Part shown: in pieces, positions 1 through 63,277 of the stretch
Numbering within the stretch: position 1 is the stretch's first letter
Layout: every line of letters begins with the position of its first letter
Notes under the pieces: generated by a model
What the model was told of the DNA's origin: nothing
The model's database searches: none
What the model saw: only the letters and a program-made list of their open reading frames with translations
Assembly (NCBI GenBank): GCA_004214175.1
Contig: SGZH01000003.1
Location: forward strand, 1 to 63,277
Origin: Flavobacteriales bacterium
GTDB lineage: Bacteria > Bacteroidota > Bacteroidia > Flavobacteriales > Flavobacteriaceae
Direction: 5' to 3'
Length of the DNA: 63,277 nt
Position numbers and translations under genes: made by a program

Positions 1-63
<63 letters not shown>

Positions 64-73
64 ATGTGGACTG

Positions 74-103
74 CAAATATACAATCAATTTGTAAGTAGA
101 CAA
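74..103 (-). promoter_or_regulatory. Promoter of the initiator tRNA gene
   Basis: On the minus strand a TTG (103-101) is followed after 19 bases by TATATTTG (81-74). This matches the Bacteroidetes -33/-7 promoter pattern (TTG, about 17-19 bases, TAnnTTTG). The -7 box ends 10 bases before the first base of the tRNA, so transcription would start very close to the mature 5' end. The match is seen in the sequence; use as a promoter is inferred. Confidence 0.8.
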
Positions 104-199
104 GGCTTTCATAAAATATTTTTCCATTACTCATCTAAGATTACAATACCTAATAAAATTAGTATACCAAAAGAGCCGCCTTAGTTTTATATAAAAAAA

Positions 200-2116
200 C
201 TAGTTTATGGAGTCTATTTGTTCGGTGATTACTTCCCAATCCTCCATCAACTTTTCCAGCTCTTTTTTCTTTGAATGATATTGATCAAAAAAATTGGGCT
301 TACTAATGGTTTCGTCATAATTAATAGACAGTTCAAAATCAATTTCTTTAATAACTTTCTCTAATTTAGTGATCGAAGCTTCTGTTTTACTTAATTTATT
401 ATGAAGAGACTTTAATTTCTTTTGGTTTTGATAGCTTTCTTTACTAGAAGTTTTATGTTCTTTACTTTTTGTATCGGTTTTCGTCCTCATTTCAGCCTCT
501 CTAAGATTTTGTATATTTCTTTGTTCTAGAAAATAATCAATATCCCCCAAATATTCTTTAATATCCTGATCTTTGAATTCATAAATTTTAGTCGTTAATC
601 CTTGAAGAAAGTCTCTATCATGAGAAACTACTAGTAAGGTTCCTTCAAATTTAATCAGTGCCTCCTTCAAGACATTTTTTGACTTAATATCTAAATGATT
701 AGTTGGTTCATCCATTACCAACACGTTAAATGGCTGTAACAATAATTTTGCTAGTGCAAGTCGGTTTCGTTCTCCACCAGATAAAACGCGTACATATTTA
801 TCGACCTCATCTCCTCTAAATAAAAACGCCCCTAAAATATCTCTAACTTTAGCTCTATTTTTTTCGTTTGCAGCATCGATCATGGTATCTAAAACAGTTT
901 TAGATCCATCTAAATAATCGGCTTGGTTTTGAGCAAAATAGCCGATTTCTACGTTATGACCGAGCTTTAAATCTCCAGAAAAAGCAATTTCGCCAACTAT
1001 ACACTTGGCCAACGTTGATTTTCCCTGACCATTTTGACCTACAAATGCAATTTTACTGTTTCTTTCTAGCAACAGGCTTATCTTGTCAAGTACTTGTTTA
1101 TCCCCATAATCTTTAGAAACATCTTCCGCCTCAATGACAACTTTACCTGGGTTTACTGAGATTGGAAAATTTAAAGTCATGACACTATGATCATCTTCAT
1201 CTACTTCGATTCGGTCAATCTTATCTAGTTTCTTTATTAAAGATTGTGCCATTGAAGCTTTAGAAGCCTTGGCTCTAAACTTTTCTATTAATTTTTCGGT
1301 TTGCTCTATCTGTTTTTGTTGATTTTTTTGAGTCGCTAATTGCTGCTCTCTAAGCTCTTTACGTAATACTAGGTATTGGGTATAGGGTTTATTGAAATCG
1401 TAAATTCTTCCCAATGATATTTCGATCGTTCGGTTGGTTATGGTATCCAAAAACATCTTATCATGGGAAACAATTACAATGGCACCCGTGTAGTTTTTTA
1501 GAAACTCCTCCAACCATAAAATAGATTCTATATCTAGATGGTTGGTTGGCTCATCCAACAAGAGAATATCATTGTTTTGTAATAATAATTTTGCCAACTC
1601 AATTCGCATTCTCCATCCCCCTGAAAAGGTATCGGTAGGCATATCAAAATCAGCTCTCTGAAAACCTAATCCCTGTAAGACTCTTTCTGTTTCTCCCTGA
1701 TAACTATACCCGCCATGTATTTCATACTGATGCTGTACTTCGTTTAAATCGACCATTAACTGATGATACCCCTCACTTTCGTAGTCGGTTCGTTCAATTA
1801 ACTTTTGGTTGATCTTCTCTAACTGATTTTCTAACTTTTTAATTTCTTTAAAAGCTTCGTAGGATTCTTCCAGAACCGTTCTCCCTTTAACAAAATCAAT
1901 ATCTTGTTTTAAAAAGCCTATTGAAACTTTTTTATCGGAAGCAATTTGTCCACTATCATACTCTTGTTCACCTGATAATATTTTTAACAAAGTAGACTTT
2001 CCTGCTCCATTTTTTCCCACCAATCCTACTCGATCACCAGCTCTTAGCTGAAACGTAATCCCAGAAAACAAGTCATCGCCTTGAAACGAAACGGTCAGAT
2101 TGTGAATATTGAGCAT
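200..2116 (-). CDS. ABC-F family ATPase (YheS/Uup-like)
   Basis: A 638-residue protein with two ABC ATPase domains and no membrane segment, the layout of the ABC-F family, whose members act on ribosomes rather than in transport. The first domain has Walker A GKNGAGKST near residue 36, signature FSGGW and Walker B LLLDEPTNHLD. The second has GQNGQGKST, LSGGERNRLAL and VMDEPTNHLD. A charged linker of about 80 residues separates the domains, and a lysine- and glutamate-rich coiled-coil tail follows residue 540. Length is close to YheS (about 637). The gene lies 52 bases after the oxidoreductase gene and may be co-transcribed with it. Which ABC-F subgroup it belongs to, and whether it has any antibiotic-resistance role, cannot be told from sequence. 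Confidence 0.93.
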   Translation of the reverse strand: MLNIHNLTVSFQGDDLFSGITFQLRAGDRVGLVGKNGAGKSTLLKILSGEQEYDSGQIASDKKVSIGFLKQDIDFVKGRTVLEESYEAFKEIKKLENQLEKINQKLIERTDYESEGYHQLMVDLNEVQHQYEIHGGYSYQGETERVLQGLGFQRADFDMPTDTFSGGWRMRIELAKLLLQNNDILLLDEPTNHLDIESILWLEEFLKNYTGAIVIVSHDKMFLDTITNRTIEISLGRIYDFNKPYTQYLVLRKELREQQLATQKNQQKQIEQTEKLIEKFRAKASKASMAQSLIKKLDKIDRIEVDEDDHSVMTLNFPISVNPGKVVIEAEDVSKDYGDKQVLDKISLLLERNSKIAFVGQNGQGKSTLAKCIVGEIAFSGDLKLGHNVEIGYFAQNQADYLDGSKTVLDTMIDAANEKNRAKVRDILGAFLFRGDEVDKYVRVLSGGERNRLALAKLLLQPFNVLVMDEPTNHLDIKSKNVLKEALIKFEGTLLVVSHDRDFLQGLTTKIYEFKDQDIKEYLGDIDYFLEQRNIQNLREAEMRTKTDTKSKEHKTSSKESYQNQKKLKSLHNKLSKTEASITKLEKVIKEIDFELSINYDETISKPNFFDQYHSKKKELEKLMEDWEVITEQIDSIN

Positions 2117-2168
2117 TGAATTTGTTTTTTTGCAAAGATGCTTATTTTTTTTTCAATAAAACGAATAG

Positions 2169-3239
2169 TTACCACTTGTAAATCCTTCTAATATCAATTT
2201 CTTTTGGAATTTCAATACTATTTTCTGTAAAGTTAAATAGTACTTTAGCTAAGGAGGGTGCAGTAGTAATTCCTCGGGTTCCAAGACCATTAAAAAAAAA
2301 CAGTTGTTGATTGTTTGTAAAGGAACCTAAAAAGGGCCTTCTATCTCTAGTAGTCGGACGGATTCCTGCAACTTGGTCTACCACTTGAAAATCACAGGTA
2401 ATAATTTCTTTTAATTTTAAAATTAACTCCTCGCGTGCTCGGTTTGTAACCTCAGCTGAAATATCATCTCGGTCGTAAGTAGCTCCAACTTTGTAATAAT
2501 CATTCCCCAAAGGAATAATAAACAAGGAGGATTTTAACATGGCGTCCAACTTTAAATCAATCGATTTTATAGTAAGATATTCTCCTTTATTAGGTATTAG
2601 AATAGCGGTTTTTTTATACTGTTCTAATTTTGAGAAATATGGGTTCTTTGTTACCGAAGATCCCTCACAGAAAACAATGTTTTTTGAAACCATATTGTTG
2701 TAGATTACTTGTTGATTTTGAAAAGTTAACAATGAATAATCAAATGTATTGTTATGGTAGTTCTTCTTATGCTGTAAATATTTTTTATACTTTTCGATGA
2801 GGGCAATCGTATCAATTTTTCCGGTAGAATTGACTTTCCCAAAACCAAAGGGAGCATTGATATATTGATAGTTATTTGGGATTATTTTCGGCTCTAAAAA
2901 TTCTTCCAAGTCTTTTTTATCACTTGCGACTATCCAATTATTTTGTTCTGCTATGCTTTTAAAAATACGAAACATTGAAATTTCTTGAAATAGCTTCGAG
3001 TCAATCTTTTTAGAGAGTTGTTTGTAAAAAAGAATGGAGGAGCTTACATGAAGTTTTGCATTCCAAACAGGAGTAAATCGTTTTAACACCACTGGATTAA
3101 TAACTCCAGCAGCTACTTTTGTTGAAGTAACTTTATCATTATCGAAAGCGATAAAGGACTTATGGTTGTTTTCTAATTCTTCGCAAAAAGAGATTCCAGC
3201 AATACCGAGTCCTACAACTATATAATCTACCTCTTTCAT
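2169..3239 (-). CDS. FAD-dependent oxidoreductase, DAO (D-amino-acid oxidase-like) family
   Basis: A 356-residue protein that begins with a Rossmann FAD-binding motif, VVGLGIAGISF at about residues 8-18, followed by an acidic residue at the end of the second strand (FDND). The C-terminal GIRPTTRDRRPFLG segment is typical of DAO-family oxidases, where it closes the flavin pocket. There is no signal peptide or membrane segment, so it is probably cytosolic. DAO proteins oxidise amines or amino acids such as glycine or sarcosine, but the substrate cannot be assigned here. It is separated from gldN by a terminator and so probably has its own promoter. Confidence 0.85.
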   Translation of the reverse strand: MKEVDYIVVGLGIAGISFCEELENNHKSFIAFDNDKVTSTKVAAGVINPVVLKRFTPVWNAKLHVSSSILFYKQLSKKIDSKLFQEISMFRIFKSIAEQNNWIVASDKKDLEEFLEPKIIPNNYQYINAPFGFGKVNSTGKIDTIALIEKYKKYLQHKKNYHNNTFDYSLLTFQNQQVIYNNMVSKNIVFCEGSSVTKNPYFSKLEQYKKTAILIPNKGEYLTIKSIDLKLDAMLKSSLFIIPLGNDYYKVGATYDRDDISAEVTNRAREELILKLKEIITCDFQVVDQVAGIRPTTRDRRPFLGSFTNNQQLFFFNGLGTRGITTAPSLAKVLFNFTENSIEIPKEIDIRRIYKW

Positions 3240-3260
3240 ATAACAAATATAAGTGCTTCA

Positions 3261-3296
3261 AAATAAAAAAGCCTTAAAACAAGGTCTTAAGGCTTT
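3261..3296 (-). terminator. Rho-independent terminator after gldN
   Basis: The ten-base arms AAAGCCTTAA and TTAAGGCTTT (3268-3277 and 3287-3296) form a hairpin with a nine-base loop. On the minus strand it is followed by a T-rich run. It lies about 24 bases past the gldN stop codon and would end the gldKLMN transcript. Confidence 0.8.
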
Positions 3297-3319
3297 GGTA
3301 TTTTGATCAAATTACTTAA

Positions 3320-4222
3320 CTAGTAATTCCACATATCTATTTCAATATTTCTAATAACTTCTTTTATTCTGTCAGACTCTAACAATTGCATGAGTGCATT
3401 ATCGTTGATGTAGTCATCTATAGTTCTGTCACCCAAATCGTTGTCCTCTCTGTATATTATTGAATTAAATCTTCTAGAATTTAATAAATGATCGTAGGAG
3501 ATTGGTCTAGAAGTATTTTTCCTATTAAAAGCATTTGCTTTGTGCAGAACTTCTCTCGTTGAAGGATACCATACCCAAAACAACTCTACTTTAGTATCGG
3601 AAGCATCATCAGGAAAAGCTTTCGAACGAGCTTCATTAGCTACAGGTGCTATTCCTAACAATCTGTATTTTAATTCACCTGAACGCTTATCTAAAAACCA
3701 GTATCCACGAATTCTCCACTCTTCAATGTCTGCCGCATCTAATGTAAACCTACGGATATATTGCGGGTCTATTTCTTCACCAGCATTAAACTGTGAGATA
3801 CCTAAATCTGTAGTATCCGAATAAACCAAAGAAGCCTCAATATCCTTTAAAGTACGTTTTTCAGTAAAATAAGAATCTGCATATACCTGCTCAATATTCT
3901 TATTTTTAATATTTTTAATTAGCACATCATAGAGCGATCTTCTTTCGACACCGATATTGTTGGTGTCAATCGGGTAGTATAATGGAAAATTTATTCTCTC
4001 GTCCAAATCTATAATTTCCCAAGTAGTTTTTGACCATAATACATCTCGGTTATCAATAAAACCATAGGGCAACGGTTGATCATTGTCATAAGCGAGTTGG
4101 TCTTCCGTTTTTAAGCCGATTTCCTCAGGTGTTTTTGCATTAAGTATATTTAATTGTGCAGTGGCACGATTAGATAAGACTAATAAACAAAAGACACTTA
4201 AAATTATATTTTTTACATTCAT
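3320..4222 (-). CDS. gldN: Gliding motility / type IX secretion protein GldN
   Basis: A 300-residue exported protein with a Sec signal peptide ending in ATAQ near residue 23. In the family, GldN (PorN in Porphyromonas) sits in the periplasm and forms a ring complex with the lipoprotein GldK under the outer membrane as part of the type IX secretion system. The protein is rich in Asp, Tyr and Trp and has WEIIDLDERINFPLYYP near residue 70, a pattern common in GldN. It is the last gene of gldK-L-M-N, 16 bases after gldM, and a terminator follows. Gene order and length both support the call. Confidence 0.95.
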   Translation of the reverse strand: MNVKNIILSVFCLLVLSNRATAQLNILNAKTPEEIGLKTEDQLAYDNDQPLPYGFIDNRDVLWSKTTWEIIDLDERINFPLYYPIDTNNIGVERRSLYDVLIKNIKNKNIEQVYADSYFTEKRTLKDIEASLVYSDTTDLGISQFNAGEEIDPQYIRRFTLDAADIEEWRIRGYWFLDKRSGELKYRLLGIAPVANEARSKAFPDDASDTKVELFWVWYPSTREVLHKANAFNRKNTSRPISYDHLLNSRRFNSIIYREDNDLGDRTIDDYINDNALMQLLESDRIKEVIRNIEIDMWNY

Positions 4223-4238
4223 AAATAGAATTTTTGTT

Positions 4239-5822
4239 CTAGTTTGCTAATTCCACAAATACAGGAGTAATTCTTGGTAATTTATAACTTGAATTTCCTA
4301 TTATTTTTGCGTTAATATCAAATATTTGAACTGTTCCTCCTCTTTTTGCTCTTTTGAGAGCGCTCTTTGCTTGAGCATTTAATTTATTTCCTGAAACTTT
4401 TACCGTTGGTTGTCCAGCAACTTTAAAACTAAATGCTGTTACTTTTAGATTTAAATCGAAATCAAAATCTAACAACATAGCTCCTACACTTGAAATTTCT
4501 AGCCCTTCACGATTCATACGAACGGGCCCACCATTTCCATCTTCTCCACGAATAGTACCAGTTGGTCTTGGAATATCTTTGATACGAAATTTCGCAGGGG
4601 TGTTAATCCGGACACCATCGGGTAAGGTTCCACTAGCAGTAATAGTTACTTCTCTACCTTTTCCTGGGCGCATAATGTATTTTCCTTTTTTGGAGCCTTT
4701 AGATAAGCCAGTTGCTGAACCAGAAACTTTATTATCTGGAATTCCAGGAATTGAAATTGTCATTGGGTTGTCTACTCCTCGGTATACCACATTCATTTTA
4801 TCAGCTGCTATTACCGCTGCATTTGGCTTCGATATTGTTGAAAAACTCCTACTAACAGGAACTTCTGTTTCCTCTCCGTCTTGCTTAAAAATCAAATTAC
4901 CTTCTAAGGTATGATCTCCAGGGCTACCTGCACTAACATTTAATTTTACTCTACCTCCTTCAAAGCTAAAATCTTTCCCTTCAACAAGTGCTTTACCGTC
5001 TAAAGTAAGTTCGACTCTGTTTGGCTTAGTTTGGTCATCGACACGTCCAAGAACTATAGAACCATCAAATATTTCTCCAGCATAATAGGCTGATTTAGGT
5101 GTTTCTAATAAGGTTGAATAATTACTTGTATTTACAGATAATAAAGCTGTTTGTTTACCTCCCATCATGGTTGATAAAATATCATTCTGTATCGTTTTAA
5201 TATTCGATTGAATTCGAGTTAATTTTGTTTTTGAAGCAATCATAGGCTGGCCCTCAAATTGATTTTTGACAGCTTTTACTTTTATCTTTGAATCTCTTGG
5301 TAATTCATCTTCCATCCCAAATTGTTTATTTACTTTCTGAGAAATTAGGGGATAATCAGTCCCTAAAATATCAATAATACCATTTCTGTAGGCTATCATA
5401 TTAGATTCAAACAATAAACCTTCTTTAGATAATTTATCACCATTAAAAAACTTAGCGTCTAAAAATTCTGCTTTATCTTGTACCTCAAAGTTATCTTGAT
5501 CATCTGATTTAACTGTTTTCATCATATCGATTTTAATAGCTTCAATATAACTGTCTAGTGAGATTGACAAAGTATTTATTTGTTGTGCTTTTTCATATAA
5601 CTCAGCATAAGTTTGTGGTTCGTCAGAAGCCTTTATACTTAAGCCCGTCATAAAGTTTTCGTTTTGAATCGCCGTCACTCCATTAGATTCAGATATCTCC
5701 TGTTCAAGTGTTCCAAAAGCTCTTAAAACCTCTTTAGACATATTAAGAGCTAACATTGCGATGAATACCAAATACATAAGGTTAATCATCTTTTGTCTTG
5801 CGGATAGTTTTCCTCCTGCCAT
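4239..5822 (-). CDS. gldM: Gliding motility / type IX secretion protein GldM
   Basis: A 527-residue protein with one membrane helix near residues 13-28 (LMYLVFIAMLALNMS), preceded by the positive stretch GGKLSARQK, and a long periplasmic part. In the family, GldM forms dimers whose helix bundles with the GldL helices to make the proton-powered motor, while the periplasmic domains span the periplasm to GldK-GldN and transmit force. The family length is about 510-530, as here. It lies 49 bases after gldL and 16 before gldN. The start is the conserved MAGGK. Confidence 0.97.
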   Translation of the reverse strand: MAGGKLSARQKMINLMYLVFIAMLALNMSKEVLRAFGTLEQEISESNGVTAIQNENFMTGLSIKASDEPQTYAELYEKAQQINTLSISLDSYIEAIKIDMMKTVKSDDQDNFEVQDKAEFLDAKFFNGDKLSKEGLLFESNMIAYRNGIIDILGTDYPLISQKVNKQFGMEDELPRDSKIKVKAVKNQFEGQPMIASKTKLTRIQSNIKTIQNDILSTMMGGKQTALLSVNTSNYSTLLETPKSAYYAGEIFDGSIVLGRVDDQTKPNRVELTLDGKALVEGKDFSFEGGRVKLNVSAGSPGDHTLEGNLIFKQDGEETEVPVSRSFSTISKPNAAVIAADKMNVVYRGVDNPMTISIPGIPDNKVSGSATGLSKGSKKGKYIMRPGKGREVTITASGTLPDGVRINTPAKFRIKDIPRPTGTIRGEDGNGGPVRMNREGLEISSVGAMLLDFDFDLNLKVTAFSFKVAGQPTVKVSGNKLNAQAKSALKRAKRGGTVQIFDINAKIIGNSSYKLPRITPVFVELAN

Positions 5823-5871
5823 TTTACTTTTCTTTTTTAAGAATTATTAATTAAATTACAGTGTAACTATC

Positions 5872-6516
5872 TTAGTTTTTACCTTCCATAGCTGATAACA
5901 TTCCTCCATATACTCCATTCAAAGAAGAAAGATTGGTTGCTAAATTTTCCATTTGATTCTTCATTTGCTCCGCATTCTCCAAGACTTGATTATTAACCTC
6001 ATTTTGGCGATTCGCTGATTCTGCTTGTAACTTGTATAGATTGTTTAAGGATTCCATTTGAGAGGCAGCAGTAGCCATTTCTTCACTATATTTTCTAGTT
6101 GAATTTAGCGCTTCTTCAGTTGGAGACATTACTTTCGCAACATCTTCAAATGAGCGAATACTTTCTGATAGGCTCCCCATTAACGCGGCATCAATTTGTG
6201 CTTCTTTAAGCATTTCGTCTAATTTTTTTGATAAGATCCCTTCTGCATCTTTAGAGCCTTTTTTTCTATCTTTACCCATACCTCCTGATAGTTCAGGATA
6301 TACTAGGGACCAATCTAAATCATCGTCAACTGGCTCAAAAGCAGATATTGCAAAAATTATTGCTTCTGTTATAAGACCAATTGCTAATAAAACTCCACCA
6401 TTTAAGGGACCCAATTTCCAGTGAAGAATTTTAAATAAAGCTCCTAGTATTACAATAGATGCTCCAAGGCCATATGCCATATTAAATAATTTCTTTGTTT
6501 GTTTAGATTGTGCCAT
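5872..6516 (-). CDS. gldL: Gliding motility / type IX secretion motor protein GldL
   Basis: A 214-residue inner-membrane protein with two helices (about residues 14-32 and 40-60) and a long cytoplasmic coiled-coil-like tail. The residues reported as important for the proton-powered motor in the F. johnsoniae protein (Tyr13, Lys27, His30, Glu49, Glu59) all appear here shifted by two: Tyr15, Lys29, His32, Glu51 and Glu61. This suggests a working motor. It lies 44 bases after gldK and 49 before gldM, so the four gld genes almost certainly form one operon. Confidence 0.97.
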   Translation of the reverse strand: MAQSKQTKKLFNMAYGLGASIVILGALFKILHWKLGPLNGGVLLAIGLITEAIIFAISAFEPVDDDLDWSLVYPELSGGMGKDRKKGSKDAEGILSKKLDEMLKEAQIDAALMGSLSESIRSFEDVAKVMSPTEEALNSTRKYSEEMATAASQMESLNNLYKLQAESANRQNEVNNQVLENAEQMKNQMENLATNLSSLNGVYGGMLSAMEGKN

Positions 6517-6560
6517 AGTAGTAATTTTATAAATTTAATTAGTTTAGTTTATTGATTGTT

Positions 6561-7934
6561 TTAACGAGCATCACCAAATTTTTCATTTAAAATAACATCA
6601 GTACCCATATAATCTTGAACCGTCCTAAAGCCAATATAGCTTCTCGCGGAATCTCGATATTCATAATCTCTTGAACTTACCTGTAAAAAATAAGCAATAT
6701 CTTTCCATGATCCCCCTCGAACCACTTTTCGATAATTCTCTGGGTCATTTACATTAGGGTTCATGTTAGAGGAAAAATCATAAGAAGAAGGATCGTAAGA
6801 AGCATCTACCCATTCAGCAACATTACCTGCCATATTATAGAGGTTATAATCATTCGGCTCGTAAGATTTTGCCTCTACTGTGTAAAGAGCTTGATCGGCC
6901 GCATAATCACCACGCAAAGGTTTAAAATTTGCCCTAAAACATCCACGATCATTTTTTGTATAAGGTCCTCCCCAAGGATAAGATGCTGATTCTAATCCAC
7001 CGCGAGCTGCATATTCCCATTCTGCTTCACTAGGCAATCTAAATGAATTTACATGTTGTCGTCGTCTTGATTTTTGATAGGAGTTTTTGTACAAAGTCCT
7101 CCAAGCTGTAAAAGCTTTTGCTTGTTTCCAATTTACCCCAACGACAGGATAATCACCATAGGCTTGATGCCAAAAATAATCGTTGTGCATCGGTTCGTTG
7201 TAGGAATAGTTGTAGTCTTTTATCCACACTGTTGTGTCAGGATAAATAGGAACTTCTTCTTTTATAATAAACTCTTTTCTACGCTTGCTAACATCTCTTG
7301 CAGCTGCTTGAATATCCATCCAAGTATACTGAAAGATTAGTTTTTCAGTCTTAATTGTTCGTTGTCCATTATAAGCTTCTTCAGGCCGAATATACATACT
7401 ATCCATTACTTCAGTATAATATTCATCTGGATAATTAGCGGTATCCCAAATAAGTTCTATTCGGTTATTTATTTTTCTACCTTCATAGAAATCTTCTCCC
7501 ATTCCAAAATAATTATCGTACTCATATTGCTCATAGGGAGTCATTTCTTCATCTTCTTGATCAACAAATGCATAGGCTCCAGTTCCTTCATCTTCTGAGG
7601 TAAGTCCAAACTCATCAGCAATTATTGCAAGTTTTAATCGTACCGTTGAATCTCTAACCCAATTCACAAACTGACGGTACTCTGCATTGGTAATTTCGGT
7701 TTCATCCATATAGAAAGAACGAACGGTAACTGTTTTAGTTGGGGCATCGTTAACAGCAACAAAGTCATCGTCTGATTTACCCATAATATAAGATCCGCCG
7801 GGAACTAGGGTCATACCAAATGGCTTTTCTGGATGCCATTTTTTACCTTGAGTTCCAACTAATTCTCCACGATCACCTGAATTACAACTATGTAATGTGA
7901 ATATGATCGCAGCTAATGCAACAAGCTTTTTCAT
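6561..7934 (-). CDS. gldK: Gliding motility / type IX secretion lipoprotein GldK
   Basis: A 457-residue lipoprotein. The signal peptide ends in lipobox LHSC with the lipidated Cys at position 17. The rest resembles the formylglycine-generating-enzyme (sulfatase-modifying) fold: GGSYIMGKS near residue 47, FRLPSEAEWEYAARGG near 300, NVAEWVDASYD near 370, and RGGSWKD followed by YIGFRTVQ at the end. In GldK the fold is structural, not enzymatic: it forms the outer-membrane-attached ring with GldN. It is the first gene of gldKLMN, 119 bases after the arginase-like gene. A weak promoter candidate (TAGGTTTA, 7976-7969 minus, with TTG 20 bases upstream) lies in that gap. Confidence 0.96.
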   Translation of the reverse strand: MKKLVALAAIIFTLHSCNSGDRGELVGTQGKKWHPEKPFGMTLVPGGSYIMGKSDDDFVAVNDAPTKTVTVRSFYMDETEITNAEYRQFVNWVRDSTVRLKLAIIADEFGLTSEDEGTGAYAFVDQEDEEMTPYEQYEYDNYFGMGEDFYEGRKINNRIELIWDTANYPDEYYTEVMDSMYIRPEEAYNGQRTIKTEKLIFQYTWMDIQAAARDVSKRRKEFIIKEEVPIYPDTTVWIKDYNYSYNEPMHNDYFWHQAYGDYPVVGVNWKQAKAFTAWRTLYKNSYQKSRRRQHVNSFRLPSEAEWEYAARGGLESASYPWGGPYTKNDRGCFRANFKPLRGDYAADQALYTVEAKSYEPNDYNLYNMAGNVAEWVDASYDPSSYDFSSNMNPNVNDPENYRKVVRGGSWKDIAYFLQVSSRDYEYRDSARSYIGFRTVQDYMGTDVILNEKFGDAR

Positions 7935-8053
7935 AGATATTTAGGTTAATTTATCGAAATTAAAAGCGTAAACCTATTTATAAAAATATTAAAAAACAAC
8001 ATATTTTTTAAAAAACACTCTACTCTTACGATATAATATTAGTTTGTTTGTTA

Positions 8054-9217
8054 TTAAAATTCATTTTTTCGGCGGGCTTTCATCCACCTTTCAGGAATTT
8101 CCTGATTACATGCACACAAATAATCGCCATAGGTGCAAGGTAATAACGTTTCTCTTTTCAATTTATTATTGCCATCAGCAAAAAAAGGTAATATTATCCA
8201 CCACCTACCGGTTTTATTACTCTTTTTAAAAATTAATACTTCTTCTTCAATAGGTACTTTATAGGTTGTAAACTGAGAATCGTTACTAAAATCGTCATCT
8301 GCGACTCTAAAATTAAATCCTTCAATAAAATACCAAAAAATCTGAGCAATCAACATTGCCGAACTTTTAGAATCTTTAAATTCTTTAAGTTCGTAGATTC
8401 CAAATGAAGAAACTTTATTGCTAATTCCTGCATATCTTGCAATGGCACAAATTTCTCTGCTATCAAAGCCATTTGGGCTCATACTATTTCTATAACTTAA
8501 ATCAGCACTTTTTATTGTTTCGATATCTAGAAAAACCATATCAGAATCCCTTAATATCGGTTCAACTAGTTTTATATCTGCTATAACTTCACCAAGTCGA
8601 TAACCTTCAAAAAATAATTTTTCCATCAATTTTATCTCTTCAGATGCATTATAATAGGACTGATACCCTAAATTACTATAATTAAATAAGCCATATGGTT
8701 TATTTACAATAATTTTTCCTACAAATGATTTGTTGGTCATTGCCTGATCAGCATCTCCCAGATCAAAATTACTGTCAATATTAGTTATATTTACCATATT
8801 CCCAAGAACATCATAGGATCGGTATTGGGAATAAGCTAAATCTTGACTCCCACAAAGTAACAAAGGAATTATTTTTTTTAAAAGCAGTTGTTCTAGGACT
8901 CCTTTCATCGCAAAATGAGTATCATTTATAGTTGCTCCTTTTTCAATATCGCCAAGATCAATGATTTTATGAGACCAATTTCCAGAATATAACGAATAAA
9001 ATGATTTACGAATCTCATCAAAACATAATTCTTCTCCAATGAAATTGACATCACCTCTGTTTTCTTTGACTCCTAGTATGGCAAAATTAACATCATCAAG
9101 ATCTGGTAAAACACCCAGACTACTGTGCACAGAAATGTGTTTACCAAGAACTCCTGAAGGTAAAATTTCTCTATGCGCTAGTACTGTTTTTGAAACAGGA
9201 GTTAAAAAATCAATCAT
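8054..9217 (-). CDS. Arginase/formimidoylglutamase-family protein with altered metal site
   Basis: A 387-residue protein with the overall motif order of the ureohydrolase (arginase, agmatinase, formimidoylglutamase) family. The metal ligands are changed. The GGDHS-type motif reads CGSQDLAYS (His to Gln), the DAHxD motif reads DSNFD (His to Asn), and the SxDxDxxDP motif reads LDIETIKSADLS (second Asp to Glu). Both manganese-binding histidines are therefore lost, so ordinary arginase chemistry is unlikely. Its start codon overlaps the topA stop by one base (TAATG), so the two genes are translationally coupled, and gldK follows. Databases may label it formimidoylglutamase; I regard that function as doubtful. 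Confidence 0.8.
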   Translation of the reverse strand: MIDFLTPVSKTVLAHREILPSGVLGKHISVHSSLGVLPDLDDVNFAILGVKENRGDVNFIGEELCFDEIRKSFYSLYSGNWSHKIIDLGDIEKGATINDTHFAMKGVLEQLLLKKIIPLLLCGSQDLAYSQYRSYDVLGNMVNITNIDSNFDLGDADQAMTNKSFVGKIIVNKPYGLFNYSNLGYQSYYNASEEIKLMEKLFFEGYRLGEVIADIKLVEPILRDSDMVFLDIETIKSADLSYRNSMSPNGFDSREICAIARYAGISNKVSSFGIYELKEFKDSKSSAMLIAQIFWYFIEGFNFRVADDDFSNDSQFTTYKVPIEEEVLIFKKSNKTGRWWIILPFFADGNNKLKRETLLPCTYGDYLCACNQEIPERWMKARRKNEF

Positions 9218-11706
9218 TATTTTTTCTTAGCAGGCTTCTTTTTTTTTGCAGCTGATTTTCTTTTAGGCTTCTTTTTTTCATAAATAGCTAAAGCATCCTC
9301 TAAAGTCATTTTAGCTGCTTTGGTAGTTTTAGGCAACTCAATTTTAGTTTTTCCTTTGATTAAATTAAAACGACCCCAACGGGCTTTTTCCAATCGAATC
9401 CCTTCATCTTCCCAATTATGAATTAGTTTATCGATTTCTTTTTGTTTTTTTGCTTCAATTAATTCGATAATATCGGAATCAGTTAGATGATCAAAATCAT
9501 ATTTTTTGTTGACATTGATAAACATATCATTCCACTTTATAAAAGGACCAAATCGACCAGCGCCTTTTTGAACTGGCAATCCTTCGTAAACACATATAGG
9601 TGCATCTGCTTTTCTTTTTTCTTCTATCAATTGTTTTGCAGTACTTAAATCTAGATCTAGAGGATCCATTCCTTTTGGTAAGGATATAAATTTTGAATCA
9701 AATTTTATATACGGGCCAAATCGACCATTATTAATTTGGATATCCAGTCCTTCAAACAATCCAAGATTTTTAGGTAATTTAAATAAATCCATCACATCTT
9801 CAAAAGTCACCTGATGTAACTGCTGATCAGGACGAAGACTTGCAAATTTTTTCTCTTCATCATCTGGTGCTCCTATTTGAGCTATTGGACCAAATTTTCC
9901 TAAACGAACCAATACAGTTTTACCTGATACTGGATCTTTTCCTAAGATTCTCTCGCCACTTTCTCTACCAGCATTTTCTGTCACATCTTGAATTTGCGGA
10001 TGGAATTTCTTGTAAAAATTTTTCATCATTTTTGACCACTCCTCCTTACCATCAGCGATATTATCAAAAGCTTCTTCTACTTTTGCAGTAAAATTATAAT
10101 CTAAGATATATTCGAAATGTTCTACTAAGAAATCGACTACGATCATACCAATATCGGTTGGAACTAATTTTCCTTTATCAGACCCTACTGCTTCGTTTAA
10201 TGTAGTTGCTGTAAGATTATCTTTTAAAGTAATTTGTAAGTATTTACGTTCAACACCTTCTACAGTGCCTTTTTCAACATAGTTACGATTAATAATCGTT
10301 GAGATTGTTGGTGCATAAGTAGAGGGTCTTCCAATACCTAATTCTTCCATTTGTTTTACTAAGGAAGCTTCGGTATATCGGTAGGGAGGTCTTGAAAACC
10401 TTTGAGTAGCTGTAATATAGTTTTTAAATAACTCATCTCCAATATTTAGAGTGGGCAACATTCCGTCTTGTTCTTCATGTTCATGATCAGTTCCTTCTAA
10501 ATAAACCTTTAAAAAGCCATCGAACTTTATCATTTCTCCGTTTGCAATAAAATGCTCTGCAACTTCAGCACTACTATTAATTTTTACATTTGTTCTCTCT
10601 AATTGAGCTTCACTCATTTGAGAAGCAATGGTACGTTTCCAGATCAAACTATACAATCGCTCCTGATCATAATCTCCACTTATTGTATGGCGAGACATGT
10701 CGGTTGGACGAATTGCCTCATGAGCTTCTTGTGCACCCTTTGCTTTACTTTTAAAATTTCTTGGCGAACTGTATTTTACTCCATAAGAATTTGTAATTTC
10801 GTCTTCAGCAGCTTTTTTAGCATCATTGGAAAGATTTACACTATCAGTTCTCATGTATGTTATAAGACCCGCCTCATATAATCTCTGAGCAATTGTCATC
10901 GTTTTACCTACTGAAAAATAAAGCTTCCTAGAAGCTTCTTGTTGTAATGTGGACGTAGTAAAAGGTGGAGCTGGCGATTTTTTAGCAGGTTTTTTAACTA
11001 AATCTGAAACTTTAAAACTTGCTCCCAAATTTTTTGTTAAAAAATTTCGTGCATCATTTTCTGTCTTAAAGTTTTTTGGAAGTTTTGCTTTAAACTTATT
11101 TCCATTTTTATTAATAAACTCAGCGACCACCCTAAAAGAAGCAACTGGTTTAAAAGCTTCAATTTGACGTTCCCTTTCAACTATTAAACGAACTGCTACA
11201 GACTGAACTCTACCAGCAGACAAACCACCTTTAACTTTTCTCCACAAAACTGGAGATAATTCATAACCTACAAGTCGGTCAAGAACTCTTCTGGCCTGTT
11301 GAGCATTTACAAGATCATAATTAATTTTTCTTGGATTTTCAATTGCCTTTAAGATGGCAGATTTTGTTATTTCGTGAAAAACAATTCGTTTCGTGTTTTT
11401 TTCTGTCAACTTTAAGTTTTCTGCTAAGTGCCATGCAATGGCCTCTCCTTCTCGATCCTCATCACTAGCTAGCCAAACCATCTCAGCTTTCTTAGCAGCA
11501 GATTTTAAATCTTTTACTAAACTTTTTTTGTCATTGGGCACCATATATTTAGGTGTAAAGTCTCCGTCCACATCGACTCCTAGTTCTTTGGAAGGAAGAT
11601 CAGCAATATGTCCAAAACTTGAGGTAACCATAAAATCTTTACCTAAAAATTTTTCTATCGTTTTTGCTTTTGCGGGGGACTCAACAATTACTAAATTCTT
11701 TGCCAT
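9217..11706 (-). CDS. topA: DNA topoisomerase I (type IA)
   Basis: An 829-residue enzyme that relaxes negative supercoils by a single-strand break. The Toprim domain is at residues 1-130 with its acidic cluster SDEDREGEA (81-89). The strand-passage core has GGLSAGRVQSVAVRL (160-173), and the catalytic tyrosine is Tyr284 in GLITYMRTDS. After residue 600 come repeats of the topo C-terminal type (GRFGPYIKF, GRFGPFIKW, GRFNLIKG) without the Cys4 zinc fingers of the E. coli enzyme. The protein ends in a lysine-rich tail that probably binds DNA. The next gene overlaps it by one base. A possible promoter lies at 11727-11734. Confidence 0.98.
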   Translation of the reverse strand: MAKNLVIVESPAKAKTIEKFLGKDFMVTSSFGHIADLPSKELGVDVDGDFTPKYMVPNDKKSLVKDLKSAAKKAEMVWLASDEDREGEAIAWHLAENLKLTEKNTKRIVFHEITKSAILKAIENPRKINYDLVNAQQARRVLDRLVGYELSPVLWRKVKGGLSAGRVQSVAVRLIVERERQIEAFKPVASFRVVAEFINKNGNKFKAKLPKNFKTENDARNFLTKNLGASFKVSDLVKKPAKKSPAPPFTTSTLQQEASRKLYFSVGKTMTIAQRLYEAGLITYMRTDSVNLSNDAKKAAEDEITNSYGVKYSSPRNFKSKAKGAQEAHEAIRPTDMSRHTISGDYDQERLYSLIWKRTIASQMSEAQLERTNVKINSSAEVAEHFIANGEMIKFDGFLKVYLEGTDHEHEEQDGMLPTLNIGDELFKNYITATQRFSRPPYRYTEASLVKQMEELGIGRPSTYAPTISTIINRNYVEKGTVEGVERKYLQITLKDNLTATTLNEAVGSDKGKLVPTDIGMIVVDFLVEHFEYILDYNFTAKVEEAFDNIADGKEEWSKMMKNFYKKFHPQIQDVTENAGRESGERILGKDPVSGKTVLVRLGKFGPIAQIGAPDDEEKKFASLRPDQQLHQVTFEDVMDLFKLPKNLGLFEGLDIQINNGRFGPYIKFDSKFISLPKGMDPLDLDLSTAKQLIEEKRKADAPICVYEGLPVQKGAGRFGPFIKWNDMFINVNKKYDFDHLTDSDIIELIEAKKQKEIDKLIHNWEDEGIRLEKARWGRFNLIKGKTKIELPKTTKAAKMTLEDALAIYEKKKPKRKSAAKKKKPAKKK

Positions 11707-11726
11707 TTAATCTTTTATTAGGGCAA

Positions 11727-11734
11727 CAAAAGTA
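11727..11734 (-). promoter_or_regulatory. Candidate -7 promoter element for topA
   Basis: On the minus strand TACTTTTG matches the Bacteroidetes TAnnTTTG box exactly and lies 20 bases before the topA ATG. I find no TTG at the expected distance upstream, so only the -7 half is supported. Confidence 0.45.
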
Positions 11735-12015
11735 TGTGAATTTTTTAAAACTTAATTTTAAAGTTCTAAAAAAGATAAAAATTCACATAAAATTTATTCA
11801 AAAAAAAGAAAAAAGGAATCATCTTAATTCATTTTAAATAGTACTAAAAAATAATAACTTCATTATTATAATATAATTTAAAGAACCTCAATTATCTTGT
11901 TTTTTTCAATCAAAGAGTAGCTTAAATGACTTTTGTAAATAAAATACAAGTCTATTAAGATCTTTAAATTTTGAAAAGAAACCTGCCATAATGTCATAAA
12001 ATATCATTTAAATTG

Positions 12016-12023
12016 TATCTTTG
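12016..12023 (+). promoter_or_regulatory. Candidate -7 promoter element for the miaB operon
   Basis: TATCTTTG matches TAnnTTTG exactly, 78 bases before the chosen miaB ATG. No TTG lies 17-19 bases upstream, so the -33 half is weak. It would give a leader of about 70 bases. Confidence 0.5.
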
Positions 12024-12101
12024 CTACCAGGCACACTATTGGATATTAAATTTATAGATATAAACTCATAACATAATCATCTTCGATCAGTGAAGAATAG
12101 T

Positions 12102-13547
12102 ATGGAAAAAATTATTGACGAAAAAAAACAAGGCGAAACATTAGTACTTGATTCAAAAAAAGAAAACACTCGTAACTTATTTATTGAAAGTTACGGTTGT
12201 GCTATGAATTTTAGTGACAGTGAAATTGTTGCATCAATTTTAGACAAAGAAGGGTTTAATACAACTCAAAATCTTGAAGATGCTGATTTAGTTTTAGTAA
12301 ATACCTGTTCCATAAGAGACAAAGCTGAACAAACAGTCAGAAAACGACTGCAAAAATACAATGCAGTAAAAAAGATTAACCCAGGAATGAAAGTTGGTGT
12401 TTTAGGATGTATGGCTGAACGTCTAAAAGAAAAATTTTTAGAGGAAGAAAAAATAGTCGATTTAGTTGTAGGACCAGATGCATACAAAGACCTTCCAAAT
12501 CTGATAAAAGAAGTAGACGATGGTAGAGAGGCTGTTAATGTACTATTATCAAAAGACGAAACCTATGGAGATATAGCTCCTGTCCGCCTAGGAGGAAACG
12601 GTGTAACTGCTTTTGTAAGTATTACCAGAGGATGCGATAATATGTGTACTTTTTGCGTGGTTCCATTTACAAGGGGAAGAGAGCGCAGTAGAGATCCTTT
12701 AAGTATTTTAGAAGAAGTGAATGATCTTGCTTTAAAAGGATATAAAGAAATTACCTTACTAGGTCAAAATGTAGACAGTTATTTATGGTATGGAGGAGGT
12801 TTAAAAAAAGACTTTAAAAAAGCTTCCGAAATTCAAAAAGCAACAGCCACCGATTTTTCACAATTATTAGATTTAGTAGCTACTTCTCAACCAAAAATAA
12901 GGCTACGTTTTTCTACCTCCAATCCCCAGGATATGGCAATAAGTGTTTTACACACGATGGCCAAACACAAAAATATTTGTGACTATATCCACTTACCTGT
13001 TCAAAGTGGAAGCACTCGTATATTAAAAGAAATGAATAGACAACACACCCGTGAGGAATATATGGATTTAATTGATAATATTCGAAAAATATTACCAAAC
13101 TGTGCTATTTCTCAAGATTTAATTACTGGTTTTCCTACAGAAACCGAAGAAGATCATCAAGAAACCCTAAGTTTAATGGAATACGTAAAATACGATTATG
13201 GCTATATGTTTGCTTATTCTGAAAGACCAGGTACTTTAGCTGCCAGAAAAATTGAAGATGATGTTCCTGAAAATATTAAAAAGAGAAGATTAGCTGAAAT
13301 TGTAGCACTTCAGAGAAAACATTGTGCCTACAGAACTGAAGCATTCGTTGGGAAAACTTTCGAAGTATTAATAGAAAAAGAATCTAAAAAAAGTAATCAA
13401 CACTGGGCTGGAAGAACTTCACAAAATACAATGGCTGTTTTTCCAAAAAGAGATTATAAAGTAGGAGAATTTGTCATGGTAAAAATAATCGATTGTACAA
13501 GTGCAACACTCATTGGAGAGGGTGTTGGCTATTCTGATAATAATTAA
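12102..13547 (+). CDS. miaB: tRNA-2-methylthio-N6-dimethylallyladenosine synthase MiaB
   Basis: A radical SAM methylthiotransferase that adds a methylthio group to i6A37 of tRNAs reading UNN codons. The N-terminal domain carries the three cysteines of the second Fe-S cluster (in YGCAMN, NTCSIRD and LGCMAE). The radical SAM motif CDNMCTFC is in the middle, and a TRAM domain for tRNA binding closes the protein. I chose the ATG at 12102 ([11 protein letters not shown], 481 residues) over an upstream GTG at 12090, because flavobacterial MiaB proteins start with MEKII. It heads a run with the sigma-54 activator, lptE, a TPR-like gene and secG. Confidence 0.97.
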
Positions 13548-13567
13548 ATTTTCATAATAAGAAAACT

Positions 13568-14863
13568 ATGGAGTCAATACAAGCAACCAAACAACGTTTC
13601 GGAATTATAGGTAATGATCCTAACTTAAATAGAATTATAGAGAAAGCTATTCGCGTTGCTCCAACCGATATATCAGTATTGGTTACAGGAGAAAGTGGAG
13701 TGGGTAAAGAAAGTATTCCTAAAATCATACACTCATTGTCACACCGTAAACACGGTAAGTATATTGCCGTAAATTGCGGAGCTATCCCAGAGGGAACCAT
13801 AGACAGTGAATTATTTGGTCATGAAAAAGGAGCTTTTACAGGTGCTACTTCAACAAGAAGTGGCTATTTTGAGGTTGCAGATGGAGGGACTATATTTTTA
13901 GACGAAGTGGGCGAATTACCCCTGCCTACTCAAGTTAGATTGTTACGTGTTCTCGAAAATGGGGAATTTCTAAAAGTTGGTTCTTCAAAAACTCAAAAAA
14001 CAGATGTTCGTATCGTAGCTGCTACAAATATAAATATGGCAAAAAATATTAGTAAAGGAAAATTTCGAGAAGATCTTTATTACAGATTAAGCACCATAGA
14101 GATTAATTTACCTCCCTTAAGGGAACGCTCTGGAGATATCCATTTAATTTTTAGAAAATTTGCTTCCGATTTTGCACAAAAATATAAAATGCCAACTATT
14201 CGTTTGGATGAACAGGCAACTGAATTATTATTAAAATATCATTGGGGTGGAAATATTCGCCAGTTAAGAAATGTTGCTGAACAAATTTCTGTGCTCGAAA
14301 AAGACAGAAATATATCTTTCCAGACATTAAAAAACTACTTAAAAGATGTTGGTAACAATCTTCCTGCTGTAATTGAAACTAAAAAGAAGGAGAGTGATTT
14401 TAGTAATGAAAGAGAATTACTTTACAAAGTCTTATTCGATATGCAAAGGGATTTAAATGATGTTAAAAAACTAACATTAGAATTAATGAAATCCGGTAAT
14501 ATAGAAGATGTTCAAGAGCAGCATTCAACTATTATTGATAAAATGCATAGCGATACACAAAATTCAGAAAAAACGCTGGCAAACCTATCTGATTCAAACC
14601 ATGTAGCTCCTGTAAAAAATGTTGAAGTACTAAATATATCCGAAAGTTTGTCAGATAATTATCCGCATCCAACAGAAGAAAGTAATAACTATACTTATGC
14701 TGAGGATATTGAAGAAGAAGAAAACTTGTCTATCCAAGAAAAAGAATTAGAATTAATAAAAAAATCTCTTGATAAATACCAAGGAAAAAGAAAAGATGCT
14801 GCAGAAGAATTAGGAATTTCTGAGAGAACACTTTACCGAAAAATTAAGCAATACAATTTATAA
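13568..14863 (+). CDS. Sigma-54-dependent transcriptional activator without a receiver domain
   Basis: A 431-residue bacterial enhancer-binding protein. The AAA+ domain starts almost at the N-terminus: Walker A GESGVGKE at residues 41-48, the sigma-54 contact loop GAFTGA near residue 97, and Walker B TIFLDEVGELPLP. A Glu- and Ser-rich linker of about 120 residues follows, then a Fis-type helix-turn-helix (AAEELGISERTLYRKIKQ) at the very end. There is no response-regulator, GAF or PAS domain in front, so its activity must be set by another protein, by its level, or by the linker. It lies 20 bases after miaB. Its targets are unknown. This gene type between miaB and lptE is, to my knowledge, a common flavobacterial arrangement. 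Confidence 0.93.
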   Translation: MESIQATKQRFGIIGNDPNLNRIIEKAIRVAPTDISVLVTGESGVGKESIPKIIHSLSHRKHGKYIAVNCGAIPEGTIDSELFGHEKGAFTGATSTRSGYFEVADGGTIFLDEVGELPLPTQVRLLRVLENGEFLKVGSSKTQKTDVRIVAATNINMAKNISKGKFREDLYYRLSTIEINLPPLRERSGDIHLIFRKFASDFAQKYKMPTIRLDEQATELLLKYHWGGNIRQLRNVAEQISVLEKDRNISFQTLKNYLKDVGNNLPAVIETKKKESDFSNERELLYKVLFDMQRDLNDVKKLTLELMKSGNIEDVQEQHSTIIDKMHSDTQNSEKTLANLSDSNHVAPVKNVEVLNISESLSDNYPHPTEESNNYTYAEDIEEEENLSIQEKELELIKKSLDKYQGKRKDAAEELGISERTLYRKIKQYNL

Positions 14864-14883
14864 ATATCATATTTGTTACAGAC

Positions 14884-15396
14884 ATGAAAAATATTAAAAA
14901 AATAATTGCATTTCTTTTTATCATTTGTTCTCTTCAAAGTTGTGGGACCTACTCTTTTACAGGTGCAGACATTGATTATTCTACTACAAAAACCTTTCAG
15001 GTTAATTATTTTAAAAATAATGCGCCAATTGTAGAGCCAGGAATTGAAAGAGATTTTACATTAAAATTACAAGATATTTTATTAAATCAAACAAATTTAG
15101 ATTTAGTAAATAGCGGCGGTGATCTAGTTTTTGAAGGAGAAATTGTAGAATACTATATTGCTCCCATTACCGCTACCTCCCAAAGTACCGCTGCTCAAAA
15201 TAGATTAACAATTAGTGTTAATGTAAGGTTTTATAATACCAAAGAAGAATTAAAGGATTTTGATCAACGTTTTTCTTTTTACTTTGATTACGGTGGAAGT
15301 TCACAATTGATTGGATCTCAAAAAGAGGAAGCTATCAGCTTTATATTTGAAAGAATTACACAAGATATTTTTAACGTATCTTTAGCTAATTGGTAA
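14884..15396 (+). CDS. lptE: LPS assembly lipoprotein LptE
   Basis: A 170-residue lipoprotein with lipobox LQSC (Cys20). The mature part starts with GTYSFTGADIDYSTTKTFQV, typical of Bacteroidetes LptE. In the family it plugs the LptD barrel at the outer membrane and helps deliver lipopolysaccharide to the surface. The repeated Thr/Ser/Ala segment near residue 100 and the NRLTISVNVRFYN strand fit the LptE fold. It lies between the sigma-54 activator and a TPR-like gene with short gaps, so it is likely in one transcript. lptC of the same pathway lies elsewhere in this window. Confidence 0.88.
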   Translation: MKNIKKIIAFLFIICSLQSCGTYSFTGADIDYSTTKTFQVNYFKNNAPIVEPGIERDFTLKLQDILLNQTNLDLVNSGGDLVFEGEIVEYYIAPITATSQSTAAQNRLTISVNVRFYNTKEELKDFDQRFSFYFDYGGSSQLIGSQKEEAISFIFERITQDIFNVSLANW

Positions 15397-15402
15397 AATT
15401 AA

Positions 15403-16293
15403 ATGAATAAAGAAACGTTTACATCACTACTAAAGCATCCAGAAAGCATAAGTCAAAAAAATCTTCTTGGACTGTCTGACATCGTTGAAAAATATCCCTT
15501 TTTTCAAACAGCAAGAGCGCTACACTTAAAAAGTTTAAAAAAATCAAATAGCTTATTATATAATGATGCTTTAAAATTAACTGCAGCATATACCGCAGAT
15601 AGAAATATTCTTTTTGAATACATTACCTCCGATTTTTTTACACAAAACGAAATTTCTGATACGATTCAAAAACAAGAAGATTCCTATCTTAAATTAGAAG
15701 TAACATCTGAAGATATATCTGAACAAGTTAGTAAAGAAATAGATCAACAATTAAAAACTGAATTAAAAAAAGCAGATGACATATTGAACCCAGATTTATT
15801 TCACAGAAGAGAAAAATCTGTTGAAAAATTAACAAAAGATAACAATGCTAAAATTAGCGCTTCTAAAAATGAAATTACAAAGTCTGATTTAAAGAAAAAC
15901 AAACCTTTAGATTTTACCAAAGAAGATTCTTATTCATTTTCAGAATGGCTAAAACTTACCACTGCTAAACCAATAATTAGAGAAGAAACTAAAAATTTAG
16001 TCAATTCAAAAAAACCTAATTCTGATTTAATCAATAAGTTTATTCAAAAAAATCCAAAATTAAAACCCTCTAAAAGCATTTTTAAATATAATAATGAAGA
16101 AAATTTAGCCAACCAAATCACCTATACACCTGAAGTCTTAATGACTGAAACTTTAGCTAAAGTTTACTTACAACAAAACAATTATCAAAAAGCGCTACAA
16201 GCCTACAAAATATTAAGTTTGAAATATCCCGAAAAAAGTGGTTTCTTTGCAGACCAAATTCGAGCAATAAACAAATACATAAATAAAAATTAA
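15403..16293 (+). CDS. Conserved hypothetical protein with C-terminal TPR-like repeat
   Basis: A 296-residue, lysine-rich protein without signal peptide or membrane helix. The N-terminal 70 residues form a conserved block beginning MNKETFTSLLKHPESI, with the aromatic stretch EKYPFFQTARALHLKSLKK. The middle is charged and probably disordered. The last 50 residues (ETLAKVYLQQNNYQKALQAYKIL) look like a single tetratricopeptide repeat, often a protein-binding element. It lies 6 bases after lptE and 2 before secG. A role in envelope biogenesis is suggested only by position; I assign no function. Confidence 0.85.
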   Translation: MNKETFTSLLKHPESISQKNLLGLSDIVEKYPFFQTARALHLKSLKKSNSLLYNDALKLTAAYTADRNILFEYITSDFFTQNEISDTIQKQEDSYLKLEVTSEDISEQVSKEIDQQLKTELKKADDILNPDLFHRREKSVEKLTKDNNAKISASKNEITKSDLKKNKPLDFTKEDSYSFSEWLKLTTAKPIIREETKNLVNSKKPNSDLINKFIQKNPKLKPSKSIFKYNNEENLANQITYTPEVLMTETLAKVYLQQNNYQKALQAYKILSLKYPEKSGFFADQIRAINKYINKN

Positions 16294-16295
16294 AA

Positions 16296-16637
16296 ATGAG
16301 TACATATACAATATTTATAGGATTAATAATTTTTGTAGCTTTTTTATTAGTAGTCGTGATTATGGTTCAGAATCCTAAAGGTGGTGGATTAGCTTCTTCT
16401 TTCGGTGGTGGTGGAACACAGCAATTAGGTGGCGTTCAAAAAACAACAGATTTTCTAGATAAAAGTACCTGGACTCTAGCCACTCTTTTATTAGCATTAA
16501 TACTACTTTCAAATGTTTCAATAATGAGTGGGGTAGGAAATTCTGGTTCAAAAGCATTTGACGAAAATGCAATAGAAAATGCATTACCCCCAGTAGACCT
16601 AGCACCACAAGATGTTACTGAGGGAAACAATGAATAA
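16296..16637 (+). CDS. secG: Preprotein translocase subunit SecG
   Basis: A 113-residue membrane protein with two helices (about residues 4-24 and 56-78) joined by the glycine-rich loop NPKGGGLASSFGGGGTQQLGG, the hallmark of SecG. SecG assists SecYE and SecA in protein export across the inner membrane. An acidic C-terminal tail follows, usual in this phylum. It ends the miaB-secG run, and a terminator starts about 20 bases after the stop codon. Confidence 0.97.
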   Translation: MSTYTIFIGLIIFVAFLLVVVIMVQNPKGGGLASSFGGGGTQQLGGVQKTTDFLDKSTWTLATLLLALILLSNVSIMSGVGNSGSKAFDENAIENALPPVDLAPQDVTEGNNE

Positions 16638-16655
16638 TAATTTTAAAAGACATTT

Positions 16656-16693
16656 TAAAAATGCCAGCTTCTGACAAGCTGGCATTTTTTTTT
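16656..16693 (+). terminator. Rho-independent terminator after secG
   Basis: A nine-base-pair GC-containing stem TGCCAGCTT / AAGCTGGCA (16662-16670 and 16676-16684) with a five-base loop, followed by nine T. It separates the secG transcript from groES. Confidence 0.92.
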
Positions 16694-16773
16694 AGTATTG
16701 TCACAGAAAACAGGAACTGGCATACTTTTAGATTAAGTGAAAAGTGTAATTAACAATTAAAATAATATTAACA

Positions 16774-17049
16774 ATGGCATTAAAAATTCAACCTCTCTCA
16801 GACAGAGTTTTAGTAGAACCACAAGAAGCAGAAACAAAAACAGCTTCTGGTTTATACATACCAGATTCTGCAAAAGAAAAACCTCAACAAGGAAAAGTAG
16901 TAGCAGTAGGTAAAGGAAAAAAAGATCACAATATGACTGTTAAAGTTGGTGATATCGTTCTTTACGGAAAATACTCTGGAAGTGAATTAAAATACGAAGG
17001 TAATGATTACTTGATTATGCGAGAAGAAGATATTCTAGCAATTATTTAA
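16774..17049 (+). CDS. groES: Co-chaperonin GroES
   Basis: A 91-residue protein, the full usual length, with the family start [12 protein letters not shown], the mobile loop region [11 protein letters not shown] that contacts GroEL, and the end [10 protein letters not shown]. It caps the GroEL ring and closes the folding chamber. groEL follows after 48 bases. No CIRCE operator (the HrcA site of other phyla) is visible upstream. A near-match to the -7 box, TACTTTTA at 16723-16730, is a weak promoter candidate. Confidence 0.98.
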
Positions 17050-17091
17050 AAAAAATAAATAATCTCCCAGTTATTGGGAACAAACTTATAA

Positions 17092-18732
<1,641 letters not shown>

Positions 18733-18751
18733 AGAATAAAACCATTGTAAC

Positions 18752-18787
18752 AAAAAGACCTCTAAAATTAATTAGAGGTCTTTTTTT
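18752..18787. terminator. Bidirectional terminator between groEL and the metal cassette
   Basis: A ten-base stem AGACCTCTAA / TTAGAGGTCT (18756-18765 and 18772-18781), with A-run on the left and T-run on the right. It can end groEL on the plus strand and the converging HMA-protein transcript on the minus strand. Confidence 0.92.
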
Positions 18788-18805
18788 GCAGAACAGAGAA
18801 GTGTA

Positions 18806-19162
18806 TTAATTCTCTTGATGATCTTTTACATCTTGATCTCGATACTTACAACAAGGATGTACAGAGGCATAGGCTTCATCGGTAGCAATCATATCTGGAG
18901 TATCGTGTCCAACAGCAGTTATACTTTCTTGTATTGCAGTTAAGTTAGTTTTTCGTTCATCGTAAATCAAACTTAACTCATGGGAATTTAAATTCCAAAC
19001 AGCAGATTTTACTCCTTTGGTTTTAATTGATGCTTTTTCGATGCGATCTTTACACATCATACAAATACCATCCACTTCAATGGTTGCTTTTGCATTTTTG
19101 TTCTGAGCAGTAAGCGTAACTCCTAAAAATAAGAGTAGGCCAAATAAAACTAATTTTTTCAT
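18806..19162 (-). CDS. Exported heavy-metal-associated (HMA) domain protein
   Basis: A 118-residue protein with a signal peptide (cut after about residue 19, TLTAQ) followed by an HMA fold, as in copper chaperones and P-type ATPase metal domains. The metal site is CMMC near residues 34-37. A short Cys-rich tail (HPCCKYRD) may add ligands. Being exported, it would bind a soft metal, probably copper, in the periplasm. It lies 11 bases after a TonB-dependent receptor, with a HYC_CC_PP gene further upstream, so the three may share one task. Confidence 0.9.
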   Translation of the reverse strand: MKKLVLFGLLLFLGVTLTAQNKNAKATIEVDGICMMCKDRIEKASIKTKGVKSAVWNLNSHELSLIYDERKTNLTAIQESITAVGHDTPDMIATDEAYASVHPCCKYRDQDVKDHQEN

Positions 19163-19173
19163 TTTTTATATTT

Positions 19174-21411
19174 TTAATTTAATTTATATCGCAATCCAGC
19201 ATAAAAGCTAACTCCAAAAATTGGTCCATAGACAAATGTAGTATCAAATGTTGATTCAAAAGGATTCTCGCTATTTAAAATTGGATGGTCTTGTTTTTCA
19301 TTTGTTAAATTTTGTCCTCCCAAATATAGTTCAAAAGCAGCCGAAAATACTTTTGTTATTTGCATATTTATAGTTGCAACTGTAGGAGTTGTTTCTGGTA
19401 ACTTATATTCTAAGGAATTACCATAAGTTGATGAAAAACGTTGTTCTCCTAACCAATTAAAGGTGGAATCAAACTTCCATTGAGCCCCATTCTTTTTTCT
19501 TAGGGTTTCATAAGAACCATTTACAAAAACTCTATGTTTTGGTGTCAATGGTCTGTCTAGGTTTCCTGAAGAATAGTCCGTTTTAACATCGTAAAATTTA
19601 TAAGCTGTCCTAATATCAAACCCCTTAAGAATATTCATATTTAATTCAGTTTGAAAACTAGTTGCAATGCTTTTTCCTTTTAAATTATAGAAATTAACTT
19701 CCCGAGGATTTTCCCAATCTACCACAATTTGATTTACAAAATCGGTTCTATAATAATCGAACGTAATTTCAGATTTTTTACCAAAAAGATTAAATTTTTG
19801 TGAGAAAGAAATTCCATAGTTCCACGCAATTTCAGGATCTAAGCCGTAAATAGTACCACTAGTATCCAAAATATTAATTTGTCTTGAAGAAGCAAACATT
19901 TTTTGATTTTCAGTGAAAATATTAGCACTCCTCTTTCCTCTACCTACAGAAATTCTAAAGGCCGAATCTTCCCAAGGAGTATAACGAGCGTGTAGTCTTG
20001 GTGTTAAAAAGGTACCTAATAAATTGGAGGTGTCGACACGTAATCCTACTGTTAAATTTAAATCTCCTAAATTATCATAAGAGTATTCAAAAAATGCTCC
20101 AAATGAATTTTCTGTTCGTTGATAAACATCTGTATTTACGAGTTCATTATAATCATCATAAGTAGCACTAATTCCAGATTTAAATTTATTCCTTGAATCT
20201 CCCATGATAGAATTAAACATAGCAGTAGCAAAAAAACTATCATGAGTAATATTATAAACATTTAAACCAAAATACGATTCTTGTAAATGGTTGCTGAACG
20301 ATGCCTGTACTCCAATAGTTTGGTATGGAATTTCTGGGTTTACGTAACCAAATTTTACAGAACCTTCAATCCTTTGGGTATCTATTTTACTTCCCCAATA
20401 ATTGGTAGTAAATTGATCTCTATTTGGATCAAAACCAACTTGACCGGTCTGTTTTTCATCGTTTAAAAACTTTAAATTGATAAAACTCACCAACCCTTTT
20501 TCATAATTGGTATACTGCCAGCGATTCATCAAATTTATTTGTTTTTGCAAAGGCATATCTAAAAACGAATCTTCGTTTTTATCGAATTTGTGATTTCTTA
20601 CATTTCCATGCACATACAATCCTGTATCCCATTTATCGGTAACATTAGTATTTACATGAGTATTTAGCTCAAAACGACCATTTCCATTACCATAAACGTT
20701 TACAAACAATAAATTATCAGTCGAGGGCTTCTGTAATTCTGAATTAATTTGCCCAGCGATACTCTCAAATCCGTTTATCACACTACCTGCACCTTTGGTG
20801 ATTTGAATACTTTCCACCCAAGTTCCTGGAATAAAACTCATTCCATATATTTGAGATGCGCCTCTTACAGATGGTATATTTTCTGAAGTAATTAAAATAT
20901 AAGGACTGGTTAAACCAAGCATTTTAATCTCTTTAGTTCCAGTTAGTGCATCTACAAAATTTACATCAATAGATGGATTGGTTTCAAAACTTTCAGATAG
21001 ATTACAACAAGCAGCTTTTAATAACTCTGAACTACTTACGTTAATTACATTCTGTGATGATAAATAGGACCTTGTGGAGGCTTTTTTTCTAGTTTTAATC
21101 ACAACTTCGTCTAATTGATCTTTAGACTTTAAAGTATGTTCTATTCTTTTAGAGGAATTGACAGTAATTGTATCAGATACATAACCTACATAGCTAATTA
21201 CTAAATTGGTATACTCTTTCTTATAAGGTATAGAAAAAGCACCCTCTAAATCGGTCATAGTACCAATAGGTGTATTGGCCCAAAAAACATTGGCACCAAA
21301 TAGGCCTATTAGTTCGTTTTTTTCATTTCTTTCTAAAATAACTCCTTCAATTTTTTCTTGTGAAAAGGAAATTATAGGTATTAATAATAATATATATGAT
21401 AGGTATTTCAT
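19174..21411 (-). CDS. TonB-dependent outer-membrane receptor (metal-linked by context)
   Basis: A 745-residue receptor. Signal peptide (about 1-17), a carboxypeptidase-regulatory-like domain (about 19-95), the plug domain (about 115-230) and a beta-barrel ending in an aromatic-rich strand (GLRYKLN). The plug contains AACCNLSESFETNPS, a cysteine pair seen in a set of flavobacterial receptors. TonB receptors import metal chelates, vitamins or glycans across the outer membrane using the proton motive force. The ligand is not known; the HMA protein directly downstream suggests a metal or metal complex. There is no SusD partner, which argues against glycans. Confidence 0.92.
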   Translation of the reverse strand: MKYLSYILLLIPIISFSQEKIEGVILERNEKNELIGLFGANVFWANTPIGTMTDLEGAFSIPYKKEYTNLVISYVGYVSDTITVNSSKRIEHTLKSKDQLDEVVIKTRKKASTRSYLSSQNVINVSSSELLKAACCNLSESFETNPSIDVNFVDALTGTKEIKMLGLTSPYILITSENIPSVRGASQIYGMSFIPGTWVESIQITKGAGSVINGFESIAGQINSELQKPSTDNLLFVNVYGNGNGRFELNTHVNTNVTDKWDTGLYVHGNVRNHKFDKNEDSFLDMPLQKQINLMNRWQYTNYEKGLVSFINLKFLNDEKQTGQVGFDPNRDQFTTNYWGSKIDTQRIEGSVKFGYVNPEIPYQTIGVQASFSNHLQESYFGLNVYNITHDSFFATAMFNSIMGDSRNKFKSGISATYDDYNELVNTDVYQRTENSFGAFFEYSYDNLGDLNLTVGLRVDTSNLLGTFLTPRLHARYTPWEDSAFRISVGRGKRSANIFTENQKMFASSRQINILDTSGTIYGLDPEIAWNYGISFSQKFNLFGKKSEITFDYYRTDFVNQIVVDWENPREVNFYNLKGKSIATSFQTELNMNILKGFDIRTAYKFYDVKTDYSSGNLDRPLTPKHRVFVNGSYETLRKKNGAQWKFDSTFNWLGEQRFSSTYGNSLEYKLPETTPTVATINMQITKVFSAAFELYLGGQNLTNEKQDHPILNSENPFESTFDTTFVYGPIFGVSFYAGLRYKLN

Positions 21412-21505
21412 TTTTTTATTTTTTTTAAACCAGACCTTAAAGTCTATAAAAAATTTGTTATAGAAATAGTTTATATTTCCGTAAAATTTTGATGTTTAAA
21501 TAAAA

Positions 21506-21913
21506 TCAAATGATATAAACTTGATAAATTACTTGTATATCCTGGTAAATGGGCGGAGGATCGTAGCCATTAAAAAAATGTATTTCTTTATCTGAAAAAT
21601 AGATATCTTTTAATACAAAAACAGATATAAAACTCGCAATAAAGCTGTTATTGATTTGCAAGTTGAAAGATGAGTTTATGAAGTTATCATCTGTATCTAT
21701 ATTTTCATAAGTGTTTTTGCAACAATCGATAGGATTTTCTTTATTACTATCACAATCATCAGCTTCCATAGCCATACCACAAGAAAGGTTTTTTTTACCC
21801 ATGGTCAAAGTAGAAACAACTTCAAAATCCCCACAATAGTGTTTTGCATAGGTAACACCAGTACTACTTGCTAGGATTAAAATAGTTAATAATATGGAAA
21901 TAAATTTTTTCAT
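21506..21913 (-). CDS. HYC_CC_PP family protein
   Basis: A short exported protein (about 135 residues). I chose the start MKKFISILL at 21913 over an in-frame ATG 27 bases upstream, because it puts the signal peptide at the N-terminus. It has the three marks that give the family its name: HYC just after the signal peptide, CC in IDCCKN, and PP in YDPPPIY near the end. The remaining cysteines (LSCGM, DDCDS) and acidic patches suggest metal binding. The function of the family is not established. It lies about 95 bases upstream of the TonB receptor on the same strand and is likely co-transcribed. Confidence 0.8.
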   Translation of the reverse strand: MKKFISILLTILILASSTGVTYAKHYCGDFEVVSTLTMGKKNLSCGMAMEADDCDSNKENPIDCCKNTYENIDTDDNFINSSFNLQINNSFIASFISVFVLKDIYFSDKEIHFFNGYDPPPIYQDIQVIYQVYII

Positions 21914-22042
21914 TCCTAACGAAATTACAAAATATGCCAAAACAAAAAAGATTTATAAAGCTTATTTAACTAAAATTTAAATTTATTTTTTTGAAATAGA
22001 TTTAAATTTGTTTCATAAATTTAAGATTTAACAAGGGTTTAT

Positions 22043-22498
22043 ATGATACACCAAGAACTAAAAGAAAGAGTATGTTGGATTATTGATCAAAATAATTATT
22101 CTGTAAATAAGCGCATGACCTTAATTTGTAAAACATTAAAAGATACAATTGATTATTATGATTGGGTTGGGTTCTATTTTGCAAATCATGATGCAAAAAA
22201 TTTGCGTTTAGAGGCTTTTTCCGGCGAGCCGACTGACCATACCACCATCCCTTTTGGAAAAGGAATTTGTGGACAAGTTGCTATTTCAGATAAAAACTTT
22301 GTGGTGGACGATGTCAAAGCTCAGGATAATTATATATCCTGTAGTATTCATGTAAAAGCAGAAATTGTGATTCCCTTGTTTAAAGAAGGAATAAACATAG
22401 GACAAATAGATGTTGACTCTAATACTCTAAATCCATTTTCAAAAAAAGATGAGGATTTATTAGAATGGGTTAACGAAAAAGTAGCACTAATTCTATAA
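22043..22498 (+). CDS. GAF domain protein (free-methionine-sulfoxide-reductase-like)
   Basis: A 151-residue single-domain GAF protein. The segments IPFGKGICGQVA, the cysteine in YISCSIHVKAEIVIPLF, and IGQIDVDSNTLNPF resemble free methionine-(R)-sulfoxide reductases, which use cysteines in a GAF pocket. Two of the cysteines I would expect are present; a third just before the FGKG motif appears to be Thr, so activity is uncertain. A plain ligand-binding GAF protein is the alternative. A -7-like TAAATTTG (22003-22010) lies 33 bases upstream. It converges with the permease gene. Confidence 0.8.
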   Translation: MIHQELKERVCWIIDQNNYSVNKRMTLICKTLKDTIDYYDWVGFYFANHDAKNLRLEAFSGEPTDHTTIPFGKGICGQVAISDKNFVVDDVKAQDNYISCSIHVKAEIVIPLFKEGINIGQIDVDSNTLNPFSKKDEDLLEWVNEKVALIL

Positions 22499-22505
22499 TA
22501 TTTTA

Positions 22506-23759
22506 TTACTGTCCGGTTCTAATTGCCTCAACAGGGTCTAATTTTGAAGCTGATATTGCAGGAATTATTCCAGAAATCAATCCAATTATAGCTGAAATAG
22601 CAGTACCTAAAAACATATTCCATGGAGATAATACAAAGTTGAAATCTCCTGAAAAAGAAGAAGCTACTATAGACACTATAAAAACTAAAATTAAACCTAT
22701 AAGTCCTCCGATAACTGATAAAATTACAGCTTCAAATAAAAATTGAAATAATATAAATTTATTTTTTGCTCCCAAAGATTTTTGAATTCCAATAAGATTA
22801 GTTCGTTCCTTTACACTTACAAACATGATATTGGCAATTCCAAATCCGCCAACGAGTAGGGAAAAACCACTAATGACCCAACCGATACTATTCATAGTTC
22901 CAGTAATATCATCAATAACATCTTTAAAACCCTTTAATTGATTGATAAAAAAATCATTAATATCATCAGGTTTTAACCCTCTAGCCATCCTAATTTTTTG
23001 TGTTAAATTGGCGATATACCCCTCATTATCAATTCCTTTTTTAGGCTTTACAATAATTTGCGGGAAAGTAGATTTATTATTATCTCCAAAGATTTTCCTT
23101 ACCATGTTAACTGGTAATAAAACAACAGTATCTTTAGATTCTCCAAATAGTCCTGAACCTTCTTTTTTTAAAACACCTATTACCGTGAATTTTCGTCCAT
23201 ACAATCTTACCTTTTTTCCTAATGGGTTTGACGAAGAAAATAAAGTTTTTGCAATTTCATCCCCTAAAACAATAACAGGAGTACCACTGTTGGATTCTGC
23301 TTCATTAAAAAAACGCCCCTCTGCAATTTGAAGAGATTCTATATCATAGTACTCGTGAGTAATGGCTCCAACATCAATATTTGAAATCGAATTTTCTTCG
23401 TATTTAATAGCCGTACTTGGAACATTTAATGTAAATGAAACTGCTTTGGTATTTGGTACATTTTTTTTAATATATTGGTATTCTTCGTAGGTAACATCTG
23501 GAAATTGTTCAGTTTTCCATCTAGGTATGTCAGAGGGACCAAAATTAAATCGCATAATAATAATAGTACTGTTATCCAAAGAACTTATACTATCATTTAT
23601 TTCATTTTTAAGCGAATCTACAGCTGCTAAAACTGCTATGATTGAAAAAATACCAATAGTTACTCCCAATAATGATAAAAATGTTCTTAGTTTATTATTC
23701 GTGAGTGCATTAATTGCAAAATTGAAACTTTCCTTTAAAACTCGTAAATATATTTTCAT
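22506..23759 (-). CDS. ABC transporter permease, MacB/FtsX type
   Basis: A 417-residue membrane protein. One helix near residues 21-45 is followed by a large periplasmic MacB-type domain (about 50-275) and three C-terminal helices with the conserved GIANIMFVSVKERTNLIGIQKSLGAK and PAISASKLDPVEAIR segments. This is the MacB/LolC type of mechanotransmitter that works with a separate ATPase and often exports peptides or lipoproteins. No ATPase gene is next to it, so the partner must be encoded elsewhere. Confidence 0.92.
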   Translation of the reverse strand: MKIYLRVLKESFNFAINALTNNKLRTFLSLLGVTIGIFSIIAVLAAVDSLKNEINDSISSLDNSTIIIMRFNFGPSDIPRWKTEQFPDVTYEEYQYIKKNVPNTKAVSFTLNVPSTAIKYEENSISNIDVGAITHEYYDIESLQIAEGRFFNEAESNSGTPVIVLGDEIAKTLFSSSNPLGKKVRLYGRKFTVIGVLKKEGSGLFGESKDTVVLLPVNMVRKIFGDNNKSTFPQIIVKPKKGIDNEGYIANLTQKIRMARGLKPDDINDFFINQLKGFKDVIDDITGTMNSIGWVISGFSLLVGGFGIANIMFVSVKERTNLIGIQKSLGAKNKFILFQFLFEAVILSVIGGLIGLILVFIVSIVASSFSGDFNFVLSPWNMFLGTAISAIIGLISGIIPAISASKLDPVEAIRTGQ

Positions 23760-23904
23760 TTTAAAAATTCAAAGTAAAACCTAAAATAAAAGTTTTTTAA
23801 GTACTATTTAGGTAAAAATTAACTGTTTTTATTAACTCAAAAAAGTTTCACTAATATAGGACGTTTTATATAAACATATGTTACAATTTTATGAGGTAAT
23901 TATG

Positions 23905-23912
23905 TACTTTTG
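23905..23912 (+). promoter_or_regulatory. Candidate -7 promoter element for purH
   Basis: TACTTTTG matches the TAnnTTTG box, 39 bases before the purH ATG. A TTA rather than TTG lies 21 bases upstream, so the -33 half is poor. Confidence 0.5.
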
Positions 23913-23951
23913 TAGAAGCCTGATTCAAAAAATAAAAATACCAATCTCCAC

Positions 23952-25481
23952 ATGAGCAACAAAAAAATCTACTCCGCTTTAATTTCTGTATTTCATAAAG
24001 AGGGTCTTGAGCCAATAGTTAAAAAGCTTGACGAATTGAATGTGAAAATTTATTCAACAGGAGGTACTCAGAAGTTTATTAACGATTTAGGAATTGATGT
24101 TATAGCGGTAGAAGAAATAACTGATTACCCTTCTATCCTAGGGGGAAGAGTAAAAACATTACATCCAAAAGTTTTTGGAGGAATTTTAAATAGGCAACAC
24201 AACCAAAATGACGTTTCGGAAATGGGAACCTATAATATCCCCCAATTAGATTTGGTTGTGGTCGACTTATACCCTTTTGAAAAAACAGTAGCTTCAGGAG
24301 CTGAAGAGTCAGCCATCATTGAAAAAATAGATATCGGAGGGATTTCTTTAATCAGGGCAGCTGCAAAAAATTATGCAGATACCTTATGTGTTTCTTCTAT
24401 GGAAGACTATGGGGAGTTACTAAATATTTTAACGACCAATAATGGAACAGTATCGTTAACAGATAGAAAGAAATTTGCAGCAAAAGCCTTTAATATATCC
24501 TCTCATTATGATACCGCTATTTTTAATTATTTTAATAAAAACAAGGAAATTGCTACTTTAAAAATTAGTGAACCAAAAGGAAATATGTTAAGGTATGGGG
24601 AGAACCCACACCAAAAAGGTTTTTTTTATGGTAATTTTGAAGCAATCTTTGATAAATTACATGGCAAAGAATTAAGTTACAATAATTTACTAGATGTTGA
24701 TGCTGCTGTAAACTTAATGGCTGAATTTACTGGAGAGGCTCCAACATTTGCAATTTTAAAACACAACAATGCTTGTGGCATTGCACAAAGGAATACTGTT
24801 CTTGAATCATACATCGATGCATTAGCTGGAGACCCTGTTTCAGCATTTGGAGGAATTCTTATATGTAATACTGAAATTGATCAATCAACTGCTGAGGAAA
24901 TTCATAAATTATTTTGTGAAGTGGTCATTGCTCCATCATTTTCAAAAGAAGCATTAGAAGCTTTAAAAGGTAAAAAGAATCGGATTATTTTAATTCAAAA
25001 AAATATAGAATTACCTAAAGTATCAATAAGAACATGTTTAAATGGGACTTTAGTCCAAGACAAAGATAATCTGACAGATCGAATCGAAGACTTAACCTAT
25101 GTGACTAATAATAAGCCAAGTTCAAATGAACTAATAGACTTAATATTTGCTTCTAAGATTTGTAAGAATACTAAATCAAATACAATCGTTTTGGTAAAGG
25201 GAAACCAATTGTGTGCTAGTGGAACCGGTCAAACTTCGAGAGTAGATGCTCTAAGACAAGCCATTAACAAAGCAACTTCATTTGGATTTGATTTAAATGG
25301 AGCTGTCATGGCAAGTGATGCCTTTTTTCCATTTCCAGACTGTGTAGAAATTGCAGATAAAGCTGGTATAACCTCTGTAATACAACCAGGCGGGTCTATT
25401 AAAGACGAATTGAGCATTAATTATTGCAATGCCAATTCTATGACAATGGTATTTAGTGGAGTACGTCATTTTAAGCATTAA
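23952..25481 (+). CDS. purH: Bifunctional AICAR formyltransferase / IMP cyclohydrolase PurH
   Basis: A 509-residue enzyme for the last two steps of IMP synthesis. The N-terminal cyclohydrolase domain has ISVFHKEG, STGGTQKF and LGGRVKTLHPKVFGGIL. The formyltransferase domain has LRYGENPHQKGFFYG, the catalytic Lys-His pair in ILKHNNACGIA, and DAFFPFPDCVEIADKAGITSVIQPGGS near the end. Length and motifs are complete. It lies 52 bases before mreB with no terminator between, so read-through into the shape genes is likely. Confidence 0.98.
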   Translation: MSNKKIYSALISVFHKEGLEPIVKKLDELNVKIYSTGGTQKFINDLGIDVIAVEEITDYPSILGGRVKTLHPKVFGGILNRQHNQNDVSEMGTYNIPQLDLVVVDLYPFEKTVASGAEESAIIEKIDIGGISLIRAAAKNYADTLCVSSMEDYGELLNILTTNNGTVSLTDRKKFAAKAFNISSHYDTAIFNYFNKNKEIATLKISEPKGNMLRYGENPHQKGFFYGNFEAIFDKLHGKELSYNNLLDVDAAVNLMAEFTGEAPTFAILKHNNACGIAQRNTVLESYIDALAGDPVSAFGGILICNTEIDQSTAEEIHKLFCEVVIAPSFSKEALEALKGKKNRIILIQKNIELPKVSIRTCLNGTLVQDKDNLTDRIEDLTYVTNNKPSSNELIDLIFASKICKNTKSNTIVLVKGNQLCASGTGQTSRVDALRQAINKATSFGFDLNGAVMASDAFFPFPDCVEIADKAGITSVIQPGGSIKDELSINYCNANSMTMVFSGVRHFKH

Positions 25482-25533
25482 TTTTTATTACATTTGTATT
25501 AACTTATTTAATTTTCAAAATCTAAAATAATAT

Positions 25534-26562
25534 ATGGGATTTTTTGACTTCTTAACCGAAGAGATAGCAATAGATTTAGGAACTGCCAATACACTAATTA
25601 TTCATAATGATAAGGTTGTGGTTGACGCACCTTCTATTGTTGCTAGAGACCGAAGCACACGAAAAATAATTGCTGTAGGAACAGAAGCCAATTTAATGCA
25701 AGGTAAAACCCATAATAATATTGAAACTATAAGACCACTTAAGGATGGAGTAATTGCAGACTTTGATGCGAGTGAACAAATGATAAATATGTTTATCAAA
25801 GATATTCCAGCTCTTAAAAAGAAATGGATCACTCCTTCCCTAAGGATGGTTATATGTATTCCAAGTGGAATTACTGCGGTAGAAATGCGAGCTGTTAAAG
25901 AAAGTGCTGAAAGAGTTAATGGAAAAGAAGTATACTTAATACATGAGCCAATGGCAGCAGCTATCGGTATTGGAGTTGACACCATGCAGCCAAAAGGAAA
26001 TATGATAGTTGATATCGGTGGTGGAACCACTGAAATTGCAGTGATTGCCCTAGGAGGAATTGTTTGTGATAAATCTGTGAAAATTGCTGGTGATGTCTTT
26101 ACTAACGATATAATTTACTACATGAGAACTCAACATAATCTTTATGTGGGTGAAAGAACTGCAGAAAATATTAAGATACAAATTGGTGCAGCTACTGAAG
26201 ATTTGGATTTACCTCCTGAAGATCTAGCAGTACAAGGACGAGATTTGTTAACTGGAAAACCGAAACAGGTTCAAACTTCATTTAGAGAAATTGCAAAAGC
26301 ATTAGATAAATCTATTTTAAGGATTGAAGACTCTGTAATGGAAACTTTATCAAAGACTCCTCCTGAGTTAGCTGCAGATATTTATAATACTGGAATCTAT
26401 TTAGCAGGAGGTGGCTCTATGTTAAGAGGATTAGATAAAAGGCTATCACAAAAAACAGATTTACCTGTTTATATAGCTGAAGATCCTTTAAGAGCAGTTG
26501 TTCGTGGTACTGGAATCTGTCTAAAAAACATATCAAAATATAAAAGTGTATTAATTAAATAA
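25534..26562 (+). CDS. mreB: Rod shape-determining protein MreB
   Basis: A 342-residue bacterial actin. It has the phosphate-binding loop IDLGTANTLI (about residues 13-22), the MVDIGGGTTEIAV second phosphate loop near 160, and GIYLAGGGSMLRGLD near 290. MreB filaments under the inner membrane guide the elongation machinery (MreCD, RodA, PBP2) that builds the cell wall along the cell. It heads the mreBCD-mrdA-rodA series here, all on the same strand with short gaps or overlaps. Confidence 0.98.
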   Translation: MGFFDFLTEEIAIDLGTANTLIIHNDKVVVDAPSIVARDRSTRKIIAVGTEANLMQGKTHNNIETIRPLKDGVIADFDASEQMINMFIKDIPALKKKWITPSLRMVICIPSGITAVEMRAVKESAERVNGKEVYLIHEPMAAAIGIGVDTMQPKGNMIVDIGGGTTEIAVIALGGIVCDKSVKIAGDVFTNDIIYYMRTQHNLYVGERTAENIKIQIGAATEDLDLPPEDLAVQGRDLLTGKPKQVQTSFREIAKALDKSILRIEDSVMETLSKTPPELAADIYNTGIYLAGGGSMLRGLDKRLSQKTDLPVYIAEDPLRAVVRGTGICLKNISKYKSVLIK

Positions 26563-26602
26563 CTACGGGCGATTGTTATTTTCATTCTGATTAGAATATC
26601 TT

Positions 26603-27430
26603 ATGCAGCAGATTCTATATTTTTTTATACGAAACAAAAATTTTCTGCTATTTATACTCTTGTTTTCATTTTCTATTTTTCTAACGATACAGACGCATTC
26701 TTATCATAAGAATAAGTTTATAAATTCCTCTAATTATATAAGTGGAAGTATTTATTCTATTAAAAGCTCAATAACTAGTTATTTTAGTTTAAAAAAAGAA
26801 AATACAATTTTACTAGAAGAGAATACTAGAATTAGGAAAAAATTAGAATCTTACAAAAATAAAATCACTAATTACAATATAGATACTGCTTTTGTATATT
26901 CAAAATATTATTTTTCCTATGCAAAAGTGATCAATAATTCTTATTCAAAAACTAAAAACAAACTCACTATAAACAAGGGAATAAATGATAGCTTAAAAAC
27001 AGATATGGGAGTTGTTACATCAAAGGGTATTGTTGGAATAATAGATAATATTTCCAAAAAATACGCTACTGTTCAATCAATTTTAAATACCAATAGCCAA
27101 ATAAACGCAAAACTTAAGAACTCGAAACATTTTGGTTCATTAATATGGAATACAGTTGATCCAAATATTGTACAACTTATAGACATTCCCAGATTAGCCC
27201 CTGTTAAAATTGGTGACACCATAACTACGGGAGGAAAATCAACAATTTTTCCTGAAGGGATATTAATTGGTGAGGTTAAAGACTTTACACTGACTCAAGA
27301 CAAAAATTCAAAATATTTGAACATAAAATTGTTCAACGATATGACGAATCTTGAGCATATACACATCATAACTAATTTAGATGCAAATGAGATTATCAAT
27401 TTAGAAAAAGAAACCAGAGATGTTAAATAA
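26603..27430 (+). CDS. mreC: Rod shape-determining protein MreC
   Basis: A 275-residue inner-membrane protein with one N-terminal helix (about residues 13-32), a coiled coil (about 60-90, KKENTILLEENTRIRKKLESY) and a periplasmic beta domain with DMGVVTSKGIVGIID and GDTITTGGKSTIFPEGILIG. It links MreB to the periplasmic wall enzymes. The family length and position between mreB and mreD fit. It overlaps mreD by 11 bases. Confidence 0.95.
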   Translation: MQQILYFFIRNKNFLLFILLFSFSIFLTIQTHSYHKNKFINSSNYISGSIYSIKSSITSYFSLKKENTILLEENTRIRKKLESYKNKITNYNIDTAFVYSKYYFSYAKVINNSYSKTKNKLTINKGINDSLKTDMGVVTSKGIVGIIDNISKKYATVQSILNTNSQINAKLKNSKHFGSLIWNTVDPNIVQLIDIPRLAPVKIGDTITTGGKSTIFPEGILIGEVKDFTLTQDKNSKYLNIKLFNDMTNLEHIHIITNLDANEIINLEKETRDVK

Positions 27431-27923
27431 TTTAATTTTTGTAAATATCACTCGCTTTTTTCTACTCATTTTAGTACAAGTATTTATTTTTAATCATATT
27501 AATCTTTTTGGATACGTAAATCCTTACTTATACATTCTATTTATAATTATTTATCCATTTACAGCTAATAAAAGTTTACTTATTTTTTCAAGTTTTTTAT
27601 TAGGGTTATTCATCGACGTTTTTAGTGACTCTGGAGGAATTCATGCAGCAGCATCAGTCTTTATAGCTTTTATTCGTCCTGTAATTTTAAAATATTCATT
27701 CGGAATAAGCTATGAATACAACACTATTAAAATTAGCAGTAAAGATTATCTAAAACAAATGATTTATGTCGGTTCTATGGTATTTCTTCATCACTTTATA
27801 TTATTTGCTTTAGAAATATTTAATATAAATCATTTTTTATTATTTTTAAATTCAGTTTTATTTTCAAGTATCTTTAGCATTGTTATAATTTTGTGTACTA
27901 TTACCTTATTTAGTAAAAAATAA
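27420..27923 (+). CDS. mreD: Rod shape-determining protein MreD
   Basis: A 167-residue, very hydrophobic protein with about five membrane helices, the usual MreD layout. The segment GLFIDVFSDSGGIHAAASVFIAF in the second and third helices is typical. It is a part of the elongation complex and helps stabilise MreC. It overlaps mreC and ends one base before the mrdA start codon, so the genes are tightly coupled. Confidence 0.93.
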   Translation: MLNNLIFVNITRFFLLILVQVFIFNHINLFGYVNPYLYILFIIIYPFTANKSLLIFSSFLLGLFIDVFSDSGGIHAAASVFIAFIRPVILKYSFGISYEYNTIKISSKDYLKQMIYVGSMVFLHHFILFALEIFNINHFLLFLNSVLFSSIFSIVIILCTITLFSKK

Positions 27924-27924
27924 A

Positions 27925-29802
27925 TTGAGAAAATATTTATTCTTCCTCCTGGTTATTTTTACCGGATTAATAATTTCCGCCAGACTTTTTTACCTTCAAG
28001 TTTTGGATACGTCCTCACAAATATCATCTCAAAATAATGCTGTAAAAAAGGTGTTTGACTACCCTCAACGTGGCTTTATATTTGATCGGAATGGAAAATT
28101 ATTAGTTTCTAACCAACCGTCTTATGATGTTATGGTGATTCCAAAAAATGTGGATTCATTAAGTTTCGAATTAAAGAAAGAGTTCTGTGAATTACTAAAA
28201 ATTACAGAAGAGAAATATGACAATATTCTAAAAAAAGCAAAAATTTATTCTCCTAGATTACCCTCTGTGGTAGTACCTCAATTTACGAAAGACGAATACG
28301 CTTATCTTTCAGAAAAAATGTGGAAATATAAGGGCTTTTACATACAGAAAAGATCTTTAAGAGAATATCAAGTCTCAAATTCTGCAAATATATTTGGATA
28401 TATCGCAGAAGTTAATAAAACCATCATAGATAATAACTCATACTATCAAATGGGAGATCTAATTGGTAAAGCTGGTGTAGAAATGGAATATGAAGATATC
28501 CTACGAGGGAAAAAAGGTGTAAAGCATCTTCAAATGGATCGTTTTAACAGAGAAATAGGTTCTTATCAAGAAGGCGTTTTTGATACTCTGCCAGTCAATG
28601 GAAAAGATATTACACTTACCATAGATTCTCGTCTTCAGGAATATGGCGAAAAGTTATTAGTTAATAAACGAGGTGGAATTGTGGCACTAGAACCTTCGTC
28701 GGGTGAGATATTAGCTTTAATTTCTGCTCCAAATTATGATCCTAAATTATTAGTTGGTAGAGAGCGTTCAAAAAACTTTACAAAATTATGGTACGATACT
28801 ATTTCAAGACCTTTATTTGATAGAGTATTGCAAGGAGAATATCCTCCAGGATCTCCTTTTAAGGCTCTAACTGCTTTAATTGGAATGCAAGAAGGTGTTG
28901 CTCATAAAGATGAAAAGTTAATTTGTCAGGGCAGCTACAATTATGGCGGAAAGAAAAAACTTGGTTGTCATCTTCATCAAACACCATTAAATATGTCTGA
29001 AGGTCTAGCAAATTCCTGTAACACATATTTCTGTAAAATCTATAAGAGAAGTTTAGAAAAATTTTCCACACCTCAGGAAGGTATTGATAATTGGAAAAGA
29101 CATTTGATGAGCTTTGGATTAGATAATTATATAGGATATGATTTACCTCCAGGAAAAAAAGGATTAATACCATCATCTGAATTTTACAACAGATGGTATC
29201 AATATCCCAAATACAAGTGGTATGCGAGTGCTACTATCTCAAATGCTATTGGACAAGGAGAAGTTATACTTACTCCAATGCAAATGGTAAATTTTACCGC
29301 TGCTATTGCAAATAAAGGATGGTATTATAAACCACATATTATCAAGAAAATTGATGCTGTTGACTCTATTCCTTCAAAATATACCAAACGGTATAATACA
29401 ACAATTGATAAAAAACACTTTGATCCGGTTATTGAGGGAATGCTTAATGTTTACAACGAAGGTACCGCAAAAAATATACAAATACCAGGAATAGAAATAT
29501 GTGGAAAAACAGGAACCGCAGAAAATTATACAAGGATTGAAGGTAAGCGAGTTCAACTAACTGATCATTCTATTTTCGTTGCTTTTGCTCCAAAAGAAAA
29601 ACCTGAAATTGCCATTGCAGTAATCATTGAAAACGGTTACTGGGGTTCAAGATGGGCAGGAAGAATTGCTGGACTTATGATTGAAAAATATTTAAAAGGA
29701 AAAATTACCAGAACAGATATGGAAAATTTTGTTCTGAATGGAAGTCTTTTGGAAGAATACAAAAAGCCTTATTCGGGAAAACCATTTAAAATTAATTATT
29801 AA
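27925..29802 (+). CDS. mrdA: Penicillin-binding protein 2 (elongation transpeptidase)
   Basis: A 625-residue class B penicillin-binding protein with one N-terminal helix, a dimerisation/pedestal region (with YPQRGFIFDRNGKLLVSNQPS) and a transpeptidase domain. The three catalytic motifs are visible: SPFK (in PPGSPFKAL), SCN (in LANSCNTYF) and KTGT (in CGKTGTAEN). It cross-links lateral wall peptidoglycan with RodA. The start is a TTG one base after the mreD stop; residues RKYLF that follow fit family N-termini, and no better start is near. It overlaps rodA by one base. Confidence 0.96.
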   Translation: MRKYLFFLLVIFTGLIISARLFYLQVLDTSSQISSQNNAVKKVFDYPQRGFIFDRNGKLLVSNQPSYDVMVIPKNVDSLSFELKKEFCELLKITEEKYDNILKKAKIYSPRLPSVVVPQFTKDEYAYLSEKMWKYKGFYIQKRSLREYQVSNSANIFGYIAEVNKTIIDNNSYYQMGDLIGKAGVEMEYEDILRGKKGVKHLQMDRFNREIGSYQEGVFDTLPVNGKDITLTIDSRLQEYGEKLLVNKRGGIVALEPSSGEILALISAPNYDPKLLVGRERSKNFTKLWYDTISRPLFDRVLQGEYPPGSPFKALTALIGMQEGVAHKDEKLICQGSYNYGGKKKLGCHLHQTPLNMSEGLANSCNTYFCKIYKRSLEKFSTPQEGIDNWKRHLMSFGLDNYIGYDLPPGKKGLIPSSEFYNRWYQYPKYKWYASATISNAIGQGEVILTPMQMVNFTAAIANKGWYYKPHIIKKIDAVDSIPSKYTKRYNTTIDKKHFDPVIEGMLNVYNEGTAKNIQIPGIEICGKTGTAENYTRIEGKRVQLTDHSIFVAFAPKEKPEIAIAVIIENGYWGSRWAGRIAGLMIEKYLKGKITRTDMENFVLNGSLLEEYKKPYSGKPFKINY

Positions 29803-31049
29803 TGCTTAAAGCAAAAGGATCAAAATATGACTGGGTTACTATATGTATATATATAGCTTTAGTTGTTATTGGTTGGATAAATATATATTCCGCTTCATTT
29901 AATGAAGCTTCCACAAGTTTTTTTGATGTAAATCAGGTATACACAAAACAATTGATGTTTATTTGTTTGAGTGTACTATTAATTATTTTTATACTCGCTA
30001 TTGAAGCAAAATTTTATGAAAGATTTTCAAGTATTATATACCTCATAGCACTCTTTTCATTATTGGGGCTATTTCTTTTTGGAAAAAATATAAATGGTGC
30101 TACATCATGGTATGCTATCGGTGGATTTACAATTCAACCTAGTGAATTTACTAAATTTGCTACTGCACTTGCATTGGCAAAATACGTGAGTGATATTCAA
30201 ATAGATCTATTAAAATATCAAGATCAAATAAAATCTTTAATTATTATTATTTTACCAGCTATTTTAATAATACCACAACCAGATCCTGGAAGCGCACTGG
30301 TCTATTTAGCACTAATTTTTCCATTATACAGAGAAGGGCTACATGCTATTTATCTATTATTAGGTTTTATTGTAGCTGCTATATTTATTGCTACATTAAC
30401 ATTTGGGACAATCTGGGTTTCCTTGTTAATATTACTAATTACAGGGTTTATAGTTTTTAAAGCTGAAAAAAAATCCATGTTTAAGTATGGGGTCTTAGCA
30501 GTTGCTTGTATTGGGTTTTCAATTTCAGTTAATTTTATCTTTGAAAATGTTTTAGAACAACGACACAGGGATCGTTTTAATATTGTTTTAGGAAAACAAG
30601 TTGACATCAAAAGTATCGGATATAATACCAATCAAAGTGAAATTGCGATTGGTAGTGGTGGATGGACCGGAAAAGGTTGGCTGCAAGGAACACAAACAAA
30701 AGGTAAATTTGTACCGGAACAGGATACAGATTATATTTTCAGTACGGTAGGAGAAGAATGGGGGTTTATAGGAAGTATGGGAGTTGTACTACTTTTTTTA
30801 TTCCTAATTATACGTTTACTAATTTTATCAGAGAGACAGAAATCTCAATTTAGTAGAATTTATGGGTACAGCGTAGCTTCAATATTATTTTTTCATTTTT
30901 TTATAAATATTGGAATGGTTTCAGGGTTATTACCAACCATTGGTATTCCATTGCCATTTTTTAGCTATGGTGGCTCTGGCCTTTGGGGTTTTACAATATT
31001 ACTTTTTATATTTATTAGGCTGGATGCATCTAATTATATTAACCATTAA
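29802..31049 (+). CDS. rodA: Peptidoglycan glycosyltransferase RodA (SEDS family)
   Basis: A 415-residue membrane protein with about ten helices, of the SEDS family that polymerises lipid II during elongation. Typical segments are NGATSWYAIGGFTIQPSEFTK, PDPGSALVYLAL, FVPEQDTDYIFSTVGEEWGFIG and the C-terminal GIPLPFFSYGGSGL. The start codon overlaps the mrdA stop (TAATG), which fits production of a RodA-PBP2 pair in equal amounts. It converges with the OppC-type gene with only 14 bases between and no clear terminator. Confidence 0.97.
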   Translation: MLKAKGSKYDWVTICIYIALVVIGWINIYSASFNEASTSFFDVNQVYTKQLMFICLSVLLIIFILAIEAKFYERFSSIIYLIALFSLLGLFLFGKNINGATSWYAIGGFTIQPSEFTKFATALALAKYVSDIQIDLLKYQDQIKSLIIIILPAILIIPQPDPGSALVYLALIFPLYREGLHAIYLLLGFIVAAIFIATLTFGTIWVSLLILLITGFIVFKAEKKSMFKYGVLAVACIGFSISVNFIFENVLEQRHRDRFNIVLGKQVDIKSIGYNTNQSEIAIGSGGWTGKGWLQGTQTKGKFVPEQDTDYIFSTVGEEWGFIGSMGVVLLFLFLIIRLLILSERQKSQFSRIYGYSVASILFFHFFINIGMVSGLLPTIGIPLPFFSYGGSGLWGFTILLFIFIRLDASNYINH

Positions 31050-31063
31050 TTTACCTATTTAAA

Positions 31064-32170
31064 TTAATTTTTAACATCAAGAGCATCTCTTAAAGCATTT
31101 CCTATTAACATAAAGGCAGTCACCAAACTCATTATTGCCAAACCAGGAATAATAGCTAAATAAGGTTTCCCGAGAATAATATAAGAATAATGATCCTTAA
31201 TAATACCACCCCAACTAGGCATTGGTGGTTGAGCTCCAATACCTAGGAAGCTTAGGCCACTTTCTATTAATATAGCTGCAGCAAAGTTTGCTGCCGAAAT
31301 AATAATTACAGGAGCCATACTATTTGGTAAAATATGTTTTGTTATAATTCGAAAATTATTAAACCCTAGTGCTTTTGCTGCGTTTACATATTGCATTTGT
31401 TTTACACTCATTACTTGACCTCTGACAACACGAGCAACTTCTACCCACATAGTCAATCCTACCGCTATAAAGACTTGCCAAAAACCTTTACCTAAAGCTA
31501 ATGTAATTGCTATAACTAACAAAAGAGTAGGTATGGACCATGTTACATTTATAACCCACATAATTACAGCATCAACTTTACCTCCAAAAAAACCAGCAAT
31601 AGCACCCATAGATATCCCAATAATCAGTGAAATAAAAACCGATACAAATCCAATAGCTAATGAAATACGAATTCCTATAAGCATCCGACTTAACAGGTCT
31701 CTACCATATTTATCAGTTCCTAGTAAAAAGTTTTTTTCTGTAATATATAACTCGGGCACTTTATTAATATCATCTGCTTTAAAAAACAACGAGATAGGGT
31801 AATTTTTGATAATTCCATCTACTCCTTCGTCATTATATTCTGTAATTCGCAGTAAATCGTCTTGAATTATATAATCAGAAATAGGAATTTCTAAAGCAGT
31901 ATTTTTTTTTCCTAGAAAAAATTCTGAGAAAGAATTTTGTTCATCTTCAGCATAAGGTATTTTTAGCATTTTCACCTTAAATCCAGGGGACTTCGAGTGA
32001 ATTGATAAATGCATTTGATTGGCATTTTTAGAATCATCAGGAGCTAAAACATAGGCAAACAAAGCAAGAAATACACAAGCACATAAAAAGATAAAACTAA
32101 AAACGCCCCATGAGTTTCTTTTAAACTTCTGCAGCGTTAATTTTGTTAGTGATGTTGAGGAATTTTTCAC
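31064..32170 (-). CDS. Orphan ABC transporter permease, OppC/DppC type
   Basis: A 368-residue permease with the OppC N-terminal helix (about residues 20-43) and the binding-protein-dependent permease domain after residue 150. It has TDKYGRDLLSRMLIGIRISL, the EAA-type coupling loop AAKALGFNNFRIITKHILPN and SFLGIGAQPPMPSWGGII. Between helices 1 and 2 is a charged stretch of about 100 residues, longer than in E. coli DppC. No OppB, ATPase or binding-protein gene is next to it, so the substrate (peptides or nickel in the family) and partners are open. Confidence 0.92.
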   Translation of the reverse strand: MKNSSTSLTKLTLQKFKRNSWGVFSFIFLCACVFLALFAYVLAPDDSKNANQMHLSIHSKSPGFKVKMLKIPYAEDEQNSFSEFFLGKKNTALEIPISDYIIQDDLLRITEYNDEGVDGIIKNYPISLFFKADDINKVPELYITEKNFLLGTDKYGRDLLSRMLIGIRISLAIGFVSVFISLIIGISMGAIAGFFGGKVDAVIMWVINVTWSIPTLLLVIAITLALGKGFWQVFIAVGLTMWVEVARVVRGQVMSVKQMQYVNAAKALGFNNFRIITKHILPNSMAPVIIISAANFAAAILIESGLSFLGIGAQPPMPSWGGIIKDHYSYIILGKPYLAIIPGLAIMSLVTAFMLIGNALRDALDVKN

Positions 32171-32198
32171 ATGCTAATTTAATCATAAAATTATTAAA

Positions 32199-34358
32199 TT
32201 AATCTCTAACGTTAGCTAGTTTACCATTATTATTGGTTGACTTTAGATCTTGTAATATGTTAATACCTTCTTCTATGTAAATATCGTTACCGATGCTTTT
32301 ATGCCATCGTTTTCTTTTCTCAAAAAGAGTTGAATCTTTTTTCATAAGTTCAATTTCAAAAGGTAAAGATTCATAAATTAATTTATTGTCATAACTATCT
32401 ATTGAATCAAACTTTTTAGTTTCATCGATTCTGCTTTCTATATCTTTTTTATAAAATTCATAATTTAAACTAACAGTAGTAAAATCACGACGATTTCTTA
32501 TCCATTGTGCATTCTCATCAATTAATTTTAATTGTTGGCTTTTAGCTATTCGTTCAACACTTCTGCTAATTATTTTATCGTAATCTATGTTTCCATTCCA
32601 AACTTTATAATTTGCAGGGTCGATTTTATCATATGGCAATGGATTGTCATAATCCTTTTCTCCAATATCTATGTAACTGTAACGATCTGACATGACTACA
32701 TCACTTTTAACTCCTTCTAATTGTGTTGAACCTCCATTAACTCTATAGAATTTTTGAGTTGTTAGTTTTAAAGAACCCATATCACCCATCTCATTGTTGC
32801 GAAGCCATTGATTTAAATCTAATAAATTTTGAACCGTTCCTTTACCATAAGATTGCTTAGATCCAACGACTATAGCTCTTTTGTAATCTTGCATTGCAGC
32901 TGCTAAAATTTCTGAAGCTGAAGCTGAAAGCTCATTTACTAATATTACCAATGGACCATTCCAGACAATTTCATCATCATTATCATTTAATACTTCTGTT
33001 TTACTACCCGAAGAAGCTACTTGGACAATTGGACCTTCTTTAATGAAAAGTCCAGCCATATCAACTGCTGTTCTTAAAGAACCACCACCATTTCCACGTA
33101 AATCAATAATAAGGCCTTCCATTCCTTCTTTTTTCAAACTTATAATTTCTTTTTTGACATCACTTGCGGCATTTCGCTCCTTATAATTTTGCATGTCAAA
33201 ATAAAATTGACGCAAATCAATCAATCCATAGTTTTTATCTTCCTTTTTGATAAGAGTCGATTTTGCATAGGTTTCTTCTATTTCAACTACATCTCTAGTA
33301 ATTATTTCTTCTTCAATACTACCATCTACACGCTTGATAGTTAATATTACCTTTGTCCCTTTTGGGCCTTTAATTAATTTTACTGCATCGTCTAAGCGCA
33401 TTCCAATTATACTTACTGCTTCTTTTTCACTTTCTTGCCTCACCTTCATAATCATATCACCAACTTCCACGTGCTCACCACGCCATGCAGGACCGCCTGA
33501 TATCACTTCTACGATTTTTATATAATCATTTTTCTTTTGTAATCTTGCTCCTATTCCTTCTAATTTACCCGACATTTGTAACTCAAAACGATCTCTATCA
33601 GAGGGAGCAAAATAGTTAGTATGAGGGTCAAATTCTTCAACTATGGTATTTAAAAATATGCCAAAATAATCTTTACTCTCTAAATCATTCACAAAATCAA
33701 AATATTCACTCATAGAATTTTTTGTGTTTTCTCTTGCTTCTATTTCAATTTCACTCAAACTTTTGGGCTCTTCGTAGTCCTCGTTTTTTCTTTCTTCAGA
33801 TTCTCCATTTAGATTAGTTCCATTTTCTTCGATTAGATCGTAGTAATTTGAAATAGTGGTGAATTTAAGTTGTTTTCTCCAACGATTTTCAAGTGCTTTT
33901 AAATTTTTAGGATATGTCATTTTATCATAATCTACACTTAGTTCTTCTTCAATGCTATAATCAAATGGCAGTTCTAAAATCCGAGGGTATATTTTTTCTA
34001 TTTGGGCAATTCTCTCTGTCAAACGTTTGTATACTAGTTTAAAAAAAGTGACATCTTTTATTTTAATCTGATCGTCAATATCGGTTTCATACTTTTTAAA
34101 TTGTTCAATATCTGAGTTTAAAAAATACCGCTTTAATGGGTCTACACCATCTATGAAATTTTTGTAAATATTTTTTGAAAAAGCATCATCCATATCCTTA
34201 GGGCTGTAATGTCCTTTTTTCAAGACGTAAGTGATTAAGTCTATAAGTAACTTATCTTTTTCTGGATTGTCAAACTTCTTGGTAGTAAAACTACAAGAAG
34301 CAATCGCCACAAAAACAGCAATTAGTAAAACTTTAAAATTCTTTTTCATAATTCTCAT
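32199..34358 (-). CDS. prc: Carboxy-terminal processing (tail-specific) protease, S41 family
   Basis: A 719-residue Prc-type protease. A signal peptide with lipobox IASC (Cys22) suggests a lipoprotein facing the periplasm. Then an N-terminal helical domain, a PDZ domain (GIGARLQKKNDYIKIVEVISGGPA) and the S41 core with the nucleophile Ser in NELSASASEILA and the Lys in SYGKGTVQNL. A C-terminal region of about 150 residues ends the protein, as in E. coli Prc. It trims periplasmic proteins from the C-terminus. An ATG nine bases downstream (MKKNF) is an equally good start. Confidence 0.95.
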   Translation of the reverse strand: MRIMKKNFKVLLIAVFVAIASCSFTTKKFDNPEKDKLLIDLITYVLKKGHYSPKDMDDAFSKNIYKNFIDGVDPLKRYFLNSDIEQFKKYETDIDDQIKIKDVTFFKLVYKRLTERIAQIEKIYPRILELPFDYSIEEELSVDYDKMTYPKNLKALENRWRKQLKFTTISNYYDLIEENGTNLNGESEERKNEDYEEPKSLSEIEIEARENTKNSMSEYFDFVNDLESKDYFGIFLNTIVEEFDPHTNYFAPSDRDRFELQMSGKLEGIGARLQKKNDYIKIVEVISGGPAWRGEHVEVGDMIMKVRQESEKEAVSIIGMRLDDAVKLIKGPKGTKVILTIKRVDGSIEEEIITRDVVEIEETYAKSTLIKKEDKNYGLIDLRQFYFDMQNYKERNAASDVKKEIISLKKEGMEGLIIDLRGNGGGSLRTAVDMAGLFIKEGPIVQVASSGSKTEVLNDNDDEIVWNGPLVILVNELSASASEILAAAMQDYKRAIVVGSKQSYGKGTVQNLLDLNQWLRNNEMGDMGSLKLTTQKFYRVNGGSTQLEGVKSDVVMSDRYSYIDIGEKDYDNPLPYDKIDPANYKVWNGNIDYDKIISRSVERIAKSQQLKLIDENAQWIRNRRDFTTVSLNYEFYKKDIESRIDETKKFDSIDSYDNKLIYESLPFEIELMKKDSTLFEKRKRWHKSIGNDIYIEEGINILQDLKSTNNNGKLANVRD

Positions 34359-34517
34359 AACTCATTTTTTAACAACAACTAAATTATATAAAATATACTC
34401 CCTACAGGTCAGAAATGATACTAATTTTTTGTTAAAGCAAGAGGAATAACACTTAAGGTATTAAAACAATTATTCAGAAGTAATTATTATGTATTTTAGC
34501 TAAAGTAAAATCTTATA

Positions 34518-35294
34518 ATGAATTCAACAAAACCTCTAATTTTAGTTACAAATGATGATGGAATTAATGCTCCGGGCATCCGCTTTCTGATTGATATAGT
34601 GAATGATTTTGGAGACGTAGTGGTAGTTGCTCCAGACTCTCCGCAAAGCGGAATGGGACATGCAATAACTATTAACAATACTCTTTATTGCGAGCCAATT
34701 GTTATCAATAAAAATAAACCACAATCTGAATATAGTTGTAGTGGAACACCTGCTGATTGTGTTAAAATTGCGGTCAATGAAATATTAAAAAGAAAACCGG
34801 ACTTATGTGTAAGTGGGATAAATCACGGTAGCAATTCTTCCATTAATGTTATTTATAGTGGAACTATGAGTGCAGCTGTTGAAGCTGGAACTCATGGTAT
34901 ACCTGCTATTGGTTTTTCATTGCTAGACTATTCATTAGATGCAGATTTTACACATTCAAAAGAATTTGTGAAAAGGATCATTTCAGAATGTTTGAATAAT
35001 GGAGTACCAAAAGGAGTTGTTCTAAATGTAAATATTCCAAAAATTTCAAACAACAAACTAAAAGGAATAAAAATATGTAGACAAGCAAATGGTGTTTGGG
35101 AAGAAAAATTTGATAAAAGAATTAATCCATTAGGTAGAGAATATTATTGGCTTAGTGGAAAGTTTGTAAATAACGATCCTGGAGAAGATACGGACGAATG
35201 GGCTCTTGAAAATGGATTTGTATCTATTACTCCTACTCAGTATGATTTAACAGCGCATCAAGCCATTAAAAACATTAGCAATTGGAAACTCTAA
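34518..35294 (+). CDS. surE: 5'/3'-nucleotidase SurE
   Basis: A 258-residue metal-dependent nucleotidase. The active-site motif NDDGINAPGI lies at about residues 12-21, followed by SPQSGMGHAIT, SGTPADCVKIAV and SGINHGSN, which provide the other metal and phosphate contacts. It removes phosphate from nucleoside monophosphates and is common near envelope and stress genes. It overlaps the next small gene by 13 bases, with lpxB downstream. Confidence 0.97.
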   Translation: MNSTKPLILVTNDDGINAPGIRFLIDIVNDFGDVVVVAPDSPQSGMGHAITINNTLYCEPIVINKNKPQSEYSCSGTPADCVKIAVNEILKRKPDLCVSGINHGSNSSINVIYSGTMSAAVEAGTHGIPAIGFSLLDYSLDADFTHSKEFVKRIISECLNNGVPKGVVLNVNIPKISNNKLKGIKICRQANGVWEEKFDKRINPLGREYYWLSGKFVNNDPGEDTDEWALENGFVSITPTQYDLTAHQAIKNISNWKL

Positions 35295-35569
35295 AAAAAG
35301 AAGTACTTATCGGTTTAATAATTGGAATCTTTTCTAATGTATCAGGAAGCTATTTATATATTTATTTTTTCTCTACATTTAATTTAGAGGATACCATCAA
35401 TAAAGCAATTGAAACAGGTGTTATTGGGAATATCATAGCATTAGGAGCCATATTAAATCTATTTGTTTTTTTTATTTTCATAAAAAAAAATCAGATATAC
35501 AGGGCCAGGGGAGTTTTATTTGCGACTGTTATAAGTGCGCTAATTATACTTTTTACTAAGTTTTATTAA
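35282..35569 (+). CDS. Small membrane protein of unknown function
   Basis: A 95-residue hydrophobic protein with three predicted helices (about residues 8-30, 44-65 and 73-93). It starts with TTG inside the last codons of surE and ends 2 bases before lpxB, so it is held between two conserved genes by overlap. I do not recognise the family. Position suggests a part in the same operon, perhaps in the inner membrane with LpxB, but that is only inference. Confidence 0.75.
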   Translation: METLKKEVLIGLIIGIFSNVSGSYLYIYFFSTFNLEDTINKAIETGVIGNIIALGAILNLFVFFIFIKKNQIYRARGVLFATVISALIILFTKFY

Positions 35570-35571
35570 TT

Positions 35572-36687
35572 ATGAAATATTATATCATTGCTGGAGAAGC
35601 GTCAGGCGATTTACACGGAGCAAATTTAATGAATGCTCTCATTCGCAAAGATCAAGATGCCAATATTCGCTATTGGGGAGGTGATTTAATGTCAAAAATT
35701 GGAGGTACTTTAGTAAAACATTACAAAGACTTAGCTTTCATGGGATTTGTTGAAGTCTTATTTAATTTAAAAACCATTTTTAAGAACATTTCATTTTGTA
35801 AAAATGACATTGTTAAATTTAATCCAGATGTAGTTATTTTTATTGACTACCCAGGGTTCAATATGCGAATTGCTAGATGGGCAAAGAAAAAAGGAATAAA
35901 AACACATTATTATATTTCTCCTCAAATATGGGCTTGGAAAGAAAGTAGAATTAAGGCAATAAAAAGAGATGTTGATCAAATGTTTGTAATACTTCCATTT
36001 GAAAAAACTTTTTATGAAGACAAACATCAGTTCCCTGTTCATTTTGTTGGACATCCATTGATTGATGAAATTTCAAAAAGAGCTCAAGTGGATGTAGAAT
36101 TGTTTAAAAAGGAAAATAACTTGGATCAACGACCCATTATTGCCATTTTACCTGGAAGTCGAAAACAAGAAATTTCAAAAATGCTGGAAGTGATGTTAAG
36201 TATCGTTGAAGATTTCTCAATGTATCAATTTGTAATTGCAGGAGCTCCTAGCCAAGATGAAATATTCTACAAATCAATTATAAAAACTTCAAACGTTCAT
36301 TTATTGTTAAATAAAACGTATGACTTATTAAGTGTATCCTATGCGGCATTGGTAACCTCTGGTACTGCTACCCTAGAAACTGCCCTATTTAAAGTACCAC
36401 AGGTAGTTTGCTACAAAGGAAATCAAATATCATACGAAATCGCAAAACGTATTATTAAACTTAAATATATTTCGTTAGTAAATTTAATATTGGATAAAGA
36501 AGCGGTTACTGAGCTAATTCAATCAGATTTTAATAAAAAAATGGTTTCTAAAGAACTCACAAAAATCTTGGACGATGATAATCGGACTGTTTTATTTTCC
36601 GATTATCATGAATTAGAAAATAAATTGGGAGGAATCGGAGCGAGTGAAAAAACAGCAAAACTAATCATTGAGGAAACAAAAAAATGA
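35572..36687 (+). CDS. lpxB: Lipid-A-disaccharide synthase LpxB
   Basis: A 371-residue glycosyltransferase of family GT19 that joins UDP-diacylglucosamine and lipid X to form the lipid A disaccharide at the inner membrane. It has the start GEASGDLHGANLM, FIDYPGFNMRIARWAKK, YYISPQIWAWKESR and LPGSRKQEI, followed by VTSGTATLETAL, all family signatures. Length is typical. It overlaps the following lipoprotein gene by four bases. Confidence 0.97.
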   Translation: MKYYIIAGEASGDLHGANLMNALIRKDQDANIRYWGGDLMSKIGGTLVKHYKDLAFMGFVEVLFNLKTIFKNISFCKNDIVKFNPDVVIFIDYPGFNMRIARWAKKKGIKTHYYISPQIWAWKESRIKAIKRDVDQMFVILPFEKTFYEDKHQFPVHFVGHPLIDEISKRAQVDVELFKKENNLDQRPIIAILPGSRKQEISKMLEVMLSIVEDFSMYQFVIAGAPSQDEIFYKSIIKTSNVHLLLNKTYDLLSVSYAALVTSGTATLETALFKVPQVVCYKGNQISYEIAKRIIKLKYISLVNLILDKEAVTELIQSDFNKKMVSKELTKILDDDNRTVLFSDYHELENKLGGIGASEKTAKLIIEETKK

Positions 36688-37184
36688 AGTTAAAAATTGT
36701 TGTAATTGTTGTGTCACTTTTTTTAGTTGCTTGTGGAAGTTCCAAAAAAACAAATTTTAAGGAAACAAAAACCGAAAAATCATCAAAAAAAAAGAAATCA
36801 GATAAAGCTGACGCTATTATCGCTTTTGCAAAAACCTATTCGGGCACAAAATATAAGTATGGAGGAACAACTAAAAAGGGAATAGATTGCTCCGGATTAC
36901 TATTTGTCTCCTTTCAAAGCGAACAAATCAGTTTACCCCGCATTGCCCGTGATATGTCAAAAAAAGGGACAAAAATTTCATTGAGTAAAGTTCAAAAAGG
37001 AGATCTTCTTTTCTTTAAAACAAACAAAAAAAAGAGGAGTATTAATCATGTTGGTTTAGTCGTTGAAAAAAATAAAAAAGGCTTATTTTTTATTCATTCC
37101 ACAACTTCATCAGGAGTCATTATCTCATCACTCGATCAAAACTACTGGAAAAATGCCTTTGTAGAGGCCAGAAAAGTTATTTAA
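36684..37184 (+). CDS. NlpC/P60 (C40) cell-wall peptidase lipoprotein
   Basis: A 166-residue lipoprotein with lipobox LVAC (Cys17) and a lysine-rich linker. The NlpC/P60 domain follows: catalytic Cys69 in GIDCSGLLF, His in INHVGLVVE and a third polar residue in FIHSTTSSG. Enzymes of this family cut peptide bonds in peptidoglycan stems (gamma-D-Glu to diamino acid). Being lipidated, it acts in the periplasm. Its start overlaps lpxB, and its end overlaps the converging thioredoxin-like gene by 8 bases. Confidence 0.93.
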   Translation: MKLKIVVIVVSLFLVACGSSKKTNFKETKTEKSSKKKKSDKADAIIAFAKTYSGTKYKYGGTTKKGIDCSGLLFVSFQSEQISLPRIARDMSKKGTKISLSKVQKGDLLFFKTNKKKRSINHVGLVVEKNKKGLFFIHSTTSSGVIISSLDQNYWKNAFVEARKVI

Positions 37185-37719
37185 AAGTTCCCTTAAAATT
37201 ATTTTGGTATTCTTGCCAAGCTTCTCCTGTAGTGAGTTTTAAATAATCATCATTGGCAATCATTTTTAAAAATATTTCAATTTGCTCAGGAGTTTTATAA
37301 CCAACAACAGGTTGAATTAAATCGCCATTTTCTTTAAAGAAAACAATGGTAGGATATCCAGTAATTTTTAAAGCGTGGGCTAATAAATGTTGAGAGTTTC
37401 TCCCTTTTCTTCCTTCTTGATAATTAGGATTGGTATAAGTAAAATCTTGATAGGTAACGGATTCTGTTCCTTCCGCATTAAACTTAACAGGATAGTAGTT
37501 TTTATTAACATACCTGATAACATCTTTGTTTCCAAAAGTATTTTTGTCCAATAATTTACAAGGGCCGCACCAACTCGTATAAACATCCATCAGTATTTTT
37601 TTTGGAACTTCTTTCTGAGCCTCTAAAGCTTCATTCATAGACATCCATCGAATACCATCTTGAGCGTATATGGGTGAAATTAATAAAATGAGGATGGCTA
37701 TTAGTATATTTTTTTTCAT
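37177..37719 (-). CDS. Exported thioredoxin-fold protein
   Basis: A 180-residue protein with a signal peptide (about 1-19, ending in IYAQ) and a thioredoxin fold with the active site WCGPC near residue 50, followed by LLDKNTFGN. The cis-proline region is TGYPTIVFF. It resembles DUF255/thioredoxin_7-type proteins that reduce or relay thiols in the periplasm. It follows two POT transporters on the same strand, but a terminator lies in between, so it probably has its own transcript. Confidence 0.88.
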   Translation of the reverse strand: MKKNILIAILILLISPIYAQDGIRWMSMNEALEAQKEVPKKILMDVYTSWCGPCKLLDKNTFGNKDVIRYVNKNYYPVKFNAEGTESVTYQDFTYTNPNYQEGRKGRNSQHLLAHALKITGYPTIVFFKENGDLIQPVVGYKTPEQIEIFLKMIANDDYLKLTTGEAWQEYQNNFKGTFK

Positions 37720-37730
37720 ATCAATATTTT

Positions 37731-37757
37731 ATTAAAAACGCCTCGAAAGAGGCGTTT
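37731..37757 (-). terminator. Terminator after the POT transporter gene
   Basis: A perfect nine-base stem AAACGCCTC / GAGGCGTTT (37736-37744 and 37749-37757) with a four-base loop. On the minus strand a run of T follows. It lies about 30 bases past the stop codon of the POT gene at 37788. Confidence 0.9.
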
Positions 37758-37787
37758 CGTATTTAATTCATTTAAAAAATTAAAATT

Positions 37788-39542
37788 CTATTTAACTCCG
37801 TGCATTAATTTTTTAAGTAATGGATGAAGAGCAAAAGAAATTAAACCTAACACAATAGGTACAATTGTAAAAATCATAAAAAAGTAAGATAACCCACTTT
37901 CTTGCGATATTTTTTCAATATCACCACCTAAATAATGGGCCATTTTATTACCAATTGCAATTGACAAATAATATACTCCAAACATAAAAGCAATCATTCT
38001 TGCAGGAACTAACTTACTTAGGTAAGATAATCCCATTGGGGATAAGCAAAGTTCTCCTAACGTATGGAATAAATATGCTAATACTAACCATATAATACTC
38101 AATTTAGCGGTTTCAGCACCAAGAGGAACGCTTGTAGTAGCAAAAGCTAAAAAACCAAATCCAATTGCCATAATAATTAAACCTAATCCGTATTTTACAG
38201 CAGCAGGGGGGTTATACTTTGAATCCCACCACTTTGTGAATAATGGCGCAAACATGATGATAAATAATGAATTTAAAATAGCAAACCAAGTAACTGGTAT
38301 TTCTGTTTCTGTTGATTGAAACTCAATATATAGTTTATAAATAACTATTGCCCAAACAATTAAAAAACTAAAACCTAATATTATATTTGAAAGTCCAATA
38401 CGCTTAATGGTTTGTTTAAATAAACTTAAAAGTACATAAGTAATTATAATTAAAGGGACTACAGTTACAATCAAATCAACAATTTTAAATGTTGTTGCAG
38501 CTCCTCCCTCTAAAATTCTATCGGTAAAATCTCTAGTATATAGTGGCAACGAACCTGCAGCTTGTTCGAATGCTGCCCAGAAAAAAATTGTAAACACACA
38601 AAATATAGCAAAAGCAATCATCCGATCCCTTTCAATCTTTTGATATCGAGGTAGCCTTACAATCAATAGCAAAATAAAAGTAATCGCAGCTAATAGTGCA
38701 AAAAACAAAGAATCGCCTAATCCTGCAACTGTGAAGTTAAAAGACTGGATGTCTCCAATTTTACTTAAAGGATCATTAATAATAAAAATCAATGCTGAAA
38801 GTGAAAATATAGCTATTAAAATATAATCTAGGGAGGTAAATTTATTTAACTTAATATCTCCAACTACCTGATTTTTATCTATTTTTTCAACTGATTTTTT
38901 TTCTGGTTTATTACCAATATTTCCAAAAAGAGGTTGTGCAAAGTAAAACTGCAACATCCCTAAAAACATAAAAATTCCCGCTAATCCAAATCCATAACTC
39001 CAACCTACTTTTTCACCTACCCATCCACAAAGCATGATTCCAAGAAAAGCACCGGCATTAACACCCATATAAAAAATATTATATGCACCGTCTTTTTTCT
39101 CATCGTGTCCTTCATACATTTTTGAAATGATGGAAGTCATATTTGGTTTAAAAAACCCATTCCCTAAAATTAAAAAAGCGATACCGATATATAAGAACGT
39201 TGGCGTTTCTAATGCCATTGATGCGTGACCTAAAGTCATTAGTAGTGCGCCAATGACTACTGCCATTTTATAGCCAATTTTATTATCTGCTAACCAACCT
39301 CCAAGTAAAGGAGTCAAGTAGACTAACATGGCATAAGTACCTAGTAGTGAAAGAGCAGCTTGTGTAGACCATTCCCATCCAGGATTTTCTCCTAATAATG
39401 CTCCTGTTAAAAATATCACTAAAATTGCTCGCATCCCATAATAGGAAAAACGCTCCCACATCTCTGTAAAAAATAATACAAATAGACCTGCAGGATGGCC
39501 TAAAACTTTGTCTTTAAAAAATTCATCTGTAGTTGTACTCAT
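37788..39542 (-). CDS. Proton-dependent oligopeptide transporter (POT/PTR family), copy 1
   Basis: A 584-residue transporter of the major facilitator type with about 14 helices. The POT signature near the N-terminus, FFTEMWERFSYYGMRAIL, includes the ExxERFxYY motif that couples protons to peptide uptake. FYMGVNAGAFLGIMLCGWVGE is the second PTR signature. Compared with copy 2 it carries an extra stretch of about 130 residues in the middle, including further helices. It imports di- and tripeptides into the cytosol. It lies 76 bases after copy 2. Confidence 0.95.
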   Translation of the reverse strand: MSTTTDEFFKDKVLGHPAGLFVLFFTEMWERFSYYGMRAILVIFLTGALLGENPGWEWSTQAALSLLGTYAMLVYLTPLLGGWLADNKIGYKMAVVIGALLMTLGHASMALETPTFLYIGIAFLILGNGFFKPNMTSIISKMYEGHDEKKDGAYNIFYMGVNAGAFLGIMLCGWVGEKVGWSYGFGLAGIFMFLGMLQFYFAQPLFGNIGNKPEKKSVEKIDKNQVVGDIKLNKFTSLDYILIAIFSLSALIFIINDPLSKIGDIQSFNFTVAGLGDSLFFALLAAITFILLLIVRLPRYQKIERDRMIAFAIFCVFTIFFWAAFEQAAGSLPLYTRDFTDRILEGGAATTFKIVDLIVTVVPLIIITYVLLSLFKQTIKRIGLSNIILGFSFLIVWAIVIYKLYIEFQSTETEIPVTWFAILNSLFIIMFAPLFTKWWDSKYNPPAAVKYGLGLIIMAIGFGFLAFATTSVPLGAETAKLSIIWLVLAYLFHTLGELCLSPMGLSYLSKLVPARMIAFMFGVYYLSIAIGNKMAHYLGGDIEKISQESGLSYFFMIFTIVPIVLGLISFALHPLLKKLMHGVK

Positions 39543-39618
39543 AACTTATTTTTAAAATATTAAATATTGAAAAGCCATTAAATAATAGCTCTTTTTGTTT
39601 ATTTATAAATTAAAGCAT

Positions 39619-40986
39619 CTAGGCTTCAATATTTTGCATTTCTACTTCTTTATCTTCTACTCCATGAGTTAATACTTCCAGTTTTTTTCTTACTAAGAGA
39701 ACCAAACCTCCTAATACAACACAAAAAACAGCAATACCGGTAAAAATAGTGTATTCTCCAAGACTTTCAGACCACTCTCCCAATAAACCAGCAAGTTTAC
39801 TTCCAAATCCTGTCATCGCAAAATAAACACCCATCATAATAGATCCATATTTAACTGGAGAAAGCTTAGTTATAAATGAGAGGGCTACAGGCGATAAACA
39901 CAATTCCCCAACCGTATGAAATAGATAAGCCAATACCAACCAATACATTGCAGATGATCCTGTAGACTCAAACTGAGCTGTAGCACCCGTCATGAAAAAG
40001 AAACCTGTTCCCATAATGATAAGCCCCAGAATCATTTTATACAGAGAGGTAGAAACTTTTCCTTTAAGCTTTCTGTTAGCCCAAAATAAGGCAACTGAAG
40101 TTCCTAAAAAGATGATAAACATTGCATTTAAAGATTGGAACCAAGAAGCTGGAACTAACCAACCCATCAACATCCTATCTGTCTTTTCCATGGTGTATAT
40201 ATTCATTAAACCTCCAGCTTGTTCAAATGCACCCCAAAAAACAATAACCAATAAGAACGATATTAATAAAACAACGACTCTATCTTTTTCAATTTTAGTT
40301 AAAGGTTTTTTCATTAAGGCTTTTTCATCTTCATTTTGAGAAGCTCCTAAAAAATTACCTACATGCTTTAAATATTTTTGACCTAAAACATATTGTAAGA
40401 TTCCGAGTCCCATCCCAATTCCTGCTAGACCAAATCCGTAATGCCAACCATAAACTTCTCCAACATATCCTACAATTAAACTGGATAAAAATGCTCCTAC
40501 ATTTATACCAATATAAAAAATAGTAAATCCCTTATCTCTTCTAATATCTCCTTTTTTATATAATCCCCCTACCATTGTAGAAATATTTGGTTTTAACATC
40601 CCTACACCACAAACTATCAATACCAGTCCTGTATAGAATGCCCACATTTCTTCGACTGCCAGAATGCTATGACCAAAAAGTAAAAATATTCCTCCTACAA
40701 GTACTGATTTTTTTTGACCTAAAAATTTATCTGCAATAAATCCTCCAGGAATAGACATCACATAAACCATCATCGTGTACCATCCGTATAATGCTAAAGC
40801 ATCACCATTGGTCCAACCTAATCCAGCATTCTCTACATCGGTTTGTGCTACTAAATAAAGAACTAAAATAGCTCTCATTCCATAATAAGAAAAACGTTCC
40901 CACATTTCTGTGAAAAACAAAACGTAGAGTCCCATTGGGTGGCCAAATAACTCTTTTTGATTGGCTTGAATCGTTGTTGTTGACAT
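39619..40986 (-). CDS. Proton-dependent oligopeptide transporter (POT/PTR family), copy 2
   Basis: A 455-residue paralogue of the next gene downstream. It shares FFTEMWERFSYYGMRAIL and a second signature FYIGINVGAFLSSLIVGYVGE, and the GELCLSPVALS segment near residue 365. About 12 helices. It is shorter because the central insert of copy 1 is missing. It lies 30 bases after the DPP-IV-type peptidase gene, which would supply dipeptides, so the three genes look like one peptide-use operon. Confidence 0.95.
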   Translation of the reverse strand: MSTTTIQANQKELFGHPMGLYVLFFTEMWERFSYYGMRAILVLYLVAQTDVENAGLGWTNGDALALYGWYTMMVYVMSIPGGFIADKFLGQKKSVLVGGIFLLFGHSILAVEEMWAFYTGLVLIVCGVGMLKPNISTMVGGLYKKGDIRRDKGFTIFYIGINVGAFLSSLIVGYVGEVYGWHYGFGLAGIGMGLGILQYVLGQKYLKHVGNFLGASQNEDEKALMKKPLTKIEKDRVVVLLISFLLVIVFWGAFEQAGGLMNIYTMEKTDRMLMGWLVPASWFQSLNAMFIIFLGTSVALFWANRKLKGKVSTSLYKMILGLIIMGTGFFFMTGATAQFESTGSSAMYWLVLAYLFHTVGELCLSPVALSFITKLSPVKYGSIMMGVYFAMTGFGSKLAGLLGEWSESLGEYTIFTGIAVFCVVLGGLVLLVRKKLEVLTHGVEDKEVEMQNIEA

Positions 40987-41016
40987 ATTTTTATTTTTTA
41001 ATAGTTGTAAATTTTT

Positions 41017-43251
41017 CTAATTTCTTTTAGAATCAACTAATGACTCTTTAATAAAATTAGTCATTTTCTTGTAAAGATGACTTCTTGTTTTTCCTCCATA
41101 AATACTATGGTTTTTATCGGGATAAATTGCCCATTCAAAATCTTTATCGGCTTGAATTAAAGCTTCAGAAAGACGTAAAGTGTTTTGTAAATGAACGTTA
41201 TCATCTGCTGTCCCGTGGATTAATAAAAAATCTCCTTTCAATTTATCTGCATAAGTTATGGGGGAGTTATTATCATATCCTGTTGGATTTTCTTGAGGGG
41301 TGTGCATGTACCGCTCTGTATAAATAGTATCATAAAAACGCCAGCTACTAACAGGAGCAACAGCAATTGCCATGGAAAAAATATCGCTGGCTTGAAACAA
41401 ACAATTTGAAGACATAAAACCTCCATAACTCCATCCCCAAATTCCAATTCTACTAGAGTCAATATAGGGTAGCTCTCCTAACTTTTTTGCGACAGCTATT
41501 TGGTCTTCTACTTCATATTTTCCCAACTCTAACTGAGTTGTTTTTTTAAAATCTCTTCCTTTAAACCCTGTTCCTCTCCCATCAACACAAACCACAATCA
41601 TTCCATCCTGAACTAACATTTGATGCCAATAATCATTCCCTCCTATCCACTGATTCGTAACACTTTGTGATCCTGGTCCTGAATATTGGTACATAAACAA
41701 AGGATACTCTTTTCTTTCGTCAAAATCTAAAGGTTTTAAAGTATACATATTTAATTGATTGCCATTTATTGATAAGGTCGAATATTCTTTAGGAGAAATT
41801 TTATATTGTTTTAGTTTGTTAACTAATTCATTATTATTCATGATTTCTCTTATTACTTTACCATTTTTAGACTCATTTAAAGTGAAGGTATACGGAACCG
41901 TTGCACTAGAATAAGTATTTATAAAATAAGAGAAATCTTTGCTAAAAGAGGCCTTATTAGATCCTGTTTTATGTGTTAATCTTCTGATTTTTTTCTCTTT
42001 TAAAGACACTGAATACACGTCCCTATTTATACTCCCATTTTGAGTGCTGTTATAAAACAATAAACCAGTATTGCTATCATATCCATAATAACTAGTTACT
42101 TCCCATAAACCAGAAGTTATTTGTTGTTCGTTTTTACCATTTTTATCATAAAGATAAATATGATTCCACCCGCTTTTTTCACTAGTCCAAATAAAATTAT
42201 TATTTTTTAAAAAGGTTAAATCATCATTAACAGCAACATAAGCGTCATCTTTCTCTTGATGTAAAAGTGACGTTGAATTATTGTTTGAAACATCGACCAA
42301 TACTAAATCTAATTCATTTTGATGACGATTTAATAATTGAACACTCAATAATGAATTATCATTGGTCCATTTTATCCTAGGAATATAATAATTATTAAAA
42401 CCCGAAAGATCAACTTCATTAGCTTGATCAATTTCTAAATCGTAAATATGCAACGATACCTCCGCATTTTTCTCTCCAGCCTTTGGATACTTAAAAACTT
42501 GTTGTGTAGGATATAATTCATTCCCCATAATATCCATTGAAAATTCAGGCACTTCTGTTTCATCAAATCTAATAAATGCAATTTTGTCACCGTTTATGTT
42601 CCAGTCAAAAGCCCTTACTATAGAAAATTCTTCTTCATATACCCAATCTGTAATACCATTTATGATACTGTTAATTTTTCCGTCATAAGTGAGCTGTTTG
42701 GTTTCTCCAGACATTAAATTCTTAATGTATAAATTATTATTATAACCATAAGCCAATTTGGAGGAATCACCGTTAAAAGTAGGTTCTTGTATTTGATTAT
42801 CTGAGACTAAAGTAAGTTCCTTTGATATTAAATCATAAACGTAATAAATTCCTAAAGACGAGCGTCTATAAATTTGTTTCAATTTTGTGGCTAATAATAA
42901 TTTGGTTTCATCATTACTAAATTGGTAGGAAATAATATAATCAATCTCCTCGATATCAGCAGAATTGAGTAAAGTTCTAACTTTTTCTCCGGTTTTATAA
43001 TCATAGACATCGATTGTAGAAGTCTTACTTTTTCTATCATAATTATAAATTGAATACTCTTTACCATTATTCATAGAACGCAAAGCACTCAGGTACTCTG
43101 GTCTGAAAGTACCTCCATTAATATCATCTAATGTAATTGATTTTTCTTGTGCAGATAAAGTTGATATGGTTATTAATATTGATAACCATATACCTTTAGA
43201 AAATAATCTATTCAATTTATTGTTGTTTTTTGATAGTTCAAGTTTACACAA
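41017..43251 (-). CDS. Dipeptidyl peptidase IV-type S9 peptidase
   Basis: A 744-residue exported protease. A beta-propeller domain (about 45-470, with the family TDWVYEEEFSIVRAFDWN segment) precedes an alpha/beta-hydrolase domain with the triad Ser in GWSYGGFMS, Asp in GTADDNVH and His in KNHSIYGG. It removes dipeptides from peptide N-termini, often after proline. No ATG is near: either TTG at 43251 or TTG at 43215 must be used. The second gives a tidy signal peptide (NRLFSKGIWLSILITISTLS) and I slightly prefer it. Two POT dipeptide importers follow. Confidence 0.94.
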   Translation of the reverse strand: MCKLELSKNNNKLNRLFSKGIWLSILITISTLSAQEKSITLDDINGGTFRPEYLSALRSMNNGKEYSIYNYDRKSKTSTIDVYDYKTGEKVRTLLNSADIEEIDYIISYQFSNDETKLLLATKLKQIYRRSSLGIYYVYDLISKELTLVSDNQIQEPTFNGDSSKLAYGYNNNLYIKNLMSGETKQLTYDGKINSIINGITDWVYEEEFSIVRAFDWNINGDKIAFIRFDETEVPEFSMDIMGNELYPTQQVFKYPKAGEKNAEVSLHIYDLEIDQANEVDLSGFNNYYIPRIKWTNDNSLLSVQLLNRHQNELDLVLVDVSNNNSTSLLHQEKDDAYVAVNDDLTFLKNNNFIWTSEKSGWNHIYLYDKNGKNEQQITSGLWEVTSYYGYDSNTGLLFYNSTQNGSINRDVYSVSLKEKKIRRLTHKTGSNKASFSKDFSYFINTYSSATVPYTFTLNESKNGKVIREIMNNNELVNKLKQYKISPKEYSTLSINGNQLNMYTLKPLDFDERKEYPLFMYQYSGPGSQSVTNQWIGGNDYWHQMLVQDGMIVVCVDGRGTGFKGRDFKKTTQLELGKYEVEDQIAVAKKLGELPYIDSSRIGIWGWSYGGFMSSNCLFQASDIFSMAIAVAPVSSWRFYDTIYTERYMHTPQENPTGYDNNSPITYADKLKGDFLLIHGTADDNVHLQNTLRLSEALIQADKDFEWAIYPDKNHSIYGGKTRSHLYKKMTNFIKESLVDSKRN

Positions 43252-43334
43252 TTTTAACGAATTTTTACTACTTTTTTAAATTAAAAAGGAAGTTTAAGAG
43301 GCTAAAAAAAGTAAAAAGACTCTGTTTTAAATAC

Positions 43335-43342
43335 TATATTTG
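43335..43342 (+). promoter_or_regulatory. Candidate -7 promoter element for the mevalonate genes
   Basis: TATATTTG matches TAnnTTTG exactly, 21 bases before the ATG of the HMG-CoA reductase gene. No TTG is seen at the right distance upstream. Confidence 0.5.
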
Positions 43343-43363
43343 TGAAACATAATTATTTTAAAT

Positions 43364-44683
43364 ATGCCACAGCCTGTCTCAGGGTTTTCAAAAAAAACAA
43401 AAGAAGAAAAAATTGAATGGTTAGTTTCAAACCATCTTCAAAACGATCCTTTGGTTTATAAAGTTTTAAAACAATATTGGAATGATGATGAAAAACTCCA
43501 AAAACTGCATGACGGATTTATAGAAAATGCCATCAGTAATTATTATCTGCCTTTTGCAATAGCTCCTAATTTCTTAATTAATAATGAACTATACTCAATT
43601 CCTATGGTTATTGAGGAAAGCTCTGTAGTTGCTGCATCAAGCAATGCTGCAAAGTTTTGGCTAGATAAAGGTGGTTTTAAAGCCGAGGTTATCTCCACTG
43701 TAAAAAATGGCCAAATCCATATTAATTTTTATGGAGCAAATTCTGTTATACAAAAGTTTTTTTCTGAAAATAAATCCAAACTGATGAATTGTATTTCAGA
43801 AATAGAATACAGTATGAAAAAAAGAGGTGGTGGACTTATAGATATAGAGCTTATTAATTCTACTAAATCTTTAGAGGGTTACTATCAGCTTCATTGTACT
43901 TTTGAGACTCATGATGCAATGGGTGCAAATTTTATAAATACTTGTTTAGAGGAAATTGCAAAAACATTTGAAAATAACGCAAAAAAAAATTCGGATTTTT
44001 TAAGTCAAAACCAGTATCCTGAAGTTGTCATGAGTATTCTCTCCAACTATGTGCCAGAATGTATAGTTCGGGCAGAGGTTCAGTGTCCTGTTAGTAAAAT
44101 GACTACCAACGGAATAGATGGTACTACCTTTACAACAAAATTTGTTAGAGCTGTTGAAATTGCCAAAGCTGAGACTAGAAGAGCAGTAACACATAATAAA
44201 GGAATTATGAATGGAATAGATGCTGTAATTTTAGCGACAGGCAACGACTTTAGATCTGTTGAGGCTGGAATCCATGCGTATGCATCAAAAAATGGAATAT
44301 ACACGAGCCTAACCGATGCAAAAATAGAAAATAATATTTTTACCTTTTCTATAGAAATCCCTCTAGCAATTGGTACTGTTGGAGGATTAACTGGATTACA
44401 TCCATTGGTTAAATTTGGATTGCTTTTATTACAAAACCCTTCAGCAAAAAAATTGATGGAAATTATTGCAGTAGCAGGCTTGGCTCAAAATTTCGCAGCC
44501 TTGCGATCTTTAGTTACTACTGGCATCCAAAAGGGGCATATGAAAATGCATTTAGCTAATATTCTAAATAAGTTAGAGGCTACATCATTAGAAGCAGACC
44601 AGGCATTACAATATTTTGAAAATAAAGCTATTTCATACAAGGCTGTTACCATGTATTTAAATCAACTTCGAGAATTAAATTGA
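43364..44683 (+). CDS. Hydroxymethylglutaryl-CoA reductase (class II type)
   Basis: A 439-residue soluble reductase that makes mevalonate from HMG-CoA for isoprenoid synthesis. Visible motifs: IEESSVVAASSNAAKFW near residue 83 (catalytic Glu), DAMGANFIN near 186 (nucleotide binding, class II form), NKGIMNGIDAVILATGNDFR (catalytic Lys and Asp), GTVGGLTGLHPL, and KGHMKMH near 388 (catalytic His). Databases often label such proteins degradative, but the adjacent GHMP kinase and the known use of the mevalonate pathway by flavobacteria suggest a biosynthetic role. The stop overlaps the next start by three bases within a TTGA. Confidence 0.94.
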   Translation: MPQPVSGFSKKTKEEKIEWLVSNHLQNDPLVYKVLKQYWNDDEKLQKLHDGFIENAISNYYLPFAIAPNFLINNELYSIPMVIEESSVVAASSNAAKFWLDKGGFKAEVISTVKNGQIHINFYGANSVIQKFFSENKSKLMNCISEIEYSMKKRGGGLIDIELINSTKSLEGYYQLHCTFETHDAMGANFINTCLEEIAKTFENNAKKNSDFLSQNQYPEVVMSILSNYVPECIVRAEVQCPVSKMTTNGIDGTTFTTKFVRAVEIAKAETRRAVTHNKGIMNGIDAVILATGNDFRSVEAGIHAYASKNGIYTSLTDAKIENNIFTFSIEIPLAIGTVGGLTGLHPLVKFGLLLLQNPSAKKLMEIIAVAGLAQNFAALRSLVTTGIQKGHMKMHLANILNKLEATSLEADQALQYFENKAISYKAVTMYLNQLRELN

Positions 44684-45588
44684 AACAAGAATTTTACAGT
44701 CACGGAAAATTATTGCTTACCGCAGAATATTTAGTATTAGATGGAGCGAATGCTTTAGCATTTCCAACAAAATACGGACAATCTTTAATTGTTGATAATG
44801 GTAAAAAAAATACTATAGCCTGGAAAAGCTATGACCATACTGGAAAACTCTGGTTAGATTTTTGTTTTACAATTGAAGAAATTAAATTATTTAATCGAAA
44901 AGTTGAAAATGATCGCGATCGATTAATTTCAATTTTAATGAATGCTCATAAAATTAATTCATCATTTTTAGGAAATACGGACGGTTTCAGTATTATTACC
45001 AAATTAGATTTTCCAAATAATTGGGGCTTAGGAAGTTCCTCAACACTAATTAATAATATTTCAAAATGGGCGAATTTAGATCCATATCAATTATTGAGTG
45101 TTACTTTTGGAGGAAGTGGTTATGATATCGCTGCCGCTAACAATGATTGTCCTATTATTTATACAAAAAAAGAAAATCAGTCTATTTCAAAAAAACAACT
45201 CATTAATTGGGATTTTAAAGATCATTTATTTTTTGTTCATCTAAATAAAAAACAAAATAGTCGAGACAGTATAGCTAACTATCAAAAAATCACAAAACCT
45301 AAAATTATTCAAATTCAAAAAATTAACGAATTAACAATTGACTTATGTAATTGTAATAACTTAACTGAATTTAAAAATTTGATTGAACGTCATGAAAAAA
45401 TTGTCTCAAATTTGATTCAGCAAAAGCCTATTAAAGAAGTTTTATTTAAAGATTATAGTGGTGTTATAAAAAGTCTGGGGGCTTGGGGAGGTGATTTTGT
45501 TTTAGTTTCTGGAAATGAAAATGATTATCAATATTTTTTAAATAAAGGCTTTAAAACCATTATTCCATTTAAAAAAATGATTCTATAA
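44680..45588 (+). CDS. GYDIA family GHMP kinase (mevalonate pathway)
   Basis: A 302-residue kinase of the GHMP superfamily. The phosphate loop is GLGSSST at residues 116-122, and GSGYDIAAAN at 145-154 carries the GYDIA motif that names the family. The N-terminal GKLLLTAEYLVLDGANALA is the usual GHMP start. It probably phosphorylates mevalonate or phosphomevalonate, judged from the overlap with the HMG-CoA reductase gene; which of the two is open. It starts with TTG, as the only codon that fits the overlap and the family start. Confidence 0.88.
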   Translation: MKQEFYSHGKLLLTAEYLVLDGANALAFPTKYGQSLIVDNGKKNTIAWKSYDHTGKLWLDFCFTIEEIKLFNRKVENDRDRLISILMNAHKINSSFLGNTDGFSIITKLDFPNNWGLGSSSTLINNISKWANLDPYQLLSVTFGGSGYDIAAANNDCPIIYTKKENQSISKKQLINWDFKDHLFFVHLNKKQNSRDSIANYQKITKPKIIQIQKINELTIDLCNCNNLTEFKNLIERHEKIVSNLIQQKPIKEVLFKDYSGVIKSLGAWGGDFVLVSGNENDYQYFLNKGFKTIIPFKKMIL

Positions 45589-45620
45589 AAAAACCATTTT
45601 AATAATAAAATGGTTTTTTT
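45587..45620. terminator. Bidirectional terminator between the GHMP kinase and ppiD-like genes
   Basis: Arms AAACCATTTT / AAAATGGTTT (45591-45600 and 45607-45616), extended by flanking A and T runs, with a six-base loop. It serves both converging genes. Confidence 0.88.
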
Positions 45621-45640
45621 GCATTAAGTTTTATAAACTT

Positions 45641-47728
45641 CTAGAAAAAGTTAGCTCTATTATCTTCAATGTCAGCTTCGTCTTTTAAAGCATTATAAGC
45701 ATTTGTATTAAGAGATGATGCTTTGCTAGTATTAACTGTATTTGCAAATCCAGAGTAATCTTGTAGCTTTGGGGCATTATTAACAGCAGTAACTTTTACC
45801 ATATACACTCCTTTTTCTCCATCAATTAGACCTGATGTTTCACCTACTTTAAGGCCAAATGCTACTCCTACAACTTTAGGTTCAGTACCAGCACCAGCTA
45901 TAGTAGGATTTGCCATTGAAATAGCATTAGCTGCTTTCACAGAAACATTTTGATTACTAGCTACAGTATTAATTTCTGAATTTGTTATTGACTCTCTTAT
46001 TAATTTTGCTTTTTTCTGATTCCTTAAAATTGGAGTTACTGTTGCAGATGCTTCAGCCAAACTTTTCAATCCTTTTGGGTTTCTTCTTGTTAACTGAGCA
46101 ATGATGTATCCACTGTTGGTGTTTATCCTTTTAATATCACCAATATTTGTTTCTTCGTTAAATGCCCATGAAACAATCGTCCTACTATTCTCCTTTATTC
46201 CAGGTAGATTTGAATCCAATTCTCCTATTTTATTAACAGGATTTGACTTTAAATCAGAAGCTTCTGCCAGCTCAACGAAATCTGTTTCACTAGCGGCTAT
46301 TTCAAATTTTGTTGCTTTTGAAAAAACTTCATTTATTGTTTTTTCTGATGCTTCTATCTTTTTAACTATTGTAGCCACTTTAATTGCCTTCTGAATATTT
46401 TTTTGATCAGATATCTGGATAACATGGAAACCAAAACTGGTTTCGACAACTCCAATATCTCCAGTTTTATTTTCGAAGACAAAATTATTGAAAGGTTTTA
46501 CCATTCTTCCCGGTGAAAAATATCCTAAATCACCTCCCTTATCTTTGTTTGATAAATCTTCTGAGTATTTCGAGGCTAAATCATCAAATTTTCGTCGATT
46601 TCTTTTTACAACTCTTAAGATACTGTCTGCAAGTTTCTCAGCTTCTACCTTAGTTCTTACAACATCCTGAGGAGCTGAAGATAAACCAGCAAATCTTATT
46701 AGAATATGCTTAGCTTTTGCAGAATCTGCCATCTTTGTTGTAGCATATACTCTAGCTAGTTTATAAGAATTATCCTCTTTATATGGACCATAAATTTCGT
46801 TTAGCTTTTGAGACATTAAATCAGAAGCAATAGCTTCAGGAAGTTGATTTTTTAAAAACCAACTATCCGTATAAGTTACATCTGAATTTAAATTTACATA
46901 TTCAGTAATATTGGTTGTGGTTTCAAAATCATTGGTTAGCTCAGAAATGGCTACTTTTGCTTTTTCATTATCATCTGTTGATGGATCTTCATTAAAGGTT
47001 ACATATTGAATATCCACTTGAGAATCTACTTCATAATCTTCAGAGTTAGCCTTTACATAAGCCTCTATTTCAGTATCTGTAATAACAACATCTGCATCAG
47101 CTATATTTTCAAATGGAATTTGCATAAATTCTATATCAATATTATTATTTTGATACTGATACTCTTGTTTCCCTTCAACTAAAGTGGTAATCAAACCTCC
47201 TTTAATCATATTAAAGTAGGTGTTTTCTAACACAGAGTTTTCTGTATCTGCTTCAAAATCTAACCAAGCATTATAGGCTTGTGGATTCCCATTATCAGCA
47301 GCATTTTTAACATTAGCAAGATATTCTTGTAATTTTAGTTCATTAAATAAACCAAATTCATCTTGAAAAGTTGGATTATTTGCAAGTGAAGTTCTCAGTG
47401 AATTGTTGATTTGTTCTTTTTCAGCAGTCAATCCTAAAGATTCATATTGTTCCGAAAGTAATACACGTCTTATCTCTCTATCCCATACAATATTCATTGC
47501 TTGATTAGTTGGAGAATTAGGACCTAAATTTCGTTGAATATTTTCAACTTTCTTCATGAATTGTTCACGAGGTAAATCCACACCATTAATAGTACCTACA
47601 ATGCTTTCCCCTTTTGGTGTTGAATTTCCATTACCAATAACTCCGCTCAATACAAAAGAGAATAACGCAAGTGCTATAATTATAATTAGGAATATTCCGT
47701 GCTTTCTTATATCGTTTAAAATTGCCAT
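45641..47728 (-). CDS. PpiD-like peptidyl-prolyl isomerase / periplasmic foldase
   Basis: A 695-residue membrane-anchored chaperone. One N-terminal helix (about residues 11-33), a SurA-N-like chaperone region, a parvulin domain in the middle (AKHILIRF and GGDLGYFSPGRMVKPFNNFVF) and a second, weaker parvulin-like part towards the C-terminus. PpiD anchors in the inner membrane and helps proteins leaving the Sec channel. It lies 189 bases after the CNNM/CBS gene on the same strand and may have its own promoter. Confidence 0.93.
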   Translation of the reverse strand: MAILNDIRKHGIFLIIIIALALFSFVLSGVIGNGNSTPKGESIVGTINGVDLPREQFMKKVENIQRNLGPNSPTNQAMNIVWDREIRRVLLSEQYESLGLTAEKEQINNSLRTSLANNPTFQDEFGLFNELKLQEYLANVKNAADNGNPQAYNAWLDFEADTENSVLENTYFNMIKGGLITTLVEGKQEYQYQNNNIDIEFMQIPFENIADADVVITDTEIEAYVKANSEDYEVDSQVDIQYVTFNEDPSTDDNEKAKVAISELTNDFETTTNITEYVNLNSDVTYTDSWFLKNQLPEAIASDLMSQKLNEIYGPYKEDNSYKLARVYATTKMADSAKAKHILIRFAGLSSAPQDVVRTKVEAEKLADSILRVVKRNRRKFDDLASKYSEDLSNKDKGGDLGYFSPGRMVKPFNNFVFENKTGDIGVVETSFGFHVIQISDQKNIQKAIKVATIVKKIEASEKTINEVFSKATKFEIAASETDFVELAEASDLKSNPVNKIGELDSNLPGIKENSRTIVSWAFNEETNIGDIKRINTNSGYIIAQLTRRNPKGLKSLAEASATVTPILRNQKKAKLIRESITNSEINTVASNQNVSVKAANAISMANPTIAGAGTEPKVVGVAFGLKVGETSGLIDGEKGVYMVKVTAVNNAPKLQDYSGFANTVNTSKASSLNTNAYNALKDEADIEDNRANFF

Positions 47729-47917
47729 TTGTAATTATATTTTTCCTTTTCTTTTTATATTATTATTTGAAAAGGGTTAGTTTAAATTTATATATACTTA
47801 TTCAAACACTGAAACGCTTTAATAAATAGTTTGTTTAAATATACCAGTGGGCGAAAATACTATTTTCCTACCACTAATAAAAAAGTTAAATTGAAAAAAA
47901 AGGGAAAAATTAAAAAA

Positions 47918-49189
47918 CTAATCTTGAGAGTTCAATTTGACTTTAACAAGTTCAATTTTTGTTTCAGATACTTCCACAATATTAAAGGTATAATCCTCAA
48001 ATACAATAACTTCACCTTGATCTGGAATGTCTTCTGTGAAACTTACAATTAAACCTCCTAAAGTTTCATAATTTTCGCTCTCCGGCAACTTTAGCTTGTA
48101 GGTTTCATTCAAATAATCCACCTCTAACCTAGTTGAAAGTAAATAATGATTTTTACCTATTATTTTTTCAGTTAGAATCAGTTGATCATGCTCATCCTCA
48201 ATTTCTCCAAATAACTCCTCGATAATATCTTCTACAGTAAGTATTCCAGAAGTTCCTCCATATTCATCTATAACCACAGCAATACTTTTACTTTTTTTTG
48301 TCAAAATATTTAAAACGTCCTTGATTAACATAGTTTCAGGAACGAAGACCACAGGAATTAGTATATTTTTTAAAGTTTTTGGTTTTTTAAAAAGCTCAAA
48401 TGAGTGTACATAACCAGAAATATCATCGATATTTTCATTAAACACTAGAATCTTAGATAAACCTGTTTTTATAAATAACTCACTTAACTCTTTTGGGGAA
48501 GTATCTAACGGAACAGCAATAACCTCTGTTCTTGGAATTAACACCTCTCTTGATTTTACATCAGAAAAATCTAAAGCATTCTGAAAAATTTGAATTTCAC
48601 TATCAACTTCATCTTCTGTCTTTACAGTTTCCATTTGTTCTGAAATATAATTCCCTAATTCAATTTTACTAAAATTTAATTGAACATGATCACCTTCTGT
48701 TTTGAAAAACAACTTTAATAATTGATCAGAAATCCAAATAACAAATTCTGAAACAATTGAAAATAATACATAAAAAATATAACCTGGTAATGCGAAAAAT
48801 TTAACCAAACTATTTGCATAAATTTGAAAAAATACTTTAGGTAAGAATTCTGCAGTTATTAGTATAATTATGGTGGAAATAAGAGTTTGTATTAATAATG
48901 CCAAAAATCCACTAAAAGCTAAAACTTGAAATGTATTGATGTAATTCATCAATAAATCTCCCATAAAAAATCCGTATATAACAAGAGCAATATTATTACC
49001 AATAAGCATTGTTGCTATAAATTTTGAAGGCCTTTTGGTGATTTTTTGTAGAATCAATGAAATGAACCCTTTTTGTTTTTTTTCTATTGCTAGGTGAACT
49101 TTATTTGAAGAAACATAAGCAATTTCCATCCCCGAAAAAAAAGCTGATAAAATCAACATACATAAAATTACTACAACACTATATTCCAT
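47918..49189 (-). CDS. CNNM/CBS domain membrane protein (HlyC/CorC family)
   Basis: A 423-residue protein with a CNNM (DUF21) membrane domain of about four helices (residues 1-150), a CBS pair (about 205-330, with VIDEYGGTSGILTVEDIIEE) and a C-terminal CorC_HlyC domain. Family members move magnesium or cobalt or regulate their efflux. Flavobacterial GldE, a gliding protein, has the same layout; I cannot tell it from the general family here, so I give no symbol. It is in the coaX-lptC run. Confidence 0.9.
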   Translation of the reverse strand: MEYSVVVILCMLILSAFFSGMEIAYVSSNKVHLAIEKKQKGFISLILQKITKRPSKFIATMLIGNNIALVIYGFFMGDLLMNYINTFQVLAFSGFLALLIQTLISTIIILITAEFLPKVFFQIYANSLVKFFALPGYIFYVLFSIVSEFVIWISDQLLKLFFKTEGDHVQLNFSKIELGNYISEQMETVKTEDEVDSEIQIFQNALDFSDVKSREVLIPRTEVIAVPLDTSPKELSELFIKTGLSKILVFNENIDDISGYVHSFELFKKPKTLKNILIPVVFVPETMLIKDVLNILTKKSKSIAVVIDEYGGTSGILTVEDIIEELFGEIEDEHDQLILTEKIIGKNHYLLSTRLEVDYLNETYKLKLPESENYETLGGLIVSFTEDIPDQGEVIVFEDYTFNIVEVSETKIELVKVKLNSQD

Positions 49190-49237
49190 ATAAATAAAAT
49201 CTTTCCTAACAAAAATAATACAATAAAGCAGGCATTT

Positions 49238-49432
49238 CTATTTCTTTTTGTTTTCTATTTTTTTTCTAAAATTTCTTTTAAAGAAAAACATGAAAATAGC
49301 AATAATAGTAAAAAATAAAAATAAATAAGCTCTGTTTTTATCAGTATCCCAAGACGTAACTGAAACGTATACAGATAAGGCTGCCATCATCATATATAAG
49401 TATTCAAATAAAATATATAATTTAGTACCCAT
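49238..49432 (-). CDS. Small two-helix membrane protein
   Basis: A 64-residue protein with two predicted helices (about residues 4-22 and 32-50) and a strongly basic C-terminal tail (FKRNFRKKIENKKK) that should lie in the cytosol. It begins directly after the lptC stop and lies 48 bases before the CNNM/CBS gene, so it looks like a true operon member. I do not recognise a function. Confidence 0.8.
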   Translation of the reverse strand: MGTKLYILFEYLYMMMAALSVYVSVTSWDTDKNRAYLFLFFTIIAIFMFFFKRNFRKKIENKKK

Positions 49433-49993
49433 TTAATTTTTGTTTGTATCTACCAATTGTATTCCTTGATTATTTCTGGATAAAAAAGTGGTAAACTCTT
49501 GATTTGAGTCAAATTGAAGACCATCGTTATAAGATCCATCAGCAAAAATGATTTGATAAGGCTGATTGGTAAAAATCCATTCGTTAGCTTGATCCCAATA
49601 TAGCTGTTTAGCTTTAATAATGGTACTATCTGATGTGGTAATTTTTACATTCCCAATTAAATCTACAATTCCTGTATTTTTAAATTGTACTGCATAATCT
49701 GACGAAACTGTACTTTTATTTTCCATATCCCAAAAATATAAGATTATTCCCTCAGGAAATTCTTGATAAGGAAATTCAAAATTTGAATAATCTTTTAATA
49801 ATGGGGCTAATAAATTAACTGTTACTTTACCTGAATCTGTATACTTTAAATTAATTGTCTTTCCAACTGCAACAGGTTCTTCATCTTTAAGATTCATTTT
49901 TTGTATGTTCTTATAATTTCCTTCACATGAAAAAAGCGCAATGATTGCTATAAGCATCATTACGCTTTTAAACATATGTTTGAATCTAATCAT
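49433..49993 (-). CDS. lptC: LPS export periplasmic protein LptC
   Basis: A 186-residue protein with lipobox-like LFSC (Cys23) after a hydrophobic segment, so probably a lipoprotein in this phylum rather than the membrane-anchored form of E. coli. The LptC-type beta-jellyroll follows, with the conserved pattern TIIKAKQLYWDQANEWIFTN. In the family LptC receives lipopolysaccharide from the LptBFG transporter and passes it to LptA. It lies 18 bases after the TPR gene and adjoins the small membrane protein gene. Confidence 0.9.
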   Translation of the reverse strand: MIRFKHMFKSVMMLIAIIALFSCEGNYKNIQKMNLKDEEPVAVGKTINLKYTDSGKVTVNLLAPLLKDYSNFEFPYQEFPEGIILYFWDMENKSTVSSDYAVQFKNTGIVDLIGNVKITTSDSTIIKAKQLYWDQANEWIFTNQPYQIIFADGSYNDGLQFDSNQEFTTFLSRNNQGIQLVDTNKN

Positions 49994-50011
49994 ATTTTAT
50001 TTACTTACCTC

Positions 50012-51385
50012 TTATAAACTGGGTACTTTTACACTACCACCAATCCAGCAATTAAAACTGATTGTTTTACCTGCCATATCATCTGAAAAAATATCACTTT
50101 TACTTGGAGCTCTTTGTCTATAACTGCTTGCTGCTCTTCTCGCCTCTGATGCTATGGATACGTCAACCAATCCAGCTTTGTCAGCCATATTTGCCGCTAG
50201 CCAGTTAACTGCTCTTTTTTCAAAAACAGAGGCACCACAGTCATTTGAGCTTTTTGAATACATTTGTGCTATTCTTAAATAACACCTCCCCTGAGAAGGG
50301 TTGTATTTTAATGATTTATTATAGTAGGACCTTGCTGATCGATAACTACCTTGCTTCCTTTTTAATTCAGCTATTCTGAAATATATTTTAGCTTTCTTAA
50401 AATTATCTTCTTGCATAAAAGCTGACTCTTCCAAATACTCTATGGATTTTGAAATATTTCCTTTATTCCTTTCTAATTGACTTAAGTATAATTTGGATTC
50501 AGCAGTCGGCTCTAAGTTATCTAATTGCTTTACTAATTCTAAAAATAAGGGTTCTTCCGTACACTCTTTGGCAGAAAGCCTACTTGCTGCTTTTTTCACC
50601 CATTTAATATCACTTTTTTTCTCTTCAAAGTCTTTGTTGTAGAGAGGAACTAAATTTTCACAGTCAGCTAACTTCCCTAATTTTCCTTCCAAGCTACCTT
50701 TAACTTTACTGTATGCATTTAGATTGGTACCGTACGATTTTAATCTTTTTGCATCCTTTGTTGAAAGTTTTTCACCTGCATCTTTTCTATTGTAGAGTTC
50801 TGTTGCCTTAGTGGCTAAATCAATCCTTTCATTCGCAACTTTCATGTATACGATTTCATACAAATCAAAAATATCTTCAATTGGTTTTTCTCCATTTTCG
50901 TATAAACTTACTGCTAATGAGAAATACGTGTATAAACTTTTAGGACTTGTAAATGTTGCCGCATCTTCTTTATAAGCGTTGTCAAAGGCTAAAAATTGTT
51001 GCATTTTAGTTCCAACAGAATTATCATATTTTACTTGAGCAATACTCGCAAGTGTTTTCCCTTTTTTTGTTTTAGTTGGAAAATAAGCCATTCTGTCTTC
51101 ATAGCTTTTAATCAAATCTGTTACCTTAGAATTATCGCCTTGTTTAACAAAATATGAAAACATTTTAGCTCCATACTGATAGGTAGCTATACTAAATTTT
51201 GGACATTTAGTAATCACATTTTCATAGTAAGGTAGTGCTCCAACATAATTTTTTGCCTTAGCAGGTTCCACAAATAATGATAATGTTTCATAACAATCAT
51301 TAGGTGCTTGTGCAAGCATTTTACTTCCTATGCTTACAAATAAAATCGCTGTAAGTAACGTAATTTTCATTTTCATCATTTCCAA
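50012..51385 (-). CDS. Exported tetratricopeptide repeat protein
   Basis: A 457-residue protein with a signal peptide (about 1-25, ending in MLAQ) and TPR-like helices, best seen at residues 310-370 (SKSIEYLEESAFMQEDNF, then KAKIYFRIAELKRKQGSYRS, then ARSYYNKSLKYNPSQGRC). The C-terminus has SFNCWIGGSVKVPSL with a conserved-looking Cys. The start may be the third Met (MKMKITLL). TPR domains bind proteins; this one would act in the periplasm, next to a beta-barrel gene and lptC. Function unknown. Confidence 0.85.
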   Translation of the reverse strand: MEMMKMKITLLTAILFVSIGSKMLAQAPNDCYETLSLFVEPAKAKNYVGALPYYENVITKCPKFSIATYQYGAKMFSYFVKQGDNSKVTDLIKSYEDRMAYFPTKTKKGKTLASIAQVKYDNSVGTKMQQFLAFDNAYKEDAATFTSPKSLYTYFSLAVSLYENGEKPIEDIFDLYEIVYMKVANERIDLATKATELYNRKDAGEKLSTKDAKRLKSYGTNLNAYSKVKGSLEGKLGKLADCENLVPLYNKDFEEKKSDIKWVKKAASRLSAKECTEEPLFLELVKQLDNLEPTAESKLYLSQLERNKGNISKSIEYLEESAFMQEDNFKKAKIYFRIAELKRKQGSYRSARSYYNKSLKYNPSQGRCYLRIAQMYSKSSNDCGASVFEKRAVNWLAANMADKAGLVDVSIASEARRAASSYRQRAPSKSDIFSDDMAGKTISFNCWIGGSVKVPSL

Positions 51386-51391
51386 ATTTAA

Positions 51392-52633
51392 TTAATCAAT
51401 ATATCTTTTTTCAAACCACCTATCATTAAGTGATAGGCTTATGAAAGTGTTAAAAAAGTTTTCTTTTACTAGGCCTTGAGAGGTAGTTCCTTTTGAACCT
51501 AACTCAAAACCTATATTTACATTAGAGAATAACCTTCCTACAGGAAGTCCTACACCAAAAGATATGCCATACTCATTTATATTTTCTCCTCGTAGATTTA
51601 TTCCTGTCTCCTCATAACGAACTCCAAGTCTGTAGACTGCTCTATGCCAATAACTTGTGAGCGAATTATATCTAGGTATAAAAAAACCACCTATTCGGTA
51701 TTTATTTGAATCTACAAATTCCGCCGTACCAAAATTTAGCATTGGATCATTATAGTTACTTGTCTTTGTATTGGTATACTGTCCGGAAATAAACCATTTT
51801 TTAGGGCTTCCCAGTCCTGCACCAATTGTAATTTGTGACGGAAAGGTAACCTCAACATCCTCAAGTATTTGTTCCCTATCATCAACAGGAACAACTGCAC
51901 CCGTGGGAGAAATTAATACACTTGTGATATTTCTAATTCCCTGAACTTTAAATTTGGTAGCAGGCGAATAGGTTGCCGTAGTTGTTAATTGTAAATCTTC
52001 AGAAACTAGTGTTTTGTATTCTGCACCAAAATTAAAATTAAACCCTAGTAAATCAGATTTTAAATTTTCCCTTATTCCTAACAAGAGATCATCTTCAGAA
52101 ACAATAGTAGTTCTTTCTACATTTCCAAAATTGTAATTAGCGTCAATTCCTAGATTAAAATTTGGGGTTACTTGATAAGCTAGTACAAAAAAAACTTTAT
52201 TCATCCCACCAGTACCTTTATATTGTGTGAAAGAAGAATCACCATCTGATTCTAATTTATAACCAACCGAAGTGAAGGGAAGGATTCCAAAACTAGCTCC
52301 AAACTTCCCCATAGGTATTCCCAATGCTAGGTAATCTAGAGTAGTTGCAGAGGCATATTGCGAATCTATTTCTGTTTGTTGATTGACATACTTATAACTA
52401 CCACCAGAAGTAAAACTCACTAATTTCAAGTTGGCAACAGAAGCTGGATTTTGAATATTTAAATGAATGCTATCTGAAAACACATTAATTCCTCCCATGG
52501 ATCTATTTTCAGCAGTACCTTTAAACTTTATTTCACCTATTCCAAAAAATGAATAAGGAGATGTAGTTCCATTTTGGGCAGTTGCAATACCAGTAATAAT
52601 TAGCATTGCTGCAAAAATTATTTGCTTTAACAT
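51392..52633 (-). CDS. Outer-membrane beta-barrel protein (FadL/PorV-like)
   Basis: A 413-residue protein with a signal peptide (about 1-19, TATAQ). The mature N-terminus TTSPYSFFGIGEI, followed by RSMGGINVF and NIQNPASVANL, is the pattern of FadL- and PorV-like barrels, where a short N-terminal plug enters the barrel. Alternating hydrophobic strands fill the rest. The last residues (LNDRWFEKRYID) do not end in the usual aromatic strand end. No substrate can be named. It overlaps coaX by 7 bases, a conserved pairing in flavobacteria as far as I recall. Confidence 0.85.
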   Translation of the reverse strand: MLKQIIFAAMLIITGIATAQNGTTSPYSFFGIGEIKFKGTAENRSMGGINVFSDSIHLNIQNPASVANLKLVSFTSGGSYKYVNQQTEIDSQYASATTLDYLALGIPMGKFGASFGILPFTSVGYKLESDGDSSFTQYKGTGGMNKVFFVLAYQVTPNFNLGIDANYNFGNVERTTIVSEDDLLLGIRENLKSDLLGFNFNFGAEYKTLVSEDLQLTTTATYSPATKFKVQGIRNITSVLISPTGAVVPVDDREQILEDVEVTFPSQITIGAGLGSPKKWFISGQYTNTKTSNYNDPMLNFGTAEFVDSNKYRIGGFFIPRYNSLTSYWHRAVYRLGVRYEETGINLRGENINEYGISFGVGLPVGRLFSNVNIGFELGSKGTTSQGLVKENFFNTFISLSLNDRWFEKRYID

Positions 52634-53361
52634 TGATTCTTGTTGTTTTGTACTAAGTAGTTTAAACCTTCTAATAAAAAATTAGAATGCGCAAAGATGT
52701 CATTTTTTAAACTTTCTACCAAGTATTGAGCACCTCCTCCTGTTAAAATAACTGTTAATTCTTGATATTTTTCTCTGTAGGCGTCAATAAATGCATCTAT
52801 TTCGAATATAACACCCTGAATTACACCTACATGTATTGAAGATGCTGTGGTAACTCCCAAATGGTTTAAAGTTTTTTGAGGCTTTAATAAAGGAAGTTTA
52901 TTTGTGTAATCATTTAAAGAACGATATCTAAATTCAATTCCTGGGGTAATAGAACCCCCTAGATATTCATTCTTTGAATTTTTAAAATCAAAAGTAATGC
53001 AACTTCCTACATCAATTATTAAAACATTTTTGGATGGATACTTAATTGCAGCTGCACTCACAAGGGCAATACGATCGCTTCCTAAAGTCAAGGGAGTTTT
53101 GTACTTGTTTATAAAAGGAAGATGGGTTTTATGAGATAAAATAATGGCAGGGTATTTATCTTTTATTTTTGAAATAGCCTCTTCTGAAAAAAAACCTACC
53201 GAGGAAATGATTACATTTATTATATTTTTATATTCCATTGAAATACGTTCAAAATCCTCAAAGAATTTTTCTTTAGAAGTATTGATTTTTATGATCAGCA
53301 GGTTATTTTTAAAAACCGCTAATTTAACAAAGGTGTTTCCAACATCAATAATTAAATTCAT
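52627..53361 (-). CDS. coaX: Type III pantothenate kinase CoaX
   Basis: A 244-residue enzyme for the first step of coenzyme A synthesis, phosphorylating pantothenate. The ASKHA-fold motifs are present: DVGNTFVKLAVF at about residues 6-17 (phosphate 1), GSDRIALVSAA near 98, DVGSCITFDF near 116 (phosphate 2) and VILTGGGAQYLVESL near 208. It heads the minus-strand run that includes the barrel, TPR and lptC genes. Confidence 0.95.
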   Translation of the reverse strand: MNLIIDVGNTFVKLAVFKNNLLIIKINTSKEKFFEDFERISMEYKNIINVIISSVGFFSEEAISKIKDKYPAIILSHKTHLPFINKYKTPLTLGSDRIALVSAAAIKYPSKNVLIIDVGSCITFDFKNSKNEYLGGSITPGIEFRYRSLNDYTNKLPLLKPQKTLNHLGVTTASSIHVGVIQGVIFEIDAFIDAYREKYQELTVILTGGGAQYLVESLKNDIFAHSNFLLEGLNYLVQNNKNQC

Positions 53362-53458
53362 TAGAATGGTAATGAGCTGTAAAAATACAATATGAATTTT
53401 ACTATCCTATTATCTGAATCTTAAAAGCTTAAAAAAATAGGTGTTTTTTTTGATTTTT

Positions 53459-53490
53459 ATTTTGTTCAAAACAAAATAGAGTTATATTTG
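53459..53490 (+). promoter_or_regulatory. Promoter of the tRNA-Phe gene, overlapped by an inverted repeat
   Basis: TTG (53462-53464), 18 bases, then TATATTTG (53483-53490) is a full match to the Bacteroidetes promoter. The tRNA begins 17 bases after the -7 box. The -33 element lies inside a perfect eight-base inverted repeat ATTTTGTT-CAA-AACAAAAT (53459-53477), which could be an operator or a chance product of AT-rich sequence. Confidence 0.8.
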
Positions 53491-53506
53491 CCCTCGCTTA
53501 ATAGCT

Positions 53507-53579
<73 letters not shown>

Positions 53580-53582
53580 CGT

Positions 53583-53612
53583 AAAAATCCCTTAGTTTAC
53601 TGAGGGATTTTT
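53583..53612 (+). terminator. Terminator after tRNA-Phe
   Basis: Hairpin ATCCCTTAG / CTGAGGGAT with a TTTA loop and one G-U pair, followed by a T run. It also has A residues in front and may serve the converging pseudouridine synthase gene. Confidence 0.85.
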
Positions 53613-53643
53613 TATTTCTACAAATAAAATTTAAAGGTATAAT

Positions 53644-54225
53644 TTAATAAAAGTTAGCTACTTTTTCCGCCTCTCCTTTCGAGAGTTTTAATGTGATATC
53701 ACCTATCCGAACCCTTATTAAACGGAGGGTTGGAAAACCTACAGCCGATGTCATTTTTCGTACTTGCCGGTACTTACCTTCCCTTAGAGTTATAGAGATC
53801 CAACTTTTAGGGCCGTGGCGCTCATCTCTGGGCTTTCTGTTTTCTATAGGTAAATCTGCAGGTATTTCTATACGGCTTGCCTCACAAGGCATGGTTTTAT
53901 AGATCGTTCCTTCAAGGCTAATTTCAATACCTTCTTTTAATTGTTGGATGGCTTGTTCTGTAATATTTCCATCTACTTGTACATAATATTCTTTTTCGTA
54001 CTTATGACTAAGCATGTCATAGCTCACCTTACCGTCGGTGGTAAGGAGCAATAACCCTTCGGATTTTTTATCTAAGCGACCAATAGCCATAGTTCCCGAG
54101 GGAAAATCATACAATTCGCCCAGTAATTTGTTTCGTTTTTTTTGTTTCCCATTAACTATAAACTGACTCAGATAACCGTAAGGTTTGTGCAGGGTAAAAT
54201 GCTGATGCTTTGTTATTTTGTACAA
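53644..54225 (-). CDS. Pseudouridine synthase, RsuA/RluE type
   Basis: A 193-residue enzyme that isomerises uridine in rRNA. The catalytic Asp is in GRLDKKSEGLLLLT at about residue 52, and LREGKYRQVRKMTSAVGFPTLRLIRVRIG is the family's second conserved region. There is no N-terminal S4 domain, as in RluE (which modifies 23S rRNA U2457), so RluE is the nearest match. The start HFTLHKPYGYLSQF fits. Confidence 0.92.
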   Translation of the reverse strand: MYKITKHQHFTLHKPYGYLSQFIVNGKQKKRNKLLGELYDFPSGTMAIGRLDKKSEGLLLLTTDGKVSYDMLSHKYEKEYYVQVDGNITEQAIQQLKEGIEISLEGTIYKTMPCEASRIEIPADLPIENRKPRDERHGPKSWISITLREGKYRQVRKMTSAVGFPTLRLIRVRIGDITLKLSKGEAEKVANFY

Positions 54226-54378
54226 ATTAATTGATTATTTAGTGGTAGTTGGTTTGATAGAACTCAAATTTAGTCAATTTTAACCAATGTAAATTCTTGT
54301 TAAATTGTTAACCATTGTTCCATATAAAATAGAATCTTGGTTATATTTACATAAATTGAATCAAACTAAAAACATAAC

Positions 54379-54717
54379 ATGGCAGATAAATCGTATTACG
54401 ATCCAAAAGATCTTAGAAAATTTGGAAAAATCACCGAATGGAGTGAAGAACTAGGTACAAAATTTTTTGATTATTACGGAAAAGTTTTTGAGGAAGGTGC
54501 CCTAAGTGCACGTGAAAAATCGTTAATCGCACTAGCCGTTTCGCATGTTGTTAAATGTCCTTATTGCATTGATGCCTATACCAAAGATGGATTACAAAGA
54601 GGGATTACAAAAGAAGAAATGATGGAGGCTATTCATGCAGGTGCGGCTATCGAAAGTGGAGCAACATTGGTACACGGCGTACAAATGATGAATAAATATA
54701 ATAAATTAAGTATGTAA
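54379..54717 (+). CDS. Carboxymuconolactone decarboxylase-family protein, arsenosugar cluster type
   Basis: A 112-residue all-helical protein of the CMD/AhpD family. The redox site is CPYC (Cys60, Cys63), with His56 four residues before it, the AhpD-type arrangement that can act on peroxides or disulfides. Proteins of this type beside arsS and arsM are named arsenosugar biosynthesis-associated peroxidase-like. It may reduce arsenic-thiol intermediates or regenerate thiols, but this is inference. It is the first gene of the eight-gene run; TATATTTA at 54342-54349 is a near-match -7 box. Confidence 0.88.
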   Translation: MADKSYYDPKDLRKFGKITEWSEELGTKFFDYYGKVFEEGALSAREKSLIALAVSHVVKCPYCIDAYTKDGLQRGITKEEMMEAIHAGAAIESGATLVHGVQMMNKYNKLSM

Positions 54718-54760
54718 GTTGGGTTGAATAAATTCGTCCAACGAAAGCATAGTAAAGAGT

Positions 54761-55816
54761 ATGCAAACAAAATCTTTAAAAAAACAGAAAAAAGAATTAG
54801 CTAATGCTAAAAGACAGTTAGAAATTTTATCTAACGGTATTTTTAACAATAACGAACTCCCAACCTTTGCCTCGAAAATTAAAGCTGTAGGTCAATTTCC
54901 GTTACGCCCTAAAAAATTAGAAATTCTCCAAATTAATTTAGGCTATATGTGCAATCAAGTTTGTGAGCATTGCCATGTAGATGCGGGACCAGATCGTAAA
55001 GAAATTATGACAAAAGAGACGCTGCAACAATGTTTGGAGGTTATTAAAAATACACGGGCTACCACACTGGACCTCACCGGTGGTGCTCCCGAGATGAACC
55101 CTCATTTTAGATGGTTTATAAAAGAAGCGTCAAAACTAGGGATTAAAGACTTCATCGTACGTAGCAACCTAACCATTATTAGAGCTAATAAAAAATATTA
55201 CGATTTACCTGATTTTTTTAAAAAATACCACATTCACGTGGTCAGTTCAATGCCTCATTGGACTCGTGGAAAAACAGATCAGCAGCGTGGTAAAGGTGTT
55301 TTTGATAAATCGATTAAAGCTTTACAAGAATTAAATTTAGTGGGTTATGGAATGCCAGGAAGTCCACTCAAATTAGATTTAGTTTACAACCCCAGTGGTG
55401 CTTTTTTACCCGGAAACCAAGACAGCATGGAAAAAGAATTTAAAAATGCTTTAATGGAAGATTTTGGAATTCAGTTTCATCAACTATTTGCAATTACCAA
55501 CCTGCCCATTGCTAGGTTTTTGGATTATTTAATTGCATCTGATAATTACGAAGATTATATGTACAGTCTGGTAGAAGCATTTAATGCCTCGACTCTAGAA
55601 AACGTAATGTGTACGAACACCCTATCGGTAAGTTGGGATGGCTATTTATACGATTGTGATTTTAACCAAATGTTAAAATTAAAAGTGGCCAGTAAGCTAA
55701 AGCATATTTCTGATTACAATGAAGAAGTTTTACAAAACCGAAATATAATTGTTTCACAACACTGTTACGGCTGTACGGCTGGAGCAGGAAGCAGCTGCCA
55801 AGGTACTGTTGCTTAA
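54761..55816 (+). CDS. arsS: Arsenosugar biosynthesis radical SAM protein ArsS
   Basis: A 351-residue radical SAM enzyme. The cluster-binding motif CNQVCEHC (Cys64, Cys68, Cys71) is followed by HVDAGPDR. In the known family ArsS joins a 5'-deoxyadenosyl group to dimethylarsenic, giving the precursor of oxo-arsenosugars. The C-terminus HCYGCTAGAGSSCQGTVA holds Cys335, Cys338 and Cys346. In some homologues a selenocysteine is found in this region; here it is Cys and there is no in-frame TGA. It lies 43 bases after the CMD gene and 15 before the rhodanese gene. Confidence 0.94.
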   Translation: MQTKSLKKQKKELANAKRQLEILSNGIFNNNELPTFASKIKAVGQFPLRPKKLEILQINLGYMCNQVCEHCHVDAGPDRKEIMTKETLQQCLEVIKNTRATTLDLTGGAPEMNPHFRWFIKEASKLGIKDFIVRSNLTIIRANKKYYDLPDFFKKYHIHVVSSMPHWTRGKTDQQRGKGVFDKSIKALQELNLVGYGMPGSPLKLDLVYNPSGAFLPGNQDSMEKEFKNALMEDFGIQFHQLFAITNLPIARFLDYLIASDNYEDYMYSLVEAFNASTLENVMCTNTLSVSWDGYLYDCDFNQMLKLKVASKLKHISDYNEEVLQNRNIIVSQHCYGCTAGAGSSCQGTVA

Positions 55817-55831
55817 TCTCAGCCTATTTAA

Positions 55832-56329
55832 ATGAAAAGAATCCTTTTAATAAGCCTCTTAATTTTATGGAAAGTCTCTTTGTATGGGCAAGAAACCCTC
55901 GAGGAGGTTTTAAATAAATACAACCATAAAAAGGTGCCATACATCGCTGTCGCAGAGCTTCAAAACTTACAGCAAAAAAATAATATAGTAATTTTAGATA
56001 GTAGAGATCTTGTTGAATTTAAAGTGAGTCATATTGAGGGAGCAATATTGGTGGGTTATGATCATTTTAAGCTAAGCTCCCTACCAGATAGCATAGATAA
56101 AAATAGTCCTATTGTTGTTTATTGCACGCTAGGAGTTCGCTCTGAAGTGATTGCCAACCAATTAATTGAAAATGGCTATACCGATGTTAAAAATTTATAT
56201 GGCGGCATTTGCGAATGGAAAAATAAAGACTATGTAGTGATCGATTCCATACAAAGAATGACCGAAAATATACATGTATATTCTAAAAAATGGGAAAAAT
56301 GGTTAACCAAAGGAAATCCTATTTTTTAA
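55832..56329 (+). CDS. Exported rhodanese-like protein
   Basis: A 165-residue protein with a signal peptide (about 1-19, ending in LYGQ) and one rhodanese domain. The active-site loop is CTLGVRS with Cys98, complete. DSRDLVEFKVSHIEGA is the family N-terminal motif. Rhodaneses carry persulfide sulfur, and the CDC25-related arsenate reductase Acr2p belongs to the same fold, but the loop here is the six-residue rhodanese type. Being in the arsenosugar run and exported, it may handle sulfur or arsenic in the periplasm. The link is inferred from position only. Confidence 0.88.
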   Translation: MKRILLISLLILWKVSLYGQETLEEVLNKYNHKKVPYIAVAELQNLQQKNNIVILDSRDLVEFKVSHIEGAILVGYDHFKLSSLPDSIDKNSPIVVYCTLGVRSEVIANQLIENGYTDVKNLYGGICEWKNKDYVVIDSIQRMTENIHVYSKKWEKWLTKGNPIF

Positions 56330-56332
56330 CCT

Positions 56333-56953
56333 ATGAAAAAGCTAAACACTCATAAAGCACTTATTATTTTTACCCGCAATCCTGAGTTGGGAAAGGTAAA
56401 AACTAGATTAGCCAAAAAAATAGGTGATTTAGCAGCGTTAAAAGTATATCAAAAATTACTGGAGCATACGATTCACATTACTCGAACTCTAGAAGTGGAT
56501 AAGTTTGTTTTTTATTCGGAGCAAATTCAAGAAAATGATCACTGGGATGCAGTTACCTATTTCAAAGAGCTTCAAAACGGTGTGGATTTAGGAGAACGAA
56601 TGAACCATGCTTTTGAGTTATTGTTTAGCCGAGGATATCGCCAAATTGTGATCGTTGGTAGTGATATTTTTGAATTAACTACCAACGATATTCAAGAAGC
56701 TTTTTCCCATTTAGATACCACAAATTTTGTAGTGGGGCCCGCTTTGGATGGAGGTTACTATTTATTGGGAATGAATGCCTTAAAAAAGAAACTTTTTAAA
56801 AATAAAAAATGGGGCACTAAAACGGTATTTAGAGAGACTCTAAAAAATTTAGAGCAAGAGCAAGTGGTTTTACTTGCCACCAAAAACGATATTGACACCT
56901 ATGATGACCTAAAAAAAAGTAGTGAATTCAATCAATTTTTGATAGCACCTTAA
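56333..56953 (+). CDS. TIGR04282-type (DUF2064) arsenosugar biosynthesis protein
   Basis: A 206-residue soluble protein. FTRNPELGKVKTRLAKKIG at residues 14-32 and FVVGPALDGGYYLLGM near 137 are marks of the DUF2064 family, usually called a glycosyltransferase in arsenosugar clusters. The N-terminal GKVKTRL pattern and the fold resemble nucleotidyltransferases such as CofC, so activating a sugar phosphate is an alternative to glycosyl transfer. It lies 3 bases after the rhodanese gene and 10 before the phosphorylase gene. Confidence 0.88.
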   Translation: MKKLNTHKALIIFTRNPELGKVKTRLAKKIGDLAALKVYQKLLEHTIHITRTLEVDKFVFYSEQIQENDHWDAVTYFKELQNGVDLGERMNHAFELLFSRGYRQIVIVGSDIFELTTNDIQEAFSHLDTTNFVVGPALDGGYYLLGMNALKKKLFKNKKWGTKTVFRETLKNLEQEQVVLLATKNDIDTYDDLKKSSEFNQFLIAP

Positions 56954-56963
56954 AATAAAAAAT

Positions 56964-57776
56964 ATGAAAAAATACATACAAGAAGCGGTAGATTATTTAA
57001 AAAATAAAGGATTTGATGCTCCTGAAATAGGAATTGTATTGGGGACAGGATTGGGTAAGTTAGTCGATGAAATAGAAAAAGAGAGTACCGCAAGTTATAA
57101 CCACATTCCGAATTTTCCGACCGCTACCGTAGAGTTTCATAAAGGAAAATTAATCTATGGAACCTTAGCTGGTAAAAAGGTAATTGTCATGCAAGGTAGA
57201 TTTCACCTATATGAAGGATATTCTACCTACGACGTGACCTTTCCAATACGCGTGATGCACCAATTAGGAATTAAAAAATTATTGGTGAGTAATGCATCCG
57301 GGGCAATTAATAAGAAATTTAAAAAAGGAGAACTGATGATCATTGATGATCATATTAATTTACAAGGAGGATCTCCTTTGGCCTATAAAGGAATTGAGTC
57401 GATGGGAAACCGTTTTGTAGATATGAGTCAGCCTTATGATGCCCAAATGAATAGAAAGCTGGCTGCTATTGCAAAATCCAACCGCATTAATATCCAAAAA
57501 GGAGTCTATGTGAGTGTGATGGGACCTCAACTAGAAACTAGAGCAGAATACCGATATTTAAAAATTTTAGGCGCAGATGCCGTAGGAATGAGTACAGTTC
57601 CAGAAATAATTGTCGCCAACCATTTAAAAGTACCGGTAGCTGCAGTTTCTGTTCTTACCGATGAATGTGATCCAGATCACCTTCAGCCTGTAGATATTAA
57701 TGATATTATTGAAATTGCTGGAAAGGCAGAACCCAAAATGATTTTATTATTTAAAGAACTAATTAAAGAATTATAA
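56964..57776 (+). CDS. Purine nucleoside phosphorylase (in arsenosugar cluster)
   Basis: A 270-residue class I (trimeric type) phosphorylase that splits purine nucleosides with phosphate. It has GIVLGTGLGKL at about residues 23-33, MQGRFHLYEGYS, VSNASGAINKKFKKG and MGPQLETRAEYRYLKILGADAVGMSTVPE, all complete. Within this gene set it may remove adenine from the adenosyl-arsenic product of ArsS, leaving an arseno-ribose 1-phosphate. General purine salvage is the alternative. It lies 3 bases before arsM. Confidence 0.94.
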   Translation: MKKYIQEAVDYLKNKGFDAPEIGIVLGTGLGKLVDEIEKESTASYNHIPNFPTATVEFHKGKLIYGTLAGKKVIVMQGRFHLYEGYSTYDVTFPIRVMHQLGIKKLLVSNASGAINKKFKKGELMIIDDHINLQGGSPLAYKGIESMGNRFVDMSQPYDAQMNRKLAAIAKSNRINIQKGVYVSVMGPQLETRAEYRYLKILGADAVGMSTVPEIIVANHLKVPVAAVSVLTDECDPDHLQPVDINDIIEIAGKAEPKMILLFKELIKEL

Positions 57777-57779
57777 ACG

Positions 57780-58748
57780 ATGAGTTATTTACAAACCACC
57801 CATGATGTATATAAAGAAGCAGCATTAACACCCGATATAGGTCTTTGCTGTACCACTAACCCTATTTGGGAACTTCCAGGCTTAAAAATTCCAAAAATAA
57901 TGCAGGAAATGAATTATGGCTGCGGTAGCACTGTCAATGCCAGGGATTTAACCAACCATCCAAAAACATTATATGTGGGTGTTGGAGGCGGCATGGAGCT
58001 ATTACAGTTTTCCTATTTTTCGAGACAAAAGGGAGGTGTTATAGGAATCGATGTGGTCGATGAAATGCTGGAAGCTTCACAGAAAAATTTTAAAGAAGCA
58101 GAAGTATTAAACCCTTGGTTTAAAAGTGAGTTTGTAGAATTAAAAAAAGGAGATGCCTTAAACCTACCGGTTGCAGATAACTCCATCGATGTTGCTGCCC
58201 AGAACTGTTTATTTAATATTTTTAAGGCAGAAGATTTAAAACGGGCGATCAAAGAAATGTACCGTGTTTTAAAACCACATGGAAGATTGGTGATGAGTGA
58301 TCCTACCTGTGAGCAGCTAATGAATGAGACTCTCAGAAATGATGAGCGACTAAGAGCATTGTGCTTAAGCGGCAGTTTGCCTATTAAAGACTATGTAAAA
58401 GCACTCACCGATGTTGGTTTTGGAACCATCGAAATAAGGGCCAGAAAACCCTATCGAATTTTAGATCCAAAAAATTACCCAACAGAAGAATTAATTTATA
58501 TCGAAAGCATTGAAATTGCCGCTATAAAGGATCCTGTTTTACCCGATGGCCCCTGTATTTTTACTGGTAAAGCAGCAATTTACTTTGGAAAAGACGATTT
58601 TTTTGACGATCAAAAAGGACATGTATTGGTTAAAAATCAACCACTTGCCATTTGTGATAAAACAGCTAGACAATTAAAGGATTTAAAAAGAAACGATATT
58701 TATATTTCTGAGTCTACCTATCATTACGATGGTGGAGGTTGTTGCTAA
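57780..58748 (+). CDS. arsM: Arsenite methyltransferase ArsM, arsenosugar type
   Basis: A 322-residue SAM-dependent methyltransferase. The SAM motif is VGVGGGMELLQF at about residues 66-77. Candidate arsenic-binding cysteines are Cys23-Cys24 (in GLCCTTNP), Cys48 (NYGCGST), Cys177 (DPTCEQL) and Cys195 (RALCLSG). The protein ends in GGGCC. In the family the enzyme methylates As(III) to dimethylarsenic, the substrate of ArsS, both present here. The N-terminal CCTTNPIWELP is typical of the arsenosugar subgroup rather than of detoxifying ArsM. Confidence 0.94.
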   Translation: MSYLQTTHDVYKEAALTPDIGLCCTTNPIWELPGLKIPKIMQEMNYGCGSTVNARDLTNHPKTLYVGVGGGMELLQFSYFSRQKGGVIGIDVVDEMLEASQKNFKEAEVLNPWFKSEFVELKKGDALNLPVADNSIDVAAQNCLFNIFKAEDLKRAIKEMYRVLKPHGRLVMSDPTCEQLMNETLRNDERLRALCLSGSLPIKDYVKALTDVGFGTIEIRARKPYRILDPKNYPTEELIYIESIEIAAIKDPVLPDGPCIFTGKAAIYFGKDDFFDDQKGHVLVKNQPLAICDKTARQLKDLKRNDIYISESTYHYDGGGCC

Positions 58749-58795
58749 ATTAACCTATTAAAAAAGCTGCAGCTGAATATTAATTGTATCAACTT

Positions 58796-59518
58796 ATGAA
58801 AAAAATAGTAGTTATTGTAGTCATGTTATTCCTTAGCAAAAATAATTTTGTAACGGAGGCGGCCCCTATTAACAACAATCTAAACCACAGTACCTGGAAT
58901 TTATTATTAAAAAAACACGTAAGTGACCAAGGAAAGGTAGATTATCTTGGATTTAAAAAAGACCTAACAGAGCTGAATGCTTACTTGGAGTGGCTATCCA
59001 ATTCCATACCCTTAGAGACCTGGTCAAAAGATCAAAAAATGGCTTTTTGGATCAATGCCTACAATGCATTAACGATTCAACTGATCGTAGATCGATATCC
59101 TATTTCTAGCATTAAGGATATTTTCAATCCATGGAATATCAAAGTCATTACCATTGCAAATAAATCGCTATCTTTAAATAATATTGAACATGATATATTA
59201 AGAAAAATGGGTGATCCCAGAATTCACTTTGGGATTGTCTGTGCTTCCATATCCTGTCCAAAATTACAAAATGAGGCGTTTAGCACTCAAAATATAAACC
59301 GCCTATTAAATAAGGCAAGTAAGGAGTTTTTAGCAGATACCACTAAAAATAACATTACTACAAATTCAGTTGAACTTTCAAAAATATTTAAATGGTTTGC
59401 AAAGGATTTTAAGCAAGAAGGAAGCCTGATTGATTTTTTAAATAGATATAGTGATATTACTATTGCTAGCGATTCAAAAATATCTTTTAAGGATTATAAT
59501 TGGGGATTAAATGATTAA
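58796..59518 (+). CDS. Exported DUF547 protein
   Basis: About 240 residues. I chose the ATG at 58796 (MKKIVVIVVMLF) over a TTG 12 bases upstream, as it starts a normal signal peptide. The mature part has the DUF547 pattern KMAFWINAYNALTIQLIVDRYP, and FGIVCASISCPKLQNEAF with two Cys. DUF547 lies in a papain/transglutaminase-like setting in some studies, but no function is proven. It is common in marine bacteria. Found in the arsenosugar run, overlapping the next gene by 8 bases, so it is likely co-translated. Confidence 0.88.
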   Translation: MKKIVVIVVMLFLSKNNFVTEAAPINNNLNHSTWNLLLKKHVSDQGKVDYLGFKKDLTELNAYLEWLSNSIPLETWSKDQKMAFWINAYNALTIQLIVDRYPISSIKDIFNPWNIKVITIANKSLSLNNIEHDILRKMGDPRIHFGIVCASISCPKLQNEAFSTQNINRLLNKASKEFLADTTKNNITTNSVELSKIFKWFAKDFKQEGSLIDFLNRYSDITIASDSKISFKDYNWGLND

Positions 59519-60218
59519 AATTTCGATTATTATCCCCATTTTAAATGAAGAGAAAAATATTATTTCTTTACTGGAATATCTGGAACAACATAGCAGTAAA
59601 AAAAATAGTTTCGAGCTACTCATTGTAGACGGAGGAAGTACCGATGGATCCATTAGCAAAATTGAAAACTATATTAAAAACCATCATCATATAGCATTAC
59701 TTCCTTCGGAGCGCGGTAGGGCCAAACAAATGAATCGAGGGAGACTTCAGGCTAATGGCGCTATTTTGTATTTTTTACACGCCGATAGTTATCCTCCCAA
59801 AAATTTTGATCAATACCTTATCGACGAAGTTAAAAAGGGAAACTTGGCAGGTTGTTTTAAAATGAAATTTAACCATCCGCATTGGTGGTTAAAACTTGCC
59901 TCTTGGTTTACTCAATTTAATTGGAGCATTTGCAGAGGCGGCGATCAAAGCCAATACATTACTGCTACTTTATTTGACGAGATTGGTGGCTTTAACGAGG
60001 ATTATATCATTTACGAGGATCAAATTTTAATTAAGGAGCTTTATAAAAGAAATCAATTTACAGTGATTCAAAAATGGATTTATACCTCAGCAAGATTGTA
60101 TGAACAAAAAGGTATTTGGACCTTACAATACCATTTTTGGGCTATTTATATAAAAAAATGGTTAGGAGCTGATGCAACTTCATTACATCGTTATTACTCG
60201 AGGCACATCGCTTCGTAA
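59511..60218 (+). CDS. TIGR04283-type arsenosugar biosynthesis glycosyltransferase
   Basis: A 235-residue GT-A (family 2-like) glycosyltransferase. ISIIIPILNEEKNI at the start, LLIVDGGSTDGS near residue 41, ERGRAKQMNRG (donor site), LHADSYPP (the DxD-like metal site) and GGFNEDYIIYEDQ near 155 are in order. It may pass the arseno-ribosyl group to glycerol or to a lipid headgroup, as required for an arsenosugar. No helix is seen, so it is soluble or loosely bound to the membrane. It is the last gene of the run; the facing gene ends 46 bases away with no clear terminator. Confidence 0.9.
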   Translation: MIKISIIIPILNEEKNIISLLEYLEQHSSKKNSFELLIVDGGSTDGSISKIENYIKNHHHIALLPSERGRAKQMNRGRLQANGAILYFLHADSYPPKNFDQYLIDEVKKGNLAGCFKMKFNHPHWWLKLASWFTQFNWSICRGGDQSQYITATLFDEIGGFNEDYIIYEDQILIKELYKRNQFTVIQKWIYTSARLYEQKGIWTLQYHFWAIYIKKWLGADATSLHRYYSRHIAS

Positions 60219-60264
60219 AAGGTTTGGTTTAAAATTATGTTATTCTATCACAAATAAAGAAGAA

Positions 60265-61539
60265 TTAATTTTCTAATAGTTCGAGGCTTGGAGAGAGATA
60301 ATTTAAGAGTGGTTCTTGAAATAATTGTTCGTTTAAGGATAAGAATTCTATATAAGCTTTATAAAGTTCGTGTTCAAACTTTAAAATTTCAATGTCTTTT
60401 TTATTTTGAAGAATTTTGAGATTTAATAGCAGTAATGGTGAAACTCCTTCCATTTTTTGGTAGGCCTTATAAATAGATGTAACACTACTATTTTCGTATT
60501 GTTTTTGTAATACCGTATAATTTACTTTGGAAGTTTCAAATTCATTTTTAGCAAATGATACTTTTAGTTGATGCTTTTTTAATGCATCGTTTAAACTGTT
60601 TTGTTTAATTGTTTTCTCAAAATAAAACTCACTTTTATCTTGTCTAGCAGCAGCAAAAAAAGGTAAGTTGATTGCCAAACCTATGGACAAATTATCTTCA
60701 AATAAATTTTCCGATTTTCCGATATATTTTGCCTGAACAAAATCCAATAATTGGTTCGATTTTGCAATGGAAAGACTCATTTCATTTTCCAGTGTATTTA
60801 TTTTTAATTTTTGAAGTGTCACAAATAAATACTCGTTTGAAATAGAGTCAGAAAAAGGAAAGTTTATAATTTGTTCTGGACTAATTAAATTAGAAGTTTC
60901 AATACTGACAGTGTTTAGAACTAAAACTTTTTTTAGATAGTCCTCTAAATCTTTCTTAATTTTACGAAGTTGTATAATCTTTAGGTTGATTGCTAATAAA
61001 TCTTCTTCAGATTCTATTACATCTTTAACTTCAAAATCTTCATGGAAAACTTGATGCCCCAATAAATCTAATTTATCTTTTAATTGTTGTTGTTTGATTG
61101 CATAAAGTATTGCTGTTTTTTTATTAAATATATAATCTAATGCAAGTAAGTACCTGTTTTTTAAAGATTCGTTGATTTTTATTTTGTTTTCTAGTCGGAC
61201 TTCTTGAATTTTATTAGCATAAATATTTTTTTGACTCGATATTTCTCTAAAATTATTAGGTTTTATTCGTACCGAAAATTCTTGAAAGGTTTCAATAAAA
61301 CGCCTAGTTTCCAATCTAAATTGAGTACTTTTTATTAAGGGAATATTATAATTTTTACTACTTAATAAGGTGATCGTAGTAGAATCTTGATCAACTAAAT
61401 TAGAATCAATTGTTGAACTTAAAAAACTGTTTAACGTTAACCTTTCTTGAGCTTGAATAAGCGTAGCTCCAAACAAAAGACCTAAAAATAATATAGCTTT
61501 TAATTTGACCTTTACTAGTTTAAAAAGAGGAATTATCAT
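60265..61539 (-). CDS. TolC-like outer-membrane efflux protein
   Basis: A 424-residue protein with a signal peptide (about 1-30, ending in LIQAQ) and long heptad-like helices, as in the TolC family, whose trimers form a channel through the outer membrane and periplasm. Conserved glycine or proline turns are few and the similarity to known efflux TolC is weak, so the family is judged mostly from helix pattern and context. It lies 12 bases after the HlyD-like gene. No RND or ABC pump is in the window. Confidence 0.75.
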   Translation of the reverse strand: MIIPLFKLVKVKLKAILFLGLLFGATLIQAQERLTLNSFLSSTIDSNLVDQDSTTITLLSSKNYNIPLIKSTQFRLETRRFIETFQEFSVRIKPNNFREISSQKNIYANKIQEVRLENKIKINESLKNRYLLALDYIFNKKTAILYAIKQQQLKDKLDLLGHQVFHEDFEVKDVIESEEDLLAINLKIIQLRKIKKDLEDYLKKVLVLNTVSIETSNLISPEQIINFPFSDSISNEYLFVTLQKLKINTLENEMSLSIAKSNQLLDFVQAKYIGKSENLFEDNLSIGLAINLPFFAAARQDKSEFYFEKTIKQNSLNDALKKHQLKVSFAKNEFETSKVNYTVLQKQYENSSVTSIYKAYQKMEGVSPLLLLNLKILQNKKDIEILKFEHELYKAYIEFLSLNEQLFQEPLLNYLSPSLELLEN

Positions 61540-61551
61540 ATCAAAAATCTA

Positions 61552-62565
61552 TTAGTAAACTAGATTTAAAATCACTTTTTCTTTTTGCAGAAAAGGATTG
61601 TCAGGTGGTATTTCTATAATGATTTCTCTACCAAAAGTTTTAAGCTCCTTTATTTTTCTGAGTCTTGGCGGAATTTCTACAATTCTGGAACCTAAGGTTT
61701 TTACGACTCCTTTATTTTGGATATCAGGTCTTGAACTAGAGTAAATGGCTATAGAATCATCAATGTTTATTTTTAAAATAAGTTCCTCGTGAATATACCC
61801 TACCACTAAGTTGGGGCTTTCTTCGTAAAAAGAGATCAGCGCTCCAAAGGAGGTTATTTTTTCTCCTTCTTTACAATGTACATTTCCAATTAATCCGTCT
61901 GCTGGAGCTACGATAAGCTCATCTCTTTTCCTTTTGATATAATACTCCAATTGGGCTTCTTGAGCTTTAATTTCAGAAAGAATGGGATTATTTTGGGCAA
62001 ATCGCTCACTCTTTAAATTATTAATTTGAGTGAAAATTATTTCCTGTGTTTGTTGTAATTCTAATTCTAATGAAGCTAATTTTATCTGGGTTGGATTGGT
62101 AATACCTTTGGATTCACTGACAACCAAATCTATACTTGTGATTTTTTTTGATAATTCTTTGTTGTTTTTTAGTTTGACTTTTAATTGGTCTATCTGTGAT
62201 TGAATTTTACTGGTTTGCTCTTTCAGTTCAATTTCGTATTGAAGGATTCTCCAGTCCAAATCAGATTTCCATAAATTATACTTGGTTTGTAGTTCTTCAA
62301 TTTTATATTCTACATCACTCGTTTTTATGGGTAGCGTTGCTGAAACCACATTTAATAGGGGCGTTCCTTTTTTAACCTTTTGGCCTACCGTAACAAATAT
62401 TTTTTCTACTTCAATGGCATTTTCCATGCTAATCTCTGTTTCTTTGTTATCAGCAAATCCATAAAATGTTACGGTGCTATCTGCTTTGAAAAAAAGTGAA
62501 TAAAGTAATAAAACACAGATTAGTATTGCAACCAGATAAATAAGGTTAAATTTTTTCATAATCAT
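61552..62565 (-). CDS. HlyD-like periplasmic adaptor (membrane fusion) protein
   Basis: A 337-residue protein with one N-terminal helix (about residues 7-25). A lipoyl-like half (VEKIFVTVGQKVKKGTPLL) comes next, then a long coiled-coil hairpin (about 85-220), the second lipoyl half (VAPADGLIGNVHCKEGEKI) and a beta-barrel domain. This is the layout of adaptors that link an inner-membrane transporter to a TolC channel. It overlaps the DUF4956 gene by 20 bases, which ties the two tightly. Either MIMKKF or MKKF could be the start. Confidence 0.85.
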   Translation of the reverse strand: MIMKKFNLIYLVAILICVLLLYSLFFKADSTVTFYGFADNKETEISMENAIEVEKIFVTVGQKVKKGTPLLNVVSATLPIKTSDVEYKIEELQTKYNLWKSDLDWRILQYEIELKEQTSKIQSQIDQLKVKLKNNKELSKKITSIDLVVSESKGITNPTQIKLASLELELQQTQEIIFTQINNLKSERFAQNNPILSEIKAQEAQLEYYIKRKRDELIVAPADGLIGNVHCKEGEKITSFGALISFYEESPNLVVGYIHEELILKINIDDSIAIYSSSRPDIQNKGVVKTLGSRIVEIPPRLRKIKELKTFGREIIIEIPPDNPFLQKEKVILNLVY

Positions 62566-63259
62566 CTTTGAAATTTATCCTCACATTAAATATTCCATCC
62601 ATTACAGCTAATTCATTAACTAATACTCGTGCTTTCTCTTTACTTTCTATTTTAATTTTAAAATCGAAGGAAACCATCTGAATTACAGTATCTCCACTTT
62701 TTTTATTATTGATAGCATACTTTGATAGGTTTACCTTTACACAGGTATTACTTAGATGATCTTCAATGATTTTACGCTTATTAGATGCTAATAAAATATC
62801 ATTGGGAATGTCAAACTGTAAACTTGCAATAACCGATGTTTTTTTACTTAAATCGGAATAATGTATTAACAATACCACCAAACAAAAGCCCAGTGTCCCA
62901 ATTACTGCAATCGTAATTCCATAAACTCCAGCAGCTATACCAACTGTAATAGAGGTAAACATAAATGCCATGTTTCTTGGGTTTCGAAGCGTAGTTCTAA
63001 ACCTAATAATGGCAAGTGCCCCCAACATACCAAGTCCCCTTGCTAGACTGTCACCAATTGCTTGCATTACTGTTGCTACTGGAATAGATATTAGTATTAG
63101 AGCTTGTATAAAATATTTTGGACTTTCTAATTCTCTGGAAGTCTTCTGATAAATCAAAGCAATTAAAGAGGACAAAACAAATGAAACTAATGCTATTACA
63201 ATTACATTGGTTAAACTAGATCCCTCTAAATTATTGGTCAAACTTGAAAAATCAAACAT
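62546..63259 (-). CDS. DUF4956 membrane protein
   Basis: A 237-residue protein with about four helices between residues 14 and 135 and a cytosolic C-terminal domain of about 100 residues with an alpha/beta pattern. The segment RGLGMLGALAIIRFRTTLRNP at 75-95 (charged residues next to the membrane) is the family's conserved mark. DUF4956 proteins are often found with VTC-type polyphosphate polymerase-like and CotH proteins; the function is not known. The region to the right is outside the window, so upstream genes of the set cannot be seen. It precedes the adaptor and the TolC-like gene. Confidence 0.85.
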   Translation of the reverse strand: MFDFSSLTNNLEGSSLTNVIVIALVSFVLSSLIALIYQKTSRELESPKYFIQALILISIPVATVMQAIGDSLARGLGMLGALAIIRFRTTLRNPRNMAFMFTSITVGIAAGVYGITIAVIGTLGFCLVVLLIHYSDLSKKTSVIASLQFDIPNDILLASNKRKIIEDHLSNTCVKVNLSKYAINNKKSGDTVIQMVSFDFKIKIESKEKARVLVNELAVMDGIFNVRINFKDDYEKI

Positions 63260-63277
63260 ACTATTTTACTATTTTTT

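What the first reader, a model, noticed from the sequence alone, without database searches (positions are those of the whole stretch)
54379..60218. Eight-gene arsenosugar biosynthesis cluster with a complete-looking core
ArsM and ArsS, which together make the adenosyl-dimethylarsenic precursor, are encoded with a CMD/AhpD-like protein, a rhodanese, TIGR04282- and TIGR04283-type proteins, a purine nucleoside phosphorylase and a DUF547 protein. All are on one strand, with gaps of 43 bases or less or overlaps. There is no arsR, arsC or arsenite pump beside it, which suggests synthesis of arsenic metabolites rather than simple resistance.
Basis: partly seen in the sequence, partly recalled or inferred. 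Interest (0 to 1): 0.75.

Follow-up and report, generated by a model that had tools for sequence, protein, structure and literature searches.

The report
Arsenosugar gene cluster with dedicated phosphorylase
This flavobacterium-like organism carries a compact, widely shared set of eight genes for building sugar-linked arsenic compounds, and one of them, labelled as an ordinary purine enzyme, looks reshaped to cut adenine off the arsenic-bearing intermediate, which would fill an unexplained step in how arsenosugars are made.

Summary
In detail: eight + strand genes (54379-60218), gaps of 3-43 bases and one 8-base overlap, five over the curated cut-offs of NCBIfam's arsenosugar models. The cluster is not rare: 28 of 67 named flavobacterial loci with at least 9 kb downstream of arsS hold all eight genes in this order, some with extra genes between. 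It is a new member of a known kind. Resistance genes are missing only locally: acr3 lies on another contig.

New is the inference about the 'purine nucleoside phosphorylase'. In 60 of 60 full-length copies from arsS loci the residue matching human His257, by the ribose 5' end, is Ile/Val; MTA phosphorylase has Val. In Flavobacteriaceae this form occurs in 37 of 37 arsS+ but 2 of 28 arsS- genomes. Three of six plasmid arsS loci, all proteobacterial, carry a true MTA phosphorylase. TIGR04282, named a glycosyltransferase, resembles nucleotidyltransferases. Proposed route: adenosyl-dimethylarsenic to arsenosugar-1-phosphate to NDP-arsenosugar to glycoside. Against: in the samples taken outside Flavobacteriaceae the enzyme is neither linked to arsS nor restricted to arsS+ genomes. 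No enzymology is shown.

The parts
54379..54717 (+). CMD/AhpD-like protein, TIGR04169 (arsenosugar biosynthesis-associated peroxidase-like)
   Evidence: present in 80 of 80 named loci
54761..55816 (+). ArsS, radical SAM enzyme TIGR04167; all-Cys form (CNQVCEHC motif; C-terminal CYGCTAGAGSSCQG)
   Evidence: DUF3641 C-terminal domain
55832..56329 (+). rhodanese-domain protein NF045521 with hydrophobic N-terminus (probably exported; inference from sequence)
56333..56953 (+). TIGR04282/DUF2064 protein; predicted nucleotidyltransferase (CofC-like fold), proposed to activate the arsenosugar-1-phosphate
56964..57776 (+). purine nucleoside phosphorylase homologue with altered 5' pocket (T28, L190, D233, I245 = human PNP S33, F200, N243, H257); proposed to phosphorolyse the adenosyl-dimethylarsenic intermediate
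57780..58748 (+). ArsM, arsenosugar-type arsenite methyltransferase NF038099
58784..59518 (+). DUF547 protein (PF04784) with hydrophobic N-terminus; recurrent in arsS clusters, function unknown
59511..60218 (+). TIGR04283 family 2 glycosyltransferase; proposed to transfer the arsenosugar to its aglycone
57696..57698 (+). codon for PNP Ile245, aligned with human PNP His257 (next to the 5' end of the ribose)
57660..57662 (+). codon for PNP Asp233, aligned with human PNP Asn243 (purine-base contact)

Best explanation
An arsenosugar biosynthesis operon in which the late steps follow a phosphorylase route. (1) ArsM dimethylates arsenite. (2) ArsS adds the 5'-deoxyadenosyl group of SAM, giving 5'-deoxy-5'-dimethylarsinoyl-adenosine (DDMAA) after oxidation. 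Steps 1-2 are established for the families, not shown here. (3) The PNP homologue, whose pocket has lost the 5'-side histidine, replaces adenine by phosphate, giving dimethylarsinoyl-ribose-1-phosphate (inferred). (4) TIGR04282, a CofC-like nucleotidyltransferase, turns the sugar-1-phosphate into an NDP-sugar (inferred). (5) TIGR04283, a family 2 (inverting) glycosyltransferase, moves the arsenosugar onto glycerol or a lipid-linked acceptor (inferred). The stereochemistry closes: beta-nucleoside to alpha-1-phosphate to NDP-alpha-sugar to beta-riboside. CMD, rhodanese and DUF547 are taken as redox/thiol or envelope accessories of unknown role.
For: Family assignments over cut-off. PNP residues: 60 of 60 full-length copies from arsS loci have Ile/Val for human His257, Leu for Phe200 and Asp for Asn243. 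The 17 PNPs found that keep His257 all keep Phe200; 14 of them come from genomes without arsS over the cut-off and 3 are second copies in arsS+ genomes. Human MTA phosphorylase aligns Thr and Val at positions 33 and 257. Co-occurrence in Flavobacteriaceae at least 90% complete: His-less PNP in 37 of 37 arsS+ and 2 of 28 arsS- genomes; within the best-sampled genus 3 of 3 against 0 of 22. PNP is the next marker gene after TIGR04282 in 51 of 51 loci that hold both, among the 67. Parallel, in three of six plasmid arsS loci: Burkholderia glumae has an MTAP gene in one run with TIGR04283 and TIGR04282, Cupriavidus sp. KK10 has TIGR04283-TIGR04282-MTAP-DUF547 downstream of arsS, Acinetobacter portensis has mtnP beside the cluster; all three proteins pass the MTAP cut-off, Cupriavidus narrowly (276.7 vs 274.85). 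TIGR04282 fold: after 3cgx the best of the 50 matches shown are Rv2983, 3-phosphoglycerate guanylyltransferase and MM2497, then IspD, GlmU, KdsB. At least one known arsenosugar is a beta-ribofuranoside (compound name in the title of PMC6656958, listing).
Against: Outside Flavobacteriaceae 20 of 20 sampled PNPs are His-less whether the genome is arsS+ (9) or arsS- (11) (taken from the best-scoring copies, so the sample cannot tell how common the type is), and 0 of 40 arsS loci from other Bacteroidota have a PNP/MTAP in the fetched 13-17.5 kb, so the enzyme has an older, non-arsenic role. Two arsS- Flavobacteriaceae keep it (G019, G430), and 15 of 67 named loci lack it near arsS. Three of the six plasmid loci show no MTAP within reach (Thiodictyon, Hymenobacter, Pseudanabaena). 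In some near relatives the cluster PNP is the only PNP seen (no DeoD over cut-off, e.g. G007). Leu at 200 is not an MTAP trait: human MTAP aligns Phe there. Asp243 does not discriminate, as the His-class PNPs have it too; the published adenosine-cleaving human mutant carried Glu201Gln as well (PMC2799393 passages), whereas the window keeps Glu. Molecular dynamics of human PNP did not see a persistent 5'-OH to His257 bond (PMC4308819 passages). 3cgx is titled a putative nucleotide-diphospho-sugar transferase and a glycosyltransferase (mannosylglycerate synthase) ranks 44th, so the fold does not exclude transfer activity. CofC-like enzymes act on phosphorylated hydroxy acids, not necessarily sugar-1-phosphates.
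Confidence: 0.55

Rival explanations
1. The PNP homologue is a general 5'-deoxy-nucleoside salvage enzyme (for methylthioadenosine or 5'-deoxyadenosine, e.g. from uncoupled ArsS turnover) that sits in the operon for co-expression; the arsenosugar is released from adenosine by another enzyme.
For: The same residue pattern occurs in sampled PNPs of other Bacteroidota regardless of arsS and in solved PNPs such as 4lna and 4m1e (alignments). Canonical MTA/SAH nucleosidase is over its cut-off in only 7 of 59 genomes (own included), so an MTA-cleaving enzyme could be useful. A six-row subclade of the flavobacterial gene is unlinked from arsS or in arsS- genomes (coordinates).
Against: Flavobacteriaceae without arsS mostly lack both this PNP (26 of 28) and the nucleosidase over its cut-off (25 of 26; 11 of these 25 have weaker, sub-cut-off matches that could be divergent nucleosidases). 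So MTA salvage does not readily explain the distribution. Three proteobacterial arsS loci have an MTAP of a different family beside or near TIGR04282/TIGR04283.
Confidence: 0.27
2. The phosphorylase step is right but TIGR04282 activates the aglycone side (phosphoglycerate or a related hydroxy-acid phosphate), and the arsenosugar-1-phosphate itself is the sugar donor or is activated elsewhere.
For: Among the closest folds are Rv2983 (FbiD by recall), MM2497 (CofC by recall) and 3-phosphoglycerate guanylyltransferase, which act on phosphorylated hydroxy acids.
Against: Sugar-1-phosphate nucleotidyltransferases such as GlmU are also among the matches, TIGR04282 is not over the CofC cut-off (39.7 vs 105), and family 2 glycosyltransferases use nucleotide- or lipid-linked donors (established knowledge).
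Confidence: 0.1
3. The cluster makes a different organoarsenical (for example an arsenolipid or an exported conjugate), or mainly serves detoxification, and 'arsenosugar' is only the inherited family name.
For: Two proteins have hydrophobic N-termini; relatives add fatty-acid hydroxylase, phosphate transporter and SusC/SusD genes; none of the paper passages I saw reports a product from a Bacteroidota cluster.
Against: ArsS and arsenosugar-type ArsM are both far over their cut-offs, and an acr3 pump already exists in the same genome.
Confidence: 0.08

Closest known systems
ArsM/ArsS arsenosugar pathway (cyanobacteria; ArsS enzymology by Cheng et al. 2021, seen only as a citation in PMC12159101 passages)
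   Same: Same two carbon-arsenic bond-forming families, named by NCBIfam as arsenosugar biosynthesis.
   Different: Here six more genes form one compact run with a phosphorylase; the Pseudanabaena plasmid locus has arsM and arsS with TVP38 and mercuric-reductase genes instead.
Methylthioadenosine phosphorylase (MTAP/MtnP)
   Same: Hydrophobic residue in place of the 5'-side histidine, Thr at position 33 and Asp at the base; true MTAPs lie in or beside three proteobacterial arsS loci.
   Different: Sequence belongs to the trimeric PNP family; MTAP model score is 99.6 against a cut-off of 274.85; Glu201 and Leu200 differ from human MTAP's Ser and Phe.
Trimeric purine nucleoside phosphorylase (human PNP, TIGR01700/NF006054)
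   Same: Over both cut-offs; His86, Tyr88, Glu201 and Met219 positions kept.
   Different: His257 to Ile, Phe200 to Leu, Ser33 to Thr, Asn243 to Asp.
CofC / FbiD / 3-phosphoglycerate guanylyltransferase
   Same: Fold of TIGR04282.
   Different: Below the CofC cut-off; substrate unknown.

Membership tests
Arsenosugar biosynthesis cluster (NCBIfam) | ArsS over TIGR04167 cut-off | tested here: met
   436.7 vs 300 bits
Arsenosugar biosynthesis cluster (NCBIfam) | arsenosugar-type ArsM over NF038099 cut-off | tested here: met
   562.9 vs 400 bits
Arsenosugar biosynthesis cluster (NCBIfam) | associated TIGR04169, TIGR04282 and TIGR04283 proteins | tested here: met
   all over cut-off
Arsenosugar biosynthesis cluster (NCBIfam) | an arsenosugar is produced | not testable with these tools
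   needs culture and HPLC-ICP-MS
Trimeric PNP (TIGR01700) | score over curated cut-off | tested here: met
   300.1 vs 293.35 bits
Trimeric PNP (6-oxopurine ribonucleoside enzymes) | histidine at human position 257, beside the 5' end of the ribose | tested here: not met
   Ile245 in the window; Ile/Val in 60 of 60 arsS-locus copies
MTAP (TIGR01694) | score over curated cut-off | tested here: not met
   99.6 vs 274.85 bits: may work like, is not a member
CofC guanylyltransferase (TIGR03552), for the TIGR04282 protein | score over curated cut-off | tested here: not met
   39.7 vs 105 bits
Nucleotidyltransferase fold, for the TIGR04282 protein | structural match to characterised nucleotidyltransferases | tested here: met
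   model pLDDT 93.2; Rv2983, 3PG guanylyltransferase, IspD, GlmU and KdsB among the 50 matches shown of 374 at E<=0.001; a glycosyltransferase also ranks 44th
Arsenic resistance (ars) operon | arsR/arsC/pump in the same operon | tested here: not met
   none among the eight genes and 12 nearby proteins; acr3 lies on contig C35, beside an ORF far below the arsenate reductase cut-offs

The most novel reading that the evidence does not exclude
Arsenosugar biosynthesis runs through a phosphorylase: an MTAP-like enzyme (a reshaped PNP in Flavobacteriaceae, a true MTAP in Proteobacteria) converts the adenosyl-dimethylarsenic product of ArsS to arsenosugar-1-phosphate, which TIGR04282 activates and TIGR04283 transfers. 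This would supply the unassigned steps between DDMAA and the arsenosugars, by convergent recruitment of two different phosphorylases.
Probability: 0.5. Interest if true: 0.72.

Novelty: new member of a known kind. Interest (0 to 1): 0.5.

Why it matters
Seaweeds hold large amounts of organic arsenic, mostly arsenosugars and arsenolipids (abstract of PMC6656958 as shown in the listing). The two steps that put carbon on arsenic are known; how adenine is removed and how the sugar is joined to glycerol or lipid has, to my knowledge (recalled), no assigned enzyme. Three searches of an open-access library found no paper joining arsenosugar and arsM with PNP, arsenosugar with methylthioadenosine phosphorylase, or 'arsenosugar biosynthesis' with Flavobacteria; most subscription papers are not held. 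The prediction is cheap to test: one purified enzyme, synthetic DDMAA and phosphate. It would also make many flavobacteria candidate arsenosugar makers: arsS is over the cut-off in 30 of 59 genomes of the near sample (own included) and 151 of 392 of the phylum sample.

Tried and rejected
DUF547: a confident model (mean pLDDT 89.7) gave no Foldseek match to a solved structure at E<=0.001, and VIA-align 2 on Foldseek's own list gave nothing above Z 4.2; no profile match to a solved chain at E<=1. No fold or function is assigned, and a new fold is not claimed.

Simple resistance operon: rejected, because no reductase, regulator or pump was seen in or near the cluster and acr3 exists elsewhere. 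I first read the ORF beside acr3 as arsC; the models support this only weakly, so it is called reductase-like at most. ArsR was not searched genome-wide.

Promoter and terminator scans were uninformative: sigma-70-like sites were fewer than in shuffles (20 against a mean of 28.6), and the Bacteroidota motif occurred at chance level (6 matches, 31 of 100 shuffles reach that). ArsS has no solved homologue at E<=1e-5 by phmmer. Phage records hold no arsS at E<=1e-30.

Asp243 as evidence for adenine was downgraded because the His-class PNPs share it. MTA/SAH nucleosidase and DeoD were searched as controls; results against my reading are given.

Rows dropped or counted twice: 157 PNP hits gave 138 rows over 230 aa (19 partial rows dropped); the 20 rows were added; one search counts these 158 rows, 154 of them distinct, because a few genes were fetched twice. 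The tree uses 80 of these rows plus two human proteins. One search uses only genomes of family f1 listed as at least 90% complete; f1 is taken as Flavobacteriaceae because the PNP of a same-genus genome is identical to that of a record titled Flavobacteriaceae (L045 and G012). PNP class was read from residues for all but one of the 37 arsS+ genomes; G020 was judged by identity (63%, against 46-51% for the His class). In the by-genus test genus g38 counts on both sides.
Full report
WHAT IS THERE. Eight + strand ORFs run from 54379 to 60218 with spacings of 43, 15, 3, 10, 3, 35 and -8 bases. NCBIfam places five of them over curated cut-offs of models named for arsenosugar biosynthesis: TIGR04169, ArsS TIGR04167, TIGR04282, ArsM NF038099 and TIGR04283. 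The rhodanese is over NF045521 and the fifth gene over trimeric PNP models. The seventh is DUF547. Upstream lie a divergent pseudouridine synthase and a tRNA-Phe; downstream genes on the other strand are an ORF without Pfam match, a weakly HlyD-like protein and a DUF4956 protein. The genome is an incomplete 1.33 Mb assembly (69.6% complete) of a Flavobacteriaceae-type organism: the nearest named arsS found is from a Flavobacteriaceae metagenome bin, 86% identical.

HOW COMMON IT IS. ArsS over the cut-off occurs in 30 of 59 genomes of the near sample, own included, and 151 of 392 of the phylum sample. Among 80 named loci, 67 had at least 9 kb downstream of arsS; 28 of these hold all eight genes in the window's order, 52 hold the PNP, and in 51 of 51 with both, PNP is the next marker after TIGR04282. 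Fifteen have only CMD-arsS, with or without arsM, nearby. Over all 80, 29 are complete, spanning 5.8 to 11.6 kb. The window, at 5.8 kb, is a compact example of a widespread cluster. Resistance genes are absent beside it but acr3 is at C35:7425-8414 (436.6 vs 282.8 bits), next to an ORF that only weakly resembles thioredoxin-type arsenate reductase (36.8 vs 215 bits).

THE PHOSPHORYLASE. Aligned to human PNP, the window protein has Thr28, Leu190, Asp233 and Ile245 at human Ser33, Phe200, Asn243 and His257. Human MTAP aligns Thr, Phe, Asp and Val at those four places. Over 158 PNP rows (154 distinct), 141 lack His257 (118 Ile, 14 Val, 9 Leu) and 139 of these have Leu for Phe200; 17 rows keep His257 and all 17 keep Phe200. 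All 60 rows from arsS loci lack the histidine (58 Ile, 2 Val) and have Leu200 and Asp243. In a tree of 82 rows the 17 His rows group with human PNP (98/90 support), and 32 flavobacterial cluster-type rows form a supported clade (99/91) (the human rows are long branches). Papers, read in passages only: human PNP's Asn243 holds the purine ring, while the 5'-OH to His257 bond was not persistent in simulation (PMC4308819); His257, Phe200 and Phe159 line one pocket (PMC10226123); a Glu201Gln/Asn243Asp human mutant cleaves adenosine-type substrates that wild type does not (PMC2799393).

CO-OCCURRENCE. In Flavobacteriaceae genomes at least 90% complete, the His-less PNP is in 37 of 37 arsS+ and 2 of 28 arsS- genomes (Fisher p about 4e-16, not corrected for ancestry); in the best-sampled genus, 3 of 3 against 0 of 22; by genus, 25 of 25 against 2 of 7. 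MTA/SAH nucleosidase is over its cut-off in 1 of 45 Flavobacteriaceae, so most arsS- members have neither enzyme at these cut-offs, which speaks against MTA salvage as the reason for the pattern; but 11 of the 26 arsS- genomes have weaker matches that could be divergent nucleosidases. Against exclusivity: 20 of 20 PNPs taken from the best-scoring copies in other Bacteroidota are His-less whether the genome is arsS+ (9) or arsS- (11); 0 of 40 arsS neighbourhoods from other Bacteroidota contain PNP or MTAP; a six-row flavobacterial subclade is unlinked from arsS or lies in arsS- genomes; and some relatives lack DeoD over its cut-off, leaving the cluster PNP as the only PNP seen (for example G007). 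The simplest history is an older 5'-deoxynucleoside phosphorylase recruited into the operon in Flavobacteriaceae (inference).

PARALLEL RECRUITMENT. Of six plasmid arsS loci examined, three carry MTAP: Burkholderia glumae BGR1, where MTAP, TIGR04283 and TIGR04282 run in one direction about 6 kb from arsS (46 of the 51 arsS plasmid records are Burkholderia); Cupriavidus sp. KK10, TIGR04283-TIGR04282-MTAP-DUF547 downstream of arsS; and Acinetobacter portensis, mtnP convergent with the phosphate transporter gene that ends the cluster. All three proteins pass the MTAP cut-off (312.1, 276.7 and 314.8 vs 274.85). The Thiodictyon, Hymenobacter and Pseudanabaena loci show none in about 17 kb each. This is a small sample of what the plasmid collection offered.

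TIGR04282 AND TIGR04283. The TIGR04282 model (pLDDT 93.2) matches 3cgx (titled a putative nucleotide-diphospho-sugar transferase), then Rv2983, 3-phosphoglycerate guanylyltransferase, MM2497, IspD, GlmU and KdsB; a glycosyltransferase first appears at rank 44 of the 50 shown. The database name 'glycosyltransferase' is therefore doubtful and nucleotidyltransferase is the better guess. G20, K23-L26, Q81, L86-G87, G109, D111 and D139-G141 are invariant in the 32 proteins aligned. TIGR04283 is a family 2 glycosyltransferase.

PROPOSED PATHWAY. Arsenite to dimethylarsenic (ArsM), to the 5'-deoxyadenosyl product (ArsS), to arsenosugar-1-phosphate plus adenine (PNP), to NDP-arsenosugar (TIGR04282), to beta-riboside (TIGR04283). 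The first two steps are established for the families (PMC12159101 passages, cite adenosylation of arsenic by a radical SAM enzyme); the last three are inferred. Stereochemistry is consistent with general knowledge of PNPs and family 2 glycosyltransferases, both inverting (recalled).

EXTENDED VERSIONS IN RELATIVES. Among 126 arsS loci (80 named, 46 from other genomes and plasmids; many shorter than 10 kb on a side), same-strand genes starting within 10 kb of arsS include a fatty acid hydroxylase (22 loci), a PHO4-type phosphate transporter (9), PstS (2), and SusC (12, one weak), SusD (11), sodium/solute symporter (11) and metallophosphoesterase (11) (family names on one or two examples each). 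These are not in the window's cluster. They suggest that arsenate or phosphate uptake, or uptake of an organic substrate, is tied to the pathway in some lineages (inference).

VERDICT. The cluster is real, correctly described and of a known kind. The specific, testable addition is a phosphorylase route for the unassigned late steps, with good comparative support in one family and independent support from three plasmid loci, but no biochemical proof.

Noticed in passing
L042 11089-18771; also L043, L056, L077, L089, L103, L048, L064, L069, L072, L275: arsS loci of relatives carry a SusC/SusD pair, mostly with a sodium/solute symporter and a metallophosphoesterase, after arsS or before CMD-arsS, often with a shortened second DUF2064 gene; this looks like an uptake system tied to arsenosugar metabolism.
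   Followed up: partly
L048 8743-9945: Metallophosphoesterase and the TIGR04169 CMD protein lie in one 401-aa ORF in Maribacter sp. PR1, a domain-fusion hint of linked function.
   Followed up: partly
L035 14058-14936 and 19 other named flavobacterial loci; L253, L288: A fatty acid hydroxylase (PF04116, scanned for L035) recurs near arsS, often between arsM and DUF547; similar genes lie by arsS in Thiodictyon and Acinetobacter. Possibly linked to arsenolipids.
   Followed up: partly
L084 14168-15283; L047, L049, L050, L051, L071, L076, L251, L252; Pst genes in L060 14140-16665: Phosphate transporters (PHO4 type, once PstSCA) lie inside or beside arsS clusters in two phyla, suggesting a link to arsenate entry or phosphate supply.
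   Followed up: partly
window 58784-59518: DUF547 recurs in arsS loci of Bacteroidota and Proteobacteria; its confident model found no clear solved structural relative.
   Followed up: partly
L254 (NC_012718.1); 46 Burkholderia glumae plasmid records: Burkholderia glumae plasmids carry arsS; in strain BGR1 it lies with MTAP, TIGR04283, TIGR04282, DUF547 and a second radical SAM gene, near transposases.
   Followed up: no
   Followed up: no
window 60265-63259: Trio on the other strand beside the cluster: an ORF without a Pfam hit, a weakly HlyD-like protein and DUF4956.
   Followed up: no
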